Source: Thiomicrorhabdus sp. Kp2
Lineage (GTDB): Bacteria; Pseudomonadota; Gammaproteobacteria; Thiomicrospirales; Thiomicrospiraceae
Reading direction: 5' to 3'
DNA: 64,000 nucleotides
Assembly (NCBI RefSeq): GCF_000478585.1
Contig: NZ_ARWI01000001.1
Location: 248,001 to 312,000, forward strand
The position numbers and the translations under genes were made by a program. Position 1 is the stretch's first letter; every line of letters begins with the position of its first letter. The notes under the pieces are model-generated. The model searched no databases. It was given only the letters and a program-made list of their open reading frames with translations, and was not told where the DNA came from. Below, in pieces: positions 1 to 64,000 of the stretch.

Positions 1-128
1 GTTTGTTGCTTAACTTGATTTTCACTATAGGGTGCGTTCCAGTTATTTGCAGAAACCGTATAAGATAAAAAGAATAATCCCATTAATAACAGTATCTTGA
101 ACGGTTTTATAAGTACTCTATTTAGCAT
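1..128 (-). CDS. Periplasmic substrate-binding protein, N-terminal fragment (partial)
   Basis: Only the first 42 codons lie in the window; the gene runs off the left edge on the minus strand. An ATG at 128-126 is preceded by AAGGG. The translation has a basic start, a hydrophobic core (KILLLMGLFFLSYTVSA) and a likely signal-peptidase site before ANNWNAPYSENQ. An Asn/Trp/Pro-Tyr rich mature start resembles family 5 (peptide-type) ABC solute-binding proteins, which often neighbour fabI, but 42 residues are too few to be sure. That it is an exported protein is well supported; the binding-protein identity is a guess. Confidence 0.6.
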   Translation of the reverse strand, partial: MLNRVLIKPFKILLLMGLFFLSYTVSANNWNAPYSENQVKQQ

Positions 129-202
129 ATGCCCTTGCAAACAAAATTTGTTAAAAATAATGAATCCTAACAATACATTCAAAAAATCATCTTTAAATAC
201 TT

Positions 203-214
203 ACCAGGCCTGGT
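203..214. repeat. ACCAGGCCTGGT palindrome, copy 1 (intergenic)
   Basis: Exact 12-bp palindrome between the divergent binding-protein gene and fabI. It is the only intergenic copy that lies 5' of both flanking genes. Confidence 0.9.
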
Positions 215-408
215 CAAACCGTTTAAGGAAACAAATCGCCTAGAACAAAATTGAACCTGATTTTAGCAACTTCAAGCATTATAACCAATATTTTAACGTT
301 ATAATGCGTATAAATTTTAAATGATAGACATCCAAAACGTGATAGCGAATCGCAAACGTGTTTATGAATGATTGTCACCTTCTACTTAATCAAATATTGG
401 AGAACAAT

Positions 409-1188
409 ATGGGATTCCTTTCAGGAAAAAAAGCCTTAATCATTGGTGTAGCAAATAACAAGTCAATAGCCTACGGAATTGCTAAACAAATGCATGAACA
501 AGGCGCAGAGATTGCCCTTACTTACCAAAACGAAAAACTTAAAGGTCGCGTAGAAAAAATTGCTGAAGAACTCGGTTCTTCAATTGTATTGCCTTTAGAT
601 GTAGCCAGTGATGCTGAAATTGATGCCACTTTTGCAGAACTATCAAAACAGTGGACTGATGGTTTAGATATTTTAGTTCACTCAGTAGCCTTTGCACCGC
701 GTGAAGAGCTTGAAGGCCGAATGATTGACGCTTCTACCCGCACAGGATTTAGCATTGCACATGACATTAGTGCATACAGCTTAACGGCCTGTACTAAAGC
801 CGCTCATGAAATGCTAAAAGCCAAAAATGGTTCCGTTATGACTGTTTCTTACTTAGGTGCTGAGCGAGCGGTCCCTAACTATAACGTTATGGGTATTGCT
901 AAAGCATCGTTAGAAGCCACTGTTCGTTACTTAGCCGCAGATCTTGGTCAGGAAGGCATTCGTGTTAACGCCGTTTCTGCAGGTCCAATTCGTACTTTAG
1001 CGGCTGCTGGAATTAAAGATTTCAGAACCATGCTTGATAAAGCCGCTCAAGCCACACCGTTACGTCGCAATGTCACAATTGAAGAAGTGGGTAATACAGC
1101 GGCTTTCTTATGCTCTGATTTAGCTTCAGGGATTACAGGAGAAATCACTTATGTTGATGGCGGTTACAACGTAACAGCTTCAACCTAG
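409..1188 (+). CDS. fabI: Enoyl-[acyl-carrier-protein] reductase (NADH)
   Basis: FabI reduces the trans-2-enoyl-ACP double bond in the last step of each type II fatty-acid elongation cycle in the cytoplasm. The 259-residue product reads like E. coli FabI throughout: N-terminal [13 protein letters not shown] dinucleotide-binding strand, [11 protein letters not shown], the catalytic segment [21 protein letters not shown] with the Tyr-x6-Lys pair, and [11 protein letters not shown] longer frame begins at 358, but the ATG at 409 matches the family start and has GGAG 7 bases upstream. A TATAAT-like box lies at 300-305. The gene is monocistronic, with a terminator just after it. Confidence 0.97.
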
Positions 1189-1209
1189 TTGAAATAGCTT
1201 TGGCCTTTC

Positions 1210-1221
1210 ACCAGGCCTGGT
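1210..1221. repeat. ACCAGGCCTGGT palindrome, copy 2 (intergenic)
   Basis: Exact copy 21 bases after the fabI stop codon and just before the fabI terminator hairpin. Confidence 0.9.
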
Positions 1222-1228
1222 AATCTTC

Positions 1229-1253
1229 AAAACCGCAGCAATGCGGTTTTTTT
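1229..1253 (+). terminator. Rho-independent terminator of fabI
   Basis: Stem AACCGCA / TGCGGTT with a GCAA loop followed by a T-run. Confidence 0.85.
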
Positions 1254-1276
1254 ATGTCTAAAATCTAATTAAATAA

Positions 1277-1407
1277 ACCACGAAGAGAGGAAGGCACGAA
1301 AAACTCTAAAACCTAACACCAGTTTTTTTGATTCAATAACTATGAATGAATAATCTATGTTTATCTAATCGTTATACTCATTTCACAAATCTTCGTGCCT
1401 TCGTGGT
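1277..1407. repeat. Inverted CACGAAG-type intergenic element, copy A
   Basis: The left end starts ACCACGAAG and includes GGCACGAA; the right end is CTTCGTGCCTTCGTGGT, its inverted counterpart, about 131 bases apart. The interior is AT-rich and non-coding. A similar element with the same arms occurs at 57663-57819. This is a dispersed repeat of unknown function. Confidence 0.7.
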
Positions 1408-1464
1408 GAAAACTTTTTATCAATTATAAATTGCGTTTACACATAAAAACAAAGTATAGAAATG

Positions 1465-1500
1465 AAAAAAGCCACTACAAATGAAATTTGTAATGGCTTT
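1465..1500 (-). terminator. Terminator of tRNA operon (distal)
   Basis: Read on the minus strand: GCCATTACAAA and TTTGTAGTGGC form a stem followed by TTTTTT, directly downstream of the last tRNA-Asp. Confidence 0.8.
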
Positions 1501-1510
1501 CTTTTTTAAC

Positions 1511-1587
1511 TGGCGGAGCGGACGGGATTCGAACCCGCGACCCCCTGCGTGACAGGCAGGTATTCTAACCAGCTGAACTACCGCTCC
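1511..1587 (-). tRNA. tRNA-Asp (anticodon GTC), copy 2
   Basis: 77-base cloverleaf starting GGAGCGGTAGTTCAGC and ending in an encoded CCA; the anticodon loop CTGTCAC gives GTC. It is identical over its full length to the copy at 1786-1862. Confidence 0.97.
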
Positions 1588-1595
1588 TAATTGTA

Positions 1596-1671
1596 TGGTG
1601 GGTGATACTGGGCTCGAACCAGTGACCCTCGCCTTGTAAGGGCGATGCTCTCCCAACTGAGCTAATCACCC
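1596..1671 (-). tRNA. tRNA-Val (anticodon TAC), copy 2
   Basis: 76-base cloverleaf starting GGGTGATTAGCTCAG with anticodon loop CTTACAA and encoded CCA. It lies 8 bases upstream of tRNA-Asp and is identical to the copy at 1864-1939. Confidence 0.97.
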
Positions 1672-1754
1672 AGGATAGACAAAAAAGTTTTACATTCAAA
1701 ATATGAACAACTTCTCTGTTTTGTATTACTGCAAACTCCTGAAGATTTGCAATA

Positions 1755-1780
1755 AAAAAGCTAGTTTATAACTAGCTTTT
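1755..1780 (-). terminator. Hairpin between the two tRNA pairs
   Basis: On the minus strand AAAGCTAG and CTAGCTTT pair around TTATAAA and are followed by a T-run. It lies just after the first Val-Asp pair, so it probably terminates part of the transcription or marks a processing boundary. Confidence 0.7.
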
Positions 1781-1785
1781 AAATA

Positions 1786-1862
1786 TGGCGGAGCGGACGG
1801 GATTCGAACCCGCGACCCCCTGCGTGACAGGCAGGTATTCTAACCAGCTGAACTACCGCTCC
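1786..1862 (-). tRNA. tRNA-Asp (anticodon GTC), copy 1
   Basis: Identical to the downstream tRNA-Asp, with encoded CCA; separated by one base from tRNA-Val. The Val-Asp pair is duplicated in tandem. Confidence 0.97.
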
Positions 1863-1863
1863 G

Positions 1864-1939
1864 TGGTGGGTGATACTGGGCTCGAACCAGTGACCCTCGC
1901 CTTGTAAGGGCGATGCTCTCCCAACTGAGCTAATCACCC
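1864..1939 (-). tRNA. tRNA-Val (anticodon TAC), copy 1
   Basis: First gene of the Val-Asp-Val-Asp tRNA series, with encoded CCA. A strong sigma-70 promoter lies about 60 bases upstream. Confidence 0.97.
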
Positions 1940-1998
1940 AATCAAACTTGCTCTACGTCCCTGTTGGTCTGTGTTGCTGTGCTTAATTGATGTGGCGT

Positions 1999-2026
1999 AT
2001 TATAGAGTTATGGGAGAGCTTGTCAA
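1999..2026 (-). promoter_or_regulatory. Sigma-70 promoter of the tRNA-Val/Asp operon
   Basis: On the minus strand a perfect TTGACA and a perfect TATAAT are separated by 16 bases. The base run after the -10 (ACGCC) is GC-rich, as in stringently controlled stable-RNA promoters. Confidence 0.85.
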
Positions 2027-2076
2027 TCAAATTTAAATGTTTTTTTTCATTTTTTTGACAGCTGCTTTAACATCAA

Positions 2077-2349
2077 TTAGTTAACAGCTTCTTTTAGTGC
2101 TTTACCAGCTGTAAACTTAGGAACTTTAGCCGCAGGAATCTGCATCTCAGCACCTGTTTGAGGGTTACGACCAGTACGTGCAGAACGCTCACCAACTTTA
2201 AATGTACCAAAACCGATAATTGCTACTGAGTCACCTGAGCTCATTGCTTTTGTGATTGAAGCTACCGTTGCGTCTAATGCTTTAGCTGCATCTGCTTTTG
2301 TTAAACCAGCTTCTTCTGCAATTGCACTTACTAATTCAGATTTATTCAT
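2077..2349 (-). CDS. hupB: DNA-binding protein HU
   Basis: HU is a small nucleoid protein that binds and bends DNA as a dimer. The 90-residue product has the family start [20 protein letters not shown], the [21 protein letters not shown] beta-arm region and the C-terminal helix [14 protein letters not shown] frame starting four codons earlier is possible, but the ATG at 2349 is preceded by GGAG at good spacing and fits the family length. It is the last protein gene of the clpX-lon-hup series, as in many gammaproteobacteria. Confidence 0.96.
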
Positions 2350-2457
2350 TTTTTTCTCCATGAGTTTTTAATGTATTTTTTATCCACCACCTTTGGCTCT
2401 TGCATTTATAGCAATCATCACCAAATGGTGTCAAGAAAAAAAACGTATTTTTACTAA

Positions 2458-4878
2458 TTAATGTCGATTTGACGCCTTTTCAGCCGTTTTTGGCGCTTTC
2501 TCATCAGTATAAGTTATGCCCTCAGTAACCTCTACTAATGGCTTTGGACGTTCAGTTAAAGCCAATTCAAGCACTTCATCTACCCATCTTACAGGGTGAA
2601 TATCGAGCTGATTTTTCACTTCATCAGGCACATCCGCTAAATCACGAACATTATCATGTGGGATTAATACCATTTTAATCCCACCTCGTAATGCAGCTAA
2701 GAGCTTTTCTTTAAGACCGCCAATAGGAAGCACTTCTCCACGTAACGTTATCTCACCTGTCATGGCCACATCAGCTCTTACTGGTGTTTTTGTTAATACA
2801 GATGTGATTGCCGTACAAATTGCGATACCAGCACTAGGCCCATCTTTCTTTATAGCGCCTTCAGGAAAGTGTAAATGCAAGTCGTTGGTTTCATAAAAAT
2901 CATCTGCAAGCCCTAATACCTCAGAACGGCTTCTTATCACACTCATTGCAGCCTGAACAGATTCTTGCATAACGCTTCCTAACTGCCCCGTGCTGGACAA
3001 CTTACCTTTACCAGGCATAGCAGTCGCTTCAATGCGCAATAAATCGCCACCAACACGTGTCCACGCAAGCCCAGCAACCTGCCCTATTCTGTTTTCAGAG
3101 TCTGCAAGACCTACTCGATAACGAGCCACACCTAGATACTCTTCTAAATCAGCCTTATTCACTGTAATCTTAGAGGGTGTTTTATCATCAGTCACAATTT
3201 TTTTAATTGCTTTTCGACAAATTTTAGCTAACTCACGGGCCAGCAAGCGAACACCCGCTTCACGCGTGTACAACTGAATAATCGCTAAAATAGACTCTGA
3301 TGTGATGGTTAATTCATCTTTTTTAAGTCCGTGATCTTTTAAGGCTCTTGGTAGCAGATGTTTTTGGGCAATATTCAATTTTTCAGGCTCGGTATAACCT
3401 GATAAATTAATCACTTCCATTCTATCCAACAAGGCTTCTGGAATGTCCATAGAGTTTGATGTGGCTACAAACATAACATCCGACAAATCATAATCCACTT
3501 CAAGATAATGATCGTTAAAAGTGCTATTTTGCTCTGGATCTAGCACCTCCAATAAAGCGGATGCAGGATCTCCACGCATATCACTCGACATTTTGTCTAT
3601 TTCATCAAGTAGAAACAGTGGGTTTTTTGTCCCAGCTGTATGCATTTTTTGAATAACTTTACCTGGTAACGCGCCAATATAGGTTTTACGATGTCCACGA
3701 ATCTCTGCCTCGTCCCTAACACCACCTAAAGACATGCGCACATACTTACGGTTAGTTGCTTCAGCAATTGAACGAGCCAATGACGTTTTACCCACCCCTG
3801 GTGGTCCAACTAAACAGAGAATAGGCCCTTTCATTTTTTTCACACGTTTTTGTACAGCAAGATACTCAACAATACGTTCTTTGACCTTTTCTAACCCGTA
3901 ATGCTGGGCATCCAGTATTTTCTCTGCTTTATTTAAATCATTCGAGACGCGGCTGCGTTTTTTCCATGGTATATCTAATAACCAATCCAAATAATTACGA
4001 ACAACGGTTGCTTCAGAGGATTGAGCAGGCATCATTTTGAGCTTTTTAAGCTCTGTATTGGCTTTTTTCTCTGCTTCAGCGGTTAACCCTGCCTTGCCAA
4101 TTCTTTGTGTTAGCTCTTCCATTTCATTAACAACGGTTTCATCACCACCAGCTAATTCACTGTGTATCGCTTTAATTTTTTCATTCAGATAATATTCACG
4201 TTGCGTTTTGTCCATCTGTTTTTTAACACGCGAAGTGATACGTTTTTCTGATTCAAGCATCTCTAGCTCTGTTTCAATCATGGCGAGAACGCGCTCTAAA
4301 CGCTCACTGGTTGAAGTCAGTTCAAGAAGCGCCTGTTTCTCTTCAACACTAAGCTTTAGATTTGCAGAGATTAAATCCACCATTCGCTCAGGGTTAAGCT
4401 CTTTTTGTACTGAGGTTTTAACTTCTGAAGGGATTTTCTTTTTTAGATCGGCAAAAAGATTAAAACGCTCAGCTAAAGCCCGCATTAAAACAACAGTGTC
4501 TGTTTCATTGTCCGCACTGCTTTCTACTTCTGTAATATCACCTAGAAGAACGTTATTATCAATATGTAAACCCGTTAATCTAAAGCGCTGAATTCCTTCT
4601 ACTAAAACTTTAACCGTACCGTCAGGCAACTTTAACAACTGAAGAATGTTGGCCATCGTACCCACAGAGTACAAATCTTCTAAGGATGGTACATCTAACT
4701 CTGCACTCTTTTGTGTAATTAAGAAGATCTGTTTATCACCCTGCATCGCTTCATTTAAGGCATGGATTGATTTTTCTCGCCCCACAAATAATGGCATTAC
4801 ATTTCCTGGAAAAACCACGACATCACGTAAAGGTAATACGAGTACGTTCATTTTCATACTTACTTGATCAATATCCAT
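2458..4878 (-). CDS. lon: ATP-dependent protease Lon
   Basis: Lon is a soluble homohexameric AAA+ serine protease that degrades misfolded and regulatory proteins. The 806 residues contain the N-terminal LON substrate domain, a coiled-coil linker, an AAA+ module with Walker [10 protein letters not shown] and Walker [10 protein letters not shown], and the C-terminal protease domain with Ser682 (KKDGPSAG) and Lys725. AAGGGAT precedes the ATG. It lies between clpX and hupB, separated from clpX by a terminator, so it probably has its own promoter; I could not identify a heat-shock promoter. The C-terminus carries a short polar extension. Confidence 0.98.
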
Positions 4879-4920
4879 TTTTATCCCTTTTTAGACAAAC
4901 TAATGGCAAGTTTTGCCTTT

Positions 4921-4949
4921 AAAAAACCCAGCATGAAGCTGGGTCTAAA
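4921..4949 (-). terminator. Terminator between clpX and lon
   Basis: Minus-strand stem ACCCAGC / GCTGGGT with loop TTCAT, followed by TTTTTT. It would end the clpPX transcript. Confidence 0.85.
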
Positions 4950-4981
4950 ACATTATTTATGTATTTACGTTTTAAACTTAG

Positions 4982-6241
4982 TTATTCACTTGATGCAACC
5001 TTAGCTACTTCATCTTGATAAACCAATAAAGGTGACTTCTTGCCTTGAATCACTGCTTTATTAATAACGACTTTCTCAACGTTTTTCAAGCTTGGTAGGT
5101 CATACATAGTATCTAGCAATAACTGCTCCATGATTGAGCGTAATCCACGAGCTCCCGTTTTACGTTCGATTGCTAGCTTAGCAATCTCTGATAACGCATC
5201 TTTACGGAACTGTAATTCTGCCCCTTCTAGTTCAAACATTTTTTGAAATTGCTTAACTAATGCGTTTTTAGGCTCGGTTAGAATCTTAATCAATGCCTCT
5301 TCGTCCAATTCTTCTAAAGAAGCAATCATTGGCAAGCGCCCAACAAACTCTGGAATTAAACCAAATTTAACTAAATCTTCTGGTTCAATTTTTTGGAATT
5401 TTTCAGTAATTGTTAAACGGCTTTCTTTAGTTTTAACCTCAGCAGAAAAACCGATTCCAATATTGGTTTCAGTACGCTGATCAATGATTTTATCCAGGCC
5501 TTCGAAAGCACCACCAACAATAAAGAGGATTTTTGAGGTATCCACCTGAATCATGTCTTGATTTGGGTGCTTACGCCCACCTTGTGGTGGCACAGAAGCC
5601 ATTGTCCCTTCAACCAGCTTTAATAAGGCTTGCTGAACACCCTCACCTGAAACATCTCGAGTAATTGATGGATTTTCTGATTTACGTGTAATCTTATCAA
5701 TTTCATCGATATAGATAATGCCACGTTCCGCTTTTTCAGGGTCGTTATCACAACGCTGAAGAAGTTTCAGTACAATACTCTCTACATCTTCACCCACATA
5801 ACCCGCTTCGGTTAATGTAGTTGCATCGGCAATTGCAAATGGTACATCTAATAAACGTGCTAAAGTTTGAGCCAGTAGCGTTTTACCTGAACCTGTTGGA
5901 CCAATTAATAAAATATTACTTTTAGTTAGCTCAACATCATCTTTCACATGCGAATTCTGTAAACGTTTGTAATGATTGTAAACAGCAACCGACAATACTT
6001 TTTTGGCATTGAACTGACCAATGACATAATCATCTAAAATAGCGCTGATTTCGTGCGGAGTTGGAAGGTTTTCAAGCTCAAATTGGCTTATATCTTCTTC
6101 ACCAAATTCATCACGTAAAATATCGTTACAAAGCTCCACACACTCATCACAAATATAGACTGATGGGCCTGCAATTAGTTTTCTTACTTCATCTTGTCCT
6201 TTACCACAAAATGAACAATATAGTGTTTTGTCTTCACTCAT
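4982..6241 (-). CDS. clpX: ClpX, ATP-binding specificity subunit of ClpXP
   Basis: ClpX is an AAA+ hexamer that recognises, unfolds and threads substrates into ClpP. The 419-residue protein has the N-terminal zinc-binding domain with Cys9, Cys12, Cys31 and Cys34, then Walker A GPTGSGKT, Walker B ([10 protein letters not shown]), and the C-terminal small domain with ARGLRSIME. The length is normal for the family. It starts 10 bases after clpP stops, so the two are cotranscribed, and a terminator follows. Confidence 0.98.
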
Positions 6242-6251
6242 CTTTATTGCC

Positions 6252-6851
6252 TTAACGATTTGTCAGTACTTTATCAACTAAACCGTAATCACATGCTTGC
6301 TGTGCACTCATGAAATTATCACGATCAGTATCTTGTTCAATAGTTTTAATATCTTGGCCAGTGTGTTCAGCCAATGCTGCATTCAACTTATTTTTTATTT
6401 GCATAATTTCTTGAGCGTGTATTTGAATATCACTTGCCTGGCCTTGGAAGCCACCCAATGGCTGATGAATCATAACGCGAGAATTCGGCAGTGCAAAACG
6501 TTTACCTTTTGCACCAGCAGACAATAGAAAAGACCCCATACTGGCCGCTTGTCCAATACACATTGTGGTTACATCTGGTTTAATAAAACGCATAGTGTCA
6601 TAAATTGCCATACCCGCTGTTACACTGCCACCTGGTGAATTGATGTATAGGTGAATATCTTTCTCAGGATTCTCAGATTCTAAAAACAGCATTTGAGCCA
6701 CAATTAAGTTGGCCATATGGTCCTCAACTTGACCTACTAAAAAGATAACACGCTCTTTTAATAGTCTTGAATAAATATCGTAAGAACGCTCACCGCGACT
6801 TGTTTGCTCTATTACCATCGGTACAAGTGCATTTTGAATCATGTTATCCAT
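6252..6851 (-). CDS. clpP: ClpP, proteolytic subunit of ClpXP
   Basis: ClpP forms the barrel-shaped tetradecameric serine protease that partners ClpX. The 199 residues include the nucleophile Ser in GQAASMGS, the His in MIHQPLGG, and the Asp in QDTDRDNF. The N-terminus is shorter than the E. coli propeptide form, beginning a few residues before [16 protein letters not shown]. An ATG three codons later is an alternative start. The gene sits between tig and clpX in the usual order. Confidence 0.98.
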
Positions 6852-6926
6852 ATTCCGCTGTATTTCCTGTAGGTTTTATTTTTATTAAATTTGTGTTTAG
6901 GAGTATCTTAGCCTTTTCTAAGGCAA

Positions 6927-6981
6927 AAAAAAACTTAACCCCAGGCACAAATCGTAATTTTATGTCCAGGGTTAAGTTTTA
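6927..6981 (-). terminator. Terminator of tig
   Basis: Minus-strand stem AAACTTAACCC / GGGTTAAGTTT with a loop of roughly 25 bases that can pair further, followed by T9. It separates tig from clpP. Confidence 0.8.
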
Positions 6982-7008
6982 TGAAATCAAATAAGATTTA
7001 AAAATGAA

Positions 7009-8322
7009 TTACATAGGAGAGTTAATTACTTCATCAAATGCTTTTTTCACTTTTTTCACTTTTGCTTCATCAATGATTTTAGCAGCGACTTTACCTTCTA
7101 CTAAAATAGCACGAATTTCAGAACGTGCTCCTGGGTTTTGAGCATACCAACCAATGACTTCAGCAGGATCTTCATATGAAGAAGCCTGTTCAGCAATATA
7201 GGCTTCAACTTCTTCATTAGACGCTTCAATGTTGTTTGCTTTGATGATATCGCCTAAAACAAGACCAAGTTTAACGCGGTTTTTAGCTTCCTCTTCAAAC
7301 TGGCTCGCTTCGATATTGACATCTTCCGCTTTCATTCCTTGCTGTTGTAGGTTTTGAACGGCACGATCCATTAGGTTTTTGATTTCTTGGTCTAATAAAG
7401 ACTTAGGAATTTCAACATCAACAATTGACTGTAACGCTTCTAAAGCCGCAGTACGGTTTTTGCTTTCAACAGCGCGAGAAAGTTCTTTTTCCATGCTGTC
7501 TTTAATTTCTTTTACTAAAGATTCTTCAGTACCGTCTTCGATACCGAAAGACTTAACAAATTCTTCGTCGATTTCTGGTAGAACTTTAGTTGAAATAGAG
7601 TGAACAGTAATATCAAAAGTAGCAGCTTTACCTTTTAGGTGTTCAGCTTGATACTCTTCAGGGAAAGTAACTTCAATTGTTTTCTCTTCGCCTTTTTTCA
7701 TACCTTCGATTCCATCTTCGAAACCAGGAATCATACGACCAGAACCAAGTTCTAAAGGTGCATTTTCAGCTGAACCACCGTCAAAGACTTCACCATCAAT
7801 CTTGCCAACGAAATCAATAATAACCTGCTCGCCCTTCTTAGCTTTTTTAGCTGCACTCTTAGAAGGTTTCCACGCCATACGTTGTTCACGAAGACGAGTA
7901 ATCATGCTTTCCACGTCTTTATCTGTTACCGCAGACTCGGTGATTTCAACCTTAACACCAGAGAACTCAGGAAGTGTAATTTCTGGATAAACTTCAAAAC
8001 GAGCTGTAAAAGTAACAGAACCGTCTTTGTCATCAAGCTCATCAAACATTGGGTAACCAGCTACTTGTAGCTCTTCTTGTGAAATGGCATCGTAAAATGC
8101 TTTCTGTAAAGCTTCACCCATGACTTCTTGGTGTACTTGTGCACCGTGGCGTTTTTTAACCACATTTAAAGGTACTTTACCTGGACGGAAACCATCCATT
8201 TTAATCGTACGACGAATTTCATTTAAACGCTTTTCAACATCTGAGTTTAAGCTCTCAGAAGGAAACGTTACCGTCATTTTGTGTTCAAGACCTTGTTCTG
8301 GTTTTTCTACAGTTACTTGCAT
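7009..8322 (-). CDS. tig: Trigger factor (ribosome-associated chaperone)
   Basis: Trigger factor binds the ribosome exit tunnel and folds nascent chains. The 437-residue product starts MQVTVEKPEQGLEHKMTV, carries the ribosome-binding signature GFRPGKVPLNVVKKRHG (about residues 45-60), an FKBP-type prolyl isomerase domain (GEQVIIDFVGKIDGEVFDGG, about 165-245) and the helical C-terminal chaperone arms. It heads the tig-clpP-clpX-lon-hup set. A TATAAT-like box is present in the 300-base region upstream. Confidence 0.97.
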   Translation of the reverse strand: MQVTVEKPEQGLEHKMTVTFPSESLNSDVEKRLNEIRRTIKMDGFRPGKVPLNVVKKRHGAQVHQEVMGEALQKAFYDAISQEELQVAGYPMFDELDDKDGSVTFTARFEVYPEITLPEFSGVKVEITESAVTDKDVESMITRLREQRMAWKPSKSAAKKAKKGEQVIIDFVGKIDGEVFDGGSAENAPLELGSGRMIPGFEDGIEGMKKGEEKTIEVTFPEEYQAEHLKGKAATFDITVHSISTKVLPEIDEEFVKSFGIEDGTEESLVKEIKDSMEKELSRAVESKNRTAALEALQSIVDVEIPKSLLDQEIKNLMDRAVQNLQQQGMKAEDVNIEASQFEEEAKNRVKLGLVLGDIIKANNIEASNEEVEAYIAEQASSYEDPAEVIGWYAQNPGARSEIRAILVEGKVAAKIIDEAKVKKVKKAFDEVINSPM

Positions 8323-8624
8323 TTTTAAATCTCAAAGTTCGATGTTTTCAATATAATTAATTAAGAAAACACATTAATTTGCGTAGCCTTAATCGTAAAA
8401 ATTAGACACAGAATTATACGGGTTTAAGTAATAAATTTAAAGGGAAACTCATAAAATCTAGCAAAAACAATAAGAAATACGCTATTTTGTTCGCTTTTCT
8501 TGAGTAAATACAAAAAACTGATAGAATCATTGACCAGATTAATAGCTTATTTGTAATCAATAGCAAATAACTCAAAATTACGAAATTACATGTATTAAAT
8601 CAACTCTATTTAAGGAATATTCGA
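8323..8624. other. Divergent intergenic region upstream of tig
   Basis: About 300 AT-rich bases between tig (minus) and the small membrane protein gene (plus). A minus-strand TATAAT lies within the first 100 bases upstream of tig. No gene, RNA or repeat is recognisable. Confidence 0.6.
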
Positions 8625-8828
8625 ATGGCAATTGAAAGAATTGTATTACTTGTAGCGGGAACCATGGTTCTATTAAGCACCCTATTAAGCGTTTACCATA
8701 CACCTGAATGGTTATACCTAACGGGCTTTGTTGGCGCTAACTTAATGTTTTCAGGCATCACAGGTTTCTGCCCAATGGTTCTTATCTTACGTAAACTAGG
8801 CTTTAAACACGGCCCTGCTTTCCGTTAA
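8625..8828 (+). CDS. Small inner-membrane protein, DUF2892/YgaP-like
   Basis: The 67-residue protein has two hydrophobic helices, about residues 5-22 and 29-46, followed by a Gly-Phe-Cys-Pro turn and a short basic tail. The pattern, including GANLMFSGITGFCPM, matches the DUF2892 family, which is also the membrane module of rhodanese YgaP. Members often sit near sulfur or thiol metabolism genes, but no function is established. AAGGA precedes the ATG. It stands alone between tig and the ABC-F gene. Confidence 0.85.
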   Translation: MAIERIVLLVAGTMVLLSTLLSVYHTPEWLYLTGFVGANLMFSGITGFCPMVLILRKLGFKHGPAFR

Positions 8829-8892
8829 TAGATTTCAATAGATTTACCTCAATCATTTTAAAATGGCTTGAGGTAGAACCAAATAAATACAT

Positions 8893-10809
8893 CTAACTCT
8901 CTAAAACTAGCTCTGCCTTAACCTCTTCAACCATCTCCTCTAGCTCTAACCAACGCAATTCAGCTTCTTCTAACTCCTGAGCGCAACTCGCTTGCCCTTT
9001 AATACATTCAGCCAGTTTCTCTTTATTTTGAGCTTCGTATAAAGTTTCATCTTCCATCAATAGATGATAATCAGAAATCTGAGTCTGCAGCTTTGCCATT
9101 TTTTTATCCAACTGATTAATCTCTTGTTGGTAAGGCCTTATCTTTGCTTCCAATACTTTACGTTGTTGAGCATTTTCTTGACGTAACTCTTTTTTGGTTT
9201 TACCAGGCCTGGTATGTTTTGCTTCTTGTTGATGTGCCTTTATGGTTTTTAATTGCTCTTGTAAATAGCCATCTAAATCACCGTTATATGGCGTTACCTT
9301 GCCATTATGTACCCACCAAAACTGGTCTGATATACTGGCTAAAAGGTGTTTATCATGGCTTACTAAAATCACCGCACCTGAAAACTCTTGAATCGCCATA
9401 TCCAGAGCATCACGGGTTTCCATATCTAAATGGTTTGTTGGCTCATCTAGTATGATTAAATTTGGTTTTTGAAAAACGATAATAGCCAAAGCTAAGCGAG
9501 CTTTTTCACCACCCGAAAAGGCTTTAATAGGCTCAAGGCATTGCGTATTAGAAAAGCCAAATTGGCCTAAAAAATCCCTAGCCTCTTGGTCACTAGGCGC
9601 ATTTTCTTGTTTTAGGATATGTTGCAACGGACTTTGGTCAAAATGCAGCGAATCGATTTGATGCTGGGCAAAATAACCAATTTTCACCCCCTTGCTGATC
9701 ACCACTTTTCCTGATTGAGGCTTAAGCTCACCCACCAATTGCTTTAATAACGTCGTTTTACCTGAGCCATTGACACCGACCAAACCAATTCTATCGCCCG
9801 CTCTTAAAACCAAATTAACATTATCTAGAATAATCTTATCTTGATAAGCAAAGCAGATATCTTGAACATTCATCATTGGATCAGGCTGATGGTCTGGTGA
9901 CAAGAATTTGAAAATAAACGGGTTCATCGCTTGAACTGCAGCCACTTCTTCCATTCGTTCTAGCGCTTTTACACGACTTTGAGCCTGCTTGGCTTTACTT
10001 GCTTTGGCTTTAAAACGTTCAATAAAACTTTTGAGATGTTGCATCTGCTGTTTTTGTTTATCGTGCAAAGCTTGCTGCTGCATAAGCTGTTCATTTCGCT
10101 GACGTTCAAATGCCGCAAAATTACCCGAGTAGTAATAAATCTTTTGATTATGTATATGGGCAATTCCCTGCACAACCTGGTCAAGAAAATCTCTATCGTG
10201 AGAGATTATAATAACCGCACCTTCATAAGATTTTAGCCACTGCTCTAACCAAGCCACCGCTTCAATATCGAGATGGTTTGTTGGTTCATCTAATAACAAT
10301 AAATCGGCACGCTGCATTAAAGCTCTTGCTAATTTCAATCTTACTTGCCAACCACCTGAGAATTCTGAGATATCTTTATTAAAATCACTGTCTTTAAAAC
10401 CCAAACCATATAAAAGCTGTTTTGCTTTATTAGGCACTAAATACCCTGAAATTTTATCCAATGCATCATAGGCATCTACCAGGCCTGTATGATTATCCGC
10501 TTCCTGAAAATTTTTAACTTGTTCACTATATTGAGCATACAAACTATCGCCATAGGTTACATATTCAAGCGAATTGATGTTTTTAGCGGCGACTTCCTGC
10601 TCAACGCAACCAATTAGCCAACTTGCTGGTAAATCAATATGCCCAGCCTCAATAGGAAGTTCATTAAGAATGGCTTTGAATAAAGAGGTTTTACCCACAC
10701 CGTTTTGACCAATCAAACCAATTTTTTGACCAGGGTGAACAGTGAGTGTTGCCGCATCTAAAAGCGGTTTAATCCCCGCTCTAATGGATAGGTTTTGAAA
10801 AGTTAACAC
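8893..10809 (-). CDS. ABC-F family ATPase (YheS-like)
   Basis: ABC-F proteins have two ABC ATPase domains and no membrane domain, and act on ribosomes. The 638-residue product has Walker A GQNGVGKTS and GVNGSGKTT, signatures FSGGWQVRL and FSGGEKARL, Walker B LLLLDEPTNHLD and LIILDEPTNHLD, a charged linker of about 80 residues, and a C-terminal coiled coil rich in Glu/Lys. The closest match by eye is the YheS subgroup. The start is GTG at 10809, 18 bases after lolD ends. An ACCAGGCCTGGT copy falls in the C-terminal linker, encoding TRPGK. Confidence 0.93.
   Translation of the reverse strand: MLTFQNLSIRAGIKPLLDAATLTVHPGQKIGLIGQNGVGKTSLFKAILNELPIEAGHIDLPASWLIGCVEQEVAAKNINSLEYVTYGDSLYAQYSEQVKNFQEADNHTGLVDAYDALDKISGYLVPNKAKQLLYGLGFKDSDFNKDISEFSGGWQVRLKLARALMQRADLLLLDEPTNHLDIEAVAWLEQWLKSYEGAVIIISHDRDFLDQVVQGIAHIHNQKIYYYSGNFAAFERQRNEQLMQQQALHDKQKQQMQHLKSFIERFKAKASKAKQAQSRVKALERMEEVAAVQAMNPFIFKFLSPDHQPDPMMNVQDICFAYQDKIILDNVNLVLRAGDRIGLVGVNGSGKTTLLKQLVGELKPQSGKVVISKGVKIGYFAQHQIDSLHFDQSPLQHILKQENAPSDQEARDFLGQFGFSNTQCLEPIKAFSGGEKARLALAIIVFQKPNLIILDEPTNHLDMETRDALDMAIQEFSGAVILVSHDKHLLASISDQFWWVHNGKVTPYNGDLDGYLQEQLKTIKAHQQEAKHTRPGKTKKELRQENAQQRKVLEAKIRPYQQEINQLDKKMAKLQTQISDYHLLMEDETLYEAQNKEKLAECIKGQASCAQELEEAELRWLELEEMVEEVKAELVLES
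9202..9213. repeat. ACCAGGCCTGGT palindrome, copy 3 (in ABC-F gene)
   Basis: Exact copy in the reading frame acc-agg-cct-ggt (Thr-Arg-Pro-Gly) of the ABC-F gene, in a low-conservation linker. Confidence 0.9.
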
Positions 10810-10827
10810 AGAGAGAATTTCATTAAA

Positions 10828-11532
10828 TTAATTATGGACTAGGTGACCATCAAGCAGGGTGACTTGACGATCCATTTTGGCGGCTAAGCTTAAATCGTGG
10901 GTTACAATAAGCAATGCTGTATCAAACTCAGTGTTTAAATCTACTAACAGCTGAAATACCTGATCAGCCGAAGCGTAGTCTAAATTTCCAGTTGGTTCAT
11001 CTGCCAATATACAGGCGGGTTCAGTAATCAAAGCACGAGCAATCGCTACACGCTGTCTTTCTCCTCCTGAAAGCTCACTAGGCTTATGTTGCGCCCTATT
11101 TGCCAAGCCGACTTTTTCGAGTAACTGGTGCGCTTTTTTCTGTGCTTCTTTAATCGATACCCTGCGTATCTGCAATGGCATCATGACATTTTCTAATGCC
11201 GTTAACTCAGAAAACAGGTGGTGAAATTGATAGACAAAGCCCATATATTGATTTCTAAGCTTGCCACGTTTTACATCTGACTCACTAGAAAAAGACAAAC
11301 CATTTAATAACACTTCTCCTTGAGTCGGAGTATCCAGGCCTGCTAACAAATGTAGCAAAGTACTTTTACCTGAACCAGAAGCACCAACAATAGCGACTTT
11401 TTCTCCTGCTTTTAGCTGAAAATCGATATCCGAAAAGACCTTTGTTTCAAGCTCACCCTCTTTATAAGTCTTACCCAACCCCGTCGCTTGTAAAACCAGG
11501 TTTTGTTTTTCATTGCTCTTTTCATTACTCAT
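10828..11532 (-). CDS. lolD: Lipoprotein-releasing system ATPase LolD
   Basis: LolD supplies ATP hydrolysis to extract outer-membrane lipoproteins from the inner membrane to LolA. The 234 residues show Walker [10 protein letters not shown], the signature [15 protein letters not shown], Walker [14 protein letters not shown] and the switch His in LIVTHD. The ATG overlaps the last 8 bases of the permease gene, so the two are translationally coupled. Confidence 0.96.
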
Positions 11533-12775
11533 AGCGTAAAGCCTCCGCAGGATTCACTTTTGATGCTTTTCTTGCAGGGTAAAGTGTCGCCAACAAGGTC
11601 AATAAAAAGGCCAGTCCTGTGATGTACCATACATCCGACCAAACCAGTTTTGAGGGCACTGAACTAATATAGTACACATCTGGTGGAAAGAACTGGAACC
11701 CAAGTAGGTTTTCAATAAACGGCACAATAACATCAATATTTAAAGCCAGACTCAAACCACCTGCCAAACCTAAAATAACGCCTAAGGCACCAATAACCAG
11801 ACCTTGAACAATAAAGACAACTTGAATACTCATTGGGGTTGCACCAATGGTTCTCAATACCGCGATATCACTTTGCTTATCTGTTACAACCATCACCATA
11901 GTCGAAACAATATTAAATGCGGCGACCATGATAATCAGCGTCAAGACGATAAACATCATGCGTTTTTCCATCTCAATGGCTTTGAAAAAATTAGAATGCT
12001 GTTGACGCCAGTCGCGCATATACATGACTTTATCAACCACCGAGCCTAATTTATCTTTTACTTCACCCACATTAAACATATCATCGAGCTTGAGCTGAAG
12101 CGCACCAACCGAATCACCATATTTAAAGACTGTTTGCGCATCTTCTATATTGATAATGGCCAAACCACTATCATATTCATGCATACCCGCTTCAAACAAT
12201 CCTACAACCGTAAAACGTTTAATTCTAGGCACCACACCAACGGGCGAAACACTTCCCTGTGGGGCAATTAAAGTGACCTTATCTCCTAAGGAAACGTTTA
12301 AGCTGGCGGCCAACTCTGTACCTAAAATAATATTGTATTTTTTAGGCTGTAAATCATTAAGAGAACCAAACATCATCTTAGAACCGATATCCGCAACCTG
12401 ACCTTCAAACTGAGGGAGAATCCCCCTAACAGCAACTCCATTAACCTTATTACCAATGGTTAGCATTCCCTGCTCCATAATATTAGGCGCAGCACCCTCA
12501 ATATGTGGCTGGTTAATTAATTGGTTATATAGCGACTCCCAATCGTCAAGTCTGTTATTTTTTTCATTAATGGTGATATGTGCCGTCATACCTAAGATGC
12601 GATCTCGTAACTCTTCTTGAAAACCATTCATAATTGATAAAACGGTAATCAAAGCCGTTACCCCTAAGGCAATACCAATCATGGAAGATAGCGAAATGAA
12701 AGAGATGAATCCATTACGACGTTTTGCACGGGTATAACGAAGACCTAATAACAGCTCATATGGGAGTTTAAACAT
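11525..12775 (-). CDS. LolC/LolE-type lipoprotein-releasing permease
   Basis: This is the membrane partner of LolD. The 416-residue protein has an N-terminal helix with the family start ELLLGLRYTRAKRRNGFISFIS, a periplasmic domain of about 200 residues, and three C-terminal helices (about 270-400) ending in [17 protein letters not shown]. Only one such permease accompanies lolD here, whereas E. coli has LolC and LolE. Many bacteria use a single LolF homodimer, so LolF is the likely type unless a second copy lies elsewhere. Confidence 0.93.
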   Translation of the reverse strand: MFKLPYELLLGLRYTRAKRRNGFISFISLSSMIGIALGVTALITVLSIMNGFQEELRDRILGMTAHITINEKNNRLDDWESLYNQLINQPHIEGAAPNIMEQGMLTIGNKVNGVAVRGILPQFEGQVADIGSKMMFGSLNDLQPKKYNIILGTELAASLNVSLGDKVTLIAPQGSVSPVGVVPRIKRFTVVGLFEAGMHEYDSGLAIINIEDAQTVFKYGDSVGALQLKLDDMFNVGEVKDKLGSVVDKVMYMRDWRQQHSNFFKAIEMEKRMMFIVLTLIIMVAAFNIVSTMVMVVTDKQSDIAVLRTIGATPMSIQVVFIVQGLVIGALGVILGLAGGLSLALNIDVIVPFIENLLGFQFFPPDVYYISSVPSKLVWSDVWYITGLAFLLTLLATLYPARKASKVNPAEALRYE

Positions 12776-12783
12776 AATTTATA

Positions 12784-13479
12784 TTACTCATCCGCTTTCT
12801 TATTGTTTGTTTGATTAGATTCTTCAAAGGAATCCGTTTGAGGCAATTCTCTGGGTTTATAAGAGATAAAAACAGGGAGTTCTATATTATAAACAATAGC
12901 CCATACCCTCATTACCAAAGTAATTAAAATTGACACGATCACAGCGGTATCCGTATCAAAAGAAACATGCTCCATCAGTAAAAATATACTCGCACCCACA
13001 AACGAGGCTGTGGCATAAATCTCTTTACGAAACACCAGCGGCACTTCGCCAACCAAAACATCACGAATTATTCCGCCAACGACACCCGTCATAATTCCCG
13101 TCATAATTGCAATCGGGTCAGAAAAACCTAGAGCCATCGCCTTTTGGGTACCAATAACGGTAAAAACCGCCAAACCTAAAGCATCTAAAAACAGCAACAT
13201 TTTAATGGGTAAACGGCGAAAACGAGCCAAAAAGAACAACAGCATGGCGGATATCACCACCACATAAATATAAATATCATGCTGCGTCCAAAAAACAGGA
13301 ACATCAATAATGAGATCTCGCAGCGTGCCACCACCGATTGCAGTAACCATCGCAATAACAATGGCGCCAAATAGGTCCAGTTGTTTACGGCGTGCTGCCA
13401 ACAGCCCAGTAATAGCAAAGACGGCTGTACCCAGAAGGTCAAGATAATAGAGAATAAGTGCGAGTGTCATAGGTCGCAT
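12784..13479 (-). CDS. UPF0126/TRIC-like membrane protein (YicG family)
   Basis: The 231-residue protein has seven hydrophobic segments arranged as an internal repeat. Each half carries the Gly-rich motif of the family (GGGTLRDLI and GGIIRDVLVGEVP). Bacterial members of this fold form trimeric cation channels; the physiological role here is unknown. It stops 9 bases before the Lol permease starts and is likely cotranscribed with it. The start is either the ATG at 13479 or the one at 13470; a perfect TATAAT directly precedes the first, so the mRNA may be nearly leaderless. Confidence 0.88.
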   Translation of the reverse strand: MRPMTLALILYYLDLLGTAVFAITGLLAARRKQLDLFGAIVIAMVTAIGGGTLRDLIIDVPVFWTQHDIYIYVVVISAMLLFFLARFRRLPIKMLLFLDALGLAVFTVIGTQKAMALGFSDPIAIMTGIMTGVVGGIIRDVLVGEVPLVFRKEIYATASFVGASIFLLMEHVSFDTDTAVIVSILITLVMRVWAIVYNIELPVFISYKPRELPQTDSFEESNQTNNKKADE

Positions 13480-13499
13480 ATTATAAACGAGGGCAAAAA

Positions 13500-13528
13500 A
13501 AAACGCCCTCTTAATTGAGGGCGTTTTT
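13500..13528 (-). terminator. Terminator of the SQR-like gene
   Basis: Stem AAACGCCCTC / GAGGGCGTTT with loop TTAATT and T-runs on either side. On the minus strand it ends the flavoprotein gene just before the UPF0126 promoter. Confidence 0.88.
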
Positions 13529-13547
13529 ACTTATGAAAGAATAAGGA

Positions 13548-14864
13548 TTATTTGTCTGATTTTAGACGGTTAATTCCTAACATTTTCATAATGTATTTCT
13601 GATAGATTGGTTCAGAATTACCAGACTTCATATTACGGATAAAGTATTTTTCAAAGGCAATTTTAGCTAAGTGAACCCACTTACCTTTTTTAGCCCATGT
13701 TAAGTTACGTGGTGGAATTTGCGGTAGAGCAACAAACGCGGCACCTGAATCACCCATATCGGCAAGACAAACGGTATTCCATGTTGGCTCTTCAATAGGT
13801 TCTTTACCTTCTAAATTCGCTTCAATGTTATGGCAAATCGCCGTAACCATCGACTCAATCATTAAACCTGTTTTAGGTGTACCACAAGGTACTGGACACT
13901 TTGTATCCACAGGTGGAATCGCAATCCCCACACCTAAAGAGTAAATATTATGATAAGTTGGGTTACGGCTAAATTTATCTACCTTAACAAAGCCACGAGG
14001 GTTCACTAGAGGGCCACCCATTTTTTCAGGATCTGAATCAACTAACTCTTGAAGGAACTTAGAACCTTTAAAAGCAGGAAGCATCATGGCATATTTAAAT
14101 GGCAGTTCATGCTTATTGATTACTTCACCCTGATTATTATGCTCATCAACATACATAATGCCATCAGCAATCTTGGTTGTTTTTGCATTACAAATCCAGT
14201 CAATATGGCGGTTACGCATCTCTGATTCCATTAAACCTTTAGAATCACCAACACCACCTAAACCTAAATGTCCAATATAAGGTTCAGCCGTTACAAACGT
14301 CATAGGTACTTGGCTACGAATCTTACGCTTACGTAAATCCGTTTCCATAATCATGGCAAATTCATAAGCTGGACCGAAACATGACGCACCCTGAACGGCA
14401 CCAATAATGATTGGACCTGGATCTTTACAAAACTCTTCCCACTCTTCATACGCTTCAACAGCGTGAGGAGTTGTACAAACAGAAACCGTGTTACCACCAT
14501 GACTCTTAGGTCCAAAACCTTCAACTTCTTCAAATGCAAGTGCTGGGCCAGTCGCTAGAATTAGATAGTCATATTCCATCACTGTTCCATCATCTAGCGT
14601 GATATTGTTGTTTTCAGCATCTAAACCAGTACAAGTTTGGTGATAAAATTCAATACCTTTACGCGTTAGATATGGTTCTAACTTGAAAGAGATATCTTCT
14701 GGTTTTCTCCAGCCCACTGCAACCCAAGGGTTTGATGGAACAAAATTAAACTCATCAATCGCGCTAACGACTTTTACAGTGTGACCTTTATCTAAATGCT
14801 TACGAATATCGTAAGACATTGGTAAACCGCCTGTACTGGAACCAACTACAACAACTGTTGCCAT
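13548..14864 (-). CDS. Sulfide:quinone oxidoreductase-like flavoprotein
   Basis: SQRs oxidise sulfide at a membrane-associated FAD and pass electrons to quinone. This 438-residue protein has the FAD-binding start ATVVVVGSSTGGLPMS, the second dinucleotide motif LILATGPA, and the redox cysteines expected of SQR: Cys162 in GASCFGPAYEF and Cys323/Cys327 in KCPVPCGTPKTG. A C-terminal amphipathic region could hold the membrane. The ATG at 14864 has GAGG at ideal spacing; the one at 14870 is too close to it. The GLGGVGDSKGLMES pattern suggests a type other than the classic SqrA, perhaps type VI; the subtype is uncertain. It is monocistronic. Confidence 0.85.
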   Translation of the reverse strand: MATVVVVGSSTGGLPMSYDIRKHLDKGHTVKVVSAIDEFNFVPSNPWVAVGWRKPEDISFKLEPYLTRKGIEFYHQTCTGLDAENNNITLDDGTVMEYDYLILATGPALAFEEVEGFGPKSHGGNTVSVCTTPHAVEAYEEWEEFCKDPGPIIIGAVQGASCFGPAYEFAMIMETDLRKRKIRSQVPMTFVTAEPYIGHLGLGGVGDSKGLMESEMRNRHIDWICNAKTTKIADGIMYVDEHNNQGEVINKHELPFKYAMMLPAFKGSKFLQELVDSDPEKMGGPLVNPRGFVKVDKFSRNPTYHNIYSLGVGIAIPPVDTKCPVPCGTPKTGLMIESMVTAICHNIEANLEGKEPIEEPTWNTVCLADMGDSGAAFVALPQIPPRNLTWAKKGKWVHLAKIAFEKYFIRNMKSGNSEPIYQKYIMKMLGINRLKSDK

Positions 14865-15064
14865 GTTCATGCCTCGTATTATTTATTTGGTGTAAAAATT
14901 TAAATCAAAATTTGTAAAAAAAAGATAAAACTGTAATTACAAATACTAATTTTAGTGAGAATATTGAACCATATTCGTTATAAAAGAAAATAAAATTTAT
15001 CAATGACAAATCAATGTAATTAATAAGAGGATAAAAAAATCAATTTTAAACATAGACTTATCGA

Positions 15065-16294
15065 CTATTTATTTTTTAGATATTTTTTATTACCAGACAT
15101 CAATAATGCTGGTAAGACCGTCAACATCATAAATGTAGCCAAAACAAGCGAGACCAAGGTCAATAAACTTGCTTGAAAAACGGTATCGTTTTGGCTGAAT
15201 AACAAGCTCGCTATTCCAGTAAAAAGCACCCATGAAGTAATCCAAATTGGACGTCCTACACTTGCCATCGCAAAAATGACGGCTGACTGAGAATCTGAAA
15301 AAAGGTATTGTTTTGCTCGTACATATCTTGAAAAGAAATGAATTCCATCATCCACAATCAAACCAAGAGGAATCATCCAAAGCAAGATTGCCCAATGCAT
15401 TTCACCCATCAATAAAATAAATAGAGACACCGAGGCTAATAAAGAAAAAAAATTAACGAGAACATTCAGTAAGGCCAAAGAAAGACTTTTCCAGAACAAC
15501 CAAAACAGTCCAACAAAAACCCATAGCAACCAAAAAATTTGCTCAATTTCACTTAAAACTCGCCAGTTAACCCAAATTAAACCGAGACCAATTAGAACCC
15601 CAAAAACAATGATTACAGCCCTTGCCTTACGGTTTTTTTGTAACCAATTCGCAATAAAAGTTAAACCATGCCTATCGGTAGGATTGCCAACCCTAAACTC
15701 TAACATCCAATTGAGAAGAATCATCGGCAACCAACTTAAAGTCATTAAATAACTGAACGTCACACCGATAACCACCAACCAAGCTAGAGCTAAATAACTG
15801 CTGTCAAACCAGGCGGCAAAAACAAAGCCTAAAGCGGTTGTTAGGTTTGAAAGAAAAATTGGGGTTGAATTTAACTTTAAAGCTTCAGCAACCGCATCAT
15901 ACTGAAACAGCCCTCTGGCCATTTCTCTAAGCAAGGTGCTTAATATATGAACCAAATTACTGCTCAATAAAGTTATTAACACCACTAACCCTAAAATCGA
16001 TTCGTTCGTTAACTGAGAACCTAACCAACCCAAAGCACCAAAGGTCACTAAAACAATATATAAACTCAGCCCTAACTGTAAAAAACCAACCTTTACCGAT
16101 TCAAGCAAATAACCAACCACCAACCCCATAACCAAAAGGCTAGTAATCAATAACAACAGATCATTATGAATAGGCATAAAATCTAGAAAAGTGATACCTG
16201 ATAAAATAAGAAGACTTAATACTCCCCATACTAACAACAGCTTGGTTTTGTTGTGAGCCATCATCTGTACCCAAGAAAAAGCCCAATTTCCCAC
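15065..16294 (-). CDS. RND/MMPL-like membrane protein lacking periplasmic domains
   Basis: A 409-residue very hydrophobic protein with about 10-11 membrane segments. The C-terminal part (LIVDDGIHFFSRYVRA, then SVGRPIWITSWVLFTG and a last helix ending in VLPALLM) matches the TM4-TM6 block of RND and MMPL transporters. An analogous block occurs in the first half (LVHILSTLLREMARG, then NSTPIFLSNLTTALGF). The two large periplasmic loops that define RND pumps are absent, so it is either a stripped-down transporter or a partner subunit. The start is GTG with AGAGG upstream. Substrate unknown. Confidence 0.75.
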   Translation of the reverse strand: MGNWAFSWVQMMAHNKTKLLLVWGVLSLLILSGITFLDFMPIHNDLLLLITSLLVMGLVVGYLLESVKVGFLQLGLSLYIVLVTFGALGWLGSQLTNESILGLVVLITLLSSNLVHILSTLLREMARGLFQYDAVAEALKLNSTPIFLSNLTTALGFVFAAWFDSSYLALAWLVVIGVTFSYLMTLSWLPMILLNWMLEFRVGNPTDRHGLTFIANWLQKNRKARAVIIVFGVLIGLGLIWVNWRVLSEIEQIFWLLWVFVGLFWLFWKSLSLALLNVLVNFFSLLASVSLFILLMGEMHWAILLWMIPLGLIVDDGIHFFSRYVRAKQYLFSDSQSAVIFAMASVGRPIWITSWVLFTGIASLLFSQNDTVFQASLLTLVSLVLATFMMLTVLPALLMSGNKKYLKNK

Positions 16295-16342
16295 AATTAA
16301 CCTCTCAAAAAAGTAAATTTCGTCTGCATTAAAATATTAATA

Positions 16343-16502
16343 GAGACCTTTGCACGAGTGAATATACGAATAAAAATAGCTAAAAACCCACATCTTTCAG
16401 CCAAAAAAAACACCCAATAACTAGCTATTATGAGGTTTTTTTGGCAAAAATCTGCGAATTTTTTCTTATTTTTCTAACGCATCTCACTCGTGCAAAGGCC
16501 TC
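16343..16502. mobile_element. MITE-like element with 21-bp terminal inverted repeats
   Basis: The ends are GAGACCTTTGCACGAGTGA and the inverse of GAGGCCTTTGCACGAGTGA, one mismatch apart, and both are flanked by TA. The 160-base interior is AT-rich and has no coding capacity. TA flanks with such ends fit non-autonomous elements mobilised by IS630/Tc1-like (or related) transposases. No transposase gene lies in this window. It sits 52 bases upstream of the mfd start codon. Confidence 0.7.
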
Positions 16503-16553
16503 TAGTAGTTTAGAATATTGTGCTTAAAAATTGATAAAGAATCTCTTATACGC

Positions 16554-19500
16554 ATGAAAAAACTCGCATCGCTTCTCCAAACTGATCAAATTACCACTAA
16601 GGGAAACCGCTCTTACTGGGCACCTCTTAACCAATCCGAGAGTGCATTAGCGATTGCCAATCATGCAAAAAACTTACCAGGCCTGGTTGTTGTTTTAACC
16701 GAAAACTCCCAAATAGCGAATCAACTACAAGATTCATTAACTTTCTTAGTTAATGAATCCACAGATATTTTGACGTTTCCAGAATGGGAAACTTTGCCCT
16801 ATGACCAGTTTTCACCCCATCAAGATATTGTCTCAGAACGTTTAAAAACGCTGTATAAATTGCCTAGCACCCAACATGGCATATTAATCGTGCCAATTGC
16901 CACCGTTATGCAAAAGGTCGTGCCGCATGACTACATTCAACAGTTCACCTTTTTGCTTAAAACGGGAGATACCATTGATGTTGAATCCTTTAGTCAACAA
17001 TTAGAATCTGCCAGTTATCAACGAGTTGGCCAGGTTTACGAACATGGCGAGTTTGCAGTGCGTGGTGCCATTATTGATCTATTCCCAATGGGAAGTAGAA
17101 CCCCTTTTAGAATTGACCTATTTGATGATGAAGTTGAGACGATTCGAAGCTTTGACCCAGAAACACAACGATCAATTGAGCAGATTGATAAGATTGAACT
17201 CCTGCCTGCAAAAGAGTTTAACTTTACCAAGCAAGGTATTGATCTATTTAGGAATAACTTCAAAGAGTACTTTGGCGATGATTCACGAGAATCGCAGATT
17301 TATAAAAGCGTTTCTCAAGCTCAAATGGTGGGTGGTTTAGAATATTACCTCCCCCTTTTTCATAACTCTTTAGCCAGTTTATTTGATTATTTGCCCAAAA
17401 ACAGTCTATTTTTTGACTTTGGCAAATTGGATGAAACGCTTGACCATATTCTTATGGATTACAGTGAACGTTATGAAATTGGTCAACATAACCCAGATTT
17501 TCCCCTATTAAAACCAACCGAGATATTACTTGAACCGAATTCTTTTTTAACGCAATTAAAGCCCTATCATAGAATCACTCTTGAAACGGTTTGCTCAAAA
17601 AAAACCACAACCACATTTAATACATTAAGCCTTCCAGACCTTAGCGTACAAGCTCAAAGTGAGTACCCGCTTGCTAAGCTAATCGCATTCTTAGACCGTT
17701 ACAAACAGAAAGTCATCTATAGTGCGGAAACCACAGGGCGCAGAGAAACGCTTTTGACCTTACTAGCCAAATACCAACAGCGCCCAGCTATCGTTGAGAA
17801 TTGGAACCAAGCATTAGAGTCTAATAGCCAATATTGTATTGTTGTCAGCCCGCTTGAGACGTCGATTCATACTGAAGAGTTCAGCGTTATTTCAGAAACC
17901 CAAATCTTTGGGCAAACGGTGGTTCAAAAGCGTCGTCGTAAACGTAAACACAATGATTTTGATACCGCAGTCAGTAACCTTATTGAGCTTGATCTAGGTA
18001 GCCCTATTGTTCACATAGATCACGGTGTGGGGCGTTATTTAGGCTTAGAGACCTTAGAAATTCAAGGTGAAAAGAAAGAGTTCTTAATGATTGAGTATGC
18101 GGGTGATGCAAAACTTTATGTACCAGTTTCCTCTCTGCATTTAATCAGTCGCTATACAGGCGCAACACCAGAAACCGCCCCACTGCATAAATTAGGCAGT
18201 GATAAATGGGAAAAGGCTAAGCGTAAGGCGGCTGAAAAAGTACGTGATGTCGCGGCTGAACTATTAGATGTTTACGCCCAACGAGCGGCCAGGCCTGGTT
18301 ATGCTTTTCAAACTCCTGATGAGGCCTATCAACGTTTTGCTTCTAGCTTCCCATTTGAAGAAACACCCGATCAACAGCAAGCCATTGAAGCCGTTATGGA
18401 TGACATGCACTCACCACTTCCCATGGATCGTCTAGTCTGTGGTGATGTCGGTTTTGGTAAAACAGAAGTCGCTATGCGCGCTGCTTTTGTTGCCGCCTAT
18501 GATGGAAAACAGGTAGCTATGTTGGTACCAACCACCTTGCTGGCTCATCAACATCTAGAGAACTTCAGAACTCGCTTTTCAGATTGGCCTGTTCGTATTG
18601 AGGTCTTATCGCGTTTTCAGACGCCGAAACAACAAAAACAGACCTTGGAAGATTTAAAAGAGGGCAAGGTCGATATCATCATTGGTACGCACAAGTTAAT
18701 TCAAAAAAGCGTGGATTACCAAAACCTTGGGTTAATTATTATTGATGAAGAGCACCGCTTTGGGGTTCGCCAAAAAGAGCAACTTAAAAAAATGCGAACC
18801 GAAGTAGACGTGTTGACCATGACCGCCACCCCTATTCCACGTACCTTAAATATGGCCATGAATGATTTAAGGGATTTGTCTATTATTGCTACAGCACCCG
18901 CCAAACGTCTCGCTGTACAAACCTTTGTGCAAGAGTGGAATGACGATGTGGTGAGAGAAGCCTCATTGCGTGAAATTAGACGTGGTGGCCAGGTTTACAT
19001 TCTTTATAACCAAGTTGACCGCATTGAGCAGATGGTTGAACATATTGAAGCACTTATTCCTGAGGCTAAAGTGACCTATGCTCATGGCCAAATGCATGAA
19101 CGCGAACTGGAATCCGTTATGGAAAACTTCTACCATCGTCGTTACAACATCTTGGTTTGTACCACTATCATTGAAACGGGGATTGATATTCCAACCGCCA
19201 ATACCATTTTAATTCATCGTGCCGATAAGTTCGGTTTAGCGCAATTACATCAGCTTCGTGGTCGTGTCGGTCGATCCCACCATAAAGCTTACGCTTATAT
19301 GTTTACTGCGGGTAAAGCGATGCTCACCAAAGACGCTGAGAAACGGCTAACAGCCATTGCTAAGCACGATACCTTAGGTGCAGGTTTTATGCTAGCCAGC
19401 CACGATTTAGAAATTCGTGGTGCAGGTGAGTTATTGGGTGATGGTCAATCTGGTCAAATTCAAGAGATTGGTTTTGGCCTTTATAGTGAACTATTGGAAC

Positions 19501-20000
19501 GAGCGGTAAAATCCCTTAAATCAGGTAAACAACCCGAATTAAATACGTCTTTACATAGTGGTAGCGAGGTTGACTTAGGTGTTACTGCGTTAATCCCGGA
19601 AGACTATCTACCAGATGTACACACTCGATTGGTTTTTTACAAACGTATAGCCAGCGCCGAATCAAAAGCCGATTTAAGAGAGCTCGAAGTCGAGATGATT
19701 GACCGTTTTGGCCTTTTACCTGAATCGGTTAAACAACTTTTTGCAGTCACTAAAGTTAAATTACTGATTGAACCCATTGGCATTACTAAGTTGGATGCGG
19801 GCGAATCAATGATACGCATACAGTTTAATAACGAACCTAACATTGACCCAATGAAACTGATTAAACTAATCCAATCACAACCCAAGCAATTCCAACTAAA
19901 AGGACAGACTGAACTCTCCTTTTTAGATACAATGCCTGATATTGAACAAAGAATATCCGCAATTGAGCTGATAGTTCGCAGCATCGCTATAGAAAATTGA
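16554..20000 (+). CDS. mfd: Transcription-repair coupling factor Mfd
   Basis: Mfd removes RNA polymerase stalled at DNA lesions and recruits UvrA. The 1148-residue protein has the UvrB-like N-terminal modules, the RNA-polymerase interaction domain (about 465-560, starting LIELDLGSPIVHIDHGVGRY), the RecG-like translocase with Walker A GDVGFGKTE and box II IIDEEHRFG, the TRG region (GAGFMLASHDLEIRGAGELLG) and the C-terminal UvrA-masking domain. A longer frame starts at TTG 16518, but the ATG at 16554 gives exactly the E. coli length. The MITE-like element lies in its promoter region, and csiV follows. Confidence 0.97.
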   Translation: MKKLASLLQTDQITTKGNRSYWAPLNQSESALAIANHAKNLPGLVVVLTENSQIANQLQDSLTFLVNESTDILTFPEWETLPYDQFSPHQDIVSERLKTLYKLPSTQHGILIVPIATVMQKVVPHDYIQQFTFLLKTGDTIDVESFSQQLESASYQRVGQVYEHGEFAVRGAIIDLFPMGSRTPFRIDLFDDEVETIRSFDPETQRSIEQIDKIELLPAKEFNFTKQGIDLFRNNFKEYFGDDSRESQIYKSVSQAQMVGGLEYYLPLFHNSLASLFDYLPKNSLFFDFGKLDETLDHILMDYSERYEIGQHNPDFPLLKPTEILLEPNSFLTQLKPYHRITLETVCSKKTTTTFNTLSLPDLSVQAQSEYPLAKLIAFLDRYKQKVIYSAETTGRRETLLTLLAKYQQRPAIVENWNQALESNSQYCIVVSPLETSIHTEEFSVISETQIFGQTVVQKRRRKRKHNDFDTAVSNLIELDLGSPIVHIDHGVGRYLGLETLEIQGEKKEFLMIEYAGDAKLYVPVSSLHLISRYTGATPETAPLHKLGSDKWEKAKRKAAEKVRDVAAELLDVYAQRAARPGYAFQTPDEAYQRFASSFPFEETPDQQQAIEAVMDDMHSPLPMDRLVCGDVGFGKTEVAMRAAFVAAYDGKQVAMLVPTTLLAHQHLENFRTRFSDWPVRIEVLSRFQTPKQQKQTLEDLKEGKVDIIIGTHKLIQKSVDYQNLGLIIIDEEHRFGVRQKEQLKKMRTEVDVLTMTATPIPRTLNMAMNDLRDLSIIATAPAKRLAVQTFVQEWNDDVVREASLREIRRGGQVYILYNQVDRIEQMVEHIEALIPEAKVTYAHGQMHERELESVMENFYHRRYNILVCTTIIETGIDIPTANTILIHRADKFGLAQLHQLRGRVGRSHHKAYAYMFTAGKAMLTKDAEKRLTAIAKHDTLGAGFMLASHDLEIRGAGELLGDGQSGQIQEIGFGLYSELLERAVKSLKSGKQPELNTSLHSGSEVDLGVTALIPEDYLPDVHTRLVFYKRIASAESKADLRELEVEMIDRFGLLPESVKQLFAVTKVKLLIEPIGITKLDAGESMIRIQFNNEPNIDPMKLIKLIQSQPKQFQLKGQTELSFLDTMPDIEQRISAIELIVRSIAIEN
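16676..16687. repeat. ACCAGGCCTGGT palindrome, copy 4 (in mfd)
   Basis: Exact copy read as (tt)a-cca-ggc-ctg-gtt, encoding Leu-Pro-Gly-Leu-Val. Confidence 0.9.
18288..18299. repeat. Near-copy of the palindrome (11/12) in mfd
   Basis: GCCAGGCCTGGT: only the first base differs from the consensus. It is read in the Ala-Arg-Pro-Gly frame. Confidence 0.7.
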
Positions 20001-20051
20001 TTCTTTAACCATGAACTATGTTTTTAAAACGCTTTATATTAAGAGCTTCAA

Positions 20052-20708
20052 ATGACTAAAAAACCTAATTTTATGCAGTTACTTTTTATCAAAAGCCAGG
20101 TTATGGTTTTTCTCTTTGTGGCTTTTTTTGCCTCATTCACCACACAAGCACAGGCAAAAGCAGACAACTATACGATTGAAGTCATTGTGTTTGAAAGTCT
20201 TGCCTTAAAAGGTTGGACAGAAGAATATTGGCCAGAAGAGTTTGAACGCCCTAATATTGAAGGGAGCACCTCTGTTTTTAGCCGTGGCCAAAAACCCTTG
20301 TGGATTAACGATACGAATAACGCGTTAAATGGCGCCGTTAACCAACTGAACAAAAGAGGCTATCGAGTTTTATTTCACCAGGCCTGGTCACAAATTGCTT
20401 ATGCCAATAAAAAAGCTCCTACCGTTTTAATCGAAGATGACAAAAAGTCTGGGGCGGACATGTTAGGAACCGTGAGACTTTATAAAACACGCTATGCTCA
20501 TGTTGATTTTGACTTAGAGTTTGAAAGACGAATTCCAGATAAAATAATGACGGAATTTTTACAGAATCAAAAAATCACCACAACTGAAACACCAGCGAGC
20601 TGGCGTTTTCACCTTAAAGAATCACGAAAAATTAAACCTGGTGAGTTGCACTATATTGATCACCCACTGTTTGGTGTCCTGGTTAAAATTCAAAAAAATG
20701 AAGAATAA
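20052..20708 (+). CDS. csiV: CsiV family periplasmic protein
   Basis: A 218-residue exported protein encoded 51 bases after mfd. It has an N-terminal hydrophobic signal (about residues 17-35, ending at AQA), a mature start YTIEVIVFESLALKGWTEEYWPE, and the conserved tail RKIKPGELHYIDHPLFGVLV typical of CsiV. CsiV is described in Vibrio as a peptidoglycan-binding protein needed for D-amino-acid-related wall control, and its gene usually follows mfd in gammaproteobacteria. Position and tail support the call; the role in this organism is inferred. Confidence 0.82.
   Translation: MTKKPNFMQLLFIKSQVMVFLFVAFFASFTTQAQAKADNYTIEVIVFESLALKGWTEEYWPEEFERPNIEGSTSVFSRGQKPLWINDTNNALNGAVNQLNKRGYRVLFHQAWSQIAYANKKAPTVLIEDDKKSGADMLGTVRLYKTRYAHVDFDLEFERRIPDKIMTEFLQNQKITTTETPASWRFHLKESRKIKPGELHYIDHPLFGVLVKIQKNEE
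20377..20388. repeat. ACCAGGCCTGGT palindrome, copy 5 (in csiV)
   Basis: Exact copy read as (c)ac-cag-gcc-tgg-t, encoding His-Gln-Ala-Trp, a frame different from the mfd copy. Confidence 0.9.
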
Positions 20709-20786
20709 CCCTACAGATTGAAGCAACGGTAAACTTATAAAAAGAGCCATGATAAGTGGCATGCAAGGGTCTCAAATTGAAAATAA

Positions 20787-21503
20787 TTATTCTAGTGAAT
20801 ATTCAAATTTCTGAGAAACAAATCGTGTTTTAACGGATAGACCAATGTATTGTTCTGGTAAATCCTCTTTTAATTGATAAAAACCCGCAATACTAATCAG
20901 CTCTGGCTCAAATACATAAGCCCTAATCGTAATTTCATCAATATTCATAAAGCCAGAATTACCTGCATAAGCCTTACCATTTAGGCTACCGCCAATATAT
21001 ATATTGCCATCCGCAATAACTTCAGCCCCTAATTCAACATCCCCAAGTACAATCAAATCACAACCTTCAGCATACAGCTGTTCACCAGCATAAACATTTT
21101 GGTGATAAGTATAGGGGGGCGGCGTTTGTTCAGAACTAGAACGCAAGTTCTCAACGTTTGATTGATTACTCAATGCAACTTCAAACAAATCCAATTGATT
21201 CATTTTTTCATTAAAAATCGCAAGACCTGCATAGTGAGCCTGTTCAAATAAAGATTCATCCTCTGTTTTTAAACCTATTGGCAGAAAGTTTAACTGTCTT
21301 AAAACTTCCACTAATTGGGCTAAAAAGGCTGGCTCTGAAGCATCCGTTTCAATAGAAAGAACGCAAGGAACTGAGAAAAACTCATGAGTTTCAATTGGTA
21401 CATAGCGTTTTAGTTCATCACTAATCTTAGCAATATCACAATGTAAAACTTGAATGACTGGTAAAGAAAAGTCGCTCTTTTGAAGATGAATTATTGCGGA
21501 CAT
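20787..21503 (-). CDS. minC: Septum site-determining protein MinC
   Basis: MinC inhibits FtsZ polymerisation away from midcell. The 238-residue protein has the N-terminal FtsZ-inhibiting domain (about 1-110), a polar linker, and the right-handed beta-helix C-terminal domain (VYAGEQLYAEGCDLIVLGDVELGAEVIADG and later Gly turns) that dimerises and binds MinD. It is convergent with csiV, and no minD or minE follows, which departs from the usual minCDE operon. Confidence 0.93.
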   Translation of the reverse strand: MSAIIHLQKSDFSLPVIQVLHCDIAKISDELKRYVPIETHEFFSVPCVLSIETDASEPAFLAQLVEVLRQLNFLPIGLKTEDESLFEQAHYAGLAIFNEKMNQLDLFEVALSNQSNVENLRSSSEQTPPPYTYHQNVYAGEQLYAEGCDLIVLGDVELGAEVIADGNIYIGGSLNGKAYAGNSGFMNIDEITIRAYVFEPELISIAGFYQLKEDLPEQYIGLSVKTRFVSQKFEYSLE

Positions 21504-21587
21504 AATGACTCATTCATAAATAATTCAGAGGAGTCTACAAGAGTGGAAAATCGCTGTCAATCTAGAACCCTCTCACTGTTTTCAAAA

Positions 21588-22235
21588 TTATGTTTTAATG
21601 CGTTTAGGAGGGTTTTCTCTTCTATCATGGTTTGCGCGCCTTCTATCTTGACTATTATGCCGATGCTCTTCTTTGGCTTCACGCCATTCATGTGCATGAG
21701 CATGTCTACGATTATGCCACCCCCTCCTACGATCATAGTATCTACGAATCTGTTTAGAAATTTGAACACGTAGTGTAAATAATAAAAACAGAGTTAAAGT
21801 CATCCCGACCATACATAAACGGCCTATACAGTCATGAGCACATTCAAAGTATTTAGCATCAAACATCGTCACATAAACCACAAAGTCAATACGAATAGAG
21901 TTAATAATGACTAAATACAAATACCCCTCAATCACCCAAATCAGTCGATTGAGCCATGCCGTTGGGTAAGCAATAATGGCCACAGCAAATAACAAAAAAG
22001 CCGCCAAGCCATTACAGCCGTCTAATATCCAAATATTAAAACCATGGTCTAAATAAATTGTATTGCCAACCATTTTGACAGGAATTTCAAACCACTCAAT
22101 CCAAAGTTGGGTTAAATAGATTGTTAAATCCGTTTGTAACGTTTGCACAAAATAGAACGGTGAAAACGACTCTATAAAAAACAGAATAAACAGCAATACT
22201 AACCAAAGTAGATAGCGTATAAGAAACCACAACAC
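21588..22235 (-). CDS. Exosortase/archaeosortase family protein
   Basis: Exosortases are multi-pass transpeptidase-like enzymes that process proteins bearing a C-terminal sorting tail. This short 215-residue member has about five to six helices and the catalytic triad in the family order: Cys74 (DGCNGLAAFLLF), Arg115 (INSIRIDF) and His134 (ECAHDCIGRL). An unusual cytoplasmic tail of about 55 residues (161-215) is rich in Arg and His. The gene lies directly downstream of a C-terminally tagged surface protein, separated by a terminator, so it is probably a dedicated enzyme for that one target. The subtype could not be assigned. Confidence 0.85.
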   Translation of the reverse strand: MLWFLIRYLLWLVLLFILFFIESFSPFYFVQTLQTDLTIYLTQLWIEWFEIPVKMVGNTIYLDHGFNIWILDGCNGLAAFLLFAVAIIAYPTAWLNRLIWVIEGYLYLVIINSIRIDFVVYVTMFDAKYFECAHDCIGRLCMVGMTLTLFLLFTLRVQISKQIRRYYDRRRGWHNRRHAHAHEWREAKEEHRHNSQDRRRANHDRRENPPKRIKT

Positions 22236-22269
22236 TTTAAATACCTCTGTTTATTCTTTTTTAACCAAT

Positions 22270-22306
22270 AAAAAACCCTCGCATGACAATAACATGCAAG
22301 GGTTAG
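22270..22306 (-). terminator. Terminator between surface-protein gene and exosortase
   Basis: Minus-strand stem AACCCTTGCATG / CATGCGAGGGTT followed by TTTTTT. Partial read-through would give low exosortase and high substrate levels. Confidence 0.85.
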
Positions 22307-22324
22307 CTTAGTGAAACTTAATGA

Positions 22325-23896
22325 TTATTTAGACATTTTGTTTCTAACAATCCAACCACCAAGCCCTAAGAAAGCAAGAATCATTAGGATAAGCCCTGAC
22401 TGACTCATAAAGCTTGCTGAACCACCAGATGACGTTGTAGCTGTACCAGTATCGGTACCAGTGTCAATACTTGGAAATGTAGCAGGTGTTGCAATCCAAG
22501 AAGGTACTACATCATCACCCTCATCAGTTGAGACAATCGGTGTCATACGCAATGTAAATGTATTGTTAGCTGCTTCAGGGAAAGTTGTTGGATCTCCCAC
22601 TTCAACAAGGTAAGTTAAACCTAGGTTTAATAAATCCTCAATACCACCTACTGAATATAACGTCACATCTTTTGCAACTTCATTAGCAATATCTTGAACT
22701 TCTTGTTCAGTGATAACCGCAAAACCATCTGCAATACCTTTACGCCACGCAACAGTCTCATCCGTTGGTGAAGGTCCCCAATAAGCCACTAAAGCCGCAT
22801 CCGTTAACGGATTATTGTCATCATCATAAAAGACACCCGTTGGCTCCCACTTACTTGGTAACCAATTACCAAAGATATTCACATAATTACTGTTCATTGC
22901 CGCTGAGGATTGAATAATGGTTCCATTTTCGTCAACATCAATAACATAACCTGCTCTAGTCAAATCAAAAAAACCATTTGGGTGTTTATCATCTTCCTTT
23001 CCAAATAATCCAGCAGAGAAAGTTGCTCTATCGTCTTCAGCAAAAACGTACTGATCCGCATCACCCGCGGTGTAGGATAATTTAACGTCACCAACTCCAT
23101 TGGCGTTTGTAAAGCTTGCACCAATTCCAAAACCAACTTCTACCTTAATACCAGAGTAACGTCTATCACTGTAGTTATTAAGCTTTTGTAAAACCATATA
23201 TTCACGAACAGCAACCTCAGCACCTTCATTAGCATCGACATTGAAGACAAAATCAATTGGTTTGGCTTCTGTACCAGCCATATCTTCTGCTGTTGGTGTT
23301 AGAGCATCAACCTTAAAACGTTTATGTGTCTGGAAAGGGCTATCACAGTAAGTAGGATTAACATTCGCTTCATCAGCAGTATCTAACCAACCCTCATCTT
23401 GAGGATCTGTTCCAGTGTAGTTTCCTTCCTCATCATAATTTTTTGGATCATCACCATTTGTGAAAAAAGAAGTGCTTAAAATACAGCTTGCAGGTTTTCC
23501 ACTACCATTTTGAAGATCTAATGGGCCAGCACTATTTACCACCTTAATTCCATGAGGCTCACCAACAGGCCAATCTTTACCATGTAATGAACCCGTTGTA
23601 TTTCCAGCGCCATCATTAATAAGACTTTTGAAAGTATCTCCCACAACCATTTGACTGTAAACGCCTGTATCAGAATCAAAACTTTTAGCAACTTCTTCAC
23701 CTGTCTCTACATCAACAATCAAAGGGGTAACGTTATCTAAATTTAAACCACCAATACCAAAAGCAACTGGACCATCTTGTGAAGTATAAGCCGTACCAGG
23801 TGCAACACCTATAATCTGCCCAGCGTTAGCGGTTAAACTTGCACACAATAAAGCTACACTTAAACCACTTAATTTAAACTGTTTGTTTAGGTTCAT
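22325..23896 (-). CDS. Exported surface protein with exosortase-type C-terminal signal
   Basis: A 523-residue acidic protein. Signal peptide: LSGLSVALLCASLTANA, then mature GQIIGVAPG. The body is Asp/Gly/Thr-rich with no recognised enzyme motif. The C-terminus has the tripartite sorting pattern: a Thr/Ser/Gly-rich stretch (GTDTGTATTSSGGSAS), the motif FMSQSG, one membrane helix (LILMILAFLGLGGWIV) and a basic end RNKMSK. It lacks Pro-Glu-Pro, so it is not a classic PEP-CTERM. A strong GAGGAGGG ribosome site precedes the ATG. Its neighbours are the exosortase (downstream) and a divergent LuxR-type regulator. It may belong to one of the multi-anchor surface-protein families, but I cannot name one. 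Confidence 0.75.
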   Translation of the reverse strand: MNLNKQFKLSGLSVALLCASLTANAGQIIGVAPGTAYTSQDGPVAFGIGGLNLDNVTPLIVDVETGEEVAKSFDSDTGVYSQMVVGDTFKSLINDGAGNTTGSLHGKDWPVGEPHGIKVVNSAGPLDLQNGSGKPASCILSTSFFTNGDDPKNYDEEGNYTGTDPQDEGWLDTADEANVNPTYCDSPFQTHKRFKVDALTPTAEDMAGTEAKPIDFVFNVDANEGAEVAVREYMVLQKLNNYSDRRYSGIKVEVGFGIGASFTNANGVGDVKLSYTAGDADQYVFAEDDRATFSAGLFGKEDDKHPNGFFDLTRAGYVIDVDENGTIIQSSAAMNSNYVNIFGNWLPSKWEPTGVFYDDDNNPLTDAALVAYWGPSPTDETVAWRKGIADGFAVITEQEVQDIANEVAKDVTLYSVGGIEDLLNLGLTYLVEVGDPTTFPEAANNTFTLRMTPIVSTDEGDDVVPSWIATPATFPSIDTGTDTGTATTSSGGSASFMSQSGLILMILAFLGLGGWIVRNKMSK

Positions 23897-23963
23897 AAAA
23901 ACCCTCCTCTAAATTTATTTATTGTTCTTTACCTTTTTCAATTACATAATAGAGTGATACGCA

Positions 23964-23984
23964 CTATTAGTCACCACCTATTAG
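23964..23984. promoter_or_regulatory. Direct repeat CTATTAG in the divergent promoter region
   Basis: CTATTAG occurs twice, 14 bases apart from start to start, within a run that also contains CACC/GGTG half-sites. It lies between the surface-protein gene and the LuxR-type gene, so it is a candidate operator for that regulator. This is inferred from position only. Confidence 0.4.
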
Positions 23985-24087
23985 GGTGATATTCAAAGTT
24001 AAATTATTAATATTTTCTTACAAATTGATTTGACGCATAAATTTTTGTGGTAATTTAAAAAAAACATTTTTTAGAGAGACTTGATTT

Positions 24088-24867
24088 ATGGAAGGCATTC
24101 TTGATATTGACCTACTTCAACAAACCATTAATATACAATCCTGTTTGATTGAAGGGCATAGCATTGAGGCGATATTTCGTAATAAAGCTGAATTTTTTTT
24201 TGAACAATCTGATGCTGAGTTTGCTGGACTTTCCATCTTACAAAAAGATTGTCTACAATTAGAGTTTATCATTGAAAAAGGCAATGCTTTTCACCAACTT
24301 TTAAAGCGCTATCACCTGCAAAGCCATACCTTAGTTCTAGATTCATACCTTAAAAATAATCGCCAAAAACTAAAAGAAAACCAACTTTTTCTTAAAGAAA
24401 AAAGTCTATTGAGTTTTCTCAGCGACTCTTTAAGTAAAAATAAAATTGGTTATTTTGAAGAAAACAATCAATTCAAAGAAATGATCTCTTTGCCCTTATT
24501 CTCACTAGAAAATCAATTGATTGGTTTTATCTTTTTTTGTTATCTAGGTGACTCTAAACATAACCCTGATAACTTATTAAAAATAAGGACGATGGTTGAA
24601 ACCATTATTCGACCTTTTCACGATATAAAAACCAATTCGTTTCAAGGTAAATGCATTCAAATTCTTACTGATATGCCCTTACTGACATCTAAAGAGAAAC
24701 ATATTTTAAAAAAATTAATGTCTGCTAAAACCTACGCTCAAATTGCAGATGAGATGCACATTAGCGTTAATACGGTTAAAACCCATATTAAACACATCTA
24801 TGCTAAATATGAAGTCAGTTCTAAACTAGAGCTTTCTAACAAAGTTAACTCTGGAAGCCTAATATAA
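24088..24867 (+). CDS. LuxR-type transcriptional regulator with N-terminal GAF-like region
   Basis: The 259-residue cytoplasmic protein has a C-terminal LuxR/FixJ helix-turn-helix (about 198-255: SKEKHILKKLMSAKTYAQIADEM, then ISVNTVKTHIKHIYAKYEV), with the classic VNTVKTH recognition helix. The first 180 residues look like a GAF-type sensory fold (about 20-170), but no ligand-binding motif is recognisable. No receiver aspartate or autoinducer-binding signature is seen. It is divergent from the exosortase substrate gene, suggesting local control of that locus. Confidence 0.8.
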   Translation: MEGILDIDLLQQTINIQSCLIEGHSIEAIFRNKAEFFFEQSDAEFAGLSILQKDCLQLEFIIEKGNAFHQLLKRYHLQSHTLVLDSYLKNNRQKLKENQLFLKEKSLLSFLSDSLSKNKIGYFEENNQFKEMISLPLFSLENQLIGFIFFCYLGDSKHNPDNLLKIRTMVETIIRPFHDIKTNSFQGKCIQILTDMPLLTSKEKHILKKLMSAKTYAQIADEMHISVNTVKTHIKHIYAKYEVSSKLELSNKVNSGSLI

Positions 24868-24910
24868 TAATGCCCGCTTAGTTTAGTTATTTGATTGCAT
24901 TATAGATACA

Positions 24911-24942
24911 AAAAAACCAGTGCTATTCACACTGGCTTTTTA
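24911..24942. terminator. Bidirectional terminator after the LuxR-type gene
   Basis: Stem CCAGTG / CACTGG flanked by A-run and T-run, between convergent genes. Confidence 0.75.
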
Positions 24943-24969
24943 ATTTAAACGCTAAGCACTTGAAATTAA

Positions 24970-25350
24970 TTAGTGCTTGCCACCCCCACCAGAACGATTC
25001 ATTGAACCGCTACCACCATTCATACTTCTATTCCCAGTACGATTATCTGAACGGCCGTCTGATTTACCACCCGCACCATTAGCTTGTTTATTTTTTTCGG
25101 CTTTTTGAAGCTCACCTTCAAGGGTTTTTTGATGCTGATACATATTTTTATTTTGAATTTGCTTTTGATTTACCCCACCACCTTGAGGTATAGCTGGCCC
25201 AACTTGGTCATGTGTTTGCAATTGTGTCTGTTGCTGTGTATTTAACTGAACAGCTTCTTCTGCAAAGACACTAAACGACGCACCTAACACCAAAGCTGAA
25301 CCTAATACAGAGTTTTTCGCAACTTGTTTAACTAAATGATACATTTTCAT
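24970..25350 (-). CDS. Small exported Gln/Asn/Gly-rich basic protein
   Basis: A 126-residue protein with a clear signal peptide (VLGSALVLGASFSVFAE) and no other recognisable domain. The mature part is low-complexity: a Gln/Thr-rich start, a Lys/Gln-rich middle with predicted coil (TLEGELQKAEKNKQ), and a Gly/Arg/Ser/Asn-rich tail ending GGGGKH. GGGAG precedes the ATG at good spacing, supporting a real gene. Its nearness to the exosortase locus may be coincidental. Function unknown; a surface or extracellular role is possible. Confidence 0.75.
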   Translation of the reverse strand: MKMYHLVKQVAKNSVLGSALVLGASFSVFAEEAVQLNTQQQTQLQTHDQVGPAIPQGGGVNQKQIQNKNMYQHQKTLEGELQKAEKNKQANGAGGKSDGRSDNRTGNRSMNGGSGSMNRSGGGGKH

Positions 25351-25513
25351 AATATTCTCCCTTGAATTGAATATGTAATTTATTTACATTTAAATAATAC
25401 ACCCCATTAAGTTAAAAATCACCTTTTTTATTATATTTTAGATAAAAATAAAACCGTTTAATCTCTATAAACCATGAAAACCCCTGTATTTCATACAGTT
25501 GATATTAGAAACC

Positions 25514-25525
25514 ACCAGGCCTGGT
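25514..25525. repeat. ACCAGGCCTGGT palindrome, copy 6 (intergenic)
   Basis: Exact copy, 106 bases from copy 7. Confidence 0.9.
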
Positions 25526-25611
25526 CAACTTAAATTGTATGAAAATAAAGCAAAATTTTAGGCTTAGTGTGAATATTTAGAATAAAAATAAAAAGATGAA
25601 AAGAAATTAAA

Positions 25612-25639
25612 ACAGAGTTACCAGGCCTGGTAACTCTGT
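25612..25639. repeat. 28-bp perfect palindrome centred on ACCAGGCCTGGT (copy 7)
   Basis: The 12-bp motif (25620-25631) is extended on each side by ACAGAGTT / AACTCTGT, giving 14 complementary base pairs. It lies about 40 bases beyond the thiG stop, so as RNA it could form the hairpin ending the thi operon, although the T-run is weak. Confidence 0.85.
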
Positions 25640-25680
25640 AAATTTAATAAAACTTAATAAAACTTAAAAAAAGAAAAGCG

Positions 25681-26529
25681 TTATGAAGATGAGCTATTAT
25701 GATGCCAAAAAGGTGAATCAATTGTAGGAGTGCTTGGTTGAGCCGATGCTTGCTCAGCCATAGCGCCTGAGCAATAAGCCATACGGCCTGCTTCAATAGA
25801 TAGTTTAAAGGCCCCTGCCATTTGCTGGGGATGATTAGCGTGAGCAATAGCCGTATTTAAAAGAATGGCATCAACCCCCATTTCCATCGCTTGTATGGCA
25901 TGAGATGGTTTACCAATACCCGAATCAACAATCATCGTAATATCAGGAAAACGCTCACGTATCGCTTGCAAAGCGTATGGATTTAAAAGCCCTTTACCTG
26001 TTCCTATTGGCGAACCCCAAGGCATAATTACCTCACAACCTAATTCAACTAAATGGCGGGCAATCACTAAATCATCGGTACAATAGGGTAAAACCTTAAA
26101 GCCATCATTTAATAGAATCTCCGTCGCTTTCACTAAATCAATGGGATCAGGCTGTAGGTTGTAATCATCACCGACCAACTCCAATTTGATCCAGTCCGTT
26201 TGAAAGATTTCGCGACTCATCTTAGCCATATTGACAGCCTCTCTAACAGAATGACAACCTGCGGTATTGGGTAAAAGGTGTACCCCTAAAGACTGAATAA
26301 TATTCCAAAAGGCTTGCCCACCCAACTCATTCGGGTTCTGCCTACTTAATGAAAGCGTGACAACTTGTGCGCCTGATGCCTTTATCGATTCTTGCATCAC
26401 CCATGGTGACGGATACAAAGCACTACCAACAAATAAACGACTGGTTAATGGTGTACCGTAGATGGATAGGCTATCATTTTGATTAAGAGTTGAATCCATC
26501 GTAACGGTATTTTGTTCTTGCTGTAACAC
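25681..26529 (-). CDS. thiG: Thiazole synthase
   Basis: ThiG condenses 1-deoxy-xylulose 5-phosphate, the glycine-derived imine and ThiS thiocarboxylate into the thiamine thiazole. The barrel protein shows the Schiff-base Lys in [10 protein letters not shown], the [12 protein letters not shown] phosphate loop and [11 protein letters not shown]. The start is GTG at 26529: it is one base after the thiS stop, and AAGGAGG inside the thiS end is 5 bases upstream. The ATG 42 bases earlier would overlap thiS. The 282-residue form has a 25-residue Ser/Pro-rich C-terminal extension. Confidence 0.96.
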
Positions 26530-26530
26530 T

Positions 26531-26728
26531 TCAACCTCCTTGAATGGCACCAACCACAACAATATTGTCATCGTCTTTTAACCACGTTGCTTTGTAGTCA
26601 GACTGTGGTAAAAACTCATCATTAAGCAATACCGCAAAAGGCGGTGTTGCCTTGTAGAACTCTAGGGCAAAGGTCATGTTTATCTCTTCTTCAAAGCTAA
26701 AGTTTTGTTGATTAATTATTATGTTCAT
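26531..26728 (-). CDS. thiS: Sulfur carrier protein ThiS
   Basis: A 65-residue ubiquitin-like protein ending in VVVGAIQGG; the terminal Gly-Gly is adenylated and thiocarboxylated to donate sulfur to ThiG. The start [15 protein letters not shown] is typical; a frame 7 codons longer exists but adds a non-family N-terminus. It lies between thiO and thiG in one operon. Confidence 0.95.
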
Positions 26729-26741
26729 CTTTATAACCTTG

Positions 26742-27878
26742 TTAATCAAAATTTAAATAAGGGTTTTCTTGAGTTACCAGGCCTGGTAAAAAGGTTAAAA
26801 CTTTATCGTTATCAAAGGGTTCTGTTTTTTGCTGTGATTTTTTAATCTGTTTTATGCACTCTTCGACTATTACAGGAGCAAGCAGGTAACCATGTCTAAA
26901 CAAGCCATTGATAACAAATCGGTTTTTGGTTTGATAAATTTTAGGATGATTATCCATAAAGGCTGGTCTTAACCCAGAATCTATACTTAATATTTCAGCT
27001 TCCGCAAAACCCGAATGCACACTAAAGCAAGCAGACAATAACTCTAATGCTGAGCGTACCGTTGGTCTTCGCTCATCTTCAGATTCTAATTGAGTAGCCC
27101 CAATCACAAACTGATGATTTTCCTTGGGTGCAATATAAATGGGGTATCTAGGATGCATTAAGCGTATCGGTCGATGTAATCTCACATCAGGCGCATACAC
27201 CCGAACCACCTCCCCCCTTACGCCTCGAAATTGGGCTTGTTTTTGAGGTAAATCTTCCTTTAAGCCCATTCCACGACAATCAATAATAAAATCAAAACCC
27301 ACTAAGGGTTTTTGGTTTACAAACACATCCTCATTCACGATATTGACATGAACATTTTTATGCCATGCCACATCATGGCGGTAAATCGTTTGCGCCATAG
27401 CCTCTAACAATTGCCGATTATCAAGCTGAGCCTCATTGGGTAAATACAGACCTTTATGAAACCTTGAGTTTAACTCTGGCTCTAACGCTTGAATTTGATT
27501 GGCACTCAATGATTCAAAACCAGTCCCCTTTAATCGGTTCTGAAACTGCTGTAAAGCGGCACTATCTTGATCAAAAGCCACAATTAAACTGCCCGCTTGT
27601 TGAAAGAAAACCGAAGCGTCTAACTTGTTAATAAACTCAGGCCAAAGCGTAAGTGCCTGCTCCCCCATTTGCATGATTTCAATATCGCAATCCGCAGACT
27701 CAGCCAAGGGGGCCAACATAGCCGCTGCCAAAAACGCAGCGCTCTGTTTGGCATCCCCCTTATCTTTGTCAAACAGAGAAACCTCATATTCATCTACTAA
27801 AGACAGGGTTAACATCCTACCAATTAAACCTGCCCCTAAAACGGCCACTTTAGGTCTTTTAGATGACTTTGGTACCAT
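26742..27878 (-). CDS. thiO: Glycine oxidase ThiO
   Basis: This FAD enzyme oxidises glycine to the imine needed for thiazole formation. The protein has the N-terminal FAD motif VAVLGAGLIGRML, the acidic ribose-binding end of the Rossmann strand, and the C-terminal GLFRHGYLLAPVI region of the DAO fold. The start is either ATG 27878 or GTG 27884, the latter overlapping the thiC stop by one base; the AAGGAGG sits between usual spacings for both. It has an ACCAGGCCTGGT copy near its C-terminus. The presence of ThiO instead of ThiH indicates the aerobic thiazole route. Confidence 0.94.
   Translation of the reverse strand: MVPKSSKRPKVAVLGAGLIGRMLTLSLVDEYEVSLFDKDKGDAKQSAAFLAAAMLAPLAESADCDIEIMQMGEQALTLWPEFINKLDASVFFQQAGSLIVAFDQDSAALQQFQNRLKGTGFESLSANQIQALEPELNSRFHKGLYLPNEAQLDNRQLLEAMAQTIYRHDVAWHKNVHVNIVNEDVFVNQKPLVGFDFIIDCRGMGLKEDLPQKQAQFRGVRGEVVRVYAPDVRLHRPIRLMHPRYPIYIAPKENHQFVIGATQLESEDERRPTVRSALELLSACFSVHSGFAEAEILSIDSGLRPAFMDNHPKIYQTKNRFVINGLFRHGYLLAPVIVEECIKQIKKSQQKTEPFDNDKVLTFLPGLVTQENPYLNFD
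26776..26787. repeat. ACCAGGCCTGGT palindrome, copy 8 (in thiO)
   Basis: Exact copy extended to TTACCAGGCCTGGTAA; read on the minus strand as Leu-Pro-Gly-Leu-Val. Confidence 0.9.
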
Positions 27879-27883
27879 TATCA

Positions 27884-29902
<2,019 letters not shown>

Positions 29903-30011
29903 TTAAGATTTCATCGTAAAAAAATTACAAATATAGCGAATAACACCTTGTTTTAAAAAGTGATCTAGCAAATTCTATTTATTTACGATTAACGTATGCC
30001 TACGTTAATCT

Positions 30012-30092
30012 GATTGTTCCCTTCGCTGGCATTATCCAGATCAGGTTCTACGGATCCCGCTTTCGCGATCTCAGCCTAAAGGCACTCCGACA
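30012..30092 (-). promoter_or_regulatory. TPP riboswitch (THI element)
   Basis: Read on the minus strand the region has the conserved CTGAGA, the ACCTGATCTGGATAATGCC core and the CAGCGAAGGGAA end of the thiamine-pyrophosphate aptamer, flanked by GGAGTGCC/GGC pairing. It lies about 175 bases upstream of thiC, leaving room for an expression platform. Binding of TPP should switch the thi operon off. Confidence 0.95.
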
Positions 30093-30242
30093 TAAATCAG
30101 GCCGTAGTATATAGCGTTTTTTCACTAAATACAAAATCATTCATACGCATAAATATTTATGTAACGCTATAATGGCTCCCATCTAAAAGCTAGACACTTT
30201 TGTCCTTTTACAGTAATCATCTATTTTTTAAAGGTAGTTTCC

Positions 30243-31091
30243 ATGTGTGATTCAAATATCAACCCTGCGCTTAAAAAGGGTTGTACCCGACATATAAAAC
30301 TTCAACATATCCTCTTAACCCTAATAACATTTACAACATTTAACACCTACGCGGCCACCACGTTTAATCATCAAACCTGTAATAACTTGTTAGAAGGCGA
30401 AGCAAATAAGGTATGCCATGAGGCTTTAAAAGGTGACACTGCAGCGGGTTATGCCATGTCTAGATTGTTTGCTGACCCTAAAAATGGTCCATTGGTCAAC
30501 CTAGATTATGCCTATTTTTGGCATATTAAACTGGCTCGACTAGTTCTCAAAGAAAACTTAACTGACTCTGCCTACATTGACATTCTTTACAATACAGGCG
30601 TGTTATATAACGACGGACTTGGCACAGAAAAAAATCTAAAAAAAGCGTTTTATTGGTTTAGTCAAGCGGCTGAAAAAGGCCATGCACTAGCAATGCTTCA
30701 AGTCGCCTTGGCCTATGAAAACGGCATTACAGTTCCAAAAGATATTAAGCAAGGGTTAGTATGGCTAAATAAAGCCGTTGATTTACAGAATCCAGATGCA
30801 CAAATTGTCATGGCGCAAAAATACATGCTTGGTAAAGATATTGAAGAAAACCAGACAAAAGCGATTGAGTTATTAAACGCGGCGGCTGAAAATAATTCAG
30901 CTAAAGCCAACTTTATCTTAGGTAACTTTTATTTAGCTAACGCAAGTAACGCAGAACTTACGAACCTTAACAAGGCTATAAATCATTTTGGAAACAGCTG
31001 TAAACTCAACTTTTTATTAGGTTGTAAACGATATTACGAGTTAGATACTCAAGCCAAGAGTTCAAATAACATATTGAATCCTGAGTATTAA
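30243..31091 (+). CDS. Exported Sel1-repeat protein
   Basis: The 282-residue product has a signal-like hydrophobic segment (about residues 22-38, ending AATTFNHQ) after a basic N-terminus. It is followed by three to four Sel1-type TPR repeats, for example TGVLYNDGLGTEKNLKKAFY, ALAYENGITVPKDIKQGL and AQKYMLGKDIEENQTKAIEL. Four or more cysteines flank the repeats, possibly disulfide-bonded in the periplasm. Sel1 proteins act as protein-interaction scaffolds; no specific partner is evident. Confidence 0.85.
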   Translation: MCDSNINPALKKGCTRHIKLQHILLTLITFTTFNTYAATTFNHQTCNNLLEGEANKVCHEALKGDTAAGYAMSRLFADPKNGPLVNLDYAYFWHIKLARLVLKENLTDSAYIDILYNTGVLYNDGLGTEKNLKKAFYWFSQAAEKGHALAMLQVALAYENGITVPKDIKQGLVWLNKAVDLQNPDAQIVMAQKYMLGKDIEENQTKAIELLNAAAENNSAKANFILGNFYLANASNAELTNLNKAINHFGNSCKLNFLLGCKRYYELDTQAKSSNNILNPEY

Positions 31092-31184
31092 CTGTGCAAA
31101 ACAGATGACACCATTAAAATAAATCCGTAAAATCAACTCTCAAATTTTTTCCACTTTTTTAAAATGCAAATTACGGGTTAACCC

Positions 31185-31706
31185 ATGTTTAAAATTGAAG
31201 ATATCGATCCAATCCATTACCGCAAACAAACACGAAAAGCGACACTCATCGTGATGGGCATTTTTATTGTTATCGGCTTTATTACGGCCACCCTCGCAGT
31301 GAAATGGTTTGGTGAATATTCAAGTAATCATTTGGTATTAAACTTTATGGGGGCGTTTGTTGGGCTATTAATTACCGCGGCCATTGTAAAAGCTTACTTA
31401 GCTGATCAAGCGTGGATGAAAGAAGCTATTTACGCTTGGCGCCTAAAGCGTAACCTTATGTATATTTCCAATACACTCGCAAATATTAAAGAAGCGGTTG
31501 AAAGTGGCGATGAACAAGCGATGAAAATCTTGCGCTTTTACCATTTGGGTTTAGAGCAAATGCATAAACTTGAAGATAACAACCACGCCCTGATTGATAT
31601 TTTGGCTGAAAAAAATGCGCTTGAAACCACTCTCAATGAAAAAGGCATTGATTTAAATCAAATCGAATTTGATTTTAAGTGGACCGATGATTACAAGAGT
31701 CACTAA
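31185..31706 (+). CDS. DUF3087-like membrane protein
   Basis: A 173-residue protein with two N-terminal membrane helices (about 22-40 and 49-67) and a soluble C-terminal half rich in charged residues. The start IEDIDPIHYRKQTR and the segment AWMKEAIYAWRLKRNLMYISN match the DUF3087 family of gammaproteobacteria. Function unknown. It is followed by a weak terminator hairpin. Confidence 0.8.
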   Translation: MFKIEDIDPIHYRKQTRKATLIVMGIFIVIGFITATLAVKWFGEYSSNHLVLNFMGAFVGLLITAAIVKAYLADQAWMKEAIYAWRLKRNLMYISNTLANIKEAVESGDEQAMKILRFYHLGLEQMHKLEDNNHALIDILAEKNALETTLNEKGIDLNQIEFDFKWTDDYKSH

Positions 31707-31760
31707 ATCCGTCTTTATCTGAAAACTGTAATAGCTAGATTTGCTTTTCCCATACAAATA

Positions 31761-31797
31761 AGGCGCAAAAAAATAACAAAATTGCGTCTTTATTTAA
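31761..31797 (+). terminator. Probable terminator after the DUF3087-like gene
   Basis: Stem AAGGCGCAA / TTGCGTCTT with an A-rich loop, followed by TATTT. The stem has one imperfect pair. Confidence 0.6.
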
Positions 31798-31801
31798 CTC
31801 T

Positions 31802-31813
31802 ACCAGGCCTGGT
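31802..31813. repeat. ACCAGGCCTGGT palindrome, copy 9 (intergenic)
   Basis: Exact copy immediately after the probable terminator. Confidence 0.9.
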
Positions 31814-32132
31814 TATTTATCAAAAACACTGTTTTTTTGAACTTATAAACCCAAATACATTCTTAACAAACAGTGACAATACTTTATACAAAACAAAGTA
31901 AAAAGAATTAAGACACATAATATAACCCATTGAAATACCTAAATAATAACCTAAAAATCCATCACTCAATACTTTCTTTATTTTCTTGATGCTCTAATAA
32001 ATCTACTTGCTTTATTTATTTAAATCACTAATCTGAAATTAAGGAAACATTAGCTACCTCTAATATTAATCACAATGATTAGAGCAACTGAACAGGTTTC
32101 CAAACGACAATTAAAACATAGGAGTTTTACTC

Positions 32133-32603
32133 ATGATGCAACGTAGATCATTTTTAAAAAATAGTTTAGCAGTGGGCACAGCAGTCATTGCTGCAAACGC
32201 TGGTTTATTAACACCAACACAGGTATTAGCAGATTGGAATAAAAAGGCATTCTCGGCTAAAAGCACGGATGATGCACTGAGTAGTGTCTTTGGTTCAACA
32301 AGCACCACGGAATCGGCAGACATTAAATTAAAAGCACCCGCTATTGCCGAAAATGGTGCGGTAACACCCGTAACCGTTGATGCTTCATCCATTGATGGCG
32401 TAGAGTCAATTGCCATTATGGCAAGCAAAAATCCTATGCCTTTAGTGTGTGAATATACCTTTGGCGCTGGAGCAGTCGGTTACGTCTCTACCCGAATTAA
32501 GATGGGACAAACCATGAATGTTATTGCTGTTGTAAAAGCTGGCGGTAAGCTACTTAAAGCAGAACAAGAAGTCAAAGTAACCATTGGTGGTTGTGGTGGT
32601 TAA
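32133..32603 (+). CDS. soxY: SoxY, sulfur carrier subunit
   Basis: SoxY carries thiosulfate-derived sulfur on a C-terminal Cys while SoxXA, SoxB and other Sox proteins act on it in the periplasm. The 156-residue precursor has a twin-arginine signal (QRRSFLKNSLAVG) and ends in the invariant swinging arm GGCGG with Cys154. AGGAG lies 8 bases before the ATG. It is paired with soxZ; soxA, soxB, soxX and soxCD are not in this window. Confidence 0.97.
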   Translation: MMQRRSFLKNSLAVGTAVIAANAGLLTPTQVLADWNKKAFSAKSTDDALSSVFGSTSTTESADIKLKAPAIAENGAVTPVTVDASSIDGVESIAIMASKNPMPLVCEYTFGAGAVGYVSTRIKMGQTMNVIAVVKAGGKLLKAEQEVKVTIGGCGG

Positions 32604-32662
32604 TTAAACACCCTATTTACATACTTACATAAAAAATACTCAATTCGTAAAAGGATAATGAT

Positions 32663-32974
32663 ATGACTATTAAAATTAGAATGCGCGGTAAATCAAAAGC
32701 GGGTGTTGCGGAAGTAAAAGCCCTTATCAAACACCCTATGGAATCTGGTGTTCGCATGAACAAAAAAACAGGTAAACCTTATCCCGCTAAATACATTGAT
32801 ATGGTAGAAGTATTAGTGAACGACAAGAAAGCGGTTGATGCACAATGGTCTGGAGCTGTTTCTGCCAATCCATATATGGCGGTACAAGTTAAGGCTAACG
32901 CTGGTGATAAAGTCACTGTTAACCTAACAGACAATACGGGTGAAAAAGGTACTGAGTCTATTACTCTAAAATAA
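32663..32974 (+). CDS. soxZ: SoxZ, partner of SoxY
   Basis: SoxZ forms the SoxYZ heterodimer and stabilises the SoxY arm. The 103-residue protein, without a signal peptide, is exported as a complex with SoxY through Tat. It begins IKIRMRGKSKAGVAEVKALIKHPMESG and contains the family's immunoglobulin-like strands. It is 59 bases after soxY, and the terminator that follows is built around ACCAGGCCTGGT. Confidence 0.97.
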   Translation: MTIKIRMRGKSKAGVAEVKALIKHPMESGVRMNKKTGKPYPAKYIDMVEVLVNDKKAVDAQWSGAVSANPYMAVQVKANAGDKVTVNLTDNTGEKGTESITLK

Positions 32975-32993
32975 TCCGTTACTCAAAAAGTTA

Positions 32994-33030
32994 AACCGTA
33001 GCTACCAGGCCTGGTAACTACGGTTTTTTT
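32994..33030 (+). terminator. soxZ terminator built on ACCAGGCCTGGT (copy 10)
   Basis: The arms AAACCGTAG / CTACGGTTT flank the palindrome (33004-33015) to give a stem of about 16 pairs with one mismatch, followed by eight Ts. A clear rho-independent terminator whose core is the dispersed motif. Confidence 0.88.
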
Positions 33031-33091
33031 TATTAACTCAAAAATGATTACACCGACTGACTAAACAACGATGATTATTCTAACCAGAGTA

Positions 33092-33367
33092 TTAACCACG
33101 ATTTTTCCAAAGTTTAGATACCGCTCTATCACTTCCCAAACCAGCCACAATCAAACATAACAAGCCAATTACCCCAAATAAAACAACGGGTAAAAGCCCC
33201 GCCATTTGATTAATTTGTATTGAAAAATACAGCGCAACAGAAGCAATAATTAAAAATAAAAACCCCATAACAACTAAAATTTTGCGGTGGGATGAATGGT
33301 AAACATAATCACCATTATCATCAGGGTCTTCAAACCAATTCAGGATTGGAGAAAATAGTTTACTCAT
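33092..33367 (-). CDS. Small membrane protein of unknown function
   Basis: A 91-residue protein with two hydrophobic helices (about residues 27-47 and 53-76), a polar Asp-rich N-terminus (FEDPDDNGDYVYHSSHRK) and a basic C-terminus. The ATG at 33367 has AGAG upstream; a frame 12 codons longer exists. No family is recognised. Confidence 0.6.
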   Translation of the reverse strand: MSKLFSPILNWFEDPDDNGDYVYHSSHRKILVVMGFLFLIIASVALYFSIQINQMAGLLPVVLFGVIGLLCLIVAGLGSDRAVSKLWKNRG

Positions 33368-33582
33368 TATCTCTTTCATAATTTCTAACGCGTATTTACG
33401 CAACTCCTTAACTAAAATAATAATTCACTTGGATACATAAGAACTGTCTCACTTTCAAAAAGCGAACTGGCTTTTCAAACCTAAATCAGTTTACCTCAAA
33501 GAGCGACTTGAATAATACAAACTATAGGTAAACTCAAGTTGAAGCAAAACAATACAGAAGAACTGAACTAATCGTTCTAAAC

Positions 33583-36180
33583 CTAAAGCCCTTTATGTAC
33601 TAAACGTCGATTTAATTCAGATAAAGCGGCATCTAACGCATCAGTAACATCAACAAACTCATCTAACAACTTATCTTTTTCTTTAAGCTCATCAATTGAT
33701 AAAGGTGTTTTTGAATTCATCATTACGATAGCCATTTCAACCAACTGATGTTGTTTTACATGTAATTCATTAACCTTTAAAAATTCTGGCATCGTTGAAA
33801 TAGAGGGTTCATTCTGAATCAATACCGCCAAACTTTTACCTACCTCACAGCTAACTGGATTGGTAGCCCTTTCCATATCCAAGGTGGTGGGTATGCCATT
33901 TAAAAAAGTTTGAACACTGGTTCTCCAGACCCGCATATTTCTTCGTACGTCTACCAACTTAACACCAAACGCTTCTTCAGAATCTTGAATCAGTTTTTCC
34001 GCCTCAACTTCATCAATGACAAACTGACTGGTTTCATCCGTTAATAAATTGGCTTGTACTTTGAGTGACATAGCTGCCGCAGAGGATTGCTCTACCAAAG
34101 CCGCATTACTTTGAATATTTGCATCTAAGCTATTAATGGCCTGGGCTATTTCACTCACCGAATGTTGTTGTTGATGGATGGAACCCAGCACAACTTCCAT
34201 AGCCTGACCAATATTTCCAACCCGTTCATCAACCTGCTCAAAAGCTTGATGTGTCTCATTGACTTTAGATACCCCTTCACTCACTTTGATTACGGAAGAG
34301 TCAATCAACGTTTTAATATCACGTGCCGCATCGGCTGACTTTTGTGCTAAAGAGCGCACTTCACCCGCAACAACAGCAAACCCACGGCCATGCTCACCTG
34401 CTCTAGCAGCCTCTACGGCTGCATTAAGCGCCAAAAGGTTAGTTTGAAAGGCAATGCCATCAATAATAGAAATAATATTAGCAATCTGTTCAGACGTATG
34501 TTGAATGTCTTGAATCGAATCGATAGTGGCATCTAATGAAACCTTTGCCTGTTTGTTTTGCTCAACCGTCTGTTTTGCAATGTCATTCACCCTACCAAGC
34601 TCTAAGGTGTTCTGATTTTGTAGATTACTCATATTCTGCATAGTCGCATTAATCTGTTCTAGCGCAGCGGCGGCTTGTTGCGTTCTGTCAGATAAGTCTT
34701 GTGAGGCTCTTGATGACTCTTCAGATGCGCTGCCAACAGTTTCCGCAGCTCGTTTAATATGTAAAACAATAGCACTTAAATTATCCAAAGAGACGTTTGT
34801 TGCCCCCTTCATCGCGGCTAGAGAGCCTTGTAAGTTTTTATCAACCCGCCCTCTTATATCCCCCACGGCCAACTTGGTCATAACATGAACCATACTCTGA
34901 ATAATGGCGTTTAACTCAGATAATAGAGAATTGACATGTTCTGAAGTGTCTAGATAAAAACCCGAAAGACCCTGTGTTTCAATATGCAAAGCGGTATGGC
35001 CAATAGAAGCCATTTCCAAAGTTGACTTTAATTCATTCTCAATCACTTTTTGCTGAGTGAGATCTTGCCACTCTAATACCGCACCAATATTTTTTCCATC
35101 AGGCCCTGTTACTGGCACAATTGAAAGCTTAATGGTTAAACCAGCAATCAATTCTTCAAAGGTATTGGCCGATGAAATGTCCCTAAATGAACTCTGAGTA
35201 AAAAACGCTTTTAAGTCAGAACCTTCAATATTTGTATCATCAAAATATTTAATCTCATTTTGAAACTTCTCTGAGTGTTGCTCAAAGAATGCCCGCATTT
35301 TATGATTAAGGTAGATTACTTTTCCAGCTGTATCTACCATCATCATATTGGCTGAGGCGCTATCCAAACCTGATTTTAAACGCAAGCTAATGCGTAATTT
35401 TTCATGAGCTTCGTCATACATCGCGCCCAACTGAATTTGCATCATTTTGACTGAAGAGATTAATTTACTTAACGAATGATTACCGTAGTTATTGACCTGC
35501 CCAGTAAAATCGCCCTCTCGCATTTTGTCCATGACTTGTTTGGCTTTACCGAGTCGATTGAATGCATATTTTTTGCCTGCATAGGCATAACCAAAGAAGA
35601 GAATACTGACTATGGCTAATAATTCAACGGGGAGCTTAACTACTTGCGCATCAACCAAAACAAGTAGAGCGCCTAAAATAGCGATCATGCTAACCATAAT
35701 ATTCATTGGATGCAGATGGTGAAAGATGCACAGTCTCTCAAGTCCATCCATGACATAACCATTTTTAATTTTTTTTCGGCCGCTATTAATCTCTTTATAA
35801 AGCAGAGAAGCCGCTTCTTTTTCTGCATTGCTTACAGCCGTTCTCACCGATTGATAGGCGACTATCTTTCCATTTTCAAGCACTGGCGTTACATTGGCTT
35901 TAACCCAGTAAAAGCTACCCTCTTTAGTACGGTTTTTAACAATCTGAACCCATGGCAAGCCCTTTTGTATTGTCAACCACATGTCGGCAAACACAGCTTT
36001 AGGCACATCAGAGTGCCTTAGAATATTGTGGGGTTGACCAATTAATTCATTCCTTTTATAACCACTCGCATTAACAAAAGCTTCATTCACTTCTACGATA
36101 GAACCATTTAAGTCAGTTTTGGAAACAATGGTTCCCAATTTACTAATATCTACTTCACTTTGTTGCACAATATCCACCAA
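33583..36180 (-). CDS. PAS-containing methyl-accepting chemotaxis protein
   Basis: An 865-residue chemoreceptor: N-terminal PAS domain (about 10-110, Aer-like; [29 protein letters not shown]), two membrane helices (about 155-200), HAMP, a second PAS-like region (about 270-380), the signalling hairpin with [23 protein letters not shown] (here [16 protein letters not shown]) and a C-terminal CZB-like zinc-binding segment. No ATG is available: a stop codon lies just upstream, so translation starts at TTG 36180 or a nearby GTG (36168 has GGTGG upstream). Its CZB-like end lacks the usual first His. Likely senses redox or oxygen. Confidence 0.9.
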
Positions 36181-36196
36181 TACTTAAAACAAAAAA

Positions 36197-36223
36197 ACGC
36201 CAAACCCCTTAAAGGGATTTGAC
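36197..36223 (-). terminator. Terminator after the EAL gene
   Basis: On the minus strand ACGTCAAATCCC pairs with GGGTTTGGCGT (one G-T pair) and is followed by TTTTTT. It separates the EAL gene from the chemoreceptor gene. Confidence 0.8.
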
Positions 36224-36261
36224 GTCTCTGTCTTTATTAAATTTTAAATATCTAGTTTAAG

Positions 36262-37476
36262 CTAGACCGAAATTTGAACGCTGGAAATGGACTTATCACG
36301 ATAATGTACATCATAGCAAGCTATGACTTGAATACCATTAATGAGCTCAATGACCTTTGATACAGTCAAACAAAGTTCGACATCAATTAAGGAGCGATAA
36401 GGTTTAGAAACATAAACCTGTGTTGGGTTTTGCATCGCCTTGATAAAATATCGTCGGTTTTTCCAACAAAGCCCTTTACCTTTCTTCAAAATACTCTCAT
36501 TCATCGTTGAATGATTTTGTTCTTCTTGCGAATGATCTTCGCTAATTTGAAAGCCGTTATAATCCAAAATATAAAACCGTTTAACAAATGAAAGGTCTGA
36601 CACGGTAAGCATTTCATATTCAAGCTCTTCAGCAGAATCTATACCAGTTAAACTATCAAAAAGTGTCTCGTAGCCTCTTTTCTGAAGCTTTTCTACAAAC
36701 TTACGCTCTTTTTGATACAAAGGATACAACTGCGTAACCTCAGTAATACGTTCTTCACCTTTTTTAAAAATATCAAATCCACGCTCGGGTTTAGCAAAAT
36801 AAAAACCCTGAACCAAGTCAACACCAACATCCATTGCCAATAATGCTTGCTCTTTGGTTTCAACGCCTTCAAGCAAAGCAATACTGCCAGCTTGCTGAAT
36901 CAAACGGGTTAAGTTCCTTAATATACTTTGCCCTCTCATACTTTTAGTCGCTTCAATAAGCACCGCTCGGTCAAGCTTAACGATGTCTGGCTGCGCTTTC
37001 CAAATACGATCTATATTTGAATGACCTGCTCCAAAATCATCTAATGCAATCAAACAACCGTAACTTCTTAAACTTTGAATTAAGTTTTGAAATAACACAT
37101 CATCATGAATTTCACTTTCAACCACTTCAACAACAAGCTGATTACCTTTAAGGTTGAGTTCATTAAGCAAACCTGAAATGCATAAATCACTCAAGCTATC
37201 AAAATATTGAAAATCTAAGTTCAAAAATATCCAGCTCTGCTCGCTCTTTTTATTTTGCCAGTTTTGCAAATGAATCTTATTCAGTTGACGAGTAAAGTTA
37301 CTTTTTGTCATTTCTTTTGGAGCGGCTAAACAATCCTTAACAGAAGTGGCTTTGTTTGTTAACAAATTCCTACCCCTAACAAGCACCTCAGCACCAATAC
37401 AAGCCTGGTTAGAGAAACTATAAATAGGTTGAAATACTGAATAAAGTTCTTTATCGTCAACTTTCAGTATGTACAT
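36262..37476 (-). CDS. EAL-domain protein, probable c-di-GMP phosphodiesterase
   Basis: The 404-residue cytoplasmic protein has an EAL domain in its first 240 residues, with signature EVLVRG in place of EALxR, and the metal and catalytic residues kept (FLNLD, ESE, DDFGAGHSNID, KLDR, EGVE, QGFYFAKP). An intact catalytic set argues for activity. The C-terminal part (about 250-404) looks like a YkuI_C/Cache-type sensory fold. The ATG at 37476 has AAGG upstream; a TTG lies five codons earlier. Confidence 0.85.
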   Translation of the reverse strand: MYILKVDDKELYSVFQPIYSFSNQACIGAEVLVRGRNLLTNKATSVKDCLAAPKEMTKSNFTRQLNKIHLQNWQNKKSEQSWIFLNLDFQYFDSLSDLCISGLLNELNLKGNQLVVEVVESEIHDDVLFQNLIQSLRSYGCLIALDDFGAGHSNIDRIWKAQPDIVKLDRAVLIEATKSMRGQSILRNLTRLIQQAGSIALLEGVETKEQALLAMDVGVDLVQGFYFAKPERGFDIFKKGEERITEVTQLYPLYQKERKFVEKLQKRGYETLFDSLTGIDSAEELEYEMLTVSDLSFVKRFYILDYNGFQISEDHSQEEQNHSTMNESILKKGKGLCWKNRRYFIKAMQNPTQVYVSKPYRSLIDVELCLTVSKVIELINGIQVIACYDVHYRDKSISSVQISV

Positions 37477-37585
37477 TTTCTGCCTTATCAATCAATTTAA
37501 AGTTTCTATTTAGTCTTATACTTCTCATAAAATTCATTTAATAGAAATTGAGCTTTATAAATTAAGTAACCAATACAAGTGAGTT

Positions 37586-37597
37586 ACCAGGCCTGGT
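37586..37597. repeat. ACCAGGCCTGGT palindrome, copy 11 (intergenic)
   Basis: Exact copy 37 bases beyond the stop codon of the ANTAR gene. Confidence 0.9.
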
Positions 37598-37633
37598 TAT
37601 TCGAAAAACAAAATTCGTTAATGAACTCATCGA

Positions 37634-38230
37634 TTAAGATGAAATCCCTTCTAAACCAATTAATACACCACACACTTCATGGGCTACAACAGAAATCTTT
37701 TTACCTTGATCCATTGCCATTTTTCTTAAAGTTTTATATGCATCATTTTCGGTCATATTTTTATGCTCAATTAATAACCCTTTGGCTTTCTCTATGACAG
37801 CACGTTCAGAAAGCTTATCTTTAACCTGAGCCAGTTCTTTTTTAACAGCCTGACATTGGTTGAAACGTAAAATCGCCACATCAATAATCGGCTTAATTCG
37901 CTCCTCTGATTTACCATCAACAATATAAGCAGCCACTCCTGCTTTTACCGATTTTTCTATCACTTTAGAGTCCGAATCGTTACTGAAGCAAACAATGGGT
38001 TTAGGGCAAAACTCTTGCACCACAGTAAATTGTTCAAAAAGATCAACGCTCGGCTTATCAACATCAAGAACAATTAAATCCACCTGAACAGAATCCAGAA
38101 CTTGTAAAAAGCTTTCTGTAGCTGCACAGGTATGTATTGCCGATGCTCCTGAGTTTTTTAAACCTTCATAAATGGTGTTGGTAGGTGAGAGTGCGTCACT
38201 AATGAGTAAAACTGAAAATGCAGGGTTCAT
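37634..38230 (-). CDS. ANTAR-domain response regulator (AmiR/NasT-like)
   Basis: The 198-residue protein has an N-terminal receiver-like domain (VLLISDALSP, then the expected aspartate in DLIVLDVDKPS, about residues 50-60) and a C-terminal ANTAR RNA-binding domain (about 140-190: ERAVIEKAKGLLIEHKNMTENDAYKTLRKMAMDQGK). ANTAR proteins bind paired RNA hairpins and prevent transcription termination. Its RNA target is not evident in this window. A frame 17 codons longer exists; the ATG at 38230 fits the domain better. No cognate kinase is adjacent. Confidence 0.88.
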   Translation of the reverse strand: MNPAFSVLLISDALSPTNTIYEGLKNSGASAIHTCAATESFLQVLDSVQVDLIVLDVDKPSVDLFEQFTVVQEFCPKPIVCFSNDSDSKVIEKSVKAGVAAYIVDGKSEERIKPIIDVAILRFNQCQAVKKELAQVKDKLSERAVIEKAKGLLIEHKNMTENDAYKTLRKMAMDQGKKISVVAHEVCGVLIGLEGISS

Positions 38231-38695
38231 TATTTTCGCCTTTGAATAAATATAAACTATCCAGTGATAAACATAATTCATGCCACTTTATCTATTATCT
38301 TTCTAATTAATAGAGTTATAAAATTAAAAAAACATCTGTTAAATTATATTGAACCAACTTGATACATTTTATAAAAATAATATGAACCTATTGGTGCACA
38401 CAATTATATTTAAACAGCTTCTCTACAAATAAATTAATAGACATATAACAAATTCTAATCGACCCCATATGAATAACTATATATTTTGATTCTGAAACCA
38501 CTCATAATAAATGGTTGATAAAAAATCGGCAAACACCACTTGATTGGGTTAATTCAAGTTCACGGAACATAACGGCTTGTTTATCTGGAATAAAACGACG
38601 TTTTATTCATCCATACTTAGACTACTACCATTAAAAACCCACTACAGATTTAACTAACTTTTATATAAATAGCGACATAAACTAAAAGCCGCCTT
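38231..38695. other. Long intergenic region upstream of the GGDEF-EAL gene
   Basis: 465 bases between divergent genes, very AT-rich and with no coding sequence. A palindrome at 38589-38607 (AATAAAACG / CGTTTTATT around one A) is the only notable structure and could be an operator. Confidence 0.65.
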
Positions 38696-41197
38696 ATGAA
38701 AAACACAAACAAACCACTTCCAAGCTTAAGAAAACGTTATGTTTTATCAACCATTCTTATAGGTGCTTTTGTCATTTCAATTGTCTCTCTTAGCTATCAA
38801 AACCTCATAATGACAAAAAAAGCGGTTACTTCAGGCTATGAAGGAATACTTAAAGAGCAAACTAATCTAATTAATGTAAGAAATACCCTACTTATTATTA
38901 ACCAAGACATTAACCTCTTTTTACTTGACCCTCTTAATGAAAACTTAACTCAAAAAATTGAATTCAATATCCATAACGCACAAGAAAACCTACATGCACT
39001 CAAAACGTCTAATCACGCTTACCATATAGATCTAACTGAAAATACCGAATTAACAAACTTAAACTTCAACAAACTTAAAAAAGAAGTCGATTACTTAGTT
39101 AAATTTCGTTTAGATGTTAATAAGCAATACCCAGGATTAGATATTTCAGCCAATATAATGGCAAGCCAACAAAATACGATTAAATCTGGTTTTGAAATAT
39201 TAATTAATGAAATTGAAGCAGGTGAGATTAAGCTCAATTCACCCCAAATTTATCCATTACTCCTAAAATCTCACGCTATATGGATTAACGCCATATCACA
39301 AACACGAATTTATATGGCCAATCGTCTTGCAAGTTTTTCCTATGAAATACTAGAAGAACAAAGCCAAGGCCTTAAGGATATTCATTCATTATTTATGGCT
39401 AATATCAAAAAATTAGAAATGTTATACGCAAATGAAAACAGTTTTGAGAGCAAGGAGATACTGGAATCAACTTTAACCATCAGTCAATCTTGGTATGAGA
39501 ATTTTGTTAGCTTAAGGGAAATATCTGAATCAGATAAATGGCGCTCTGACACCCTAATTATCAAAACTAGAGTGTTTCCACTCCTTTCAAAGATTAGTGA
39601 AAACATTAATGCGATTGAAAATACATTAAGAGAAGAAAAGCATAGAGTAGACACAAAACTAAAAGACAGTGATGACACTTTCAATATGCTTACTTTTTCT
39701 ATTATTGGCTTATTTCTCTTCTTTATTTTCGCCATTTTAATCTCTATGCAATGGATGCTTTTCAGCCCCATTGAAAAAGTTACACAAGCCTTAAAATCAA
39801 GAGCGTTTCACGTTAATTCACCCAACATTCAAACCGCCAAAACACGAGAAATTGGTCAATTAATTGATGCCTACATCGAAATGAATAAAGAAGTGGTTCA
39901 TCGTCAAAATGCATTGGAACATCAAGCGATGCATGACCACCTCACAGGTTTACCCAACCGGTTCTTACTCCACCAACGAATAGAATACCAACTACTCAAT
40001 TCAGAGAGAAATAAACGCCCATTTGTTCTTTTTTTGATGGATTTGGACTTCTTTAAAGACATAAATGACACCCTTGGACATGCTGCGGGCGATCGACTGT
40101 TAACTCAAGTATCTAAACGCATTAACTCTTTAATTAGAAAGTCTGACACCCTGGCAAGGCTCGGCGGAGATGAATTTTCTATACTACTCCCCGACTCAGA
40201 TAAAAATTCAGTTCTTAAATTAACTGAATCCATTATCGAAAACATAAGCCAGCCGATTCAAATCGACAATCAAAATATCAATATTGGTATCAGCATTGGT
40301 ATTGTCAGCTACCCTGAAGATGGAAAGGATATAGAAACCCTCCTTCAATATGCCGATATGGCCATGTATACCGCTAAACGTAAGCGCACGGGGTACTCTT
40401 ACTATAAACCCGAACAAAATATATACACGAAGAAGAGTCTGAATTTTATTCATGATGTATCAAAAGCATTAGAAGAAGATCAGTTTGAGGTTTACTTTCA
40501 GCCAAAATTAAGCTCAAAAAACAATCAAATATGTGGTGCTGAAGCCCTATTACGATGGCATCATGAAGAACATGGCTTTATCTCACCAGAAAAAATAATC
40601 GAAGCTGCTGAAAGAACGGGCGTTATCCAAAAGCTCTCAATTAATATACTAGACAAAGCCCTCTCCGAATGCAGTAAATGGCATCTTTCAGGTCATAAAA
40701 TAAGTGTTTCCGTAAATCTATCGGTTAGAGACCTTGCCAATAAAAATCTCACTGCAAAAGTAAAAGAATTAATGGACAGAGAAAAACTTCCCTACCACTT
40801 CTTAACACTTGAAATTACCGAAAGCGTGATGATGGAAAACCTAGCTTTTTCACTCGATGTATTAAATAAACTTCATGACCTTGGTGTTTACCTATCAATA
40901 GATGACTTTGGTACAGGTTTTTCATCCCTAGCTTATTTAAAAAGACTACCTGTTGATGAGCTCAAAATCGACAGATCATTTATCATGGAAATCAACGAAG
41001 ATGCCAACGACAAAAAAATAGTCAGCTCAACCATCAATCTTGGGCACAACCTTGGGCTGAATGTTGTTGCTGAGGGGATTGAAACCGAGAAGGTCATGAA
41101 CCTATTAACCAGCATGGGTTGCGACCAAATGCAGGGTTACTTTATTGGCAAACCCATGCCATCTGAGCAGTTTATAGAATTTATAAAAAAACATTAG
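38696..41197 (+). CDS. Membrane-anchored GGDEF-EAL protein
   Basis: An 833-residue c-di-GMP enzyme with an N-terminal helix (about 17-35), a large periplasmic helical sensor region (about 40-320), a second helix (about 325-355), a HAMP-like linker, a GGDEF domain (RLGGDEFSILL) with RxxD inhibitory site (RKSD) five residues before it, and an EAL domain (EALLRW, DDFGTGFSSLAYLK, EGIET). Both domains keep their catalytic motifs, so it could make or degrade c-di-GMP. Probably solitary, 465 bases from the ANTAR gene. Confidence 0.92.
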   Translation: MKNTNKPLPSLRKRYVLSTILIGAFVISIVSLSYQNLIMTKKAVTSGYEGILKEQTNLINVRNTLLIINQDINLFLLDPLNENLTQKIEFNIHNAQENLHALKTSNHAYHIDLTENTELTNLNFNKLKKEVDYLVKFRLDVNKQYPGLDISANIMASQQNTIKSGFEILINEIEAGEIKLNSPQIYPLLLKSHAIWINAISQTRIYMANRLASFSYEILEEQSQGLKDIHSLFMANIKKLEMLYANENSFESKEILESTLTISQSWYENFVSLREISESDKWRSDTLIIKTRVFPLLSKISENINAIENTLREEKHRVDTKLKDSDDTFNMLTFSIIGLFLFFIFAILISMQWMLFSPIEKVTQALKSRAFHVNSPNIQTAKTREIGQLIDAYIEMNKEVVHRQNALEHQAMHDHLTGLPNRFLLHQRIEYQLLNSERNKRPFVLFLMDLDFFKDINDTLGHAAGDRLLTQVSKRINSLIRKSDTLARLGGDEFSILLPDSDKNSVLKLTESIIENISQPIQIDNQNINIGISIGIVSYPEDGKDIETLLQYADMAMYTAKRKRTGYSYYKPEQNIYTKKSLNFIHDVSKALEEDQFEVYFQPKLSSKNNQICGAEALLRWHHEEHGFISPEKIIEAAERTGVIQKLSINILDKALSECSKWHLSGHKISVSVNLSVRDLANKNLTAKVKELMDREKLPYHFLTLEITESVMMENLAFSLDVLNKLHDLGVYLSIDDFGTGFSSLAYLKRLPVDELKIDRSFIMEINEDANDKKIVSSTINLGHNLGLNVVAEGIETEKVMNLLTSMGCDQMQGYFIGKPMPSEQFIEFIKKH

Positions 41198-41231
41198 TAA
41201 CCACATACTCAAGCTTAACTTTTTTAATTCT

Positions 41232-41243
41232 ACCAGGCCTGGT
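41232..41243. repeat. ACCAGGCCTGGT palindrome, copy 12 (intergenic)
   Basis: Exact copy 34 bases after the GGDEF-EAL stop codon. Confidence 0.9.
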
Positions 41244-41340
41244 AAAACAGCGTGATAAGGTAAAAAAGCTAAGCTTCCCTCCTCAACCTACCATAAAAAT
41301 TATATAGAAACTTAATTGAGCCAAGCAGCGCCATAACCTC

Positions 41341-41547
41341 TTAAAGCTCATCTAATGCCATTTGAAACTGTTCTATAATTTCAACGGCCGTCAGAACGTT
41401 CCTCACTCTAAGTCGCTTTACATTGGAGTTTAAATTTTGACTGGCAGTCATGGCAAAAATAACGCTGTATGCCTTTACGCTTACATACCTTTGTGCTTCT
41501 ACCTGAAGTGCATTTAGGGCATCTTTTGGTAAACATTTAAATCTCAT
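41341..41547 (-). CDS. Small protein with possible histone-fold pattern
   Basis: A 68-residue frame with ATG at 41547; an in-frame TTG 20 codons earlier gives a longer form. The sequence (LPKDALNALQVEAQRYVSVK at the front, then a long helix, KRLRVRNVLTAVEI and a last helix EQFQMALDEL) resembles helix2-loop-helix3 of NF-Y/HMf-type histone folds by hydrophobic pattern and the Arg/Leu/Val-x-x-val-leu-x-Ala segment. The match is by eye. The ribosome-binding site is poor, and it lies between a GGDEF-EAL gene and a tRNA operon. A spurious frame cannot be excluded. Confidence 0.45.
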   Translation of the reverse strand: MRFKCLPKDALNALQVEAQRYVSVKAYSVIFAMTASQNLNSNVKRLRVRNVLTAVEIIEQFQMALDEL

Positions 41548-41682
41548 TTTAAAACTTTGCCTAAAACCCTTTATTTTAAACAAGTTACAGCTAAAAGCAG
41601 ACTCCAATAATTATTTTCATTAACTTTGAATTTAACTGTTTTAACTGCATGAAAATTAAAAACGATAATCTTAAAACGAAAA

Positions 41683-41715
41683 AACCCAGATTAGAATATT
41701 TTCTAATCTGGGTTC
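41683..41715 (-). terminator. Terminator of the tRNA-Gly/Cys/Leu operon
   Basis: Perfect stem of 14 pairs (AACCCAGATTAGAA and its inverse) followed by T-run on the minus strand, just after tRNA-Leu. Confidence 0.9.
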
Positions 41716-41722
41716 TAGAATA

Positions 41723-41810
41723 TGGTGCCCAGGGCCGGAGTCGAACCGGCACAGTATTTCTACCGGGGGATTTTAAGTCCCCTGCGTCTACCAATTTCGC
41801 CACCTGGGCA
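41723..41810 (-). tRNA. tRNA-Leu (anticodon TAA)
   Basis: 88-base type II cloverleaf with a long variable arm; anticodon loop ACTTAAAAT, 5' GCCCAGG paired with the 3' end, encoded CCA. It is last in the Gly-Cys-Leu operon. Confidence 0.97.
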
Positions 41811-41861
41811 GATGACTAACATTTAAAATGCTAATTAATTTTATCAAGCCTCCAAAATAAA

Positions 41862-41935
41862 TGGAGGCGGAACGCGGAGTCGAACCGCGGTAGATGGATT
41901 TGCAATCCACTGCATAGCCACTTTGCTATTCCGCC
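41862..41935 (-). tRNA. tRNA-Cys (anticodon GCA)
   Basis: 74 bases, 5' GGCGGAATAGCAAAG, anticodon loop TTGCAAA, encoded CCA. Confidence 0.97.
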
Positions 41936-41939
41936 AATT

Positions 41940-42014
41940 TGGAGCGGGAAACGAGGATCGAACTCGCGACCCCAACCTTGGCAAGGTTGTGCTCTACCGC
42001 TGAGCTATTCCCGC
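41940..42014 (-). tRNA. tRNA-Gly (anticodon GCC)
   Basis: 75 bases, 5' GCGGGAATAGCTCAG, anticodon loop TTGCCAA, encoded CCA. It is the first gene of the operon that follows pgsA, the same order as glyW-cysT-leuZ in E. coli. Confidence 0.97.
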
Positions 42015-42026
42015 TTGATGGGGCGT

Positions 42027-42054
42027 ATTATAGGGACTCCCCATTAAAGGTCAA
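42027..42054 (-). promoter_or_regulatory. Promoter of the tRNA-Gly/Cys/Leu operon
   Basis: On the minus strand TTGACC and TATAAT with a 16-base spacer, followed by the GC-rich discriminator ACGCCCC, 12 bases before tRNA-Gly. A typical stringently controlled stable-RNA promoter. Confidence 0.85.
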
Positions 42055-42124
42055 GCACTTTTTATGAAAATTTTAAAAAGTTTACCACGTGATTTTTTGT
42101 TAGCTTCGCCGTAATTTGTTAAGT

Positions 42125-42697
42125 CTATGATTCTGTTGAACGAATAATTTCAGGCAGTGCCGCTTTGGTGTATTGAACCCAGGTTATTACTGTTAAGGTT
42201 GCAGCAAAGTAGAGCATTGGGAAACCTAGTTCACCCCAGTTTACACCCCAAAGTTCACCACCATACAGTAGCCATGTTAGAGCCGCTAATTGTGATGCGG
42301 TTTTAACTTTACCGAGCTTTGATACCGCAACCACTTCACGGGCATTATTTTCAGCCATCCATTCACGGAGGGCTGAAATACCCACTTCCCTCATCATTAT
42401 CAATACCGCGGAAATAATGACATAGATATTGTCGTGATATTCTGCGGCAACCACAATTAAGGCTGCTGCGACAATAAGTTTGTCGGCTACTGGGTCTAAA
42501 AAAGCGCCTAACTTACTATCTGAACCTAGCTTTCTAGCTAAATAGCCATCAAACCAGTCGGTAATAGCCGCGATCATAAAGGCTAAACCTGCCCAGAAAC
42601 GTGCATCCTCTATAGGTGCGTAGTAAAGAATTAAAAATACTGGAATCAAAACTACTCGACTCCAAGTCATCATCATAGGAAGGGATTGTATAGACAT
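42125..42697 (-). CDS. pgsA: CDP-diacylglycerol--glycerol-3-phosphate 3-phosphatidyltransferase
   Basis: PgsA makes phosphatidylglycerol phosphate, the committed step to phosphatidylglycerol and cardiolipin in the inner membrane. The 190-residue protein has the CDP-alcohol phosphotransferase motif (DWFDGYLARKLGSDSKLGAF, then LDPVADK) with the aspartates that bind metal, and four to six hydrophobic helices. It lies between uvrC (upstream) and the tRNA operon, the gammaproteobacterial order. Confidence 0.96.
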   Translation of the reverse strand: MSIQSLPMMMTWSRVVLIPVFLILYYAPIEDARFWAGLAFMIAAITDWFDGYLARKLGSDSKLGAFLDPVADKLIVAAALIVVAAEYHDNIYVIISAVLIMMREVGISALREWMAENNAREVVAVSKLGKVKTASQLAALTWLLYGGELWGVNWGELGFPMLYFAATLTVITWVQYTKAALPEIIRSTES

Positions 42698-42785
42698 ATT
42701 TTCGCTTTATATCAGGTAAATAATGAAGTGAATATTATCATACCTAGAGACAGGCTTCTTAATTGAAATTAAATTTACGATTCTC

Positions 42786-44660
42786 TTACAGGCTACCATG
42801 GAAAAAGTCGTAAATCTTTTGTGCTTTTTCTAAGCTTATACCTTTGACCTTTTGCAATTCTGAAACCGAGGCTTCTTTCACCTCGCCTAAGCCACCAAAG
42901 TGCATGAGTAACAGTTTACGAGTTTTAGGGCCAACCCCCTCAATAGATTCTAAGCTAGACTGCGTTTGCGCTTTTGTTCTTTTAGCGCGATGAGAAGTAA
43001 TGGCAAAGCGATGTGCTTCATCGCGAATATAGTTGATGAGGTGTAACGCAATATCGTCTGATTCTAAATCAATCCCTATAGAGTTGTGCGGTGTAAATAG
43101 AATTTCCAGGCCTGCCTTACGCCCCTCTCCCTTTGCAACCGAAACAAGAGGAACATGTTCTAACTCAAGCGACTTTAAAACATCAACCGCTTGATTAAGC
43201 TGGCCTTTACCACCATCTACAACAATTAAGTCTGGCAGAATTGCATTCTCTTTTTTTAAGCGAGCATAGCGTCTGCTCATCGCTTGGTGCATAGCCGCAT
43301 AGTCATCGCCAGGCTGTATGCCCTCTATATTAAATTTTCGATAAGCTTGTGTATTGGGTATACCATCTTGAAACACCACACAGCTGGCTATGGTCATTTG
43401 CCCTTGTGTATGACTGATATCAAAACATTCCATATAATTGGGTGGATTAACCAAAGCGAGTGCTTCTTGTAAAGCCTGAACACGTTCTACCTGCGTTGCA
43501 CGTTGTGTCATATGCTGTTTTAAGCCAGATTGTGCATTAGTCGATGCCAATTGCACCAATCCTTTATTAACTTGGTTATGCGCTATTTTTAAATAGACTT
43601 GACCATTACGCTGTTCTTTTAACCAGGCCTGTAAACTCTCTTTTTCATCTAATTCACAATCAAAGATAATTTCTGCTGGCACGGCGTGTTCTAAATAATG
43701 CTGGGTAACAAATGCAGACAGGACCTCTTGTTTTACAACACTATCAGATAATTTTGGAAAATAATGCTCACTTCCCCAAAGGTTTCCGCCTCGATACATC
43801 ATTAAACACACGCAAACCTGCGAAGATTGCTCAGCAACCGCAATCACATCCATATCTTTTGCACCAGGTTGGTTAATCAAGTGCTGGCTTTGAATAGCTC
43901 TTAGAGCTGAAACTTGATCACGATAACGTGCTGCTTGCTCGAACTCTAAGCTTTCTGAGGCCTGTTCCATTTTAGAGCCAAGCTCTTCAATCACCTCAAA
44001 ACTCTTACCTTGTAAAAAACCAAGTGTATGGCGTACATCTTCTTGGTAGGCTTCTTTAGAGATTAAGCCTTCCGCACAAGGACCAGAACACCGTTTTATT
44101 TGATATTGCAAACAAGGGCGTGAACGATGGTTAAAAACACTTTCGGCACACTGCCGAACAGGGAAAATCTTTTGTAAAGATTGTAATGTTTGATGAACTG
44201 CAGAAGCATTGGGAAAAGGGCCAAAATACTCTCCCACCCTTCTTTTAGCGCCACGATGATAACTTAATGAAGGAAACTCTTTTGCTGTTGAAACAAAGAT
44301 ATAAGGATAAGATTTATCATCCCTAAAAAGAATGTTGTACTTTGGCTTGTAGCGCTTTATTAAAGTATTTTCTAAAATAAAAGCTTCACTATCGGTGTCG
44401 GTTACCGTCACTTCTACACGTGCAATTTGCGGCACCATCTTGGCCGTCTTAATTTCATCATGCTGCTTTTTGAAATAACTCGAAACCCTACGTTTTAAGT
44501 TTTTAGCCTTACCAACATAGATAATTGTGCCTCTATCATTCAACATTCTGTAGACGCCTGGGCGTTCAGTTAATTGCTTTAAAAAGGCTTCAATATCGAA
44601 AGGCTCATTCGTTGGCTCAACGATATTTTCATCATTGTTAGGGATATTGTCTTGGGTCAT
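42786..44660 (-). CDS. uvrC: UvrABC system protein C
   Basis: UvrC makes both incisions around a DNA lesion in nucleotide-excision repair. The 624-residue protein has the GIY-YIG nuclease (GVYRMLNDRGTIIYVGKAKNLKRRVSSYF at about 35-65), the UVR domain (about 200-240), the RNase H-like 3' nuclease (MECFDISHTQGQ with the catalytic Asp) and C-terminal HhH motifs (SIEGVGPKTRKLLL). It is 88 bases upstream of pgsA. Confidence 0.97.
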   Translation of the reverse strand: MTQDNIPNNDENIVEPTNEPFDIEAFLKQLTERPGVYRMLNDRGTIIYVGKAKNLKRRVSSYFKKQHDEIKTAKMVPQIARVEVTVTDTDSEAFILENTLIKRYKPKYNILFRDDKSYPYIFVSTAKEFPSLSYHRGAKRRVGEYFGPFPNASAVHQTLQSLQKIFPVRQCAESVFNHRSRPCLQYQIKRCSGPCAEGLISKEAYQEDVRHTLGFLQGKSFEVIEELGSKMEQASESLEFEQAARYRDQVSALRAIQSQHLINQPGAKDMDVIAVAEQSSQVCVCLMMYRGGNLWGSEHYFPKLSDSVVKQEVLSAFVTQHYLEHAVPAEIIFDCELDEKESLQAWLKEQRNGQVYLKIAHNQVNKGLVQLASTNAQSGLKQHMTQRATQVERVQALQEALALVNPPNYMECFDISHTQGQMTIASCVVFQDGIPNTQAYRKFNIEGIQPGDDYAAMHQAMSRRYARLKKENAILPDLIVVDGGKGQLNQAVDVLKSLELEHVPLVSVAKGEGRKAGLEILFTPHNSIGIDLESDDIALHLINYIRDEAHRFAITSHRAKRTKAQTQSSLESIEGVGPKTRKLLLMHFGGLGEVKEASVSELQKVKGISLEKAQKIYDFFHGSL

Positions 44661-44717
44661 AAATCAGAAACGGTTAGAATTAGTGGCTTATTAAACTTGC
44701 ATTATAAAGGATAAAAA

Positions 44718-45671
44718 ATGGATAAAGAGCCTCAAAATTCACAACAAGGCTTTAATCGCCTAGCTATTGCAGTGGAGTCTTTAGTAAAACAAGAACGCTG
44801 GAGTAGACGTTTTGCTAACTTTCTTAAGTTAGCGGTCACAGGATACATCGTGTTTTTTATCTATATTGCTTCACAAAATATTACCTCAAGTGATGAGTTT
44901 GAAAGCCTTTCAAATGCTAAAGAACATGTTGCGGTTGTTAAACTTGATGGCGCCATTATGCCTGGAACACAAACCAGCGCTGAAAAGATGAAGCCTCTTT
45001 TAAGAGAAGCCTTTAAAAACCCGCAGAGTAAAGCCGTGGTACTTTTGGCCAACTCCCCAGGTGGAAGCCCTGTTCAATCGTCCTTAATTAACGATGAAAT
45101 TGAACGCTTAAAAGCCAAGTTCAATAAACCTGTTTATGTTGTTGTTGAAGATTTATGCGCCTCGGGTTGTTATTACATTGCCGTAGCCGCAGATAAAATT
45201 TACGCCAATGAAAGCTCTATGGTTGGTTCTATTGGTGTCAGAATGGACACTTTTGGCTTTACTGGCTTAATGGAAAAAATTGGCGTTGAAAACCGCTCAA
45301 TGCACGCAGGTGAACACAAAACTTTTATTGATCCATTCAGTGATAAAGATGAAGCTGGTCGCCAATTCTTTCAAGAACATGTATTGGAACGTACCCACCA
45401 ACAGTTTATTGCGGCTGTGCGTAAAGGCCGTGGTGATCGTATTAAAGAAACCAAAGAGACTTATACTGGTCTAGTTTGGCTAGGTGATGAAGCCACAGAA
45501 ATTGGCTTGATTGATGGCTTAGGTGATTTGGGCATGGTCGCCCGAGAGGTTGTTGGTACTGAAAACATTCGTTTTTATGAAACCAAAAAGACCGTATTTG
45601 AAGAGATGTTAGGTGATATTGGAACACAAACAGCGAGTAAACTAGCGCTTTACCTCTCAACCATGCATTAA
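44718..45671 (+). CDS. S49 family serine protease (SppA-like)
   Basis: The 317-residue protein has a cytoplasmic N-terminus, one membrane helix (about 35-52) and an S49 peptidase domain. The likely Ser/Lys dyad is Ser149 (LCASGCYYIA) and Lys201 (GEHKTFIDPFS), as in single-domain SppA. It also has the GSIGV motif after ANESSMV. SppA-type enzymes cleave leftover signal peptides or membrane proteins. AAAGGAT lies upstream, and a strong terminator follows. Confidence 0.92.
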   Translation: MDKEPQNSQQGFNRLAIAVESLVKQERWSRRFANFLKLAVTGYIVFFIYIASQNITSSDEFESLSNAKEHVAVVKLDGAIMPGTQTSAEKMKPLLREAFKNPQSKAVVLLANSPGGSPVQSSLINDEIERLKAKFNKPVYVVVEDLCASGCYYIAVAADKIYANESSMVGSIGVRMDTFGFTGLMEKIGVENRSMHAGEHKTFIDPFSDKDEAGRQFFQEHVLERTHQQFIAAVRKGRGDRIKETKETYTGLVWLGDEATEIGLIDGLGDLGMVAREVVGTENIRFYETKKTVFEEMLGDIGTQTASKLALYLSTMH

Positions 45672-45696
45672 CAAAAACTATACGCCATAACAACGA

Positions 45697-45727
45697 AAAG
45701 CCCACTTTATACGTGGGCTTTTTTGTA
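45697..45727 (+). terminator. Terminator of the S49 protease gene
   Basis: Stem AAAGCCCAC / GTGGGCTTT followed by a T-run. It may also serve the convergent lipoprotein gene. Confidence 0.85.
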
Positions 45728-45762
45728 CATTACAAATAATTAACTAAGAAACAGATAGATTA

Positions 45763-47700
45763 TTACTTCTTAATAAACACCCCTAAATGCTCTAGAGTTT
45801 CAATCGTTAATTGACCATAGGCTAAGCCATTCGCTTGTTGATAAGCTTTGACTGCATCCAGAGTGTTTACTCCCCAAATACCATCAATTAAAACGTTCTC
45901 ACCAACAGATAATGGTTTTAAATACCCCTGATCACGCAAAGCCGTTTGTAGCCTAGTTATTAACTTTTGAGAACGGTTCATTTTACATAATGTTGCTCTA
46001 AACTCTTTATCGTTACCATAAGTGATGTCACCACTTTCAGAGCGCTCTGGAATAACCGAACGAGCAGCACAGCGCCATAGTTTGAATGTACCAATATAAG
46101 CATAGACTTCTGGTTTAGAGTTGTTAGGCACAAATGTTTTAGCATCAAACTCTTTATTAACAGGCTCAATAAGCAGTGGAACAAACTTAACTTCATTCTG
46201 AGTTATAGCGAGCTCTCCCACGTTTTCTTGCACATTTTCTTGCACATTTTCTTGCACATTTTCTTGCACGTTTTCTTGCACATTTTCTTGCAGTCTTTCT
46301 TGTTGCTTTTCGTGTGTGACCTCATTGTTCTTAGCTAGCTCAACACCAGTTAATTCAGTTTTTTGCAGTTGATTAGTTGAACTCTTCTCTATTTTAGGTG
46401 CTGAAACCACCCTATCTGCAGTCGGTTTAAATACACCAATGTGTTCAAGAGATTCGATAGTTAACTGACCATACAGCAAGCCATACGCAGCCTGATATTT
46501 TTTAAGAGCCTCTAGTGTTGGCTTACCCCAAGTACCATCAACGAGTATATCTTTTGGTGTTTCGCCATCACGCAAAAAGCCTTTTTCATAGAGCTCATAT
46601 TGTAAATCTGTCATCGTCGCTTGATCACGACTCATTTTACACAGGGTTGCACTCAACTCTTCTTGCGTAGAATAGGTCCACTTACCATTTTCAGCTGGCT
46701 GTGCAACCAGCGCATTTGCCGCACAACGAAAATAGCTTGCGCCACCGACTTTCTGATATAACTGAGGCTTTCTTGATTTTGGTACTATCTTTTCAACCAT
46801 TCGAACCGTCTTAGCGGCTGGAGTGCTTTCGACTAATTCATCACCACTCGCTTCTTCTAACGAATTCACTTTTTCCTCAATTGGCTCCATATTTACTGGC
46901 TCAACATTGGTTACGTTCTTACTCGTTTCAGTTACTTGGCTTTCAGCAAGGCTTTCACTCTCTTCTAACGACTCATCAATTTGTATATCAGCAACAGGTT
47001 GAATGCTATTAACGCCCAACATAGTGGCTTCTTTTGGTGTGAACACGCCTATATGCTCAAGTGTTTCGATAGTCATTTGACCAAACAAGAGACCATGATC
47101 TAATTGATATTTTTTAACAGCCTCCAAAGTGGTTTCACCCCAAACTCCATCAACCAACTGCTCTTTTGTTAAACGATCCGATTGTAAATAGCCCTGTGAA
47201 TACAGCTTCTCTTGTAAAGAGAGCATGGCTCTATGGTCACGACTTTTTTTACATAAAGTTGCACTGAGTTCTTTTCTATCTGGTTGATACATCCAGCCCG
47301 CTTTTTTATCACCCTCGGCAACAAGAGCGTTGGCCGCACACCGATAATAAACAATCCCCTCTTGCTCACGATAGATCACTGGCTTACGAGAAGTAGGAAT
47401 AATCTTATGAACCTGCTTTTCTTCTTGCTGTATAACGACAGATTCTGTCTTACGAAAGGTTTGCTGTGCTTTTTGTCTATTTAGGATTTCATTAAAAACA
47501 CTTTTTTGCTGAGCCTGGCGCCCTAATTCTTTTTGGATTCTACTGCGTTCTTCTGCTCTTACTCTTTCAATCAGTATATCGATTTCAGCTTGAGTGAAGA
47601 CGGTACCATTTTGATCACTTTCATTAATATCGGAAGTTGCGCTACAACCCAATACAAACAAAGACAATAATGAAACTGAGGACCATTTAAGAAAATGCAT
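45763..47700 (-). CDS. Lipoprotein with a triplicated Cys-pair/peptidoglycan-binding-like module
   Basis: The 645-residue precursor has a lipobox (FVLGCS) with Cys19. Three modules of about 130 residues (about 100-235, 305-440, 515-645) each start with SRKP-type Pro/Tyr strands. Each has one Cys in an R-C-A-A context and one in A-T-L-C-K, then a peptidoglycan-binding-like segment (DGVWGETTLEAVKKYQ, GQMTIETLEHIGVF). Glu/Val-rich linkers separate them, one with a QENV tandem repeat. It looks like a cell-envelope scaffold. Nothing identifies a catalytic role. Confidence 0.82.
   Translation of the reverse strand: MHFLKWSSVSLLSLFVLGCSATSDINESDQNGTVFTQAEIDILIERVRAEERSRIQKELGRQAQQKSVFNEILNRQKAQQTFRKTESVVIQQEEKQVHKIIPTSRKPVIYREQEGIVYYRCAANALVAEGDKKAGWMYQPDRKELSATLCKKSRDHRAMLSLQEKLYSQGYLQSDRLTKEQLVDGVWGETTLEAVKKYQLDHGLLFGQMTIETLEHIGVFTPKEATMLGVNSIQPVADIQIDESLEESESLAESQVTETSKNVTNVEPVNMEPIEEKVNSLEEASGDELVESTPAAKTVRMVEKIVPKSRKPQLYQKVGGASYFRCAANALVAQPAENGKWTYSTQEELSATLCKMSRDQATMTDLQYELYEKGFLRDGETPKDILVDGTWGKPTLEALKKYQAAYGLLYGQLTIESLEHIGVFKPTADRVVSAPKIEKSSTNQLQKTELTGVELAKNNEVTHEKQQERLQENVQENVQENVQENVQENVQENVGELAITQNEVKFVPLLIEPVNKEFDAKTFVPNNSKPEVYAYIGTFKLWRCAARSVIPERSESGDITYGNDKEFRATLCKMNRSQKLITRLQTALRDQGYLKPLSVGENVLIDGIWGVNTLDAVKAYQQANGLAYGQLTIETLEHLGVFIKK
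46219..46290. repeat. 12-bp tandem repeat (6 units) in the lipoprotein linker
   Basis: Six head-to-tail copies of CACATTTTCTTG, two with G in position 4, encoding QENV on the minus strand. A variable-number tract in a linker, with no reading-frame disruption. Confidence 0.9.
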
Positions 47701-47777
47701 ACACGACCTTATAGAAATAGTTATAAAACAGAATTAAGTTAACAGTAATGCATTGTATTACTTGTGTGTTATAAAAA

Positions 47778-47816
47778 AAAGGCGGTTAAAGAATCTCTTT
47801 AACCGCCTTTTTTAGA
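47778..47816 (-). terminator. Terminator of acnB
   Basis: Stem AAAGGCGGTTAAAGA and its inverse around a short loop, with T-run on the minus strand. Confidence 0.88.
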
Positions 47817-47832
47817 AGAGTCTAACTTAGAT

Positions 47833-50406
47833 TTAAGCGACCGCGACACCAATATCTGATAAGTTTTTTGGTGACTCAACTTCATAATCAGCCATCTCAT
47901 CAAACTGCAAGTAACGGTAAACATCATCGGCCATGGTGTTTAACATGGCTACATTATCCATATACTCTTGAACCGTTGGAATTCGACCTAATGCAGAACA
48001 CACAGCGGCCAACTCTGCAGAACCCAAATAAACGTTTGCTCCATTACCTAAACGGTTTGGAAAGTTACGAGTAGAGGTTGAGAACACGGTTGCACCATCC
48101 GCAACACGAGCTTGGTTACCCATACATAATGAACAACCAGGCATCTCAGTACGTGCACCAACTCGGCCGTAAATGCTGTAATAGCCCTCTTCAATAAGCT
48201 GGCGCTCATCCATTTTAGTTGGCGGTGCAATCCATAAACGAGTTGGCACATTACCCATGCTTTCAAGTACCTTACCTGCTGCACGATAGTGGCCAATGTT
48301 AGTCATACAAGAACCAATAAACACTTCATCAATTTTAGTATTGACGACATCAGACATTAACTTCACATCATCAGGGTCATTCGGGCATGCAACAATTGGT
48401 TCTTTAATCTCATTCAAGTCAATCTCAATCACTTCTGCATATTGTGCGTCAGCATCGGCTGATAGTAGCTCTGGATTATCAATCCACGCTTGCATCTCAT
48501 CGCGACGACGTAACAGAGTACGTGCATCCGCATAACCGTTTTCAACCATCCAGTCGATTAACGCCATATTTGACTTTAGGTACTCAATAATTGGCTCTTC
48601 AGCAAGTTTAACCACACACCCATTGGCAGAACGTTCGGCAGAAGCATCCGAAAGTTCAAAGGCCTGTTCTACTTTCAAGTGTTCAAGCCCTTCAATCTCT
48701 AATACACGGCCGTTAAAGCAGTTAATTTTACCTTTCTTCTCAACCGTCATTAAACCGTCTTGAATCGCTTGGTAAGGGATGGCATTGACTAAATCACGTA
48801 ACGTAATACCTGGTTGCATTTCACCTTTAAAACGCACCAATACCGATTCAGGCATATTTAAAGGCATTACCCCTAAAGCCGCACCAAAAGCGACCAGGCC
48901 TGAGCCTGCTGGGAAAGAGATACCAATTGGAAAACGGGTATGTGAATCACCACCTGTACCGACTGTATCAGGTAATAAAAGACGGTTTAACCATGAGTGA
49001 ATAACACCATCACCTGGGCGTAAAGCCACTCCACCACGGCTTGTCATAAAGTCTGGTAAAGAGTGCTGTAATGTAATATCAACAGGCTTAGGATAAGCCG
49101 CTGTATGACAGAAAGATTGCATCACTAAATCGGCAGAAAAACCTAAACAAGCTAACTCTTTCATCTCATCACGCGTCATTGCACCAGTCGTATCTTGAGA
49201 ACCCACCGTTGTCATACGAGGTTCACAGAACATACCAGGGCGAACCCCTTCAATACCACACGCTTTACCCACCATTTTTTGTGCAAGAGTGTAGCCATGG
49301 TCTGCTTGAGATTTGTCTTGTGGACGAATAAACACATCAGAAGGTGTTAAGCCCATTGCTAGACGCGCTTTATCAGTTAGACCACGCCCAATAATTAATG
49401 GTACACGGCCACCAGCACGAACTTCATCTGGCATGGTATCAGGTGCAAGTTCAAACCTTGAAATGATTTCACCCGCTTCGTTTGTGACTTTACCTTCATA
49501 AGGGTAGATGGTAATGACATCACCCATATTCATTGAGCTTACATCACACTCAATCGGTAACGAACCTGAATCTTCTGCCGTATTAAAGAAAATTGGTGCG
49601 ATTTTGCCACCTAATACCACACCACCTTGGCGCTTGTTTGGTACGAAAGGAATGTCTTCCCCAAAGAACCACATGACCGAGTTCATTGCCGATTTACGAG
49701 AAGAACCCGTACCCACAACATCACCCACATAAGCAACAGGATGACCTTTTGCTTTGAGTGAATCCATAACATCACCCACATTTTCAATACGTGAGGCTAG
49801 CATCTCTTTAGCGTGTAATGGAATATCTGGACGAGACCAAGCTGCCGTTGCAGGAGAAAGATCGTCTGTATTGGTTTCACCTTCCACTTTAAAAACAGTA
49901 ACAGTGATTTTTTCAGGCATTTTAGGTTTTGCTGTAAACCATTCAGCATCCGCCCACGACTGCATTACCTGCTTAGCGTAATCATTAGAATCCGCTTTTT
50001 CAGCTACATCATGATACGCTTCATAAACCAATAACGTTTTAGAAAGCGCTTTAACCGCCTCAGCGGCAACCGCAGAGTTTGAGCTGTCTAATAAACTGAT
50101 TAAAGGCTGGACGTTATATCCACCTAACATCGTACCCAATAAAAAAGTCGCTTTTTCTGGCGTAATTAAATCAACAGCAATATTTCCATTAGCCACATCA
50201 GCCAAGAATCCTGCTTTTACATAAGAAGCCTCATCTACCCCAGGAGGTACACGATTCGTTAATAAGTCTAAAACAAACTCCGCATCACCCGCTGGCGGGT
50301 TTTTGATTAACTCAACCACTTGTGCGGTTTGTTCTGCGTTTAACGGTAGAGGTGGAATACCTTGCTCTGCACGTTCTGCTACATGACTACGATAGGCTTC
50401 TAACAT
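47833..50406 (-). CDS. acnB: Aconitate hydratase B
   Basis: AcnB interconverts citrate and isocitrate in the TCA cycle and in autotrophs also supplies 2-oxoglutarate. The 857 residues match E. coli AcnB from the start ([26 protein letters not shown]), with the HEAT-like N-terminal region, the swivel domain moved to the N-terminal half, and the Fe-S cluster cysteines (SCMTNIGH and CSLCMGNQA). A terminator follows and an ACCAGGCCTGGT copy lies upstream. Confidence 0.98.
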
Positions 50407-50519
50407 AGAGAAATTCTCCTAAAATGATAATTCAAATTTAATTGGCCAAATTTTACCACATTAGCGTATTTAATAAGCCCAATTAATATGTGATTGACTG
50501 GATTTGTTCGTTTAAAACA

Positions 50520-50531
50520 ACCAGGCCTGGT
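50520..50531. repeat. ACCAGGCCTGGT palindrome, copy 13 (intergenic)
   Basis: Exact copy between the 3' end of the COG2509 gene and acnB. Confidence 0.9.
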
Positions 50532-50604
50532 AGCTTTAAACTAATTGAAGTAAAAGTTTGTAAAAGCATTGAAGATGTTTATTAACGACTTACATTCACG
50601 ACTT

Positions 50605-52215
50605 TTATTTATTTTTTTCATTTATGGCAAGCGCCATCGCCTCAGCCACCTTAATTCCATCAATGGCGGCAGACATAATGCCACCCGCATAACCAGCACC
50701 TTCTCCTGCTGGGTATAAACCTTTCACGTTTACGCTTTGGTAATCAGCACCACGTTTAATACACACTGGAGAAGAGGTTCTGGTTTCAACCCCTGTTAAC
50801 AAGGCATCTTTTCTGGCGAAACCTTTAATCTTTTTATTAAACGCTGGTATTGCTTCTTGCAATGCCTCACGACAATACTCTGGCAAAATTTGTGTTAAAT
50901 CAGTGAGTTTTACGCCTGGTTTATAAGAGGGCTCAACGTTACCCAAATGGTCAGATGGCTTGTTAGACAAATAATCCCCCACTAGCTGTGCAGGGGCATC
51001 GTAATTTTCACCACCTAATTTATAGGCTGCACTTTCGAGCTGACGCTGTAACTCAATGCCAGCCAATGGGCTATCGCTGGGGTAATCTTTTGGATCAATA
51101 CCCACTACAAGTGCCGCATTAGCATTACGTTCATTACGTGAATACTGGCTCATTCCGTTGGTCACCACTCGGTTCTCTTCCGAAGTCGCCGCCACCACAG
51201 TGCCTCCAGGACACATACAAAAACTATAAACCGAACGCCCGTTTTTACAGTGATGTACTAACTTGTAATCAGCCGCACCCAAAATAGGGTTACCTGCATT
51301 TTTACCAAATAACACTTCATCAATGGACGATTGATTATGCTCAACCCTAAAACCGATTGAGAAGGGTTTTGCTTCAAGATACACGCCTTTTTCATACAGC
51401 ATTTCAAAGGTATCACGAGCACTGTGGCCTGTAGCTAAAGCAATGTATTTTGACTTTATCTCTTCGCCATTCGCCAAAGTCAGTCCTGTCACTTGCCCGT
51501 CTTCAATATGCAAATCATCTACACGTGAGTTAAAACGAATCTCGCCACCTAATTCAATCAATTTGGCACGCATTTTCTCAACCATCGCCACTAACTTAAA
51601 GGTACCGATATGCGGCTTACTCACATATAAAATTTCTTCTGGTGCACCCGCCTCTACAAAGTCACTCATCACTTTACGGCCATAGTGTTTTTTATCTTTA
51701 ATTTGTGTCCAGAGTTTGCCGTCCGAGAACGTACCTGCTCCACCTTCACCAAACTGCACATTCGATTCGGTATTTAAGGTTTTAGAACGCCAAAAACCAA
51801 ACGTATCTTTGGTGCGCTCACGCACCTCTTTACCACGATCCAGCACAATCGGTTTATAACCCATCTCAGCCAATACCAGGCCTGCAAAAATGCCACAAGG
51901 GCCAAAACCAACCACCACAGGTCGCTCGGTTAAGTTCTCTGGTGCTTTAGCCACATACTTATAAGTCATATCAGGTGTGACTCTGATATTTTGATTATCT
52001 TTGTTCGCGTTAAGCACAGCATCGTCATTACGAGTAGATGCATCAATGGTATATAACAAACTAATTTGATTTTTGCTTCTGGCGTCAAATCCACGTCTAA
52101 AAACCGTAAAATCAAGCAGTTGATTTTCCTGAATATCCAGCGCGGATAAAATCGCTTTTTTAAGTTCAGTTTCTTTATGGTCTAAAGGGAGTTTGATATT
52201 GGTGATACGAATCAT
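50605..52215 (-). CDS. FAD-dependent dehydrogenase, COG2509 type
   Basis: A 536-residue flavoprotein with an unusual N-terminal extension (about 90 residues, starting IRITNIKLPLDHKETELKKAI), then the FAD motif VVVGFGPCGIFAGLVLAEMGY, a GEGGAGTFSDGKLWT active-site-like segment, and a C-terminal PAGEGAGYAGGIMSAAIDG FAD tail. This arrangement is that of the uncharacterised COG2509 FAD-dependent dehydrogenases. Substrate unknown. Confidence 0.88.
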   Translation of the reverse strand: MIRITNIKLPLDHKETELKKAILSALDIQENQLLDFTVFRRGFDARSKNQISLLYTIDASTRNDDAVLNANKDNQNIRVTPDMTYKYVAKAPENLTERPVVVGFGPCGIFAGLVLAEMGYKPIVLDRGKEVRERTKDTFGFWRSKTLNTESNVQFGEGGAGTFSDGKLWTQIKDKKHYGRKVMSDFVEAGAPEEILYVSKPHIGTFKLVAMVEKMRAKLIELGGEIRFNSRVDDLHIEDGQVTGLTLANGEEIKSKYIALATGHSARDTFEMLYEKGVYLEAKPFSIGFRVEHNQSSIDEVLFGKNAGNPILGAADYKLVHHCKNGRSVYSFCMCPGGTVVAATSEENRVVTNGMSQYSRNERNANAALVVGIDPKDYPSDSPLAGIELQRQLESAAYKLGGENYDAPAQLVGDYLSNKPSDHLGNVEPSYKPGVKLTDLTQILPEYCREALQEAIPAFNKKIKGFARKDALLTGVETRTSSPVCIKRGADYQSVNVKGLYPAGEGAGYAGGIMSAAIDGIKVAEAMALAINEKNK

Positions 52216-52444
52216 GGGATATCCAAATTTATGTTACTTAGTTATAGTAAAAATAAATGAAAAACGAATGAAAAACGAAACTCTAAAGAGCTCTTTAGGC
52301 TGTCTAAATCAGTATTTAAGGTTGCATTTTATACTTCATAAAGTAATATAATCGCACCTTAATTTTAGACGTTAGTTCGGTTTCAACTTGCAGTATAAAG
52401 CGCAAATTTTAGCAGAATTTAACCCAATATAGCGAAGAAAGAAT

Positions 52445-52771
52445 ATGGCCTTTGTCGTTACCGAAAATTGCATTAAATGTAAATACACCGATTGTGTGGC
52501 TGTGTGCCCTGTTGATGCGTTTCATGAAGGGCCTAACTTTTTAGCGATAAATCCTGAGATTTGCATAGATTGCGACCTATGTTCACCTGAATGCCCTGCC
52601 GAGGCGATTTTTCAAGAAGATGCTCTGCCAGAAGGCATGCAACATTACCGCCAAATGAATAAAGATTTAGCGCAGATTTGGCCAGTAATTACCGAGGTGA
52701 TTCCTGCTCCTGCTGACGCTGATGAATGGGATGGTGTTGCAGACAAAGAACAATATTTAATTATTGAATAA
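52445..52771 (+). CDS. fdxA: 7Fe ferredoxin FdxA
   Basis: A 108-residue ferredoxin with one [3Fe-4S] cluster (Cys9, Cys17, Cys50) and one [4Fe-4S] cluster (Cys21, Cys40, Cys43, Cys46), plus Cys12, as in Azotobacter ferredoxin I. The C-terminal extension of about 50 residues is family typical. It is a low-potential electron carrier and stands alone, divergent from the COG2509 gene. Confidence 0.96.
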
Positions 52772-52835
52772 AGATAAACAACCTACAACACACCCTTAGC
52801 CACATTAACAACACTCCTCCCTTTTTACTTGAGTT

Positions 52836-52847
52836 ACCAGGCCTGGT
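52836..52847. repeat. ACCAGGCCTGGT palindrome, copy 14 (intergenic)
   Basis: Exact copy 64 bases after the fdxA stop codon. Confidence 0.9.
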
Positions 52848-53060
52848 CATTTGATAGGTGTCAATGTAAACTAAAAACAGGCATTACTCTAGGGTTTTAG
52901 CTTTTACTAAAATAACATTTACCTGTATCAATAAAAGAACTCTTTTTATTAAAAAAGCACTATAAATAATCTAACGCAAGAATAAAACACAAAAAATTTC
53001 TTTTAGGGCAAATATTGGCTAGACTTAAGAAAATTCAATTAGAAAAGCACCTCAAACGCC

Positions 53061-55979
53061 ATGCTACAATCTAAAAACTTAAAATATCTGGCTCTCCCAC
53101 TATTACTAATCATAATAACAATATGGCTTGGTCAACAGTATAAAAAAGCTCAAACTCAAACCCTTGAACAACAAAAATTCAAACATCTCAGCCGTAGCAT
53201 TCAATCTCAGCTTACAACCTTAATTGCCGAAAAACAAAGCGCTACAAATACCCTAGCAATTACACTAACTCAAGACAAAGACATTGCTTATGCCTTTAAA
53301 AACCCCAAAAACTACTTAGATTATTTAAAGAAGCTCACCCAACGCTTAAAGCAATCAACAGACTATAAAAATGTTTGGATTCAACTCATTTCTGTTCAAG
53401 GTAAAAGTTTGGCTAGAACCTGGTCAGACGACAAAGGTGAAGACCTATCAAAAATTCGGGTTGACGTGAAACAAATGATAAAAAACCCTCAGGCAAAATC
53501 GACTATTAGCGTAGGTAAGTTTGATTTGAGCTTTAAATCCATGGTTCCAATATATAACGATAATCAGCAATTTATTGGCATTATTGAAGTCATTACCCAC
53601 TTCAATTCAATTGCCGAAAAACTCCAAGCGAACAAATTATTACCCGTTTTTGCCGTCAACCAGCATTTTAAGTCACAACTTAAAATGCCTTTTACAAACA
53701 TTTTTGCAGGTGACCATTATGTGGCTAATAAAAATGCTAGCCCGCAATTAATTGAATTAATAACCAGTAAAGGCTTGTCACATTTCATTTCGGAAAGCCA
53801 ACCCTATGTGATGGATAGGGAAAATAAATTCTTAGTCATTCATCAAGCGTTATTTGATAACAACAATAACTTGTTGGCAGATTTATTAGTTTTTAAACCC
53901 TTAAACTTAATCGATTTAAGTGCGATTAATGAGATGAAAAACAATATTAATTTGCTCATGATATTGGCTATTTTAATTATTGTTTTTGCAACCTATTTTT
54001 TAAAAAATCGTAACCTTATTGGCTCTTTGAAAACAGCCGATGAAAGTAAATTTAAACAACGGTTTTTAACGCTCTATATACTATTAGTTATTGCCTATAC
54101 AGGCTTCATAACCTGGAGTTATCAATCAACTGAAGCGAATTTCATAAAATCCTATAACCTTGAAATTGAACGCGACTATGCCATTTTTTATGAAAAACTA
54201 GAAACGCTCTCTTTGGTCACACTCCAAAACATCATCCAACGCCCTGAAATCAATCGATTAATGAGTGATGCTTATGGCTCTGCAAAACAAAAAGAGCAGG
54301 CTAGAACAGCATTATTTAACCTATTAAAAGATGAATATGAAGGATTAAAAGCCTTTGACATTAAGCAACTCCACTTTCATTTAAAAAACAATGAAAGTTT
54401 TTTGAGATTTCATCGACCTGAAAAATATGGTGATAATTTAACAGGCATTAGACAGGGTGTTGAGTGGGTTAACAGCCACAATGAACCTTTTCAAGGTTTT
54501 GAAGAAGGTCGAATATTCAACGGTTTTCGTTATGTTTATCCCATTTCACACATCAATATAACAGGCCAAACTGAGCACTTAGGAAGTGTTGAAATTTCAT
54601 TTACGGCGCATGCTATTGCTAAAGAGTTTGCAAATTTCAGACATGCTAGAACAGGTTTTATTATTAAAAAATCACTGGTGGAAAAAAACGTATTCACTTC
54701 AGAGTTAGATAACTATATACCAAGTGAGTTAACCCACTTTTTGGCTGAAAAACAAGTCACTCAAGCTCTCATTTCAGAAGGCATCGCAACCAACTTACAA
54801 AACTTTTCAAAAGAACAATTGTCTCAAATATCTCATCAAATTAATCGTGGTGCTGTCTTCTCCATACAACCTGCAAATTCTCACATTAACCAAAATATTT
54901 TATTTAGTTTTATCCCGATAAAAAATACGTTCAATGAGGAAGTATCTGCGGCCATAATCATTCAAAAAGAGAGCCCTTCTTTACTGTTTCAAAAACAATT
55001 ACACTTTATTTTGTTACTGTCTGGCCTAGCGTTAATCTCTTTTTTGGTTATTTTTATCTTCAAAGAATCTTTGAATACAAAACGCTATAAACATTTATCG
55101 TCTACCACTCAACAAATTCTTGACAGCCAAGAATCCATTATCTTAGTCACGAATGGACAATATCCAGACTACGTTAACCAAGCTTTTTTAAGCTTCTTTA
55201 ACTACCCTAATTTAAATGCTTTTTTGAAAAAACATACCTGTGTATGTGAGCTGTTTGAAGAGGATGAACGATTTTTTCACCTAGGAAAGCTATCAAAATC
55301 TCAACATAATCGTTGGCCTGAATTCATTCTCAAATTGCCCAGCAACAAACGAATGGTATGCCTATTAGATAAGAAGCAAAATCCCGTTATTTTTTCACTA
55401 CTGATAAAGCCCTTTGACAACAGCTATATCTTTAACTTTGTTGATATTACAGACACCATGAAAGAGCATTTTTTAATGGAATCCAAAGCCATTCACGACC
55501 CTCTCACTCAAGCGTATAATCGTCAATACTTTGAAACAATATCGCCCAACATCATCAAGAGCACTCAAAACGAGAAAAGAAAGCTTGGAGCCCTATTTTT
55601 AGACATAGACCACTTTAAAAAAATCAACGACACCTATGGACATGCCACAGGTGACCGTGTACTGAAACAATTAGTCGATATTATTCATAACCACATTCGC
55701 TCACAAGATGTATTAATTCGTTGGGGTGGTGAAGAATTTTTAATACTAATAAGCGTCCACTCTTTTGAGGATCTTGCTGTCAAAGCGGAAAAACTTCGCT
55801 TGACCATTTCTTCAAGCCGCTTTAAAGACGTTAATCTAATCACATCCAGTATAGGCATAGCGCTTTATCAAGAGAATGAAAGCCTAGACGACTTCATTGC
55901 TAGAGCAGATAAAGCCCTATATCAGGCAAAGACTCAAGGACGAAACCGTATCTTTCCAAAAAGTGACCTTGTTGATTAA
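53061..55979 (+). CDS. Membrane sensor diguanylate cyclase
   Basis: A 972-residue protein with two tandem periplasmic Cache-like sensor regions: the first (about 35-290) between a helix at about 9-25 and one at about 295-312; the second (about 365-645) between helices near 333-352 and 652-672. A PAS-like linker (about 685-810) precedes a C-terminal GGDEF domain (IRWGGEEFLIL) with RxxD inhibitory site (RSQD). There is no EAL domain, so it should synthesise c-di-GMP. The second sensor shares the FLRFHRPEKYGD pattern with the sensor at 59804. Confidence 0.93.
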   Translation: MLQSKNLKYLALPLLLIIITIWLGQQYKKAQTQTLEQQKFKHLSRSIQSQLTTLIAEKQSATNTLAITLTQDKDIAYAFKNPKNYLDYLKKLTQRLKQSTDYKNVWIQLISVQGKSLARTWSDDKGEDLSKIRVDVKQMIKNPQAKSTISVGKFDLSFKSMVPIYNDNQQFIGIIEVITHFNSIAEKLQANKLLPVFAVNQHFKSQLKMPFTNIFAGDHYVANKNASPQLIELITSKGLSHFISESQPYVMDRENKFLVIHQALFDNNNNLLADLLVFKPLNLIDLSAINEMKNNINLLMILAILIIVFATYFLKNRNLIGSLKTADESKFKQRFLTLYILLVIAYTGFITWSYQSTEANFIKSYNLEIERDYAIFYEKLETLSLVTLQNIIQRPEINRLMSDAYGSAKQKEQARTALFNLLKDEYEGLKAFDIKQLHFHLKNNESFLRFHRPEKYGDNLTGIRQGVEWVNSHNEPFQGFEEGRIFNGFRYVYPISHINITGQTEHLGSVEISFTAHAIAKEFANFRHARTGFIIKKSLVEKNVFTSELDNYIPSELTHFLAEKQVTQALISEGIATNLQNFSKEQLSQISHQINRGAVFSIQPANSHINQNILFSFIPIKNTFNEEVSAAIIIQKESPSLLFQKQLHFILLLSGLALISFLVIFIFKESLNTKRYKHLSSTTQQILDSQESIILVTNGQYPDYVNQAFLSFFNYPNLNAFLKKHTCVCELFEEDERFFHLGKLSKSQHNRWPEFILKLPSNKRMVCLLDKKQNPVIFSLLIKPFDNSYIFNFVDITDTMKEHFLMESKAIHDPLTQAYNRQYFETISPNIIKSTQNEKRKLGALFLDIDHFKKINDTYGHATGDRVLKQLVDIIHNHIRSQDVLIRWGGEEFLILISVHSFEDLAVKAEKLRLTISSSRFKDVNLITSSIGIALYQENESLDDFIARADKALYQAKTQGRNRIFPKSDLVD

Positions 55980-56046
55980 CCAATTTTAAAATCCTATTGG
56001 TTTTAGTCGCCATTAAACACACTTACAATAAGTATGAATAAAGTAA

Positions 56047-56072
56047 ATGTGGCTTTAAAAGCCACTGTTTTA
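56047..56072 (+). terminator. Probable terminator after the diguanylate cyclase
   Basis: Stem GTGGCTTT / AAAGCCAC followed by a short T-rich stretch. A second hairpin with AACCAAT arms lies just after the stop codon. Confidence 0.55.
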
Positions 56073-56096
56073 TTAAATCAGGTAACAAAAAATTCA

Positions 56097-56108
56097 ACCA
56101 GGCCTGGT
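56097..56108. repeat. ACCAGGCCTGGT palindrome, copy 15 (intergenic)
   Basis: Exact copy between the diguanylate cyclase gene and purB. Confidence 0.9.
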
Positions 56109-56250
56109 AATTCTTTCTGGTAATTCTTTATTAGCCTTTAACATCTCCATAAACCCAAAAACTCAACCTCTTTAATATCAAACTACTAGCCTTTTTAGGG
56201 TATAATTTCCGCCATTAAATTTAGCTCACTGTGTGATTAAAGGAACTTAA

Positions 56251-57654
<1,404 letters not shown>

Positions 57655-57662
57655 TCTAGGTT

Positions 57663-57819
57663 AACCACGAAGACACGAAGTCACAAAGTTTTTTTAAAAA
57701 GTTATGACTTCGTTCTTCAAGGTTAACAAGTTTTATATTTTCACCACAAACACCCTTTCTACAACACCTACCCTAACTTTAAAATTCTTAAAACTTCGTG
57801 TCTTCGTGACTTCGTGGTT
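57663..57819. repeat. Inverted CACGAAG-type intergenic element, copy B
   Basis: Left arm ACCACGAAGACACGAAGTCA, right arm its inverted counterpart with the units in shuffled order, about 157 bases apart, with an AT-rich interior. It lies between purB and the oxygenase gene and shares its arm sequence with the element at 1277-1407. Confidence 0.75.
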
Positions 57820-57846
57820 CAATAAAAACCTTAGAGAATATTGATT

Positions 57847-59016
57847 ATGATTCAGTTTCAAGATATTGATTTACAAACTTTTCTTTCAGACTATTGGCAA
57901 AAAAAGCCGTTAGTGATTCGTGGTGCTTTGCCTGATTTTGAAACGCCTGTTTCTGCCGAAGAGTTAGCTGGTCTTTCTTTAGAAGAGGAAGTTGAAAGCC
58001 GAATTGTGATTCAAAATGGTGAAAAAGATTATCAACTGCTTAAAGGCCCTTTTGATGAATCAACCTATGAAAACCTGCCTGAAAAGAATTGGACTTTATT
58101 GATTCAAGGTATGGATCGTTTAGTGCCAGAAGTCACCGATATTTTAAATGACTTTGACTTTTTACCTCGCTGGCGAATTGATGACATTATGATTAGTTAT
58201 GCCACCAGAGGTGGAAACGTTGGCCCACACTTTGACCATTACGATGTGTTTTTACTGCAAGCCGCAGGTAAACGTAATTGGAAACTCACCTCGCAAGACT
58301 GCTCTGAAGATAACTATATTCAAGGTGTCGATTTACGTTTAATGGAAACATTTAAAGTCGAAGAAGATTACGTATTTGAAAAAGGCGATATTCTCTATAT
58401 TCCACCTAAATGGGGACATCACGGTGTTGCTTTAGATGATGAATGCATGACCTACTCTATTGGTTACCGTACTTATCGCGGACAAGAGCTTTGGGATAGC
58501 TTTGGCGACCATCTATCGGAGATGGGAAGTTTTAAAGACTTGTACATTGACCCAATTTGGCCAGAAAACCTCAACCCAGGTGAAATTACCGATGCGGCTA
58601 GCGAGCAAGCTCAAACCCTGTTACAAAACGTATTACAAGATAAAACCCTAATGAAAACCTGGTTTGGCCGTTTTGCCACTCAGTTAGACCAAGTGGCGGC
58701 TCAACAACTGCCAGAACCGTTAACAGAAGAAGAAACTCCAGATATTGAAGACTTTATCGGAGCGCTACAGGTTGAACCAGGCCTGGTAAAAGACCCTGTT
58801 TGTCGTTTTGCTTACGCGGTTATTGAAAATGAAACCAAACTGTATATTAACGGTGCCATTTGGGAAACCTTTGGGGCAAGTGATAAATTCATTGCCCAAC
58901 TGGCAAATCAATCGTTTTTAACCCAAGAAGCCATTATGTTGGCTGGCGAGAATGAAGGTAATATCAAACTGTTGTTTGATTTATGGAAGTTACAGTATTT
59001 AGTGTTTATTGAGTAA
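57847..59016 (+). CDS. JmjC-type ribosomal protein oxygenase (RoxA/YcfD-like)
   Basis: The 389-residue protein has a cupin/JmjC Fe(II)/2-oxoglutarate fold: the HxD metal motif (GPHFDHYDVFLLQ) and the second metal His in GDILYIPPKWGHHGVA, then a winged-helix C-terminal domain (about 240-389). It starts with a typical DLQTFLSDYWQKKPLVIR. RoxA hydroxylates an arginine of ribosomal protein L16. The frame begins with TTG at 57841; ATG at 57847 is used here. Confidence 0.9.
   Translation: MIQFQDIDLQTFLSDYWQKKPLVIRGALPDFETPVSAEELAGLSLEEEVESRIVIQNGEKDYQLLKGPFDESTYENLPEKNWTLLIQGMDRLVPEVTDILNDFDFLPRWRIDDIMISYATRGGNVGPHFDHYDVFLLQAAGKRNWKLTSQDCSEDNYIQGVDLRLMETFKVEEDYVFEKGDILYIPPKWGHHGVALDDECMTYSIGYRTYRGQELWDSFGDHLSEMGSFKDLYIDPIWPENLNPGEITDAASEQAQTLLQNVLQDKTLMKTWFGRFATQLDQVAAQQLPEPLTEEETPDIEDFIGALQVEPGLVKDPVCRFAYAVIENETKLYINGAIWETFGASDKFIAQLANQSFLTQEAIMLAGENEGNIKLLFDLWKLQYLVFIE
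58776..58787. repeat. ACCAGGCCTGGT palindrome, copy 16 (in oxygenase gene)
   Basis: Exact copy read as (ga)a-cca-ggc-ctg-gta: Pro-Gly-Leu-Val. Confidence 0.9.
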
Positions 59017-59045
59017 TATCAACACAGTCAACATGGTCAACACAA

Positions 59046-59076
59046 TAAAAAAGGGGAATTGAATTCCCCTTTTTTA
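59046..59076. terminator. Bidirectional terminator between oxygenase and tautomerase genes
   Basis: Stem AAGGGGAATT / AATTCCCCTT between A- and T-runs, convergent genes on both sides. Confidence 0.9.
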
Positions 59077-59132
59077 ATTGATGCCCCCACTATTGATAAT
59101 CCCTATTGATAAACCCACTCTATTCACTTAGC

Positions 59133-59495
59133 CTAATTGATTGTAAGCATCGCTTTAGCGTAACTTTGTGTATGCATCTCTACGACTTCAACGGTGATTA
59201 CCATTGAATGTTTTGCAAGCTTTTGAATCTCAGCTTCTATTGCATCCAATATCACTTGAGATATCACTTGTTTTTCTTCTTCTGTTTTTCCCTGATGCGT
59301 TCTACACTCCACATGAATAAAACCTGATTCCGCCAATCCCAGTTTATAAAATTCGGTGGCATGGACTCTAACTTTTATATTTTCAGCCTTCACTGTTTTG
59401 CTCTTAACTACAGCATCAAAAACAGAAGTTACCAGGCCTGGTAAACTCAGCTTTTCAAATGAATCTAAGCTGTATTCAATAATAATATGGGGCAT
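59133..59495 (-). CDS. 5-carboxymethyl-2-hydroxymuconate isomerase family protein
   Basis: A 120-residue tautomerase-superfamily protein. The ATG at 59495 makes Pro the residue after the initiator Met (MPHIIIEYSLDSFEKLSLPG), and Pro1 is the catalytic base in this family. A frame three codons longer would abolish this. The CHMI-type pattern is followed by LAESGFIHVECRTHQGKTEEEK and a C-terminal VEVVEMHTQSYAKA. Members isomerise an intermediate of homoprotocatechuate breakdown. No other genes of that pathway lie here, so the substrate may differ. Confidence 0.85.
   Translation of the reverse strand: MPHIIIEYSLDSFEKLSLPGLVTSVFDAVVKSKTVKAENIKVRVHATEFYKLGLAESGFIHVECRTHQGKTEEEKQVISQVILDAIEAEIQKLAKHSMVITVEVVEMHTQSYAKAMLTIN
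59431..59442. repeat. ACCAGGCCTGGT palindrome, copy 17 (in tautomerase gene)
   Basis: Exact copy, extended to TTACCAGGCCTGGTAA; read on the minus strand as Leu-Pro-Gly-Leu-Val. Confidence 0.9.
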
Positions 59496-59803
59496 GGTAT
59501 TCACTCTTTATTTTGGATAACAGATTAATAATGAAAGAGTTTCATATATACTCAATACTAAGTAAGGTTCTAACACTGCCAAACCAACGCTTTTGTTAAG
59601 AGTATTTTGAATTTTTTAGATTGCTCACTAAATGTATTTTAATGTCGAGCAAATAGTAAAACATAATCCCAAATATATAGAAGATTATTCCACAATCATT
59701 CAAGGGGATATAATACGTAGTTCTTGCATGATATACTTATTTGTCCTGAATGATTTTAACCGAATGTTATTGAATTAACACAATTTAACACTTTAGTGAA
59801 CCT
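59496..59803. other. Divergent intergenic region between tautomerase and GGDEF-EAL genes
   Basis: 308 AT-rich bases without recognisable gene, repeat or RNA. TATAAT-like hexamers are present but none has a convincing -35 partner. Confidence 0.5.
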
Positions 59804-62215
59804 ATGAAAAGATACCTCAATCAAGAACAGACACTTCAGCGTTCATCGCACTTAATAAGTAGACTTTCATTGATAACCGCGGGGGTACTCGCTCTCCTGT
59901 TTATCGTATTTTTGGTGGCCTCATTTATGCAATTTAATGGTGCTTTGCATAAACACATAGACAAAAACCTACAAGGTATTACACAAAGTTACCAAAACCA
60001 CCTACAAAGACAAATCTCTTATTTACAAGGCAGCTTACACCTTCTTCAAGAAAATGATGCAATTAAGCAGGCCTTTCTGCAAAAAAACCGCCAAAGCTTA
60101 CTTGAATTAACTCAACCGATTTTTGAAAACGCTTTTAAACCCAATCACATCACACACTTTTACTTTACTGAAACCAATCGCACCAATTTTTTACGAGTTC
60201 ACGAACCGCAACGCTATGGCGACAAAATTTTACGAATGACGCAACAAATCGCTCAAGAGAGTGGCAAAATCAGCACAGGCATCGAGGCAGGTCTTCTAGG
60301 AACATTAACATTACGAACCGTCATGCCATGGAAAAATCATCAAGGGCAGACAATTGGTTATATTGAACTGGGTGTTGATGTGCTTGAAGTCATAAATGAA
60401 CTTTCTCGCATTGAAGGCCATCCAATGTTTATTGGGCTTAATAAAAACCTGTTTACTCAACAGAACTGGGAAGCGGGAGCAAAACCTTTCAATGAAAATC
60501 GCTTGCCTTGGCAATATAACTCAGACTTAGTGGTCTCTGCAAACCAGGACCTATCTTCTGCATCCTCCTTTGAATTACCCAATTTACAAAAAGTCATACA
60601 GTTAAGCGAAAAACAAAGCTATGAAAGTACATTTAATCCCGAAATTGAATGGCGCTCCATTCCGTTACACGATGTACTTGCTAACCCTGTAGGTTACCTA
60701 TTTGTCTCTCTTGATTTAAATAGGTGGTCAAATAGCTTTCAACAGGAAGTGCTTGTCACCAGCCTCCTATTCATAATCATATCCATTATACTAACATTGG
60801 CAATGAACCACTTTGGTCGGCGTATTCGACATGCTGAATCGACCGCTCATGAGACCATTGAACAGCTTAACTTTATGGCATCCTACGATAAATTAACGGG
60901 GCTACCAAACCGTGAATTATTTTTACTTGAACTTGAACAGCACATTAAAGAAGCGCGTCGTTTTGACCATCATCTTGCCGTCTGCTTTTTAGATATCGAT
61001 GATTTTAAAAAAGTGAACGACACGCTTGGCCACGCAATGGGGGATCAACTACTGATTGAGGTCGGTCACTTTATGTCTAAACAACTCAGAGAATACGACA
61101 TCCTCTCTCGCTTTGGAGGTGATGAATTCGTTCTGTTGCTACCCCATACAAATGCAGAGGTTACAAGTCAGCTGCTACCACGCTTGCTCCTGACCGAAAA
61201 AACATTCGTAATTAAAGAGCAGACATTACATGTTTCTACGAGTATCGGTGTGAGCCATTATCCACAAGATGGTGAGTGTGCAGAAGAACTCCTCAAACAC
61301 GCCGATACGGCTATGTACCATGCCAAACACGAAGGGAAAAGCCGCTTTCATTATTTTGAAGAAAAAATGAATCTTGAATTACATCACCAACATAAAACCG
61401 AAAGCGCACTTAGAGGGGCGATAGAAAATGAAGAATTTGAAGTCTATTACCAACCTCAATTTGACTTACATAACGGTCAACTCATCGGTTTTGAAGCATT
61501 GGTGCGCTGGATAACTCCAGAAGGACAACTGATCCCTCCTTACGATTTTCTTCCCATTGCAGAAAAAACCCGCTTAATTGGCCAAATTGACGATTATGTA
61601 TTCGAAGAAGTTTGTCGCCAAACAAAACGCTGGCATAAACAAGGATATGAACTACATGTGGATATCAACATTTCAGGTAAACACATCCATGAACTTGATA
61701 TAGCCGCTTATGTTAATGAAAAATTTGAACGTTATCAAATTGACGCCAGCCAAATTGGCATAGAAATTACAGAAAGCACACTCATTCAGGCCACTTCTAG
61801 TCTGGTTGAACAGTTTAGACAACTGCGACAACAAGGATTAACCCTATCACTGGATGACTTTGGTACGGGCTACTCTTCATTGAGTTATTTAAAAAACTTT
61901 CCTGTCTCAATTCTTAAAATCGATCAAGCATTTGTACGCGATGCCCCCTATGACAGCAATGACTACTCATTAATGAAAGCCATTGTCGCTATGGGACACA
62001 GTTTAGGAATTACCGTCATAGCCGAAGGTATTGAAACCATCGAACATGAAAACGTCGCCAAAGAATTGGGTTGCGATCGGGTACAAGGCTACCTTTATCA
62101 AAGGCCATTACCGGCTAATGAGATTAATATACAAGCTTTAATGAACCATGCTAGCCAATCGTCAGCACACCCACCCTACGGTTGTACCAAGAACCATAAA
62201 CGGCTAAACAAGTGA
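59804..62215 (+). CDS. Membrane sensor GGDEF-EAL protein
   Basis: The 803-residue protein has a first helix (about 23-43), a periplasmic Cache-type sensor (about 45-320, with FLRVHEPQRYGD), a second helix (about 322-342), a GGDEF domain (SRFGGDEFVLLL) with RxxD site (REYD), and an EAL domain (EALVRW, DDFGTGYSSLSYLK, EGIET, QGYLYQRP). Both enzymatic motif sets are intact. It ends with a short Ser/Lys-rich tail. Likely a bifunctional c-di-GMP sensor enzyme. Confidence 0.93.
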   Translation: MKRYLNQEQTLQRSSHLISRLSLITAGVLALLFIVFLVASFMQFNGALHKHIDKNLQGITQSYQNHLQRQISYLQGSLHLLQENDAIKQAFLQKNRQSLLELTQPIFENAFKPNHITHFYFTETNRTNFLRVHEPQRYGDKILRMTQQIAQESGKISTGIEAGLLGTLTLRTVMPWKNHQGQTIGYIELGVDVLEVINELSRIEGHPMFIGLNKNLFTQQNWEAGAKPFNENRLPWQYNSDLVVSANQDLSSASSFELPNLQKVIQLSEKQSYESTFNPEIEWRSIPLHDVLANPVGYLFVSLDLNRWSNSFQQEVLVTSLLFIIISIILTLAMNHFGRRIRHAESTAHETIEQLNFMASYDKLTGLPNRELFLLELEQHIKEARRFDHHLAVCFLDIDDFKKVNDTLGHAMGDQLLIEVGHFMSKQLREYDILSRFGGDEFVLLLPHTNAEVTSQLLPRLLLTEKTFVIKEQTLHVSTSIGVSHYPQDGECAEELLKHADTAMYHAKHEGKSRFHYFEEKMNLELHHQHKTESALRGAIENEEFEVYYQPQFDLHNGQLIGFEALVRWITPEGQLIPPYDFLPIAEKTRLIGQIDDYVFEEVCRQTKRWHKQGYELHVDINISGKHIHELDIAAYVNEKFERYQIDASQIGIEITESTLIQATSSLVEQFRQLRQQGLTLSLDDFGTGYSSLSYLKNFPVSILKIDQAFVRDAPYDSNDYSLMKAIVAMGHSLGITVIAEGIETIEHENVAKELGCDRVQGYLYQRPLPANEINIQALMNHASQSSAHPPYGCTKNHKRLNK

Positions 62216-62242
62216 TTAATCGTCTTTAATCTTAATCAAGAA

Positions 62243-62272
62243 TAAGGTGTTTTAGCTAACTAAAACACCTAA
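62243..62272. terminator. Hairpin between convergent GGDEF-EAL and peptidase genes
   Basis: Perfect stem AGGTGTTTTAG / CTAAAACACCT, without a strong T-run. Placed between convergent 3' ends, it may be a terminator. Confidence 0.6.
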
Positions 62273-62282
62273 GTTAAACACA

Positions 62283-64000
62283 CTATAAAGTGTGTATTTC
62301 AAACCCATTATCCGCCACAATATCTTTCATTCCACTGTGGGTTAACACTGCTGAAGAAGTATTTTCTGAGCTTAGATAACGTTCTGCAACTTCTCGTAAT
62401 TCGTTAAGTGTGGTTGAAATAACCCCTTCACGATACGCCATACGAATATCGTGTGTACGACCATATAACTCTTGGTAAAAGGCTTTTTTCATTTCGCCTG
62501 CTGGTGAACCTGGTTTATCCATTGAACTAATCACGTTTAAAATGGCTTCATCGACTTTGGCTTGTGTGGCCTCTGAACTCATTAACCACTCTTTGGCACG
62601 CTTAAAGTCCGCATAAGTTTCTAATAAACGTGGGTCACGATATGAATAGAATACAAAAGCTGATGCTTCTGCGTTATAACTAGCACCGCCACCATAAGCA
62701 CCGCCCTTTTCACGAATCACTGAGTGCAAGAAACCATTACGTAAACAAGCACCTAATACCGATAACTTAGCCGCATCTTCATGGTCTGACATAACCGCTG
62801 GGTAAGCCAGTGCACAAAAGTTCACCTGCGTACTGGTTATCCAGGCCTGGTTAATTGGCTGTTGATTAGCCGTAAACTCAAAACCTGGTATAGATGTACT
62901 GGTTTCCGTAGAACCCCGCCACGCAGATTGCATAGTACTTAGTGCTGAATCGATTCCCGTTTCATCACTAACGACTAAACCTTGTTTGCTGGACTGCTTG
63001 ATTTTCGTTTGAATTGAACTTAATCCATCACTGAACGATTGCATGGCATCATCTGAATCTTGCAGTTCTTTATGTAATGTCTTAATGTACTGAATGCCCT
63101 TAAAACCAGAACGTTCAAACTTCCATTTAGCCGCTGGGGTAAAGTTTTGCACCGCCGCCATCATCGCTTGGCCATGCCCATTTCCCGTTACGCCATGATC
63201 AATCGAAGAGCGAATTTGTGAAACCAAATCTTTTAGGCGATTCGCTTCATTAAAACGCGCTTCATTCAATGTTTCATTGAGTAATTCAGCCATGGGTAAC
63301 TGATTACAGTTCAGCGCTTTAGATGACAAAATAAAATGGCTATGACAACCGTTTGGTTCACCCAATTTAGAGTGAATACTTGAGCGAGCCGAAATGCCAC
63401 CAGAAACTTCAGCTTGGTGAGATTGCATTTGAATGTAATCTCTTTGGCTTGTGCCCACTTCAGTTAAACAACTATTAAACAACGGCATTAACGCTTGCTC
63501 TTGTTCATTCAACTCTGGCAAATCAATAATTAACTGCTCATAGGTTAAACCATTGGTTCCACATTGATAGCTCTTCACCGACATATCCGCAATGCGTGAA
63601 ATTTGTGCTGGGTATTGTTTGATATCTGCTGGAATATCCTCTTTGGTCACTTCTGGCAAAATACTTGGATCATCTTCTTGCGATTGACGCTCTTCTAAAG
63701 CCAAAGCCTGGTCAATAATCGCTTGTTTTTCAGCATCGGTTAGCTTGGCTTGAATGGCGGCTAATTTCGTTTTTTCAGCCTGTTCTTTTTTGGCCGAAAG
63801 CTCGGTATCTGGTTTCATAGTTAAACGAACACGGTGCGTATTATCTAACAATAATGTTTTTACCAGGCCTGGTATAAAGTCAGGAGACTTTACTTCATTT
63901 TCTAGTTGTTTTAAGGCTGAATCGGTATCTAACAATGCAATTGGGTCACCCTCATGCAGAGCGCCCGCTAATGAGTGCAAAATAAGCTGTAAACCGTAAG
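62283..64000 (-). CDS. M16C-family metallopeptidase, C-terminal part (partial)
   Basis: The frame is open through the right edge of the window (the residues before MHSLAG-like start read YGLQLILHSLAGALHEGDP), so the gene start lies outside. The 570-plus residues match the C-terminal half of presequence-protease-type M16C enzymes: an N-terminal linker with helices, RSSIDHGVTGNGHGQAMM, and the Gly-rich domain GGAYGGGASYNAEASAFVFYSYRDP (cited in parts). Members digest peptides in a closed chamber; the HxxEH metal site is expected in the missing N-terminal half. A near-copy of ACCAGGCCTGGT (62840) and an exact one (63862) lie inside. Confidence 0.88.
   Translation of the reverse strand, partial: YGLQLILHSLAGALHEGDPIALLDTDSALKQLENEVKSPDFIPGLVKTLLLDNTHRVRLTMKPDTELSAKKEQAEKTKLAAIQAKLTDAEKQAIIDQALALEERQSQEDDPSILPEVTKEDIPADIKQYPAQISRIADMSVKSYQCGTNGLTYEQLIIDLPELNEQEQALMPLFNSCLTEVGTSQRDYIQMQSHQAEVSGGISARSSIHSKLGEPNGCHSHFILSSKALNCNQLPMAELLNETLNEARFNEANRLKDLVSQIRSSIDHGVTGNGHGQAMMAAVQNFTPAAKWKFERSGFKGIQYIKTLHKELQDSDDAMQSFSDGLSSIQTKIKQSSKQGLVVSDETGIDSALSTMQSAWRGSTETSTSIPGFEFTANQQPINQAWITSTQVNFCALAYPAVMSDHEDAAKLSVLGACLRNGFLHSVIREKGGAYGGGASYNAEASAFVFYSYRDPRLLETYADFKRAKEWLMSSEATQAKVDEAILNVISSMDKPGSPAGEMKKAFYQELYGRTHDIRMAYREGVISTTLNELREVAERYLSSENTSSAVLTHSGMKDIVADNGFEIHTL
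62840..62851. repeat. Near-copy of the palindrome (11/12) in the peptidase gene
   Basis: TCCAGGCCTGGT; read on the minus strand in the Gln-Ala-Trp frame. Confidence 0.7.
63862..63873. repeat. ACCAGGCCTGGT palindrome, copy 18 (in peptidase gene)
   Basis: Exact copy read on the minus strand as Ile-Pro-Gly-Leu-Val. Confidence 0.9.

Follow-up and report, generated by a model that had tools for sequence, protein, structure and literature searches.

A candidate dedicated exosortase system in Thiomicrorhabdus with a substrate tail that tracks the enzyme

What is the role of a single exosortase encoded beside a single exported protein whose C-terminal tag lacks the Pro-Glu-Pro motif? Many genomes with exosortases hold numerous targets, which makes exosortase chemistry hard to test, and one enzyme facing one target would be a simpler case. 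The locus lies in a stretch of 64,000 nucleotides from Thiomicrorhabdus sp. Kp2, hereafter the window. The original prediction described three adjacent genes, for an exosortase, an exported substrate and a divergent LuxR-type regulator, and proposed that the first two may form a dedicated one-enzyme/one-substrate pair with its own signal class. We read the open reading frames (ORFs) and found all three genes as predicted; the features that emerged from the analysis are collected in Table 1.

Table 1. Coordinates of the features of the locus, numbered from the first letter of the window.
Feature	Position	Strand	Basis
Exosortase, unnamed subfamily; Cys74, Arg115, His134; Arg/His-rich C-terminal tail	21588..22235	-	TIGR04178 score, alignment (n=10), structure model
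Terminator-like hairpin between substrate gene and enzyme gene, 12 pairs and T-rich tail	22274..22304	-	DNA folding
Putative substrate, a choice-of-anchor F protein; N-terminal signal peptide recognised by eye	22325..23896	-	NF033657, 192 bits
Predicted sorting tail, the substrate's last 40 residues: motif, helix, basic end	22328..22447	-	Alignment, 62-genome search, distance comparison
Palindromic box, ACCACC-N6-GGGTGAT type, in divergent promoter	23973..23990	.	One mismatch to WTCMCC-N6-GGKGAW
LuxR-type regulator, GerE helix-turn-helix, no N-terminal domain recognised	24088..24867	+	Profile matches
Small exported Gln/Gly-rich protein, co-occurring with the enzyme-substrate pair	24970..25350	-	Same 10/62 genomes

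The enzyme gene starts with GTG and encodes 215 residues. The Cys74-Arg115-His134 site, predicted to be intact, is present and invariant in 10/10 aligned enzymes. Scores with the superfamily model TIGR04178 (cut-off 23 bits) were 37.6 bits for the window enzyme and 32.4–53.5 for the other nine, and profile comparison confirmed the enzyme as a member of the exosortase/archaeosortase superfamily. Between the window and three congeners, pN of the enzyme (0.15–0.24) was lower than pS (0.58–0.68), which points to purifying selection. The structure model of the enzyme had a mean pLDDT of 84.3; a DgkA-like fold, taken from the best PDB rows (Z 8.1, rmsd 5.9, 99 aligned), was rejected because these values are within the range of unrelated helical bundles, and no PDB chain matched the enzyme profile at E <= 1. 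The TIGR04178 search and a profile of the ten enzymes each gave one exosortase match in the own genome; because the ten-enzyme profile recovers its own ten members, it shows only the single copy and the absence of the enzyme from the other 52 genomes. PF09721 (EpsH) recovered no exosortase from the own genome, the plasmid collection held no enzyme relative, and a contig scan with the single window enzyme as query recovered none; the same scan with the enzyme alignment gave 33 candidate stretches, among them four Thiomicrorhabdus records.

The exported protein has 523 residues and ends, as predicted, in SSGGSASFMSQSG, a hydrophobic helix and RNKMSK. It matched the choice-of-anchor F model well above the cut-off of 50 bits, and its structure model was poor (mean pLDDT 43.9). 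Choice-of-anchor F proteins occurred in 10/62 genomes of the family and an exosortase adjoined them in all 10, a count that rests on two independent curated models and one ORF reading: genome G049 had a choice-of-anchor F match and no TIGR04178 match, and reading its ORFs revealed the enzyme next door. When the tail was used as a profile, each of the 10 enzyme genomes contained one strong match (E 1.5e-17 or better) and the other 52 none, the next best match in the 62 genomes having an E of 0.0045. The own genome had one strong match (E 1.1e-21), with three others at E 0.245 or worse. Thus neither outcome that would have spoken against a dedicated pair was found: the tail profile and the single exosortase of the own genome revealed no distant set of true targets, and the strong tails were confined to enzyme-bearing genomes of the family. 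The predicted pairing of one enzyme with one substrate is supported by 10/10 genomes with a single enzyme and a single strong tail. Bearers of the system are marine sulfur bacteria, and among them is T. chilensis, which can be cultured.

Which part of the substrate goes with the enzyme? A natural chimera suggests the answer. Tail and enzyme distances were correlated across 10 genomes (r 0.83, Mantel p 1e-4), whereas those of the body of the same protein (~460 residues) and the enzyme were not (r -0.02, approximately zero; 9 genomes; G005, whose substrate gene is split by a transposase gene, was for that reason omitted from the body alignment). In sliding windows, the change from body to tail behaviour occurred at about residue 465. 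The signal-peptide end (residues 1–40) also failed to follow the enzyme (r -0.06), and the body tree rejected the enzyme's two clades (p-AU 1.3e-5). Judged by these distances and trees, the substrate body was swapped between lineages and the tail remained with its enzyme; the data force only about two independent exchanges of the body. In genome G021, enzyme and tail are both nearer clade II, whereas regulator and MinC are nearer clade I. Because the tail is only 36–40 residues long, its distances are noisy: the G028 tail was nearest to that of G021 (clade II), but next to that of G024 and near that of G047 (clade I). The two tail types following the two enzyme clades would form a ready-made specificity swap. 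Elsewhere in the class, the same body was joined to autotransporter barrels in 3/4 other genomes; in the remaining one, an exosortase-bearing genome, it carries a PEP-like tail.

Could the correspondence between tail and enzyme arise without recognition? Body-exchange crossovers might have chanced to fall before the tail, so that physical linkage only, with no selection for recognition, kept tail and enzyme together. The two genes are adjacent, and regulator, enzyme and, in part, small-protein and MinC distances also correlate among themselves, which speaks for linkage; in each exchange seen, however, the signal-peptide end left with the body and the tail was kept. We consider linkage only an unlikely account. 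It concerns the origin of the chimera and by itself does not exclude a dedicated pair. A different possibility is that the tail serves as an ordinary anchor in the membrane, the exosortase acting on something other than this protein and the adjacency being historical. A helix followed by a basic end also fits a plain anchor, and the action of the enzyme at this locus is deduced from sequence. Yet the tail profile found no second candidate target in the own genome, tail and enzyme never occurred one without the other in the 62 genomes, and it is the tail, not the body, that tracks the enzyme; a plain anchor is therefore improbable.

If tail and enzyme do form a recognition pair, they might still belong to a named class. 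None of the 10 enzymes reached the cut-off of any listed Xrt subfamily that has a name, XrtX included (NF046081, 170 bits; window 43, other nine 31.7–59.4). It is very improbable that the locus is an outlying XrtH system, with a divergent XrtH and a degenerate IPTL-CTERM signal (TIGR04177, TIGR04174). XrtH is also a short exosortase; among the named subfamilies it gave the window enzyme its highest score (52.7 bits) and was the best or near-best for many of the ten, and the IPTL-type model matched 1/10 tails weakly (E 0.0086), the window tail giving no match at E up to 10. Nevertheless, with scores of 31.2–59.8 bits all ten enzymes fall short of the 86 bits set for XrtH, several of them scored higher with XrtX, IPT is absent from all ten tails, and in the class loci read XrtH often has a second gene for a membrane protein after it, which is lacking here. 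In the enzyme tree, the ten grouped together (support 100/99), set off by a long branch from 27 class relatives, some of which score above the XrtH cut-off (the NCBIfam scan covered 10/27 kept sequences). The tree retained 27/28 class matches, L143 being dropped because none of its ORFs passed. Long branches meet where the ten enzymes join two class sequences, according to a warning of the tree tool, and we claim no sister group for the ten. Least probable of all, the tail might be of the GlyGly-CTERM type and be cut by a rhombosortase from another locus. The window tail does carry SSGGSAS before the helix, and SGGS is frequent in the GlyGly-CTERM signal according to PMC3237569. However, the enzyme next to the substrate is an exosortase, GGS occurs in 1/5 clade I tails (G005 only), and in a search up to E 10, where HMMER filters can drop weak matches, none of the ten tails gave a GlyGly-CTERM row. 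Pro-Glu-Pro, already predicted to be missing from the window tag, is absent from all ten tails; the PEP-CTERM model gave one weak match among them (E 0.036), and the best E of any tag model was 0.0073. With enzymes below the named cut-offs and tails matching the tag models weakly, the predicted separate signal class appears to hold at the level of models.

Dedicated sorting systems of one enzyme and one adjacent target are described in PMC3237569, where a genome likewise has one enzyme and one target encoded by adjacent genes, and homologous bodies carry different tails with a matching enzyme; the present locus differs by an enzyme clade and tail class without a model and by body exchange with a fixed tail within one genus. 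PEP-CTERM proteins handled by XrtA/EpsH share the superfamily, the signal peptide and the motif-helix-basic tail with the present system, which differs from them (PMC12188702) by having no Pro-Glu-Pro and one target, and by the absence of a polysaccharide cluster from the neighbouring ORFs that were read. A variant exosortase is also found in Flavobacterium johnsoniae: XrtF, which likewise adjoins a partner gene and has signals expected to be unlike PEP-CTERM. For XrtF a role in biofilm and colonisation has been demonstrated and the targets are unknown (PMC10936215), the reverse of our case. In literature searched mostly without subscription journals, we found no paper joining exosortase with XrtH, XrtX or Thiomicrorhabdus, and none on one-to-one exosortase subfamily sorting or on PEP-CTERM/autotransporter C-terminal recombination. 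Thus, the dedicated pair is a known concept, and the enzyme clade, the tail class and the chimera appear to be new.

How might the system work? What the genomes show is the gene set, its co-occurrence, a single enzyme with a single tail in each genome, and the match of tail to enzyme despite body exchange. Beyond these, we consider it likely that the locus operates as a dedicated exosortase system as a whole, from regulator and box to tail recognition, cleavage and transfer. The LuxR-type regulator would control the substrate gene and itself through the palindromic box, a step suggested by the DNA alone. The substrate would be exported by Sec and stay tethered by its C-terminal helix until the adjacent exosortase recognises it through the tail. 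By analogy with the superfamily, the Cys-Arg-His site would then make its cut close to the motif that precedes the helix and pass the substrate to an acceptor, after which the substrate would move from the inner membrane to the cell surface or matrix. A system this small may help to reveal which acceptor receives exosortase substrates and by what route these pass the outer membrane.

The small Gln/Gly-rich protein is a remote candidate for that acceptor. Its gene occurred in 10/62 genomes, the same 10 as the enzyme-substrate pair, although unlinked in G021 and G025, and by this distribution it belongs to the gene set. In all ten small proteins the C-terminal stretch contains Gly, and Lys is the final or penultimate residue. 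Neither tail and small-protein distances (r 0.22, p 0.13) nor small-protein and MinC distances (r 0.17, p 0.20) were significantly correlated, which, together with the placement of the G021 regulator and MinC relative to its enzyme, argues against simple descent as one unit. The co-occurrence even where unlinked and the Gly/Lys ends raise the rather doubtful idea of a secretion module with four parts. In it, the small protein would act as a dedicated partner or acceptor to which the enzyme attaches the substrate by its cut end, perhaps via the Lys that is last or next to last in the small protein. The product would be a two-protein surface polymer, its outer body exchanged between lineages and its tail held by the enzyme.

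The divergent LuxR-type gene, as predicted, encodes a regulator, of 259 residues. EpsA (TIGR03020), which regulates XrtB/PEP-CTERM systems, is likewise a LuxR-type protein beside an exosortase system, but the window regulator scored 28.8 bits against a cut-off of 170, through the helix-turn-helix only. The box pattern WTCMCC-N6-GGKGAW came from inspecting seven promoter regions by eye, and those seven therefore provide no test of it. Outside the seven, G021 has an exact box before its regulator and one with a single mismatch before its unlinked substrate gene, the latter also preceded by a second one-mismatch match of another palindrome type. As a pattern the box is unspecific, with 1–12 places per genome against 1–6 for the reversed control. 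It also precedes the small gene in G028 (exact) and G026 (one mismatch) and in none of the other eight of the ten genomes, save a two-mismatch match in the window. An Rfam search of window positions 20000–26000 gave no match; by folding, a hairpin followed by a U-run lies between the substrate and enzyme genes in 5 other genomes as well.

The locus (see table) lies in a genome comprising a single contig of 2,725,706 bases, and the original prediction had correctly positioned its exosortase, exported protein and LuxR-type gene. The exosortase scores 37.6 bits against TIGR04178, the exosortase/archaeosortase superfamily model (cut-off 23), and passes no named subfamily model, remaining below XrtH (52.7 vs 86 bits), XrtX (43 vs 170 bits) and XrtF (28.2 vs 90 bits). 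The proposed comparison with Xrt subfamily HMMs gave the same result for its nine relatives, so that all ten exceed the TIGR04178 cut-off and fall under every named one. Four of the ten enzymes (G000, G026, G028 and G049) carry an extra Arg/His-rich C-terminal tail of ~50 residues (C-terminal part of window 22235-21588). The substrate opens with a putative signal peptide. No N-terminal domain was recognised in the regulator, and Pfam and NCBIfam gave no match of weight for the small protein.

Features of the exosortase locus and of loci in related genomes (window positions unless a locus, L, is named)
Feature	Position	Strand	Basis
Exosortase	21588-22235	-	TIGR04178 superfamily cut-off passed
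Choice-of-anchor F protein (substrate)	22325-23896	-	NCBIfam, 192 vs cut-off 50 bits
Regulator, LuxR-type	24088-24867	+	GerE helix-turn-helix
Small exported Gln/Gly-rich protein, fourth gene	24970-25350	-	ORF
minC	20787-21503; L114:5246-6013		
Palindrome ACCAGGCCTGGT	25511-25528		
Two ORFs downstream of exosortase, G025 (T. heinhorstiae)	L024:2960-5721		ORF
Interrupted substrate gene, G005	L018:4141-6944		ORF

How many substrates does the enzyme have? Across 62 family genomes, TIGR04178 gave 17 matches in 16 genomes: nine are short enzymes, every one adjoining a choice-of-anchor F gene, and the other eight, which are longer exosortases, are spread over seven genomes, all without choice-of-anchor F. 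Choice-of-anchor F is present in ten genomes; in the tenth, G049, the genome search found no exosortase, but ORF reading shows one adjoining, which scanned directly reaches 32.4 bits, over the TIGR04178 cut-off. A profile built from the ten enzymes matched once per genome in all ten and nowhere in the other 52. Likewise, a profile of the ten substrate tails (the C-terminal ~40 residues, with motif, helix and basic end) gave one strong match per genome (10/10, E 6.1e-22 to 1.5e-17); across all 62 genomes, the strongest match after these, at E 0.0045, lies in G038, a genome with longer exosortases. Because both profiles match their own members by construction, the informative points are single copy and absence elsewhere, and on these the predicted one-enzyme/one-substrate pair holds. 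The congener G038 (L026) has two longer exosortases, one of them a 502-aa ORF.

The tail and the remaining ~460 residues (the body) have different histories. Enzyme and tail protein distances are correlated (r 0.83, Mantel p 1e-4, ten genomes). For enzyme and body there is no correlation (r -0.02, p 0.49; nine genomes), and none for tail and body (r -0.03), though both lie in one gene. When the substrate is scanned in windows of 40 columns, its correlation with the enzyme keeps within -0.17 to 0.11 as far as residue 464 and reaches 0.36 at residues 439-488, 0.72 at 465-508 and 0.70 over the last 36 columns. The enzyme tree (nine genomes) has two clades (support 100/100), a split that takes three changes rather than one on the body tree; a body tree constrained to that split is worse by 129.9 log units (p-AU 1.3e-5). 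G028 and G049 have clade II enzymes, but their bodies cluster with those of G047 and G025 (clade I; 100/99), and the body of G026 (clade II) clusters with that of G046 (clade I; 99/99). A minimum of two interclade body exchanges is needed. Tail distance averages 0.40 for the 20 pairs inside an enzyme clade and 0.62 for the 25 pairs that span both. The fit is imperfect, the G028 tail being closest to G021 (clade II, 0.61), then to G024 and G047 (clade I; 0.56, 0.53).

Our reading is that the tail is what the enzyme would require; alternatively, the crossovers fell upstream of the tail by chance. Over eight genomes, enzyme distances show correlations of r 0.88 with those of the regulator, 0.67 with the tail, 0.65 with the small protein and 0.48 with MinC. 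There is none with the body (-0.09), which correlates with none of the other parts (-0.12 to 0.01); tail vs small protein (r 0.22, p 0.13) and small protein vs MinC (r 0.17, p 0.20) were not significant. In G021, the regulator (identity 0.42-0.43 vs 0.29-0.33) and MinC (0.70-0.72 vs 0.35-0.37) are closer to clade I and the closest body is that of G024 (clade I), whereas the enzyme is closer to clade II (0.48-0.53 vs 0.38-0.41) and the three closest tails are all clade II. Enzyme and tail have thus kept together in cases where other parts did not. MinC itself is of two types, G000, G026, G028 and G049 sharing only 34-41% identity with G021, G046, G047 and G024.

PEP-CTERM proteins are held to be processed by exosortases, and their route across the outer membrane is described as unclear (PMC12188702). 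For Haloferax archaeosortase A, in a model called speculative by its authors, a protein bearing a tripartite tag is taken at its new C-terminus by the active-site cysteine, which then passes it to a lipid amine (PMC7157517). By analogy, our enzyme would cut its substrate near the motif preceding the helix. PMC3237569 describes single-target sorting enzymes as "dedicated systems", their genes usually adjacent, and homologous bodies bearing different tails. The enzyme group stands apart from 27 class relatives (100/99, branch 2.82), and the tails fit no tag model well, the best of their weak matches having E 0.0073 to 0.011, in keeping with the signal class of its own originally proposed. As far as searched here, an exosortase group under all subfamily cut-offs, a class of tail that no model fits and a within-family chimera appear to be new.

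Where is the substrate destined? Apart from our own, four of 369 class genomes have choice-of-anchor F. Three copies carry a fused autotransporter beta-domain (PF03797, E 2.7e-51 to 4.7e-48), in genomes without a TIGR04178 match; the fourth ends in a PEP-like tail (VPAPQTAGLLLTGLALVVAGRRRQAGPC), in a genome where an exosortase matches strongly (E 2.2e-22). One further copy among 398 phylum genomes (G537) has a barrel-like end by ORF reading. One and the same body is thus joined to outward devices of unrelated kinds, and each comes with the machinery that matches it; this speaks for a surface destination.

The small protein occurs in the same ten genomes as the pair and in no other of the 62 at E up to 0.01. 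Its profile was built from eight copies; the independent ones, both unlinked, match at E 1.4e-7 (G021) and E 0.004 (G025), the latter weakest because of low complexity. In G021, its gene adjoins minC, apart from the enzyme. Upstream of the small gene lies the palindrome ACCAGGCCTGGT, also upstream in G049 and G028, which recurs with CACC/GGTG arms elsewhere, e.g., four times in G021.

The divergent promoter contains a palindromic box, WTCMCC-N6-GGKGAW, in 7/7 linked genomes, exact in six and with one mismatch in the window. In G021, thiG-type and csiV-type genes flank the regulator, and the substrate-enzyme pair is located elsewhere; an exact box precedes the regulator, and one with a single mismatch precedes the substrate. 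G005 and G025 lack a full-length regulator; the best match before the G005 substrate has two mismatches, and the 86 readable bases before that of G025 hold none. A terminator-like hairpin separates substrate and enzyme genes in the window, and folding places a hairpin then a U-run there in G026, G028, G049, G025 and G005 and not in the other four genomes. Such a hairpin would favor much substrate and little enzyme.

In G005, ORFs that resemble an IS3-type transposase pair split the substrate gene; the enzyme, the tail and the small protein are kept. In G025, the first ORF downstream of the exosortase (728 aa, exported) ends in a Cys-containing motif, a DPTLPAILL helix and RRARRSQV, and the second encodes a 160-aa membrane protein, presumably resembling a CPBP protease; together they are perhaps a second, unrelated sorting pair.
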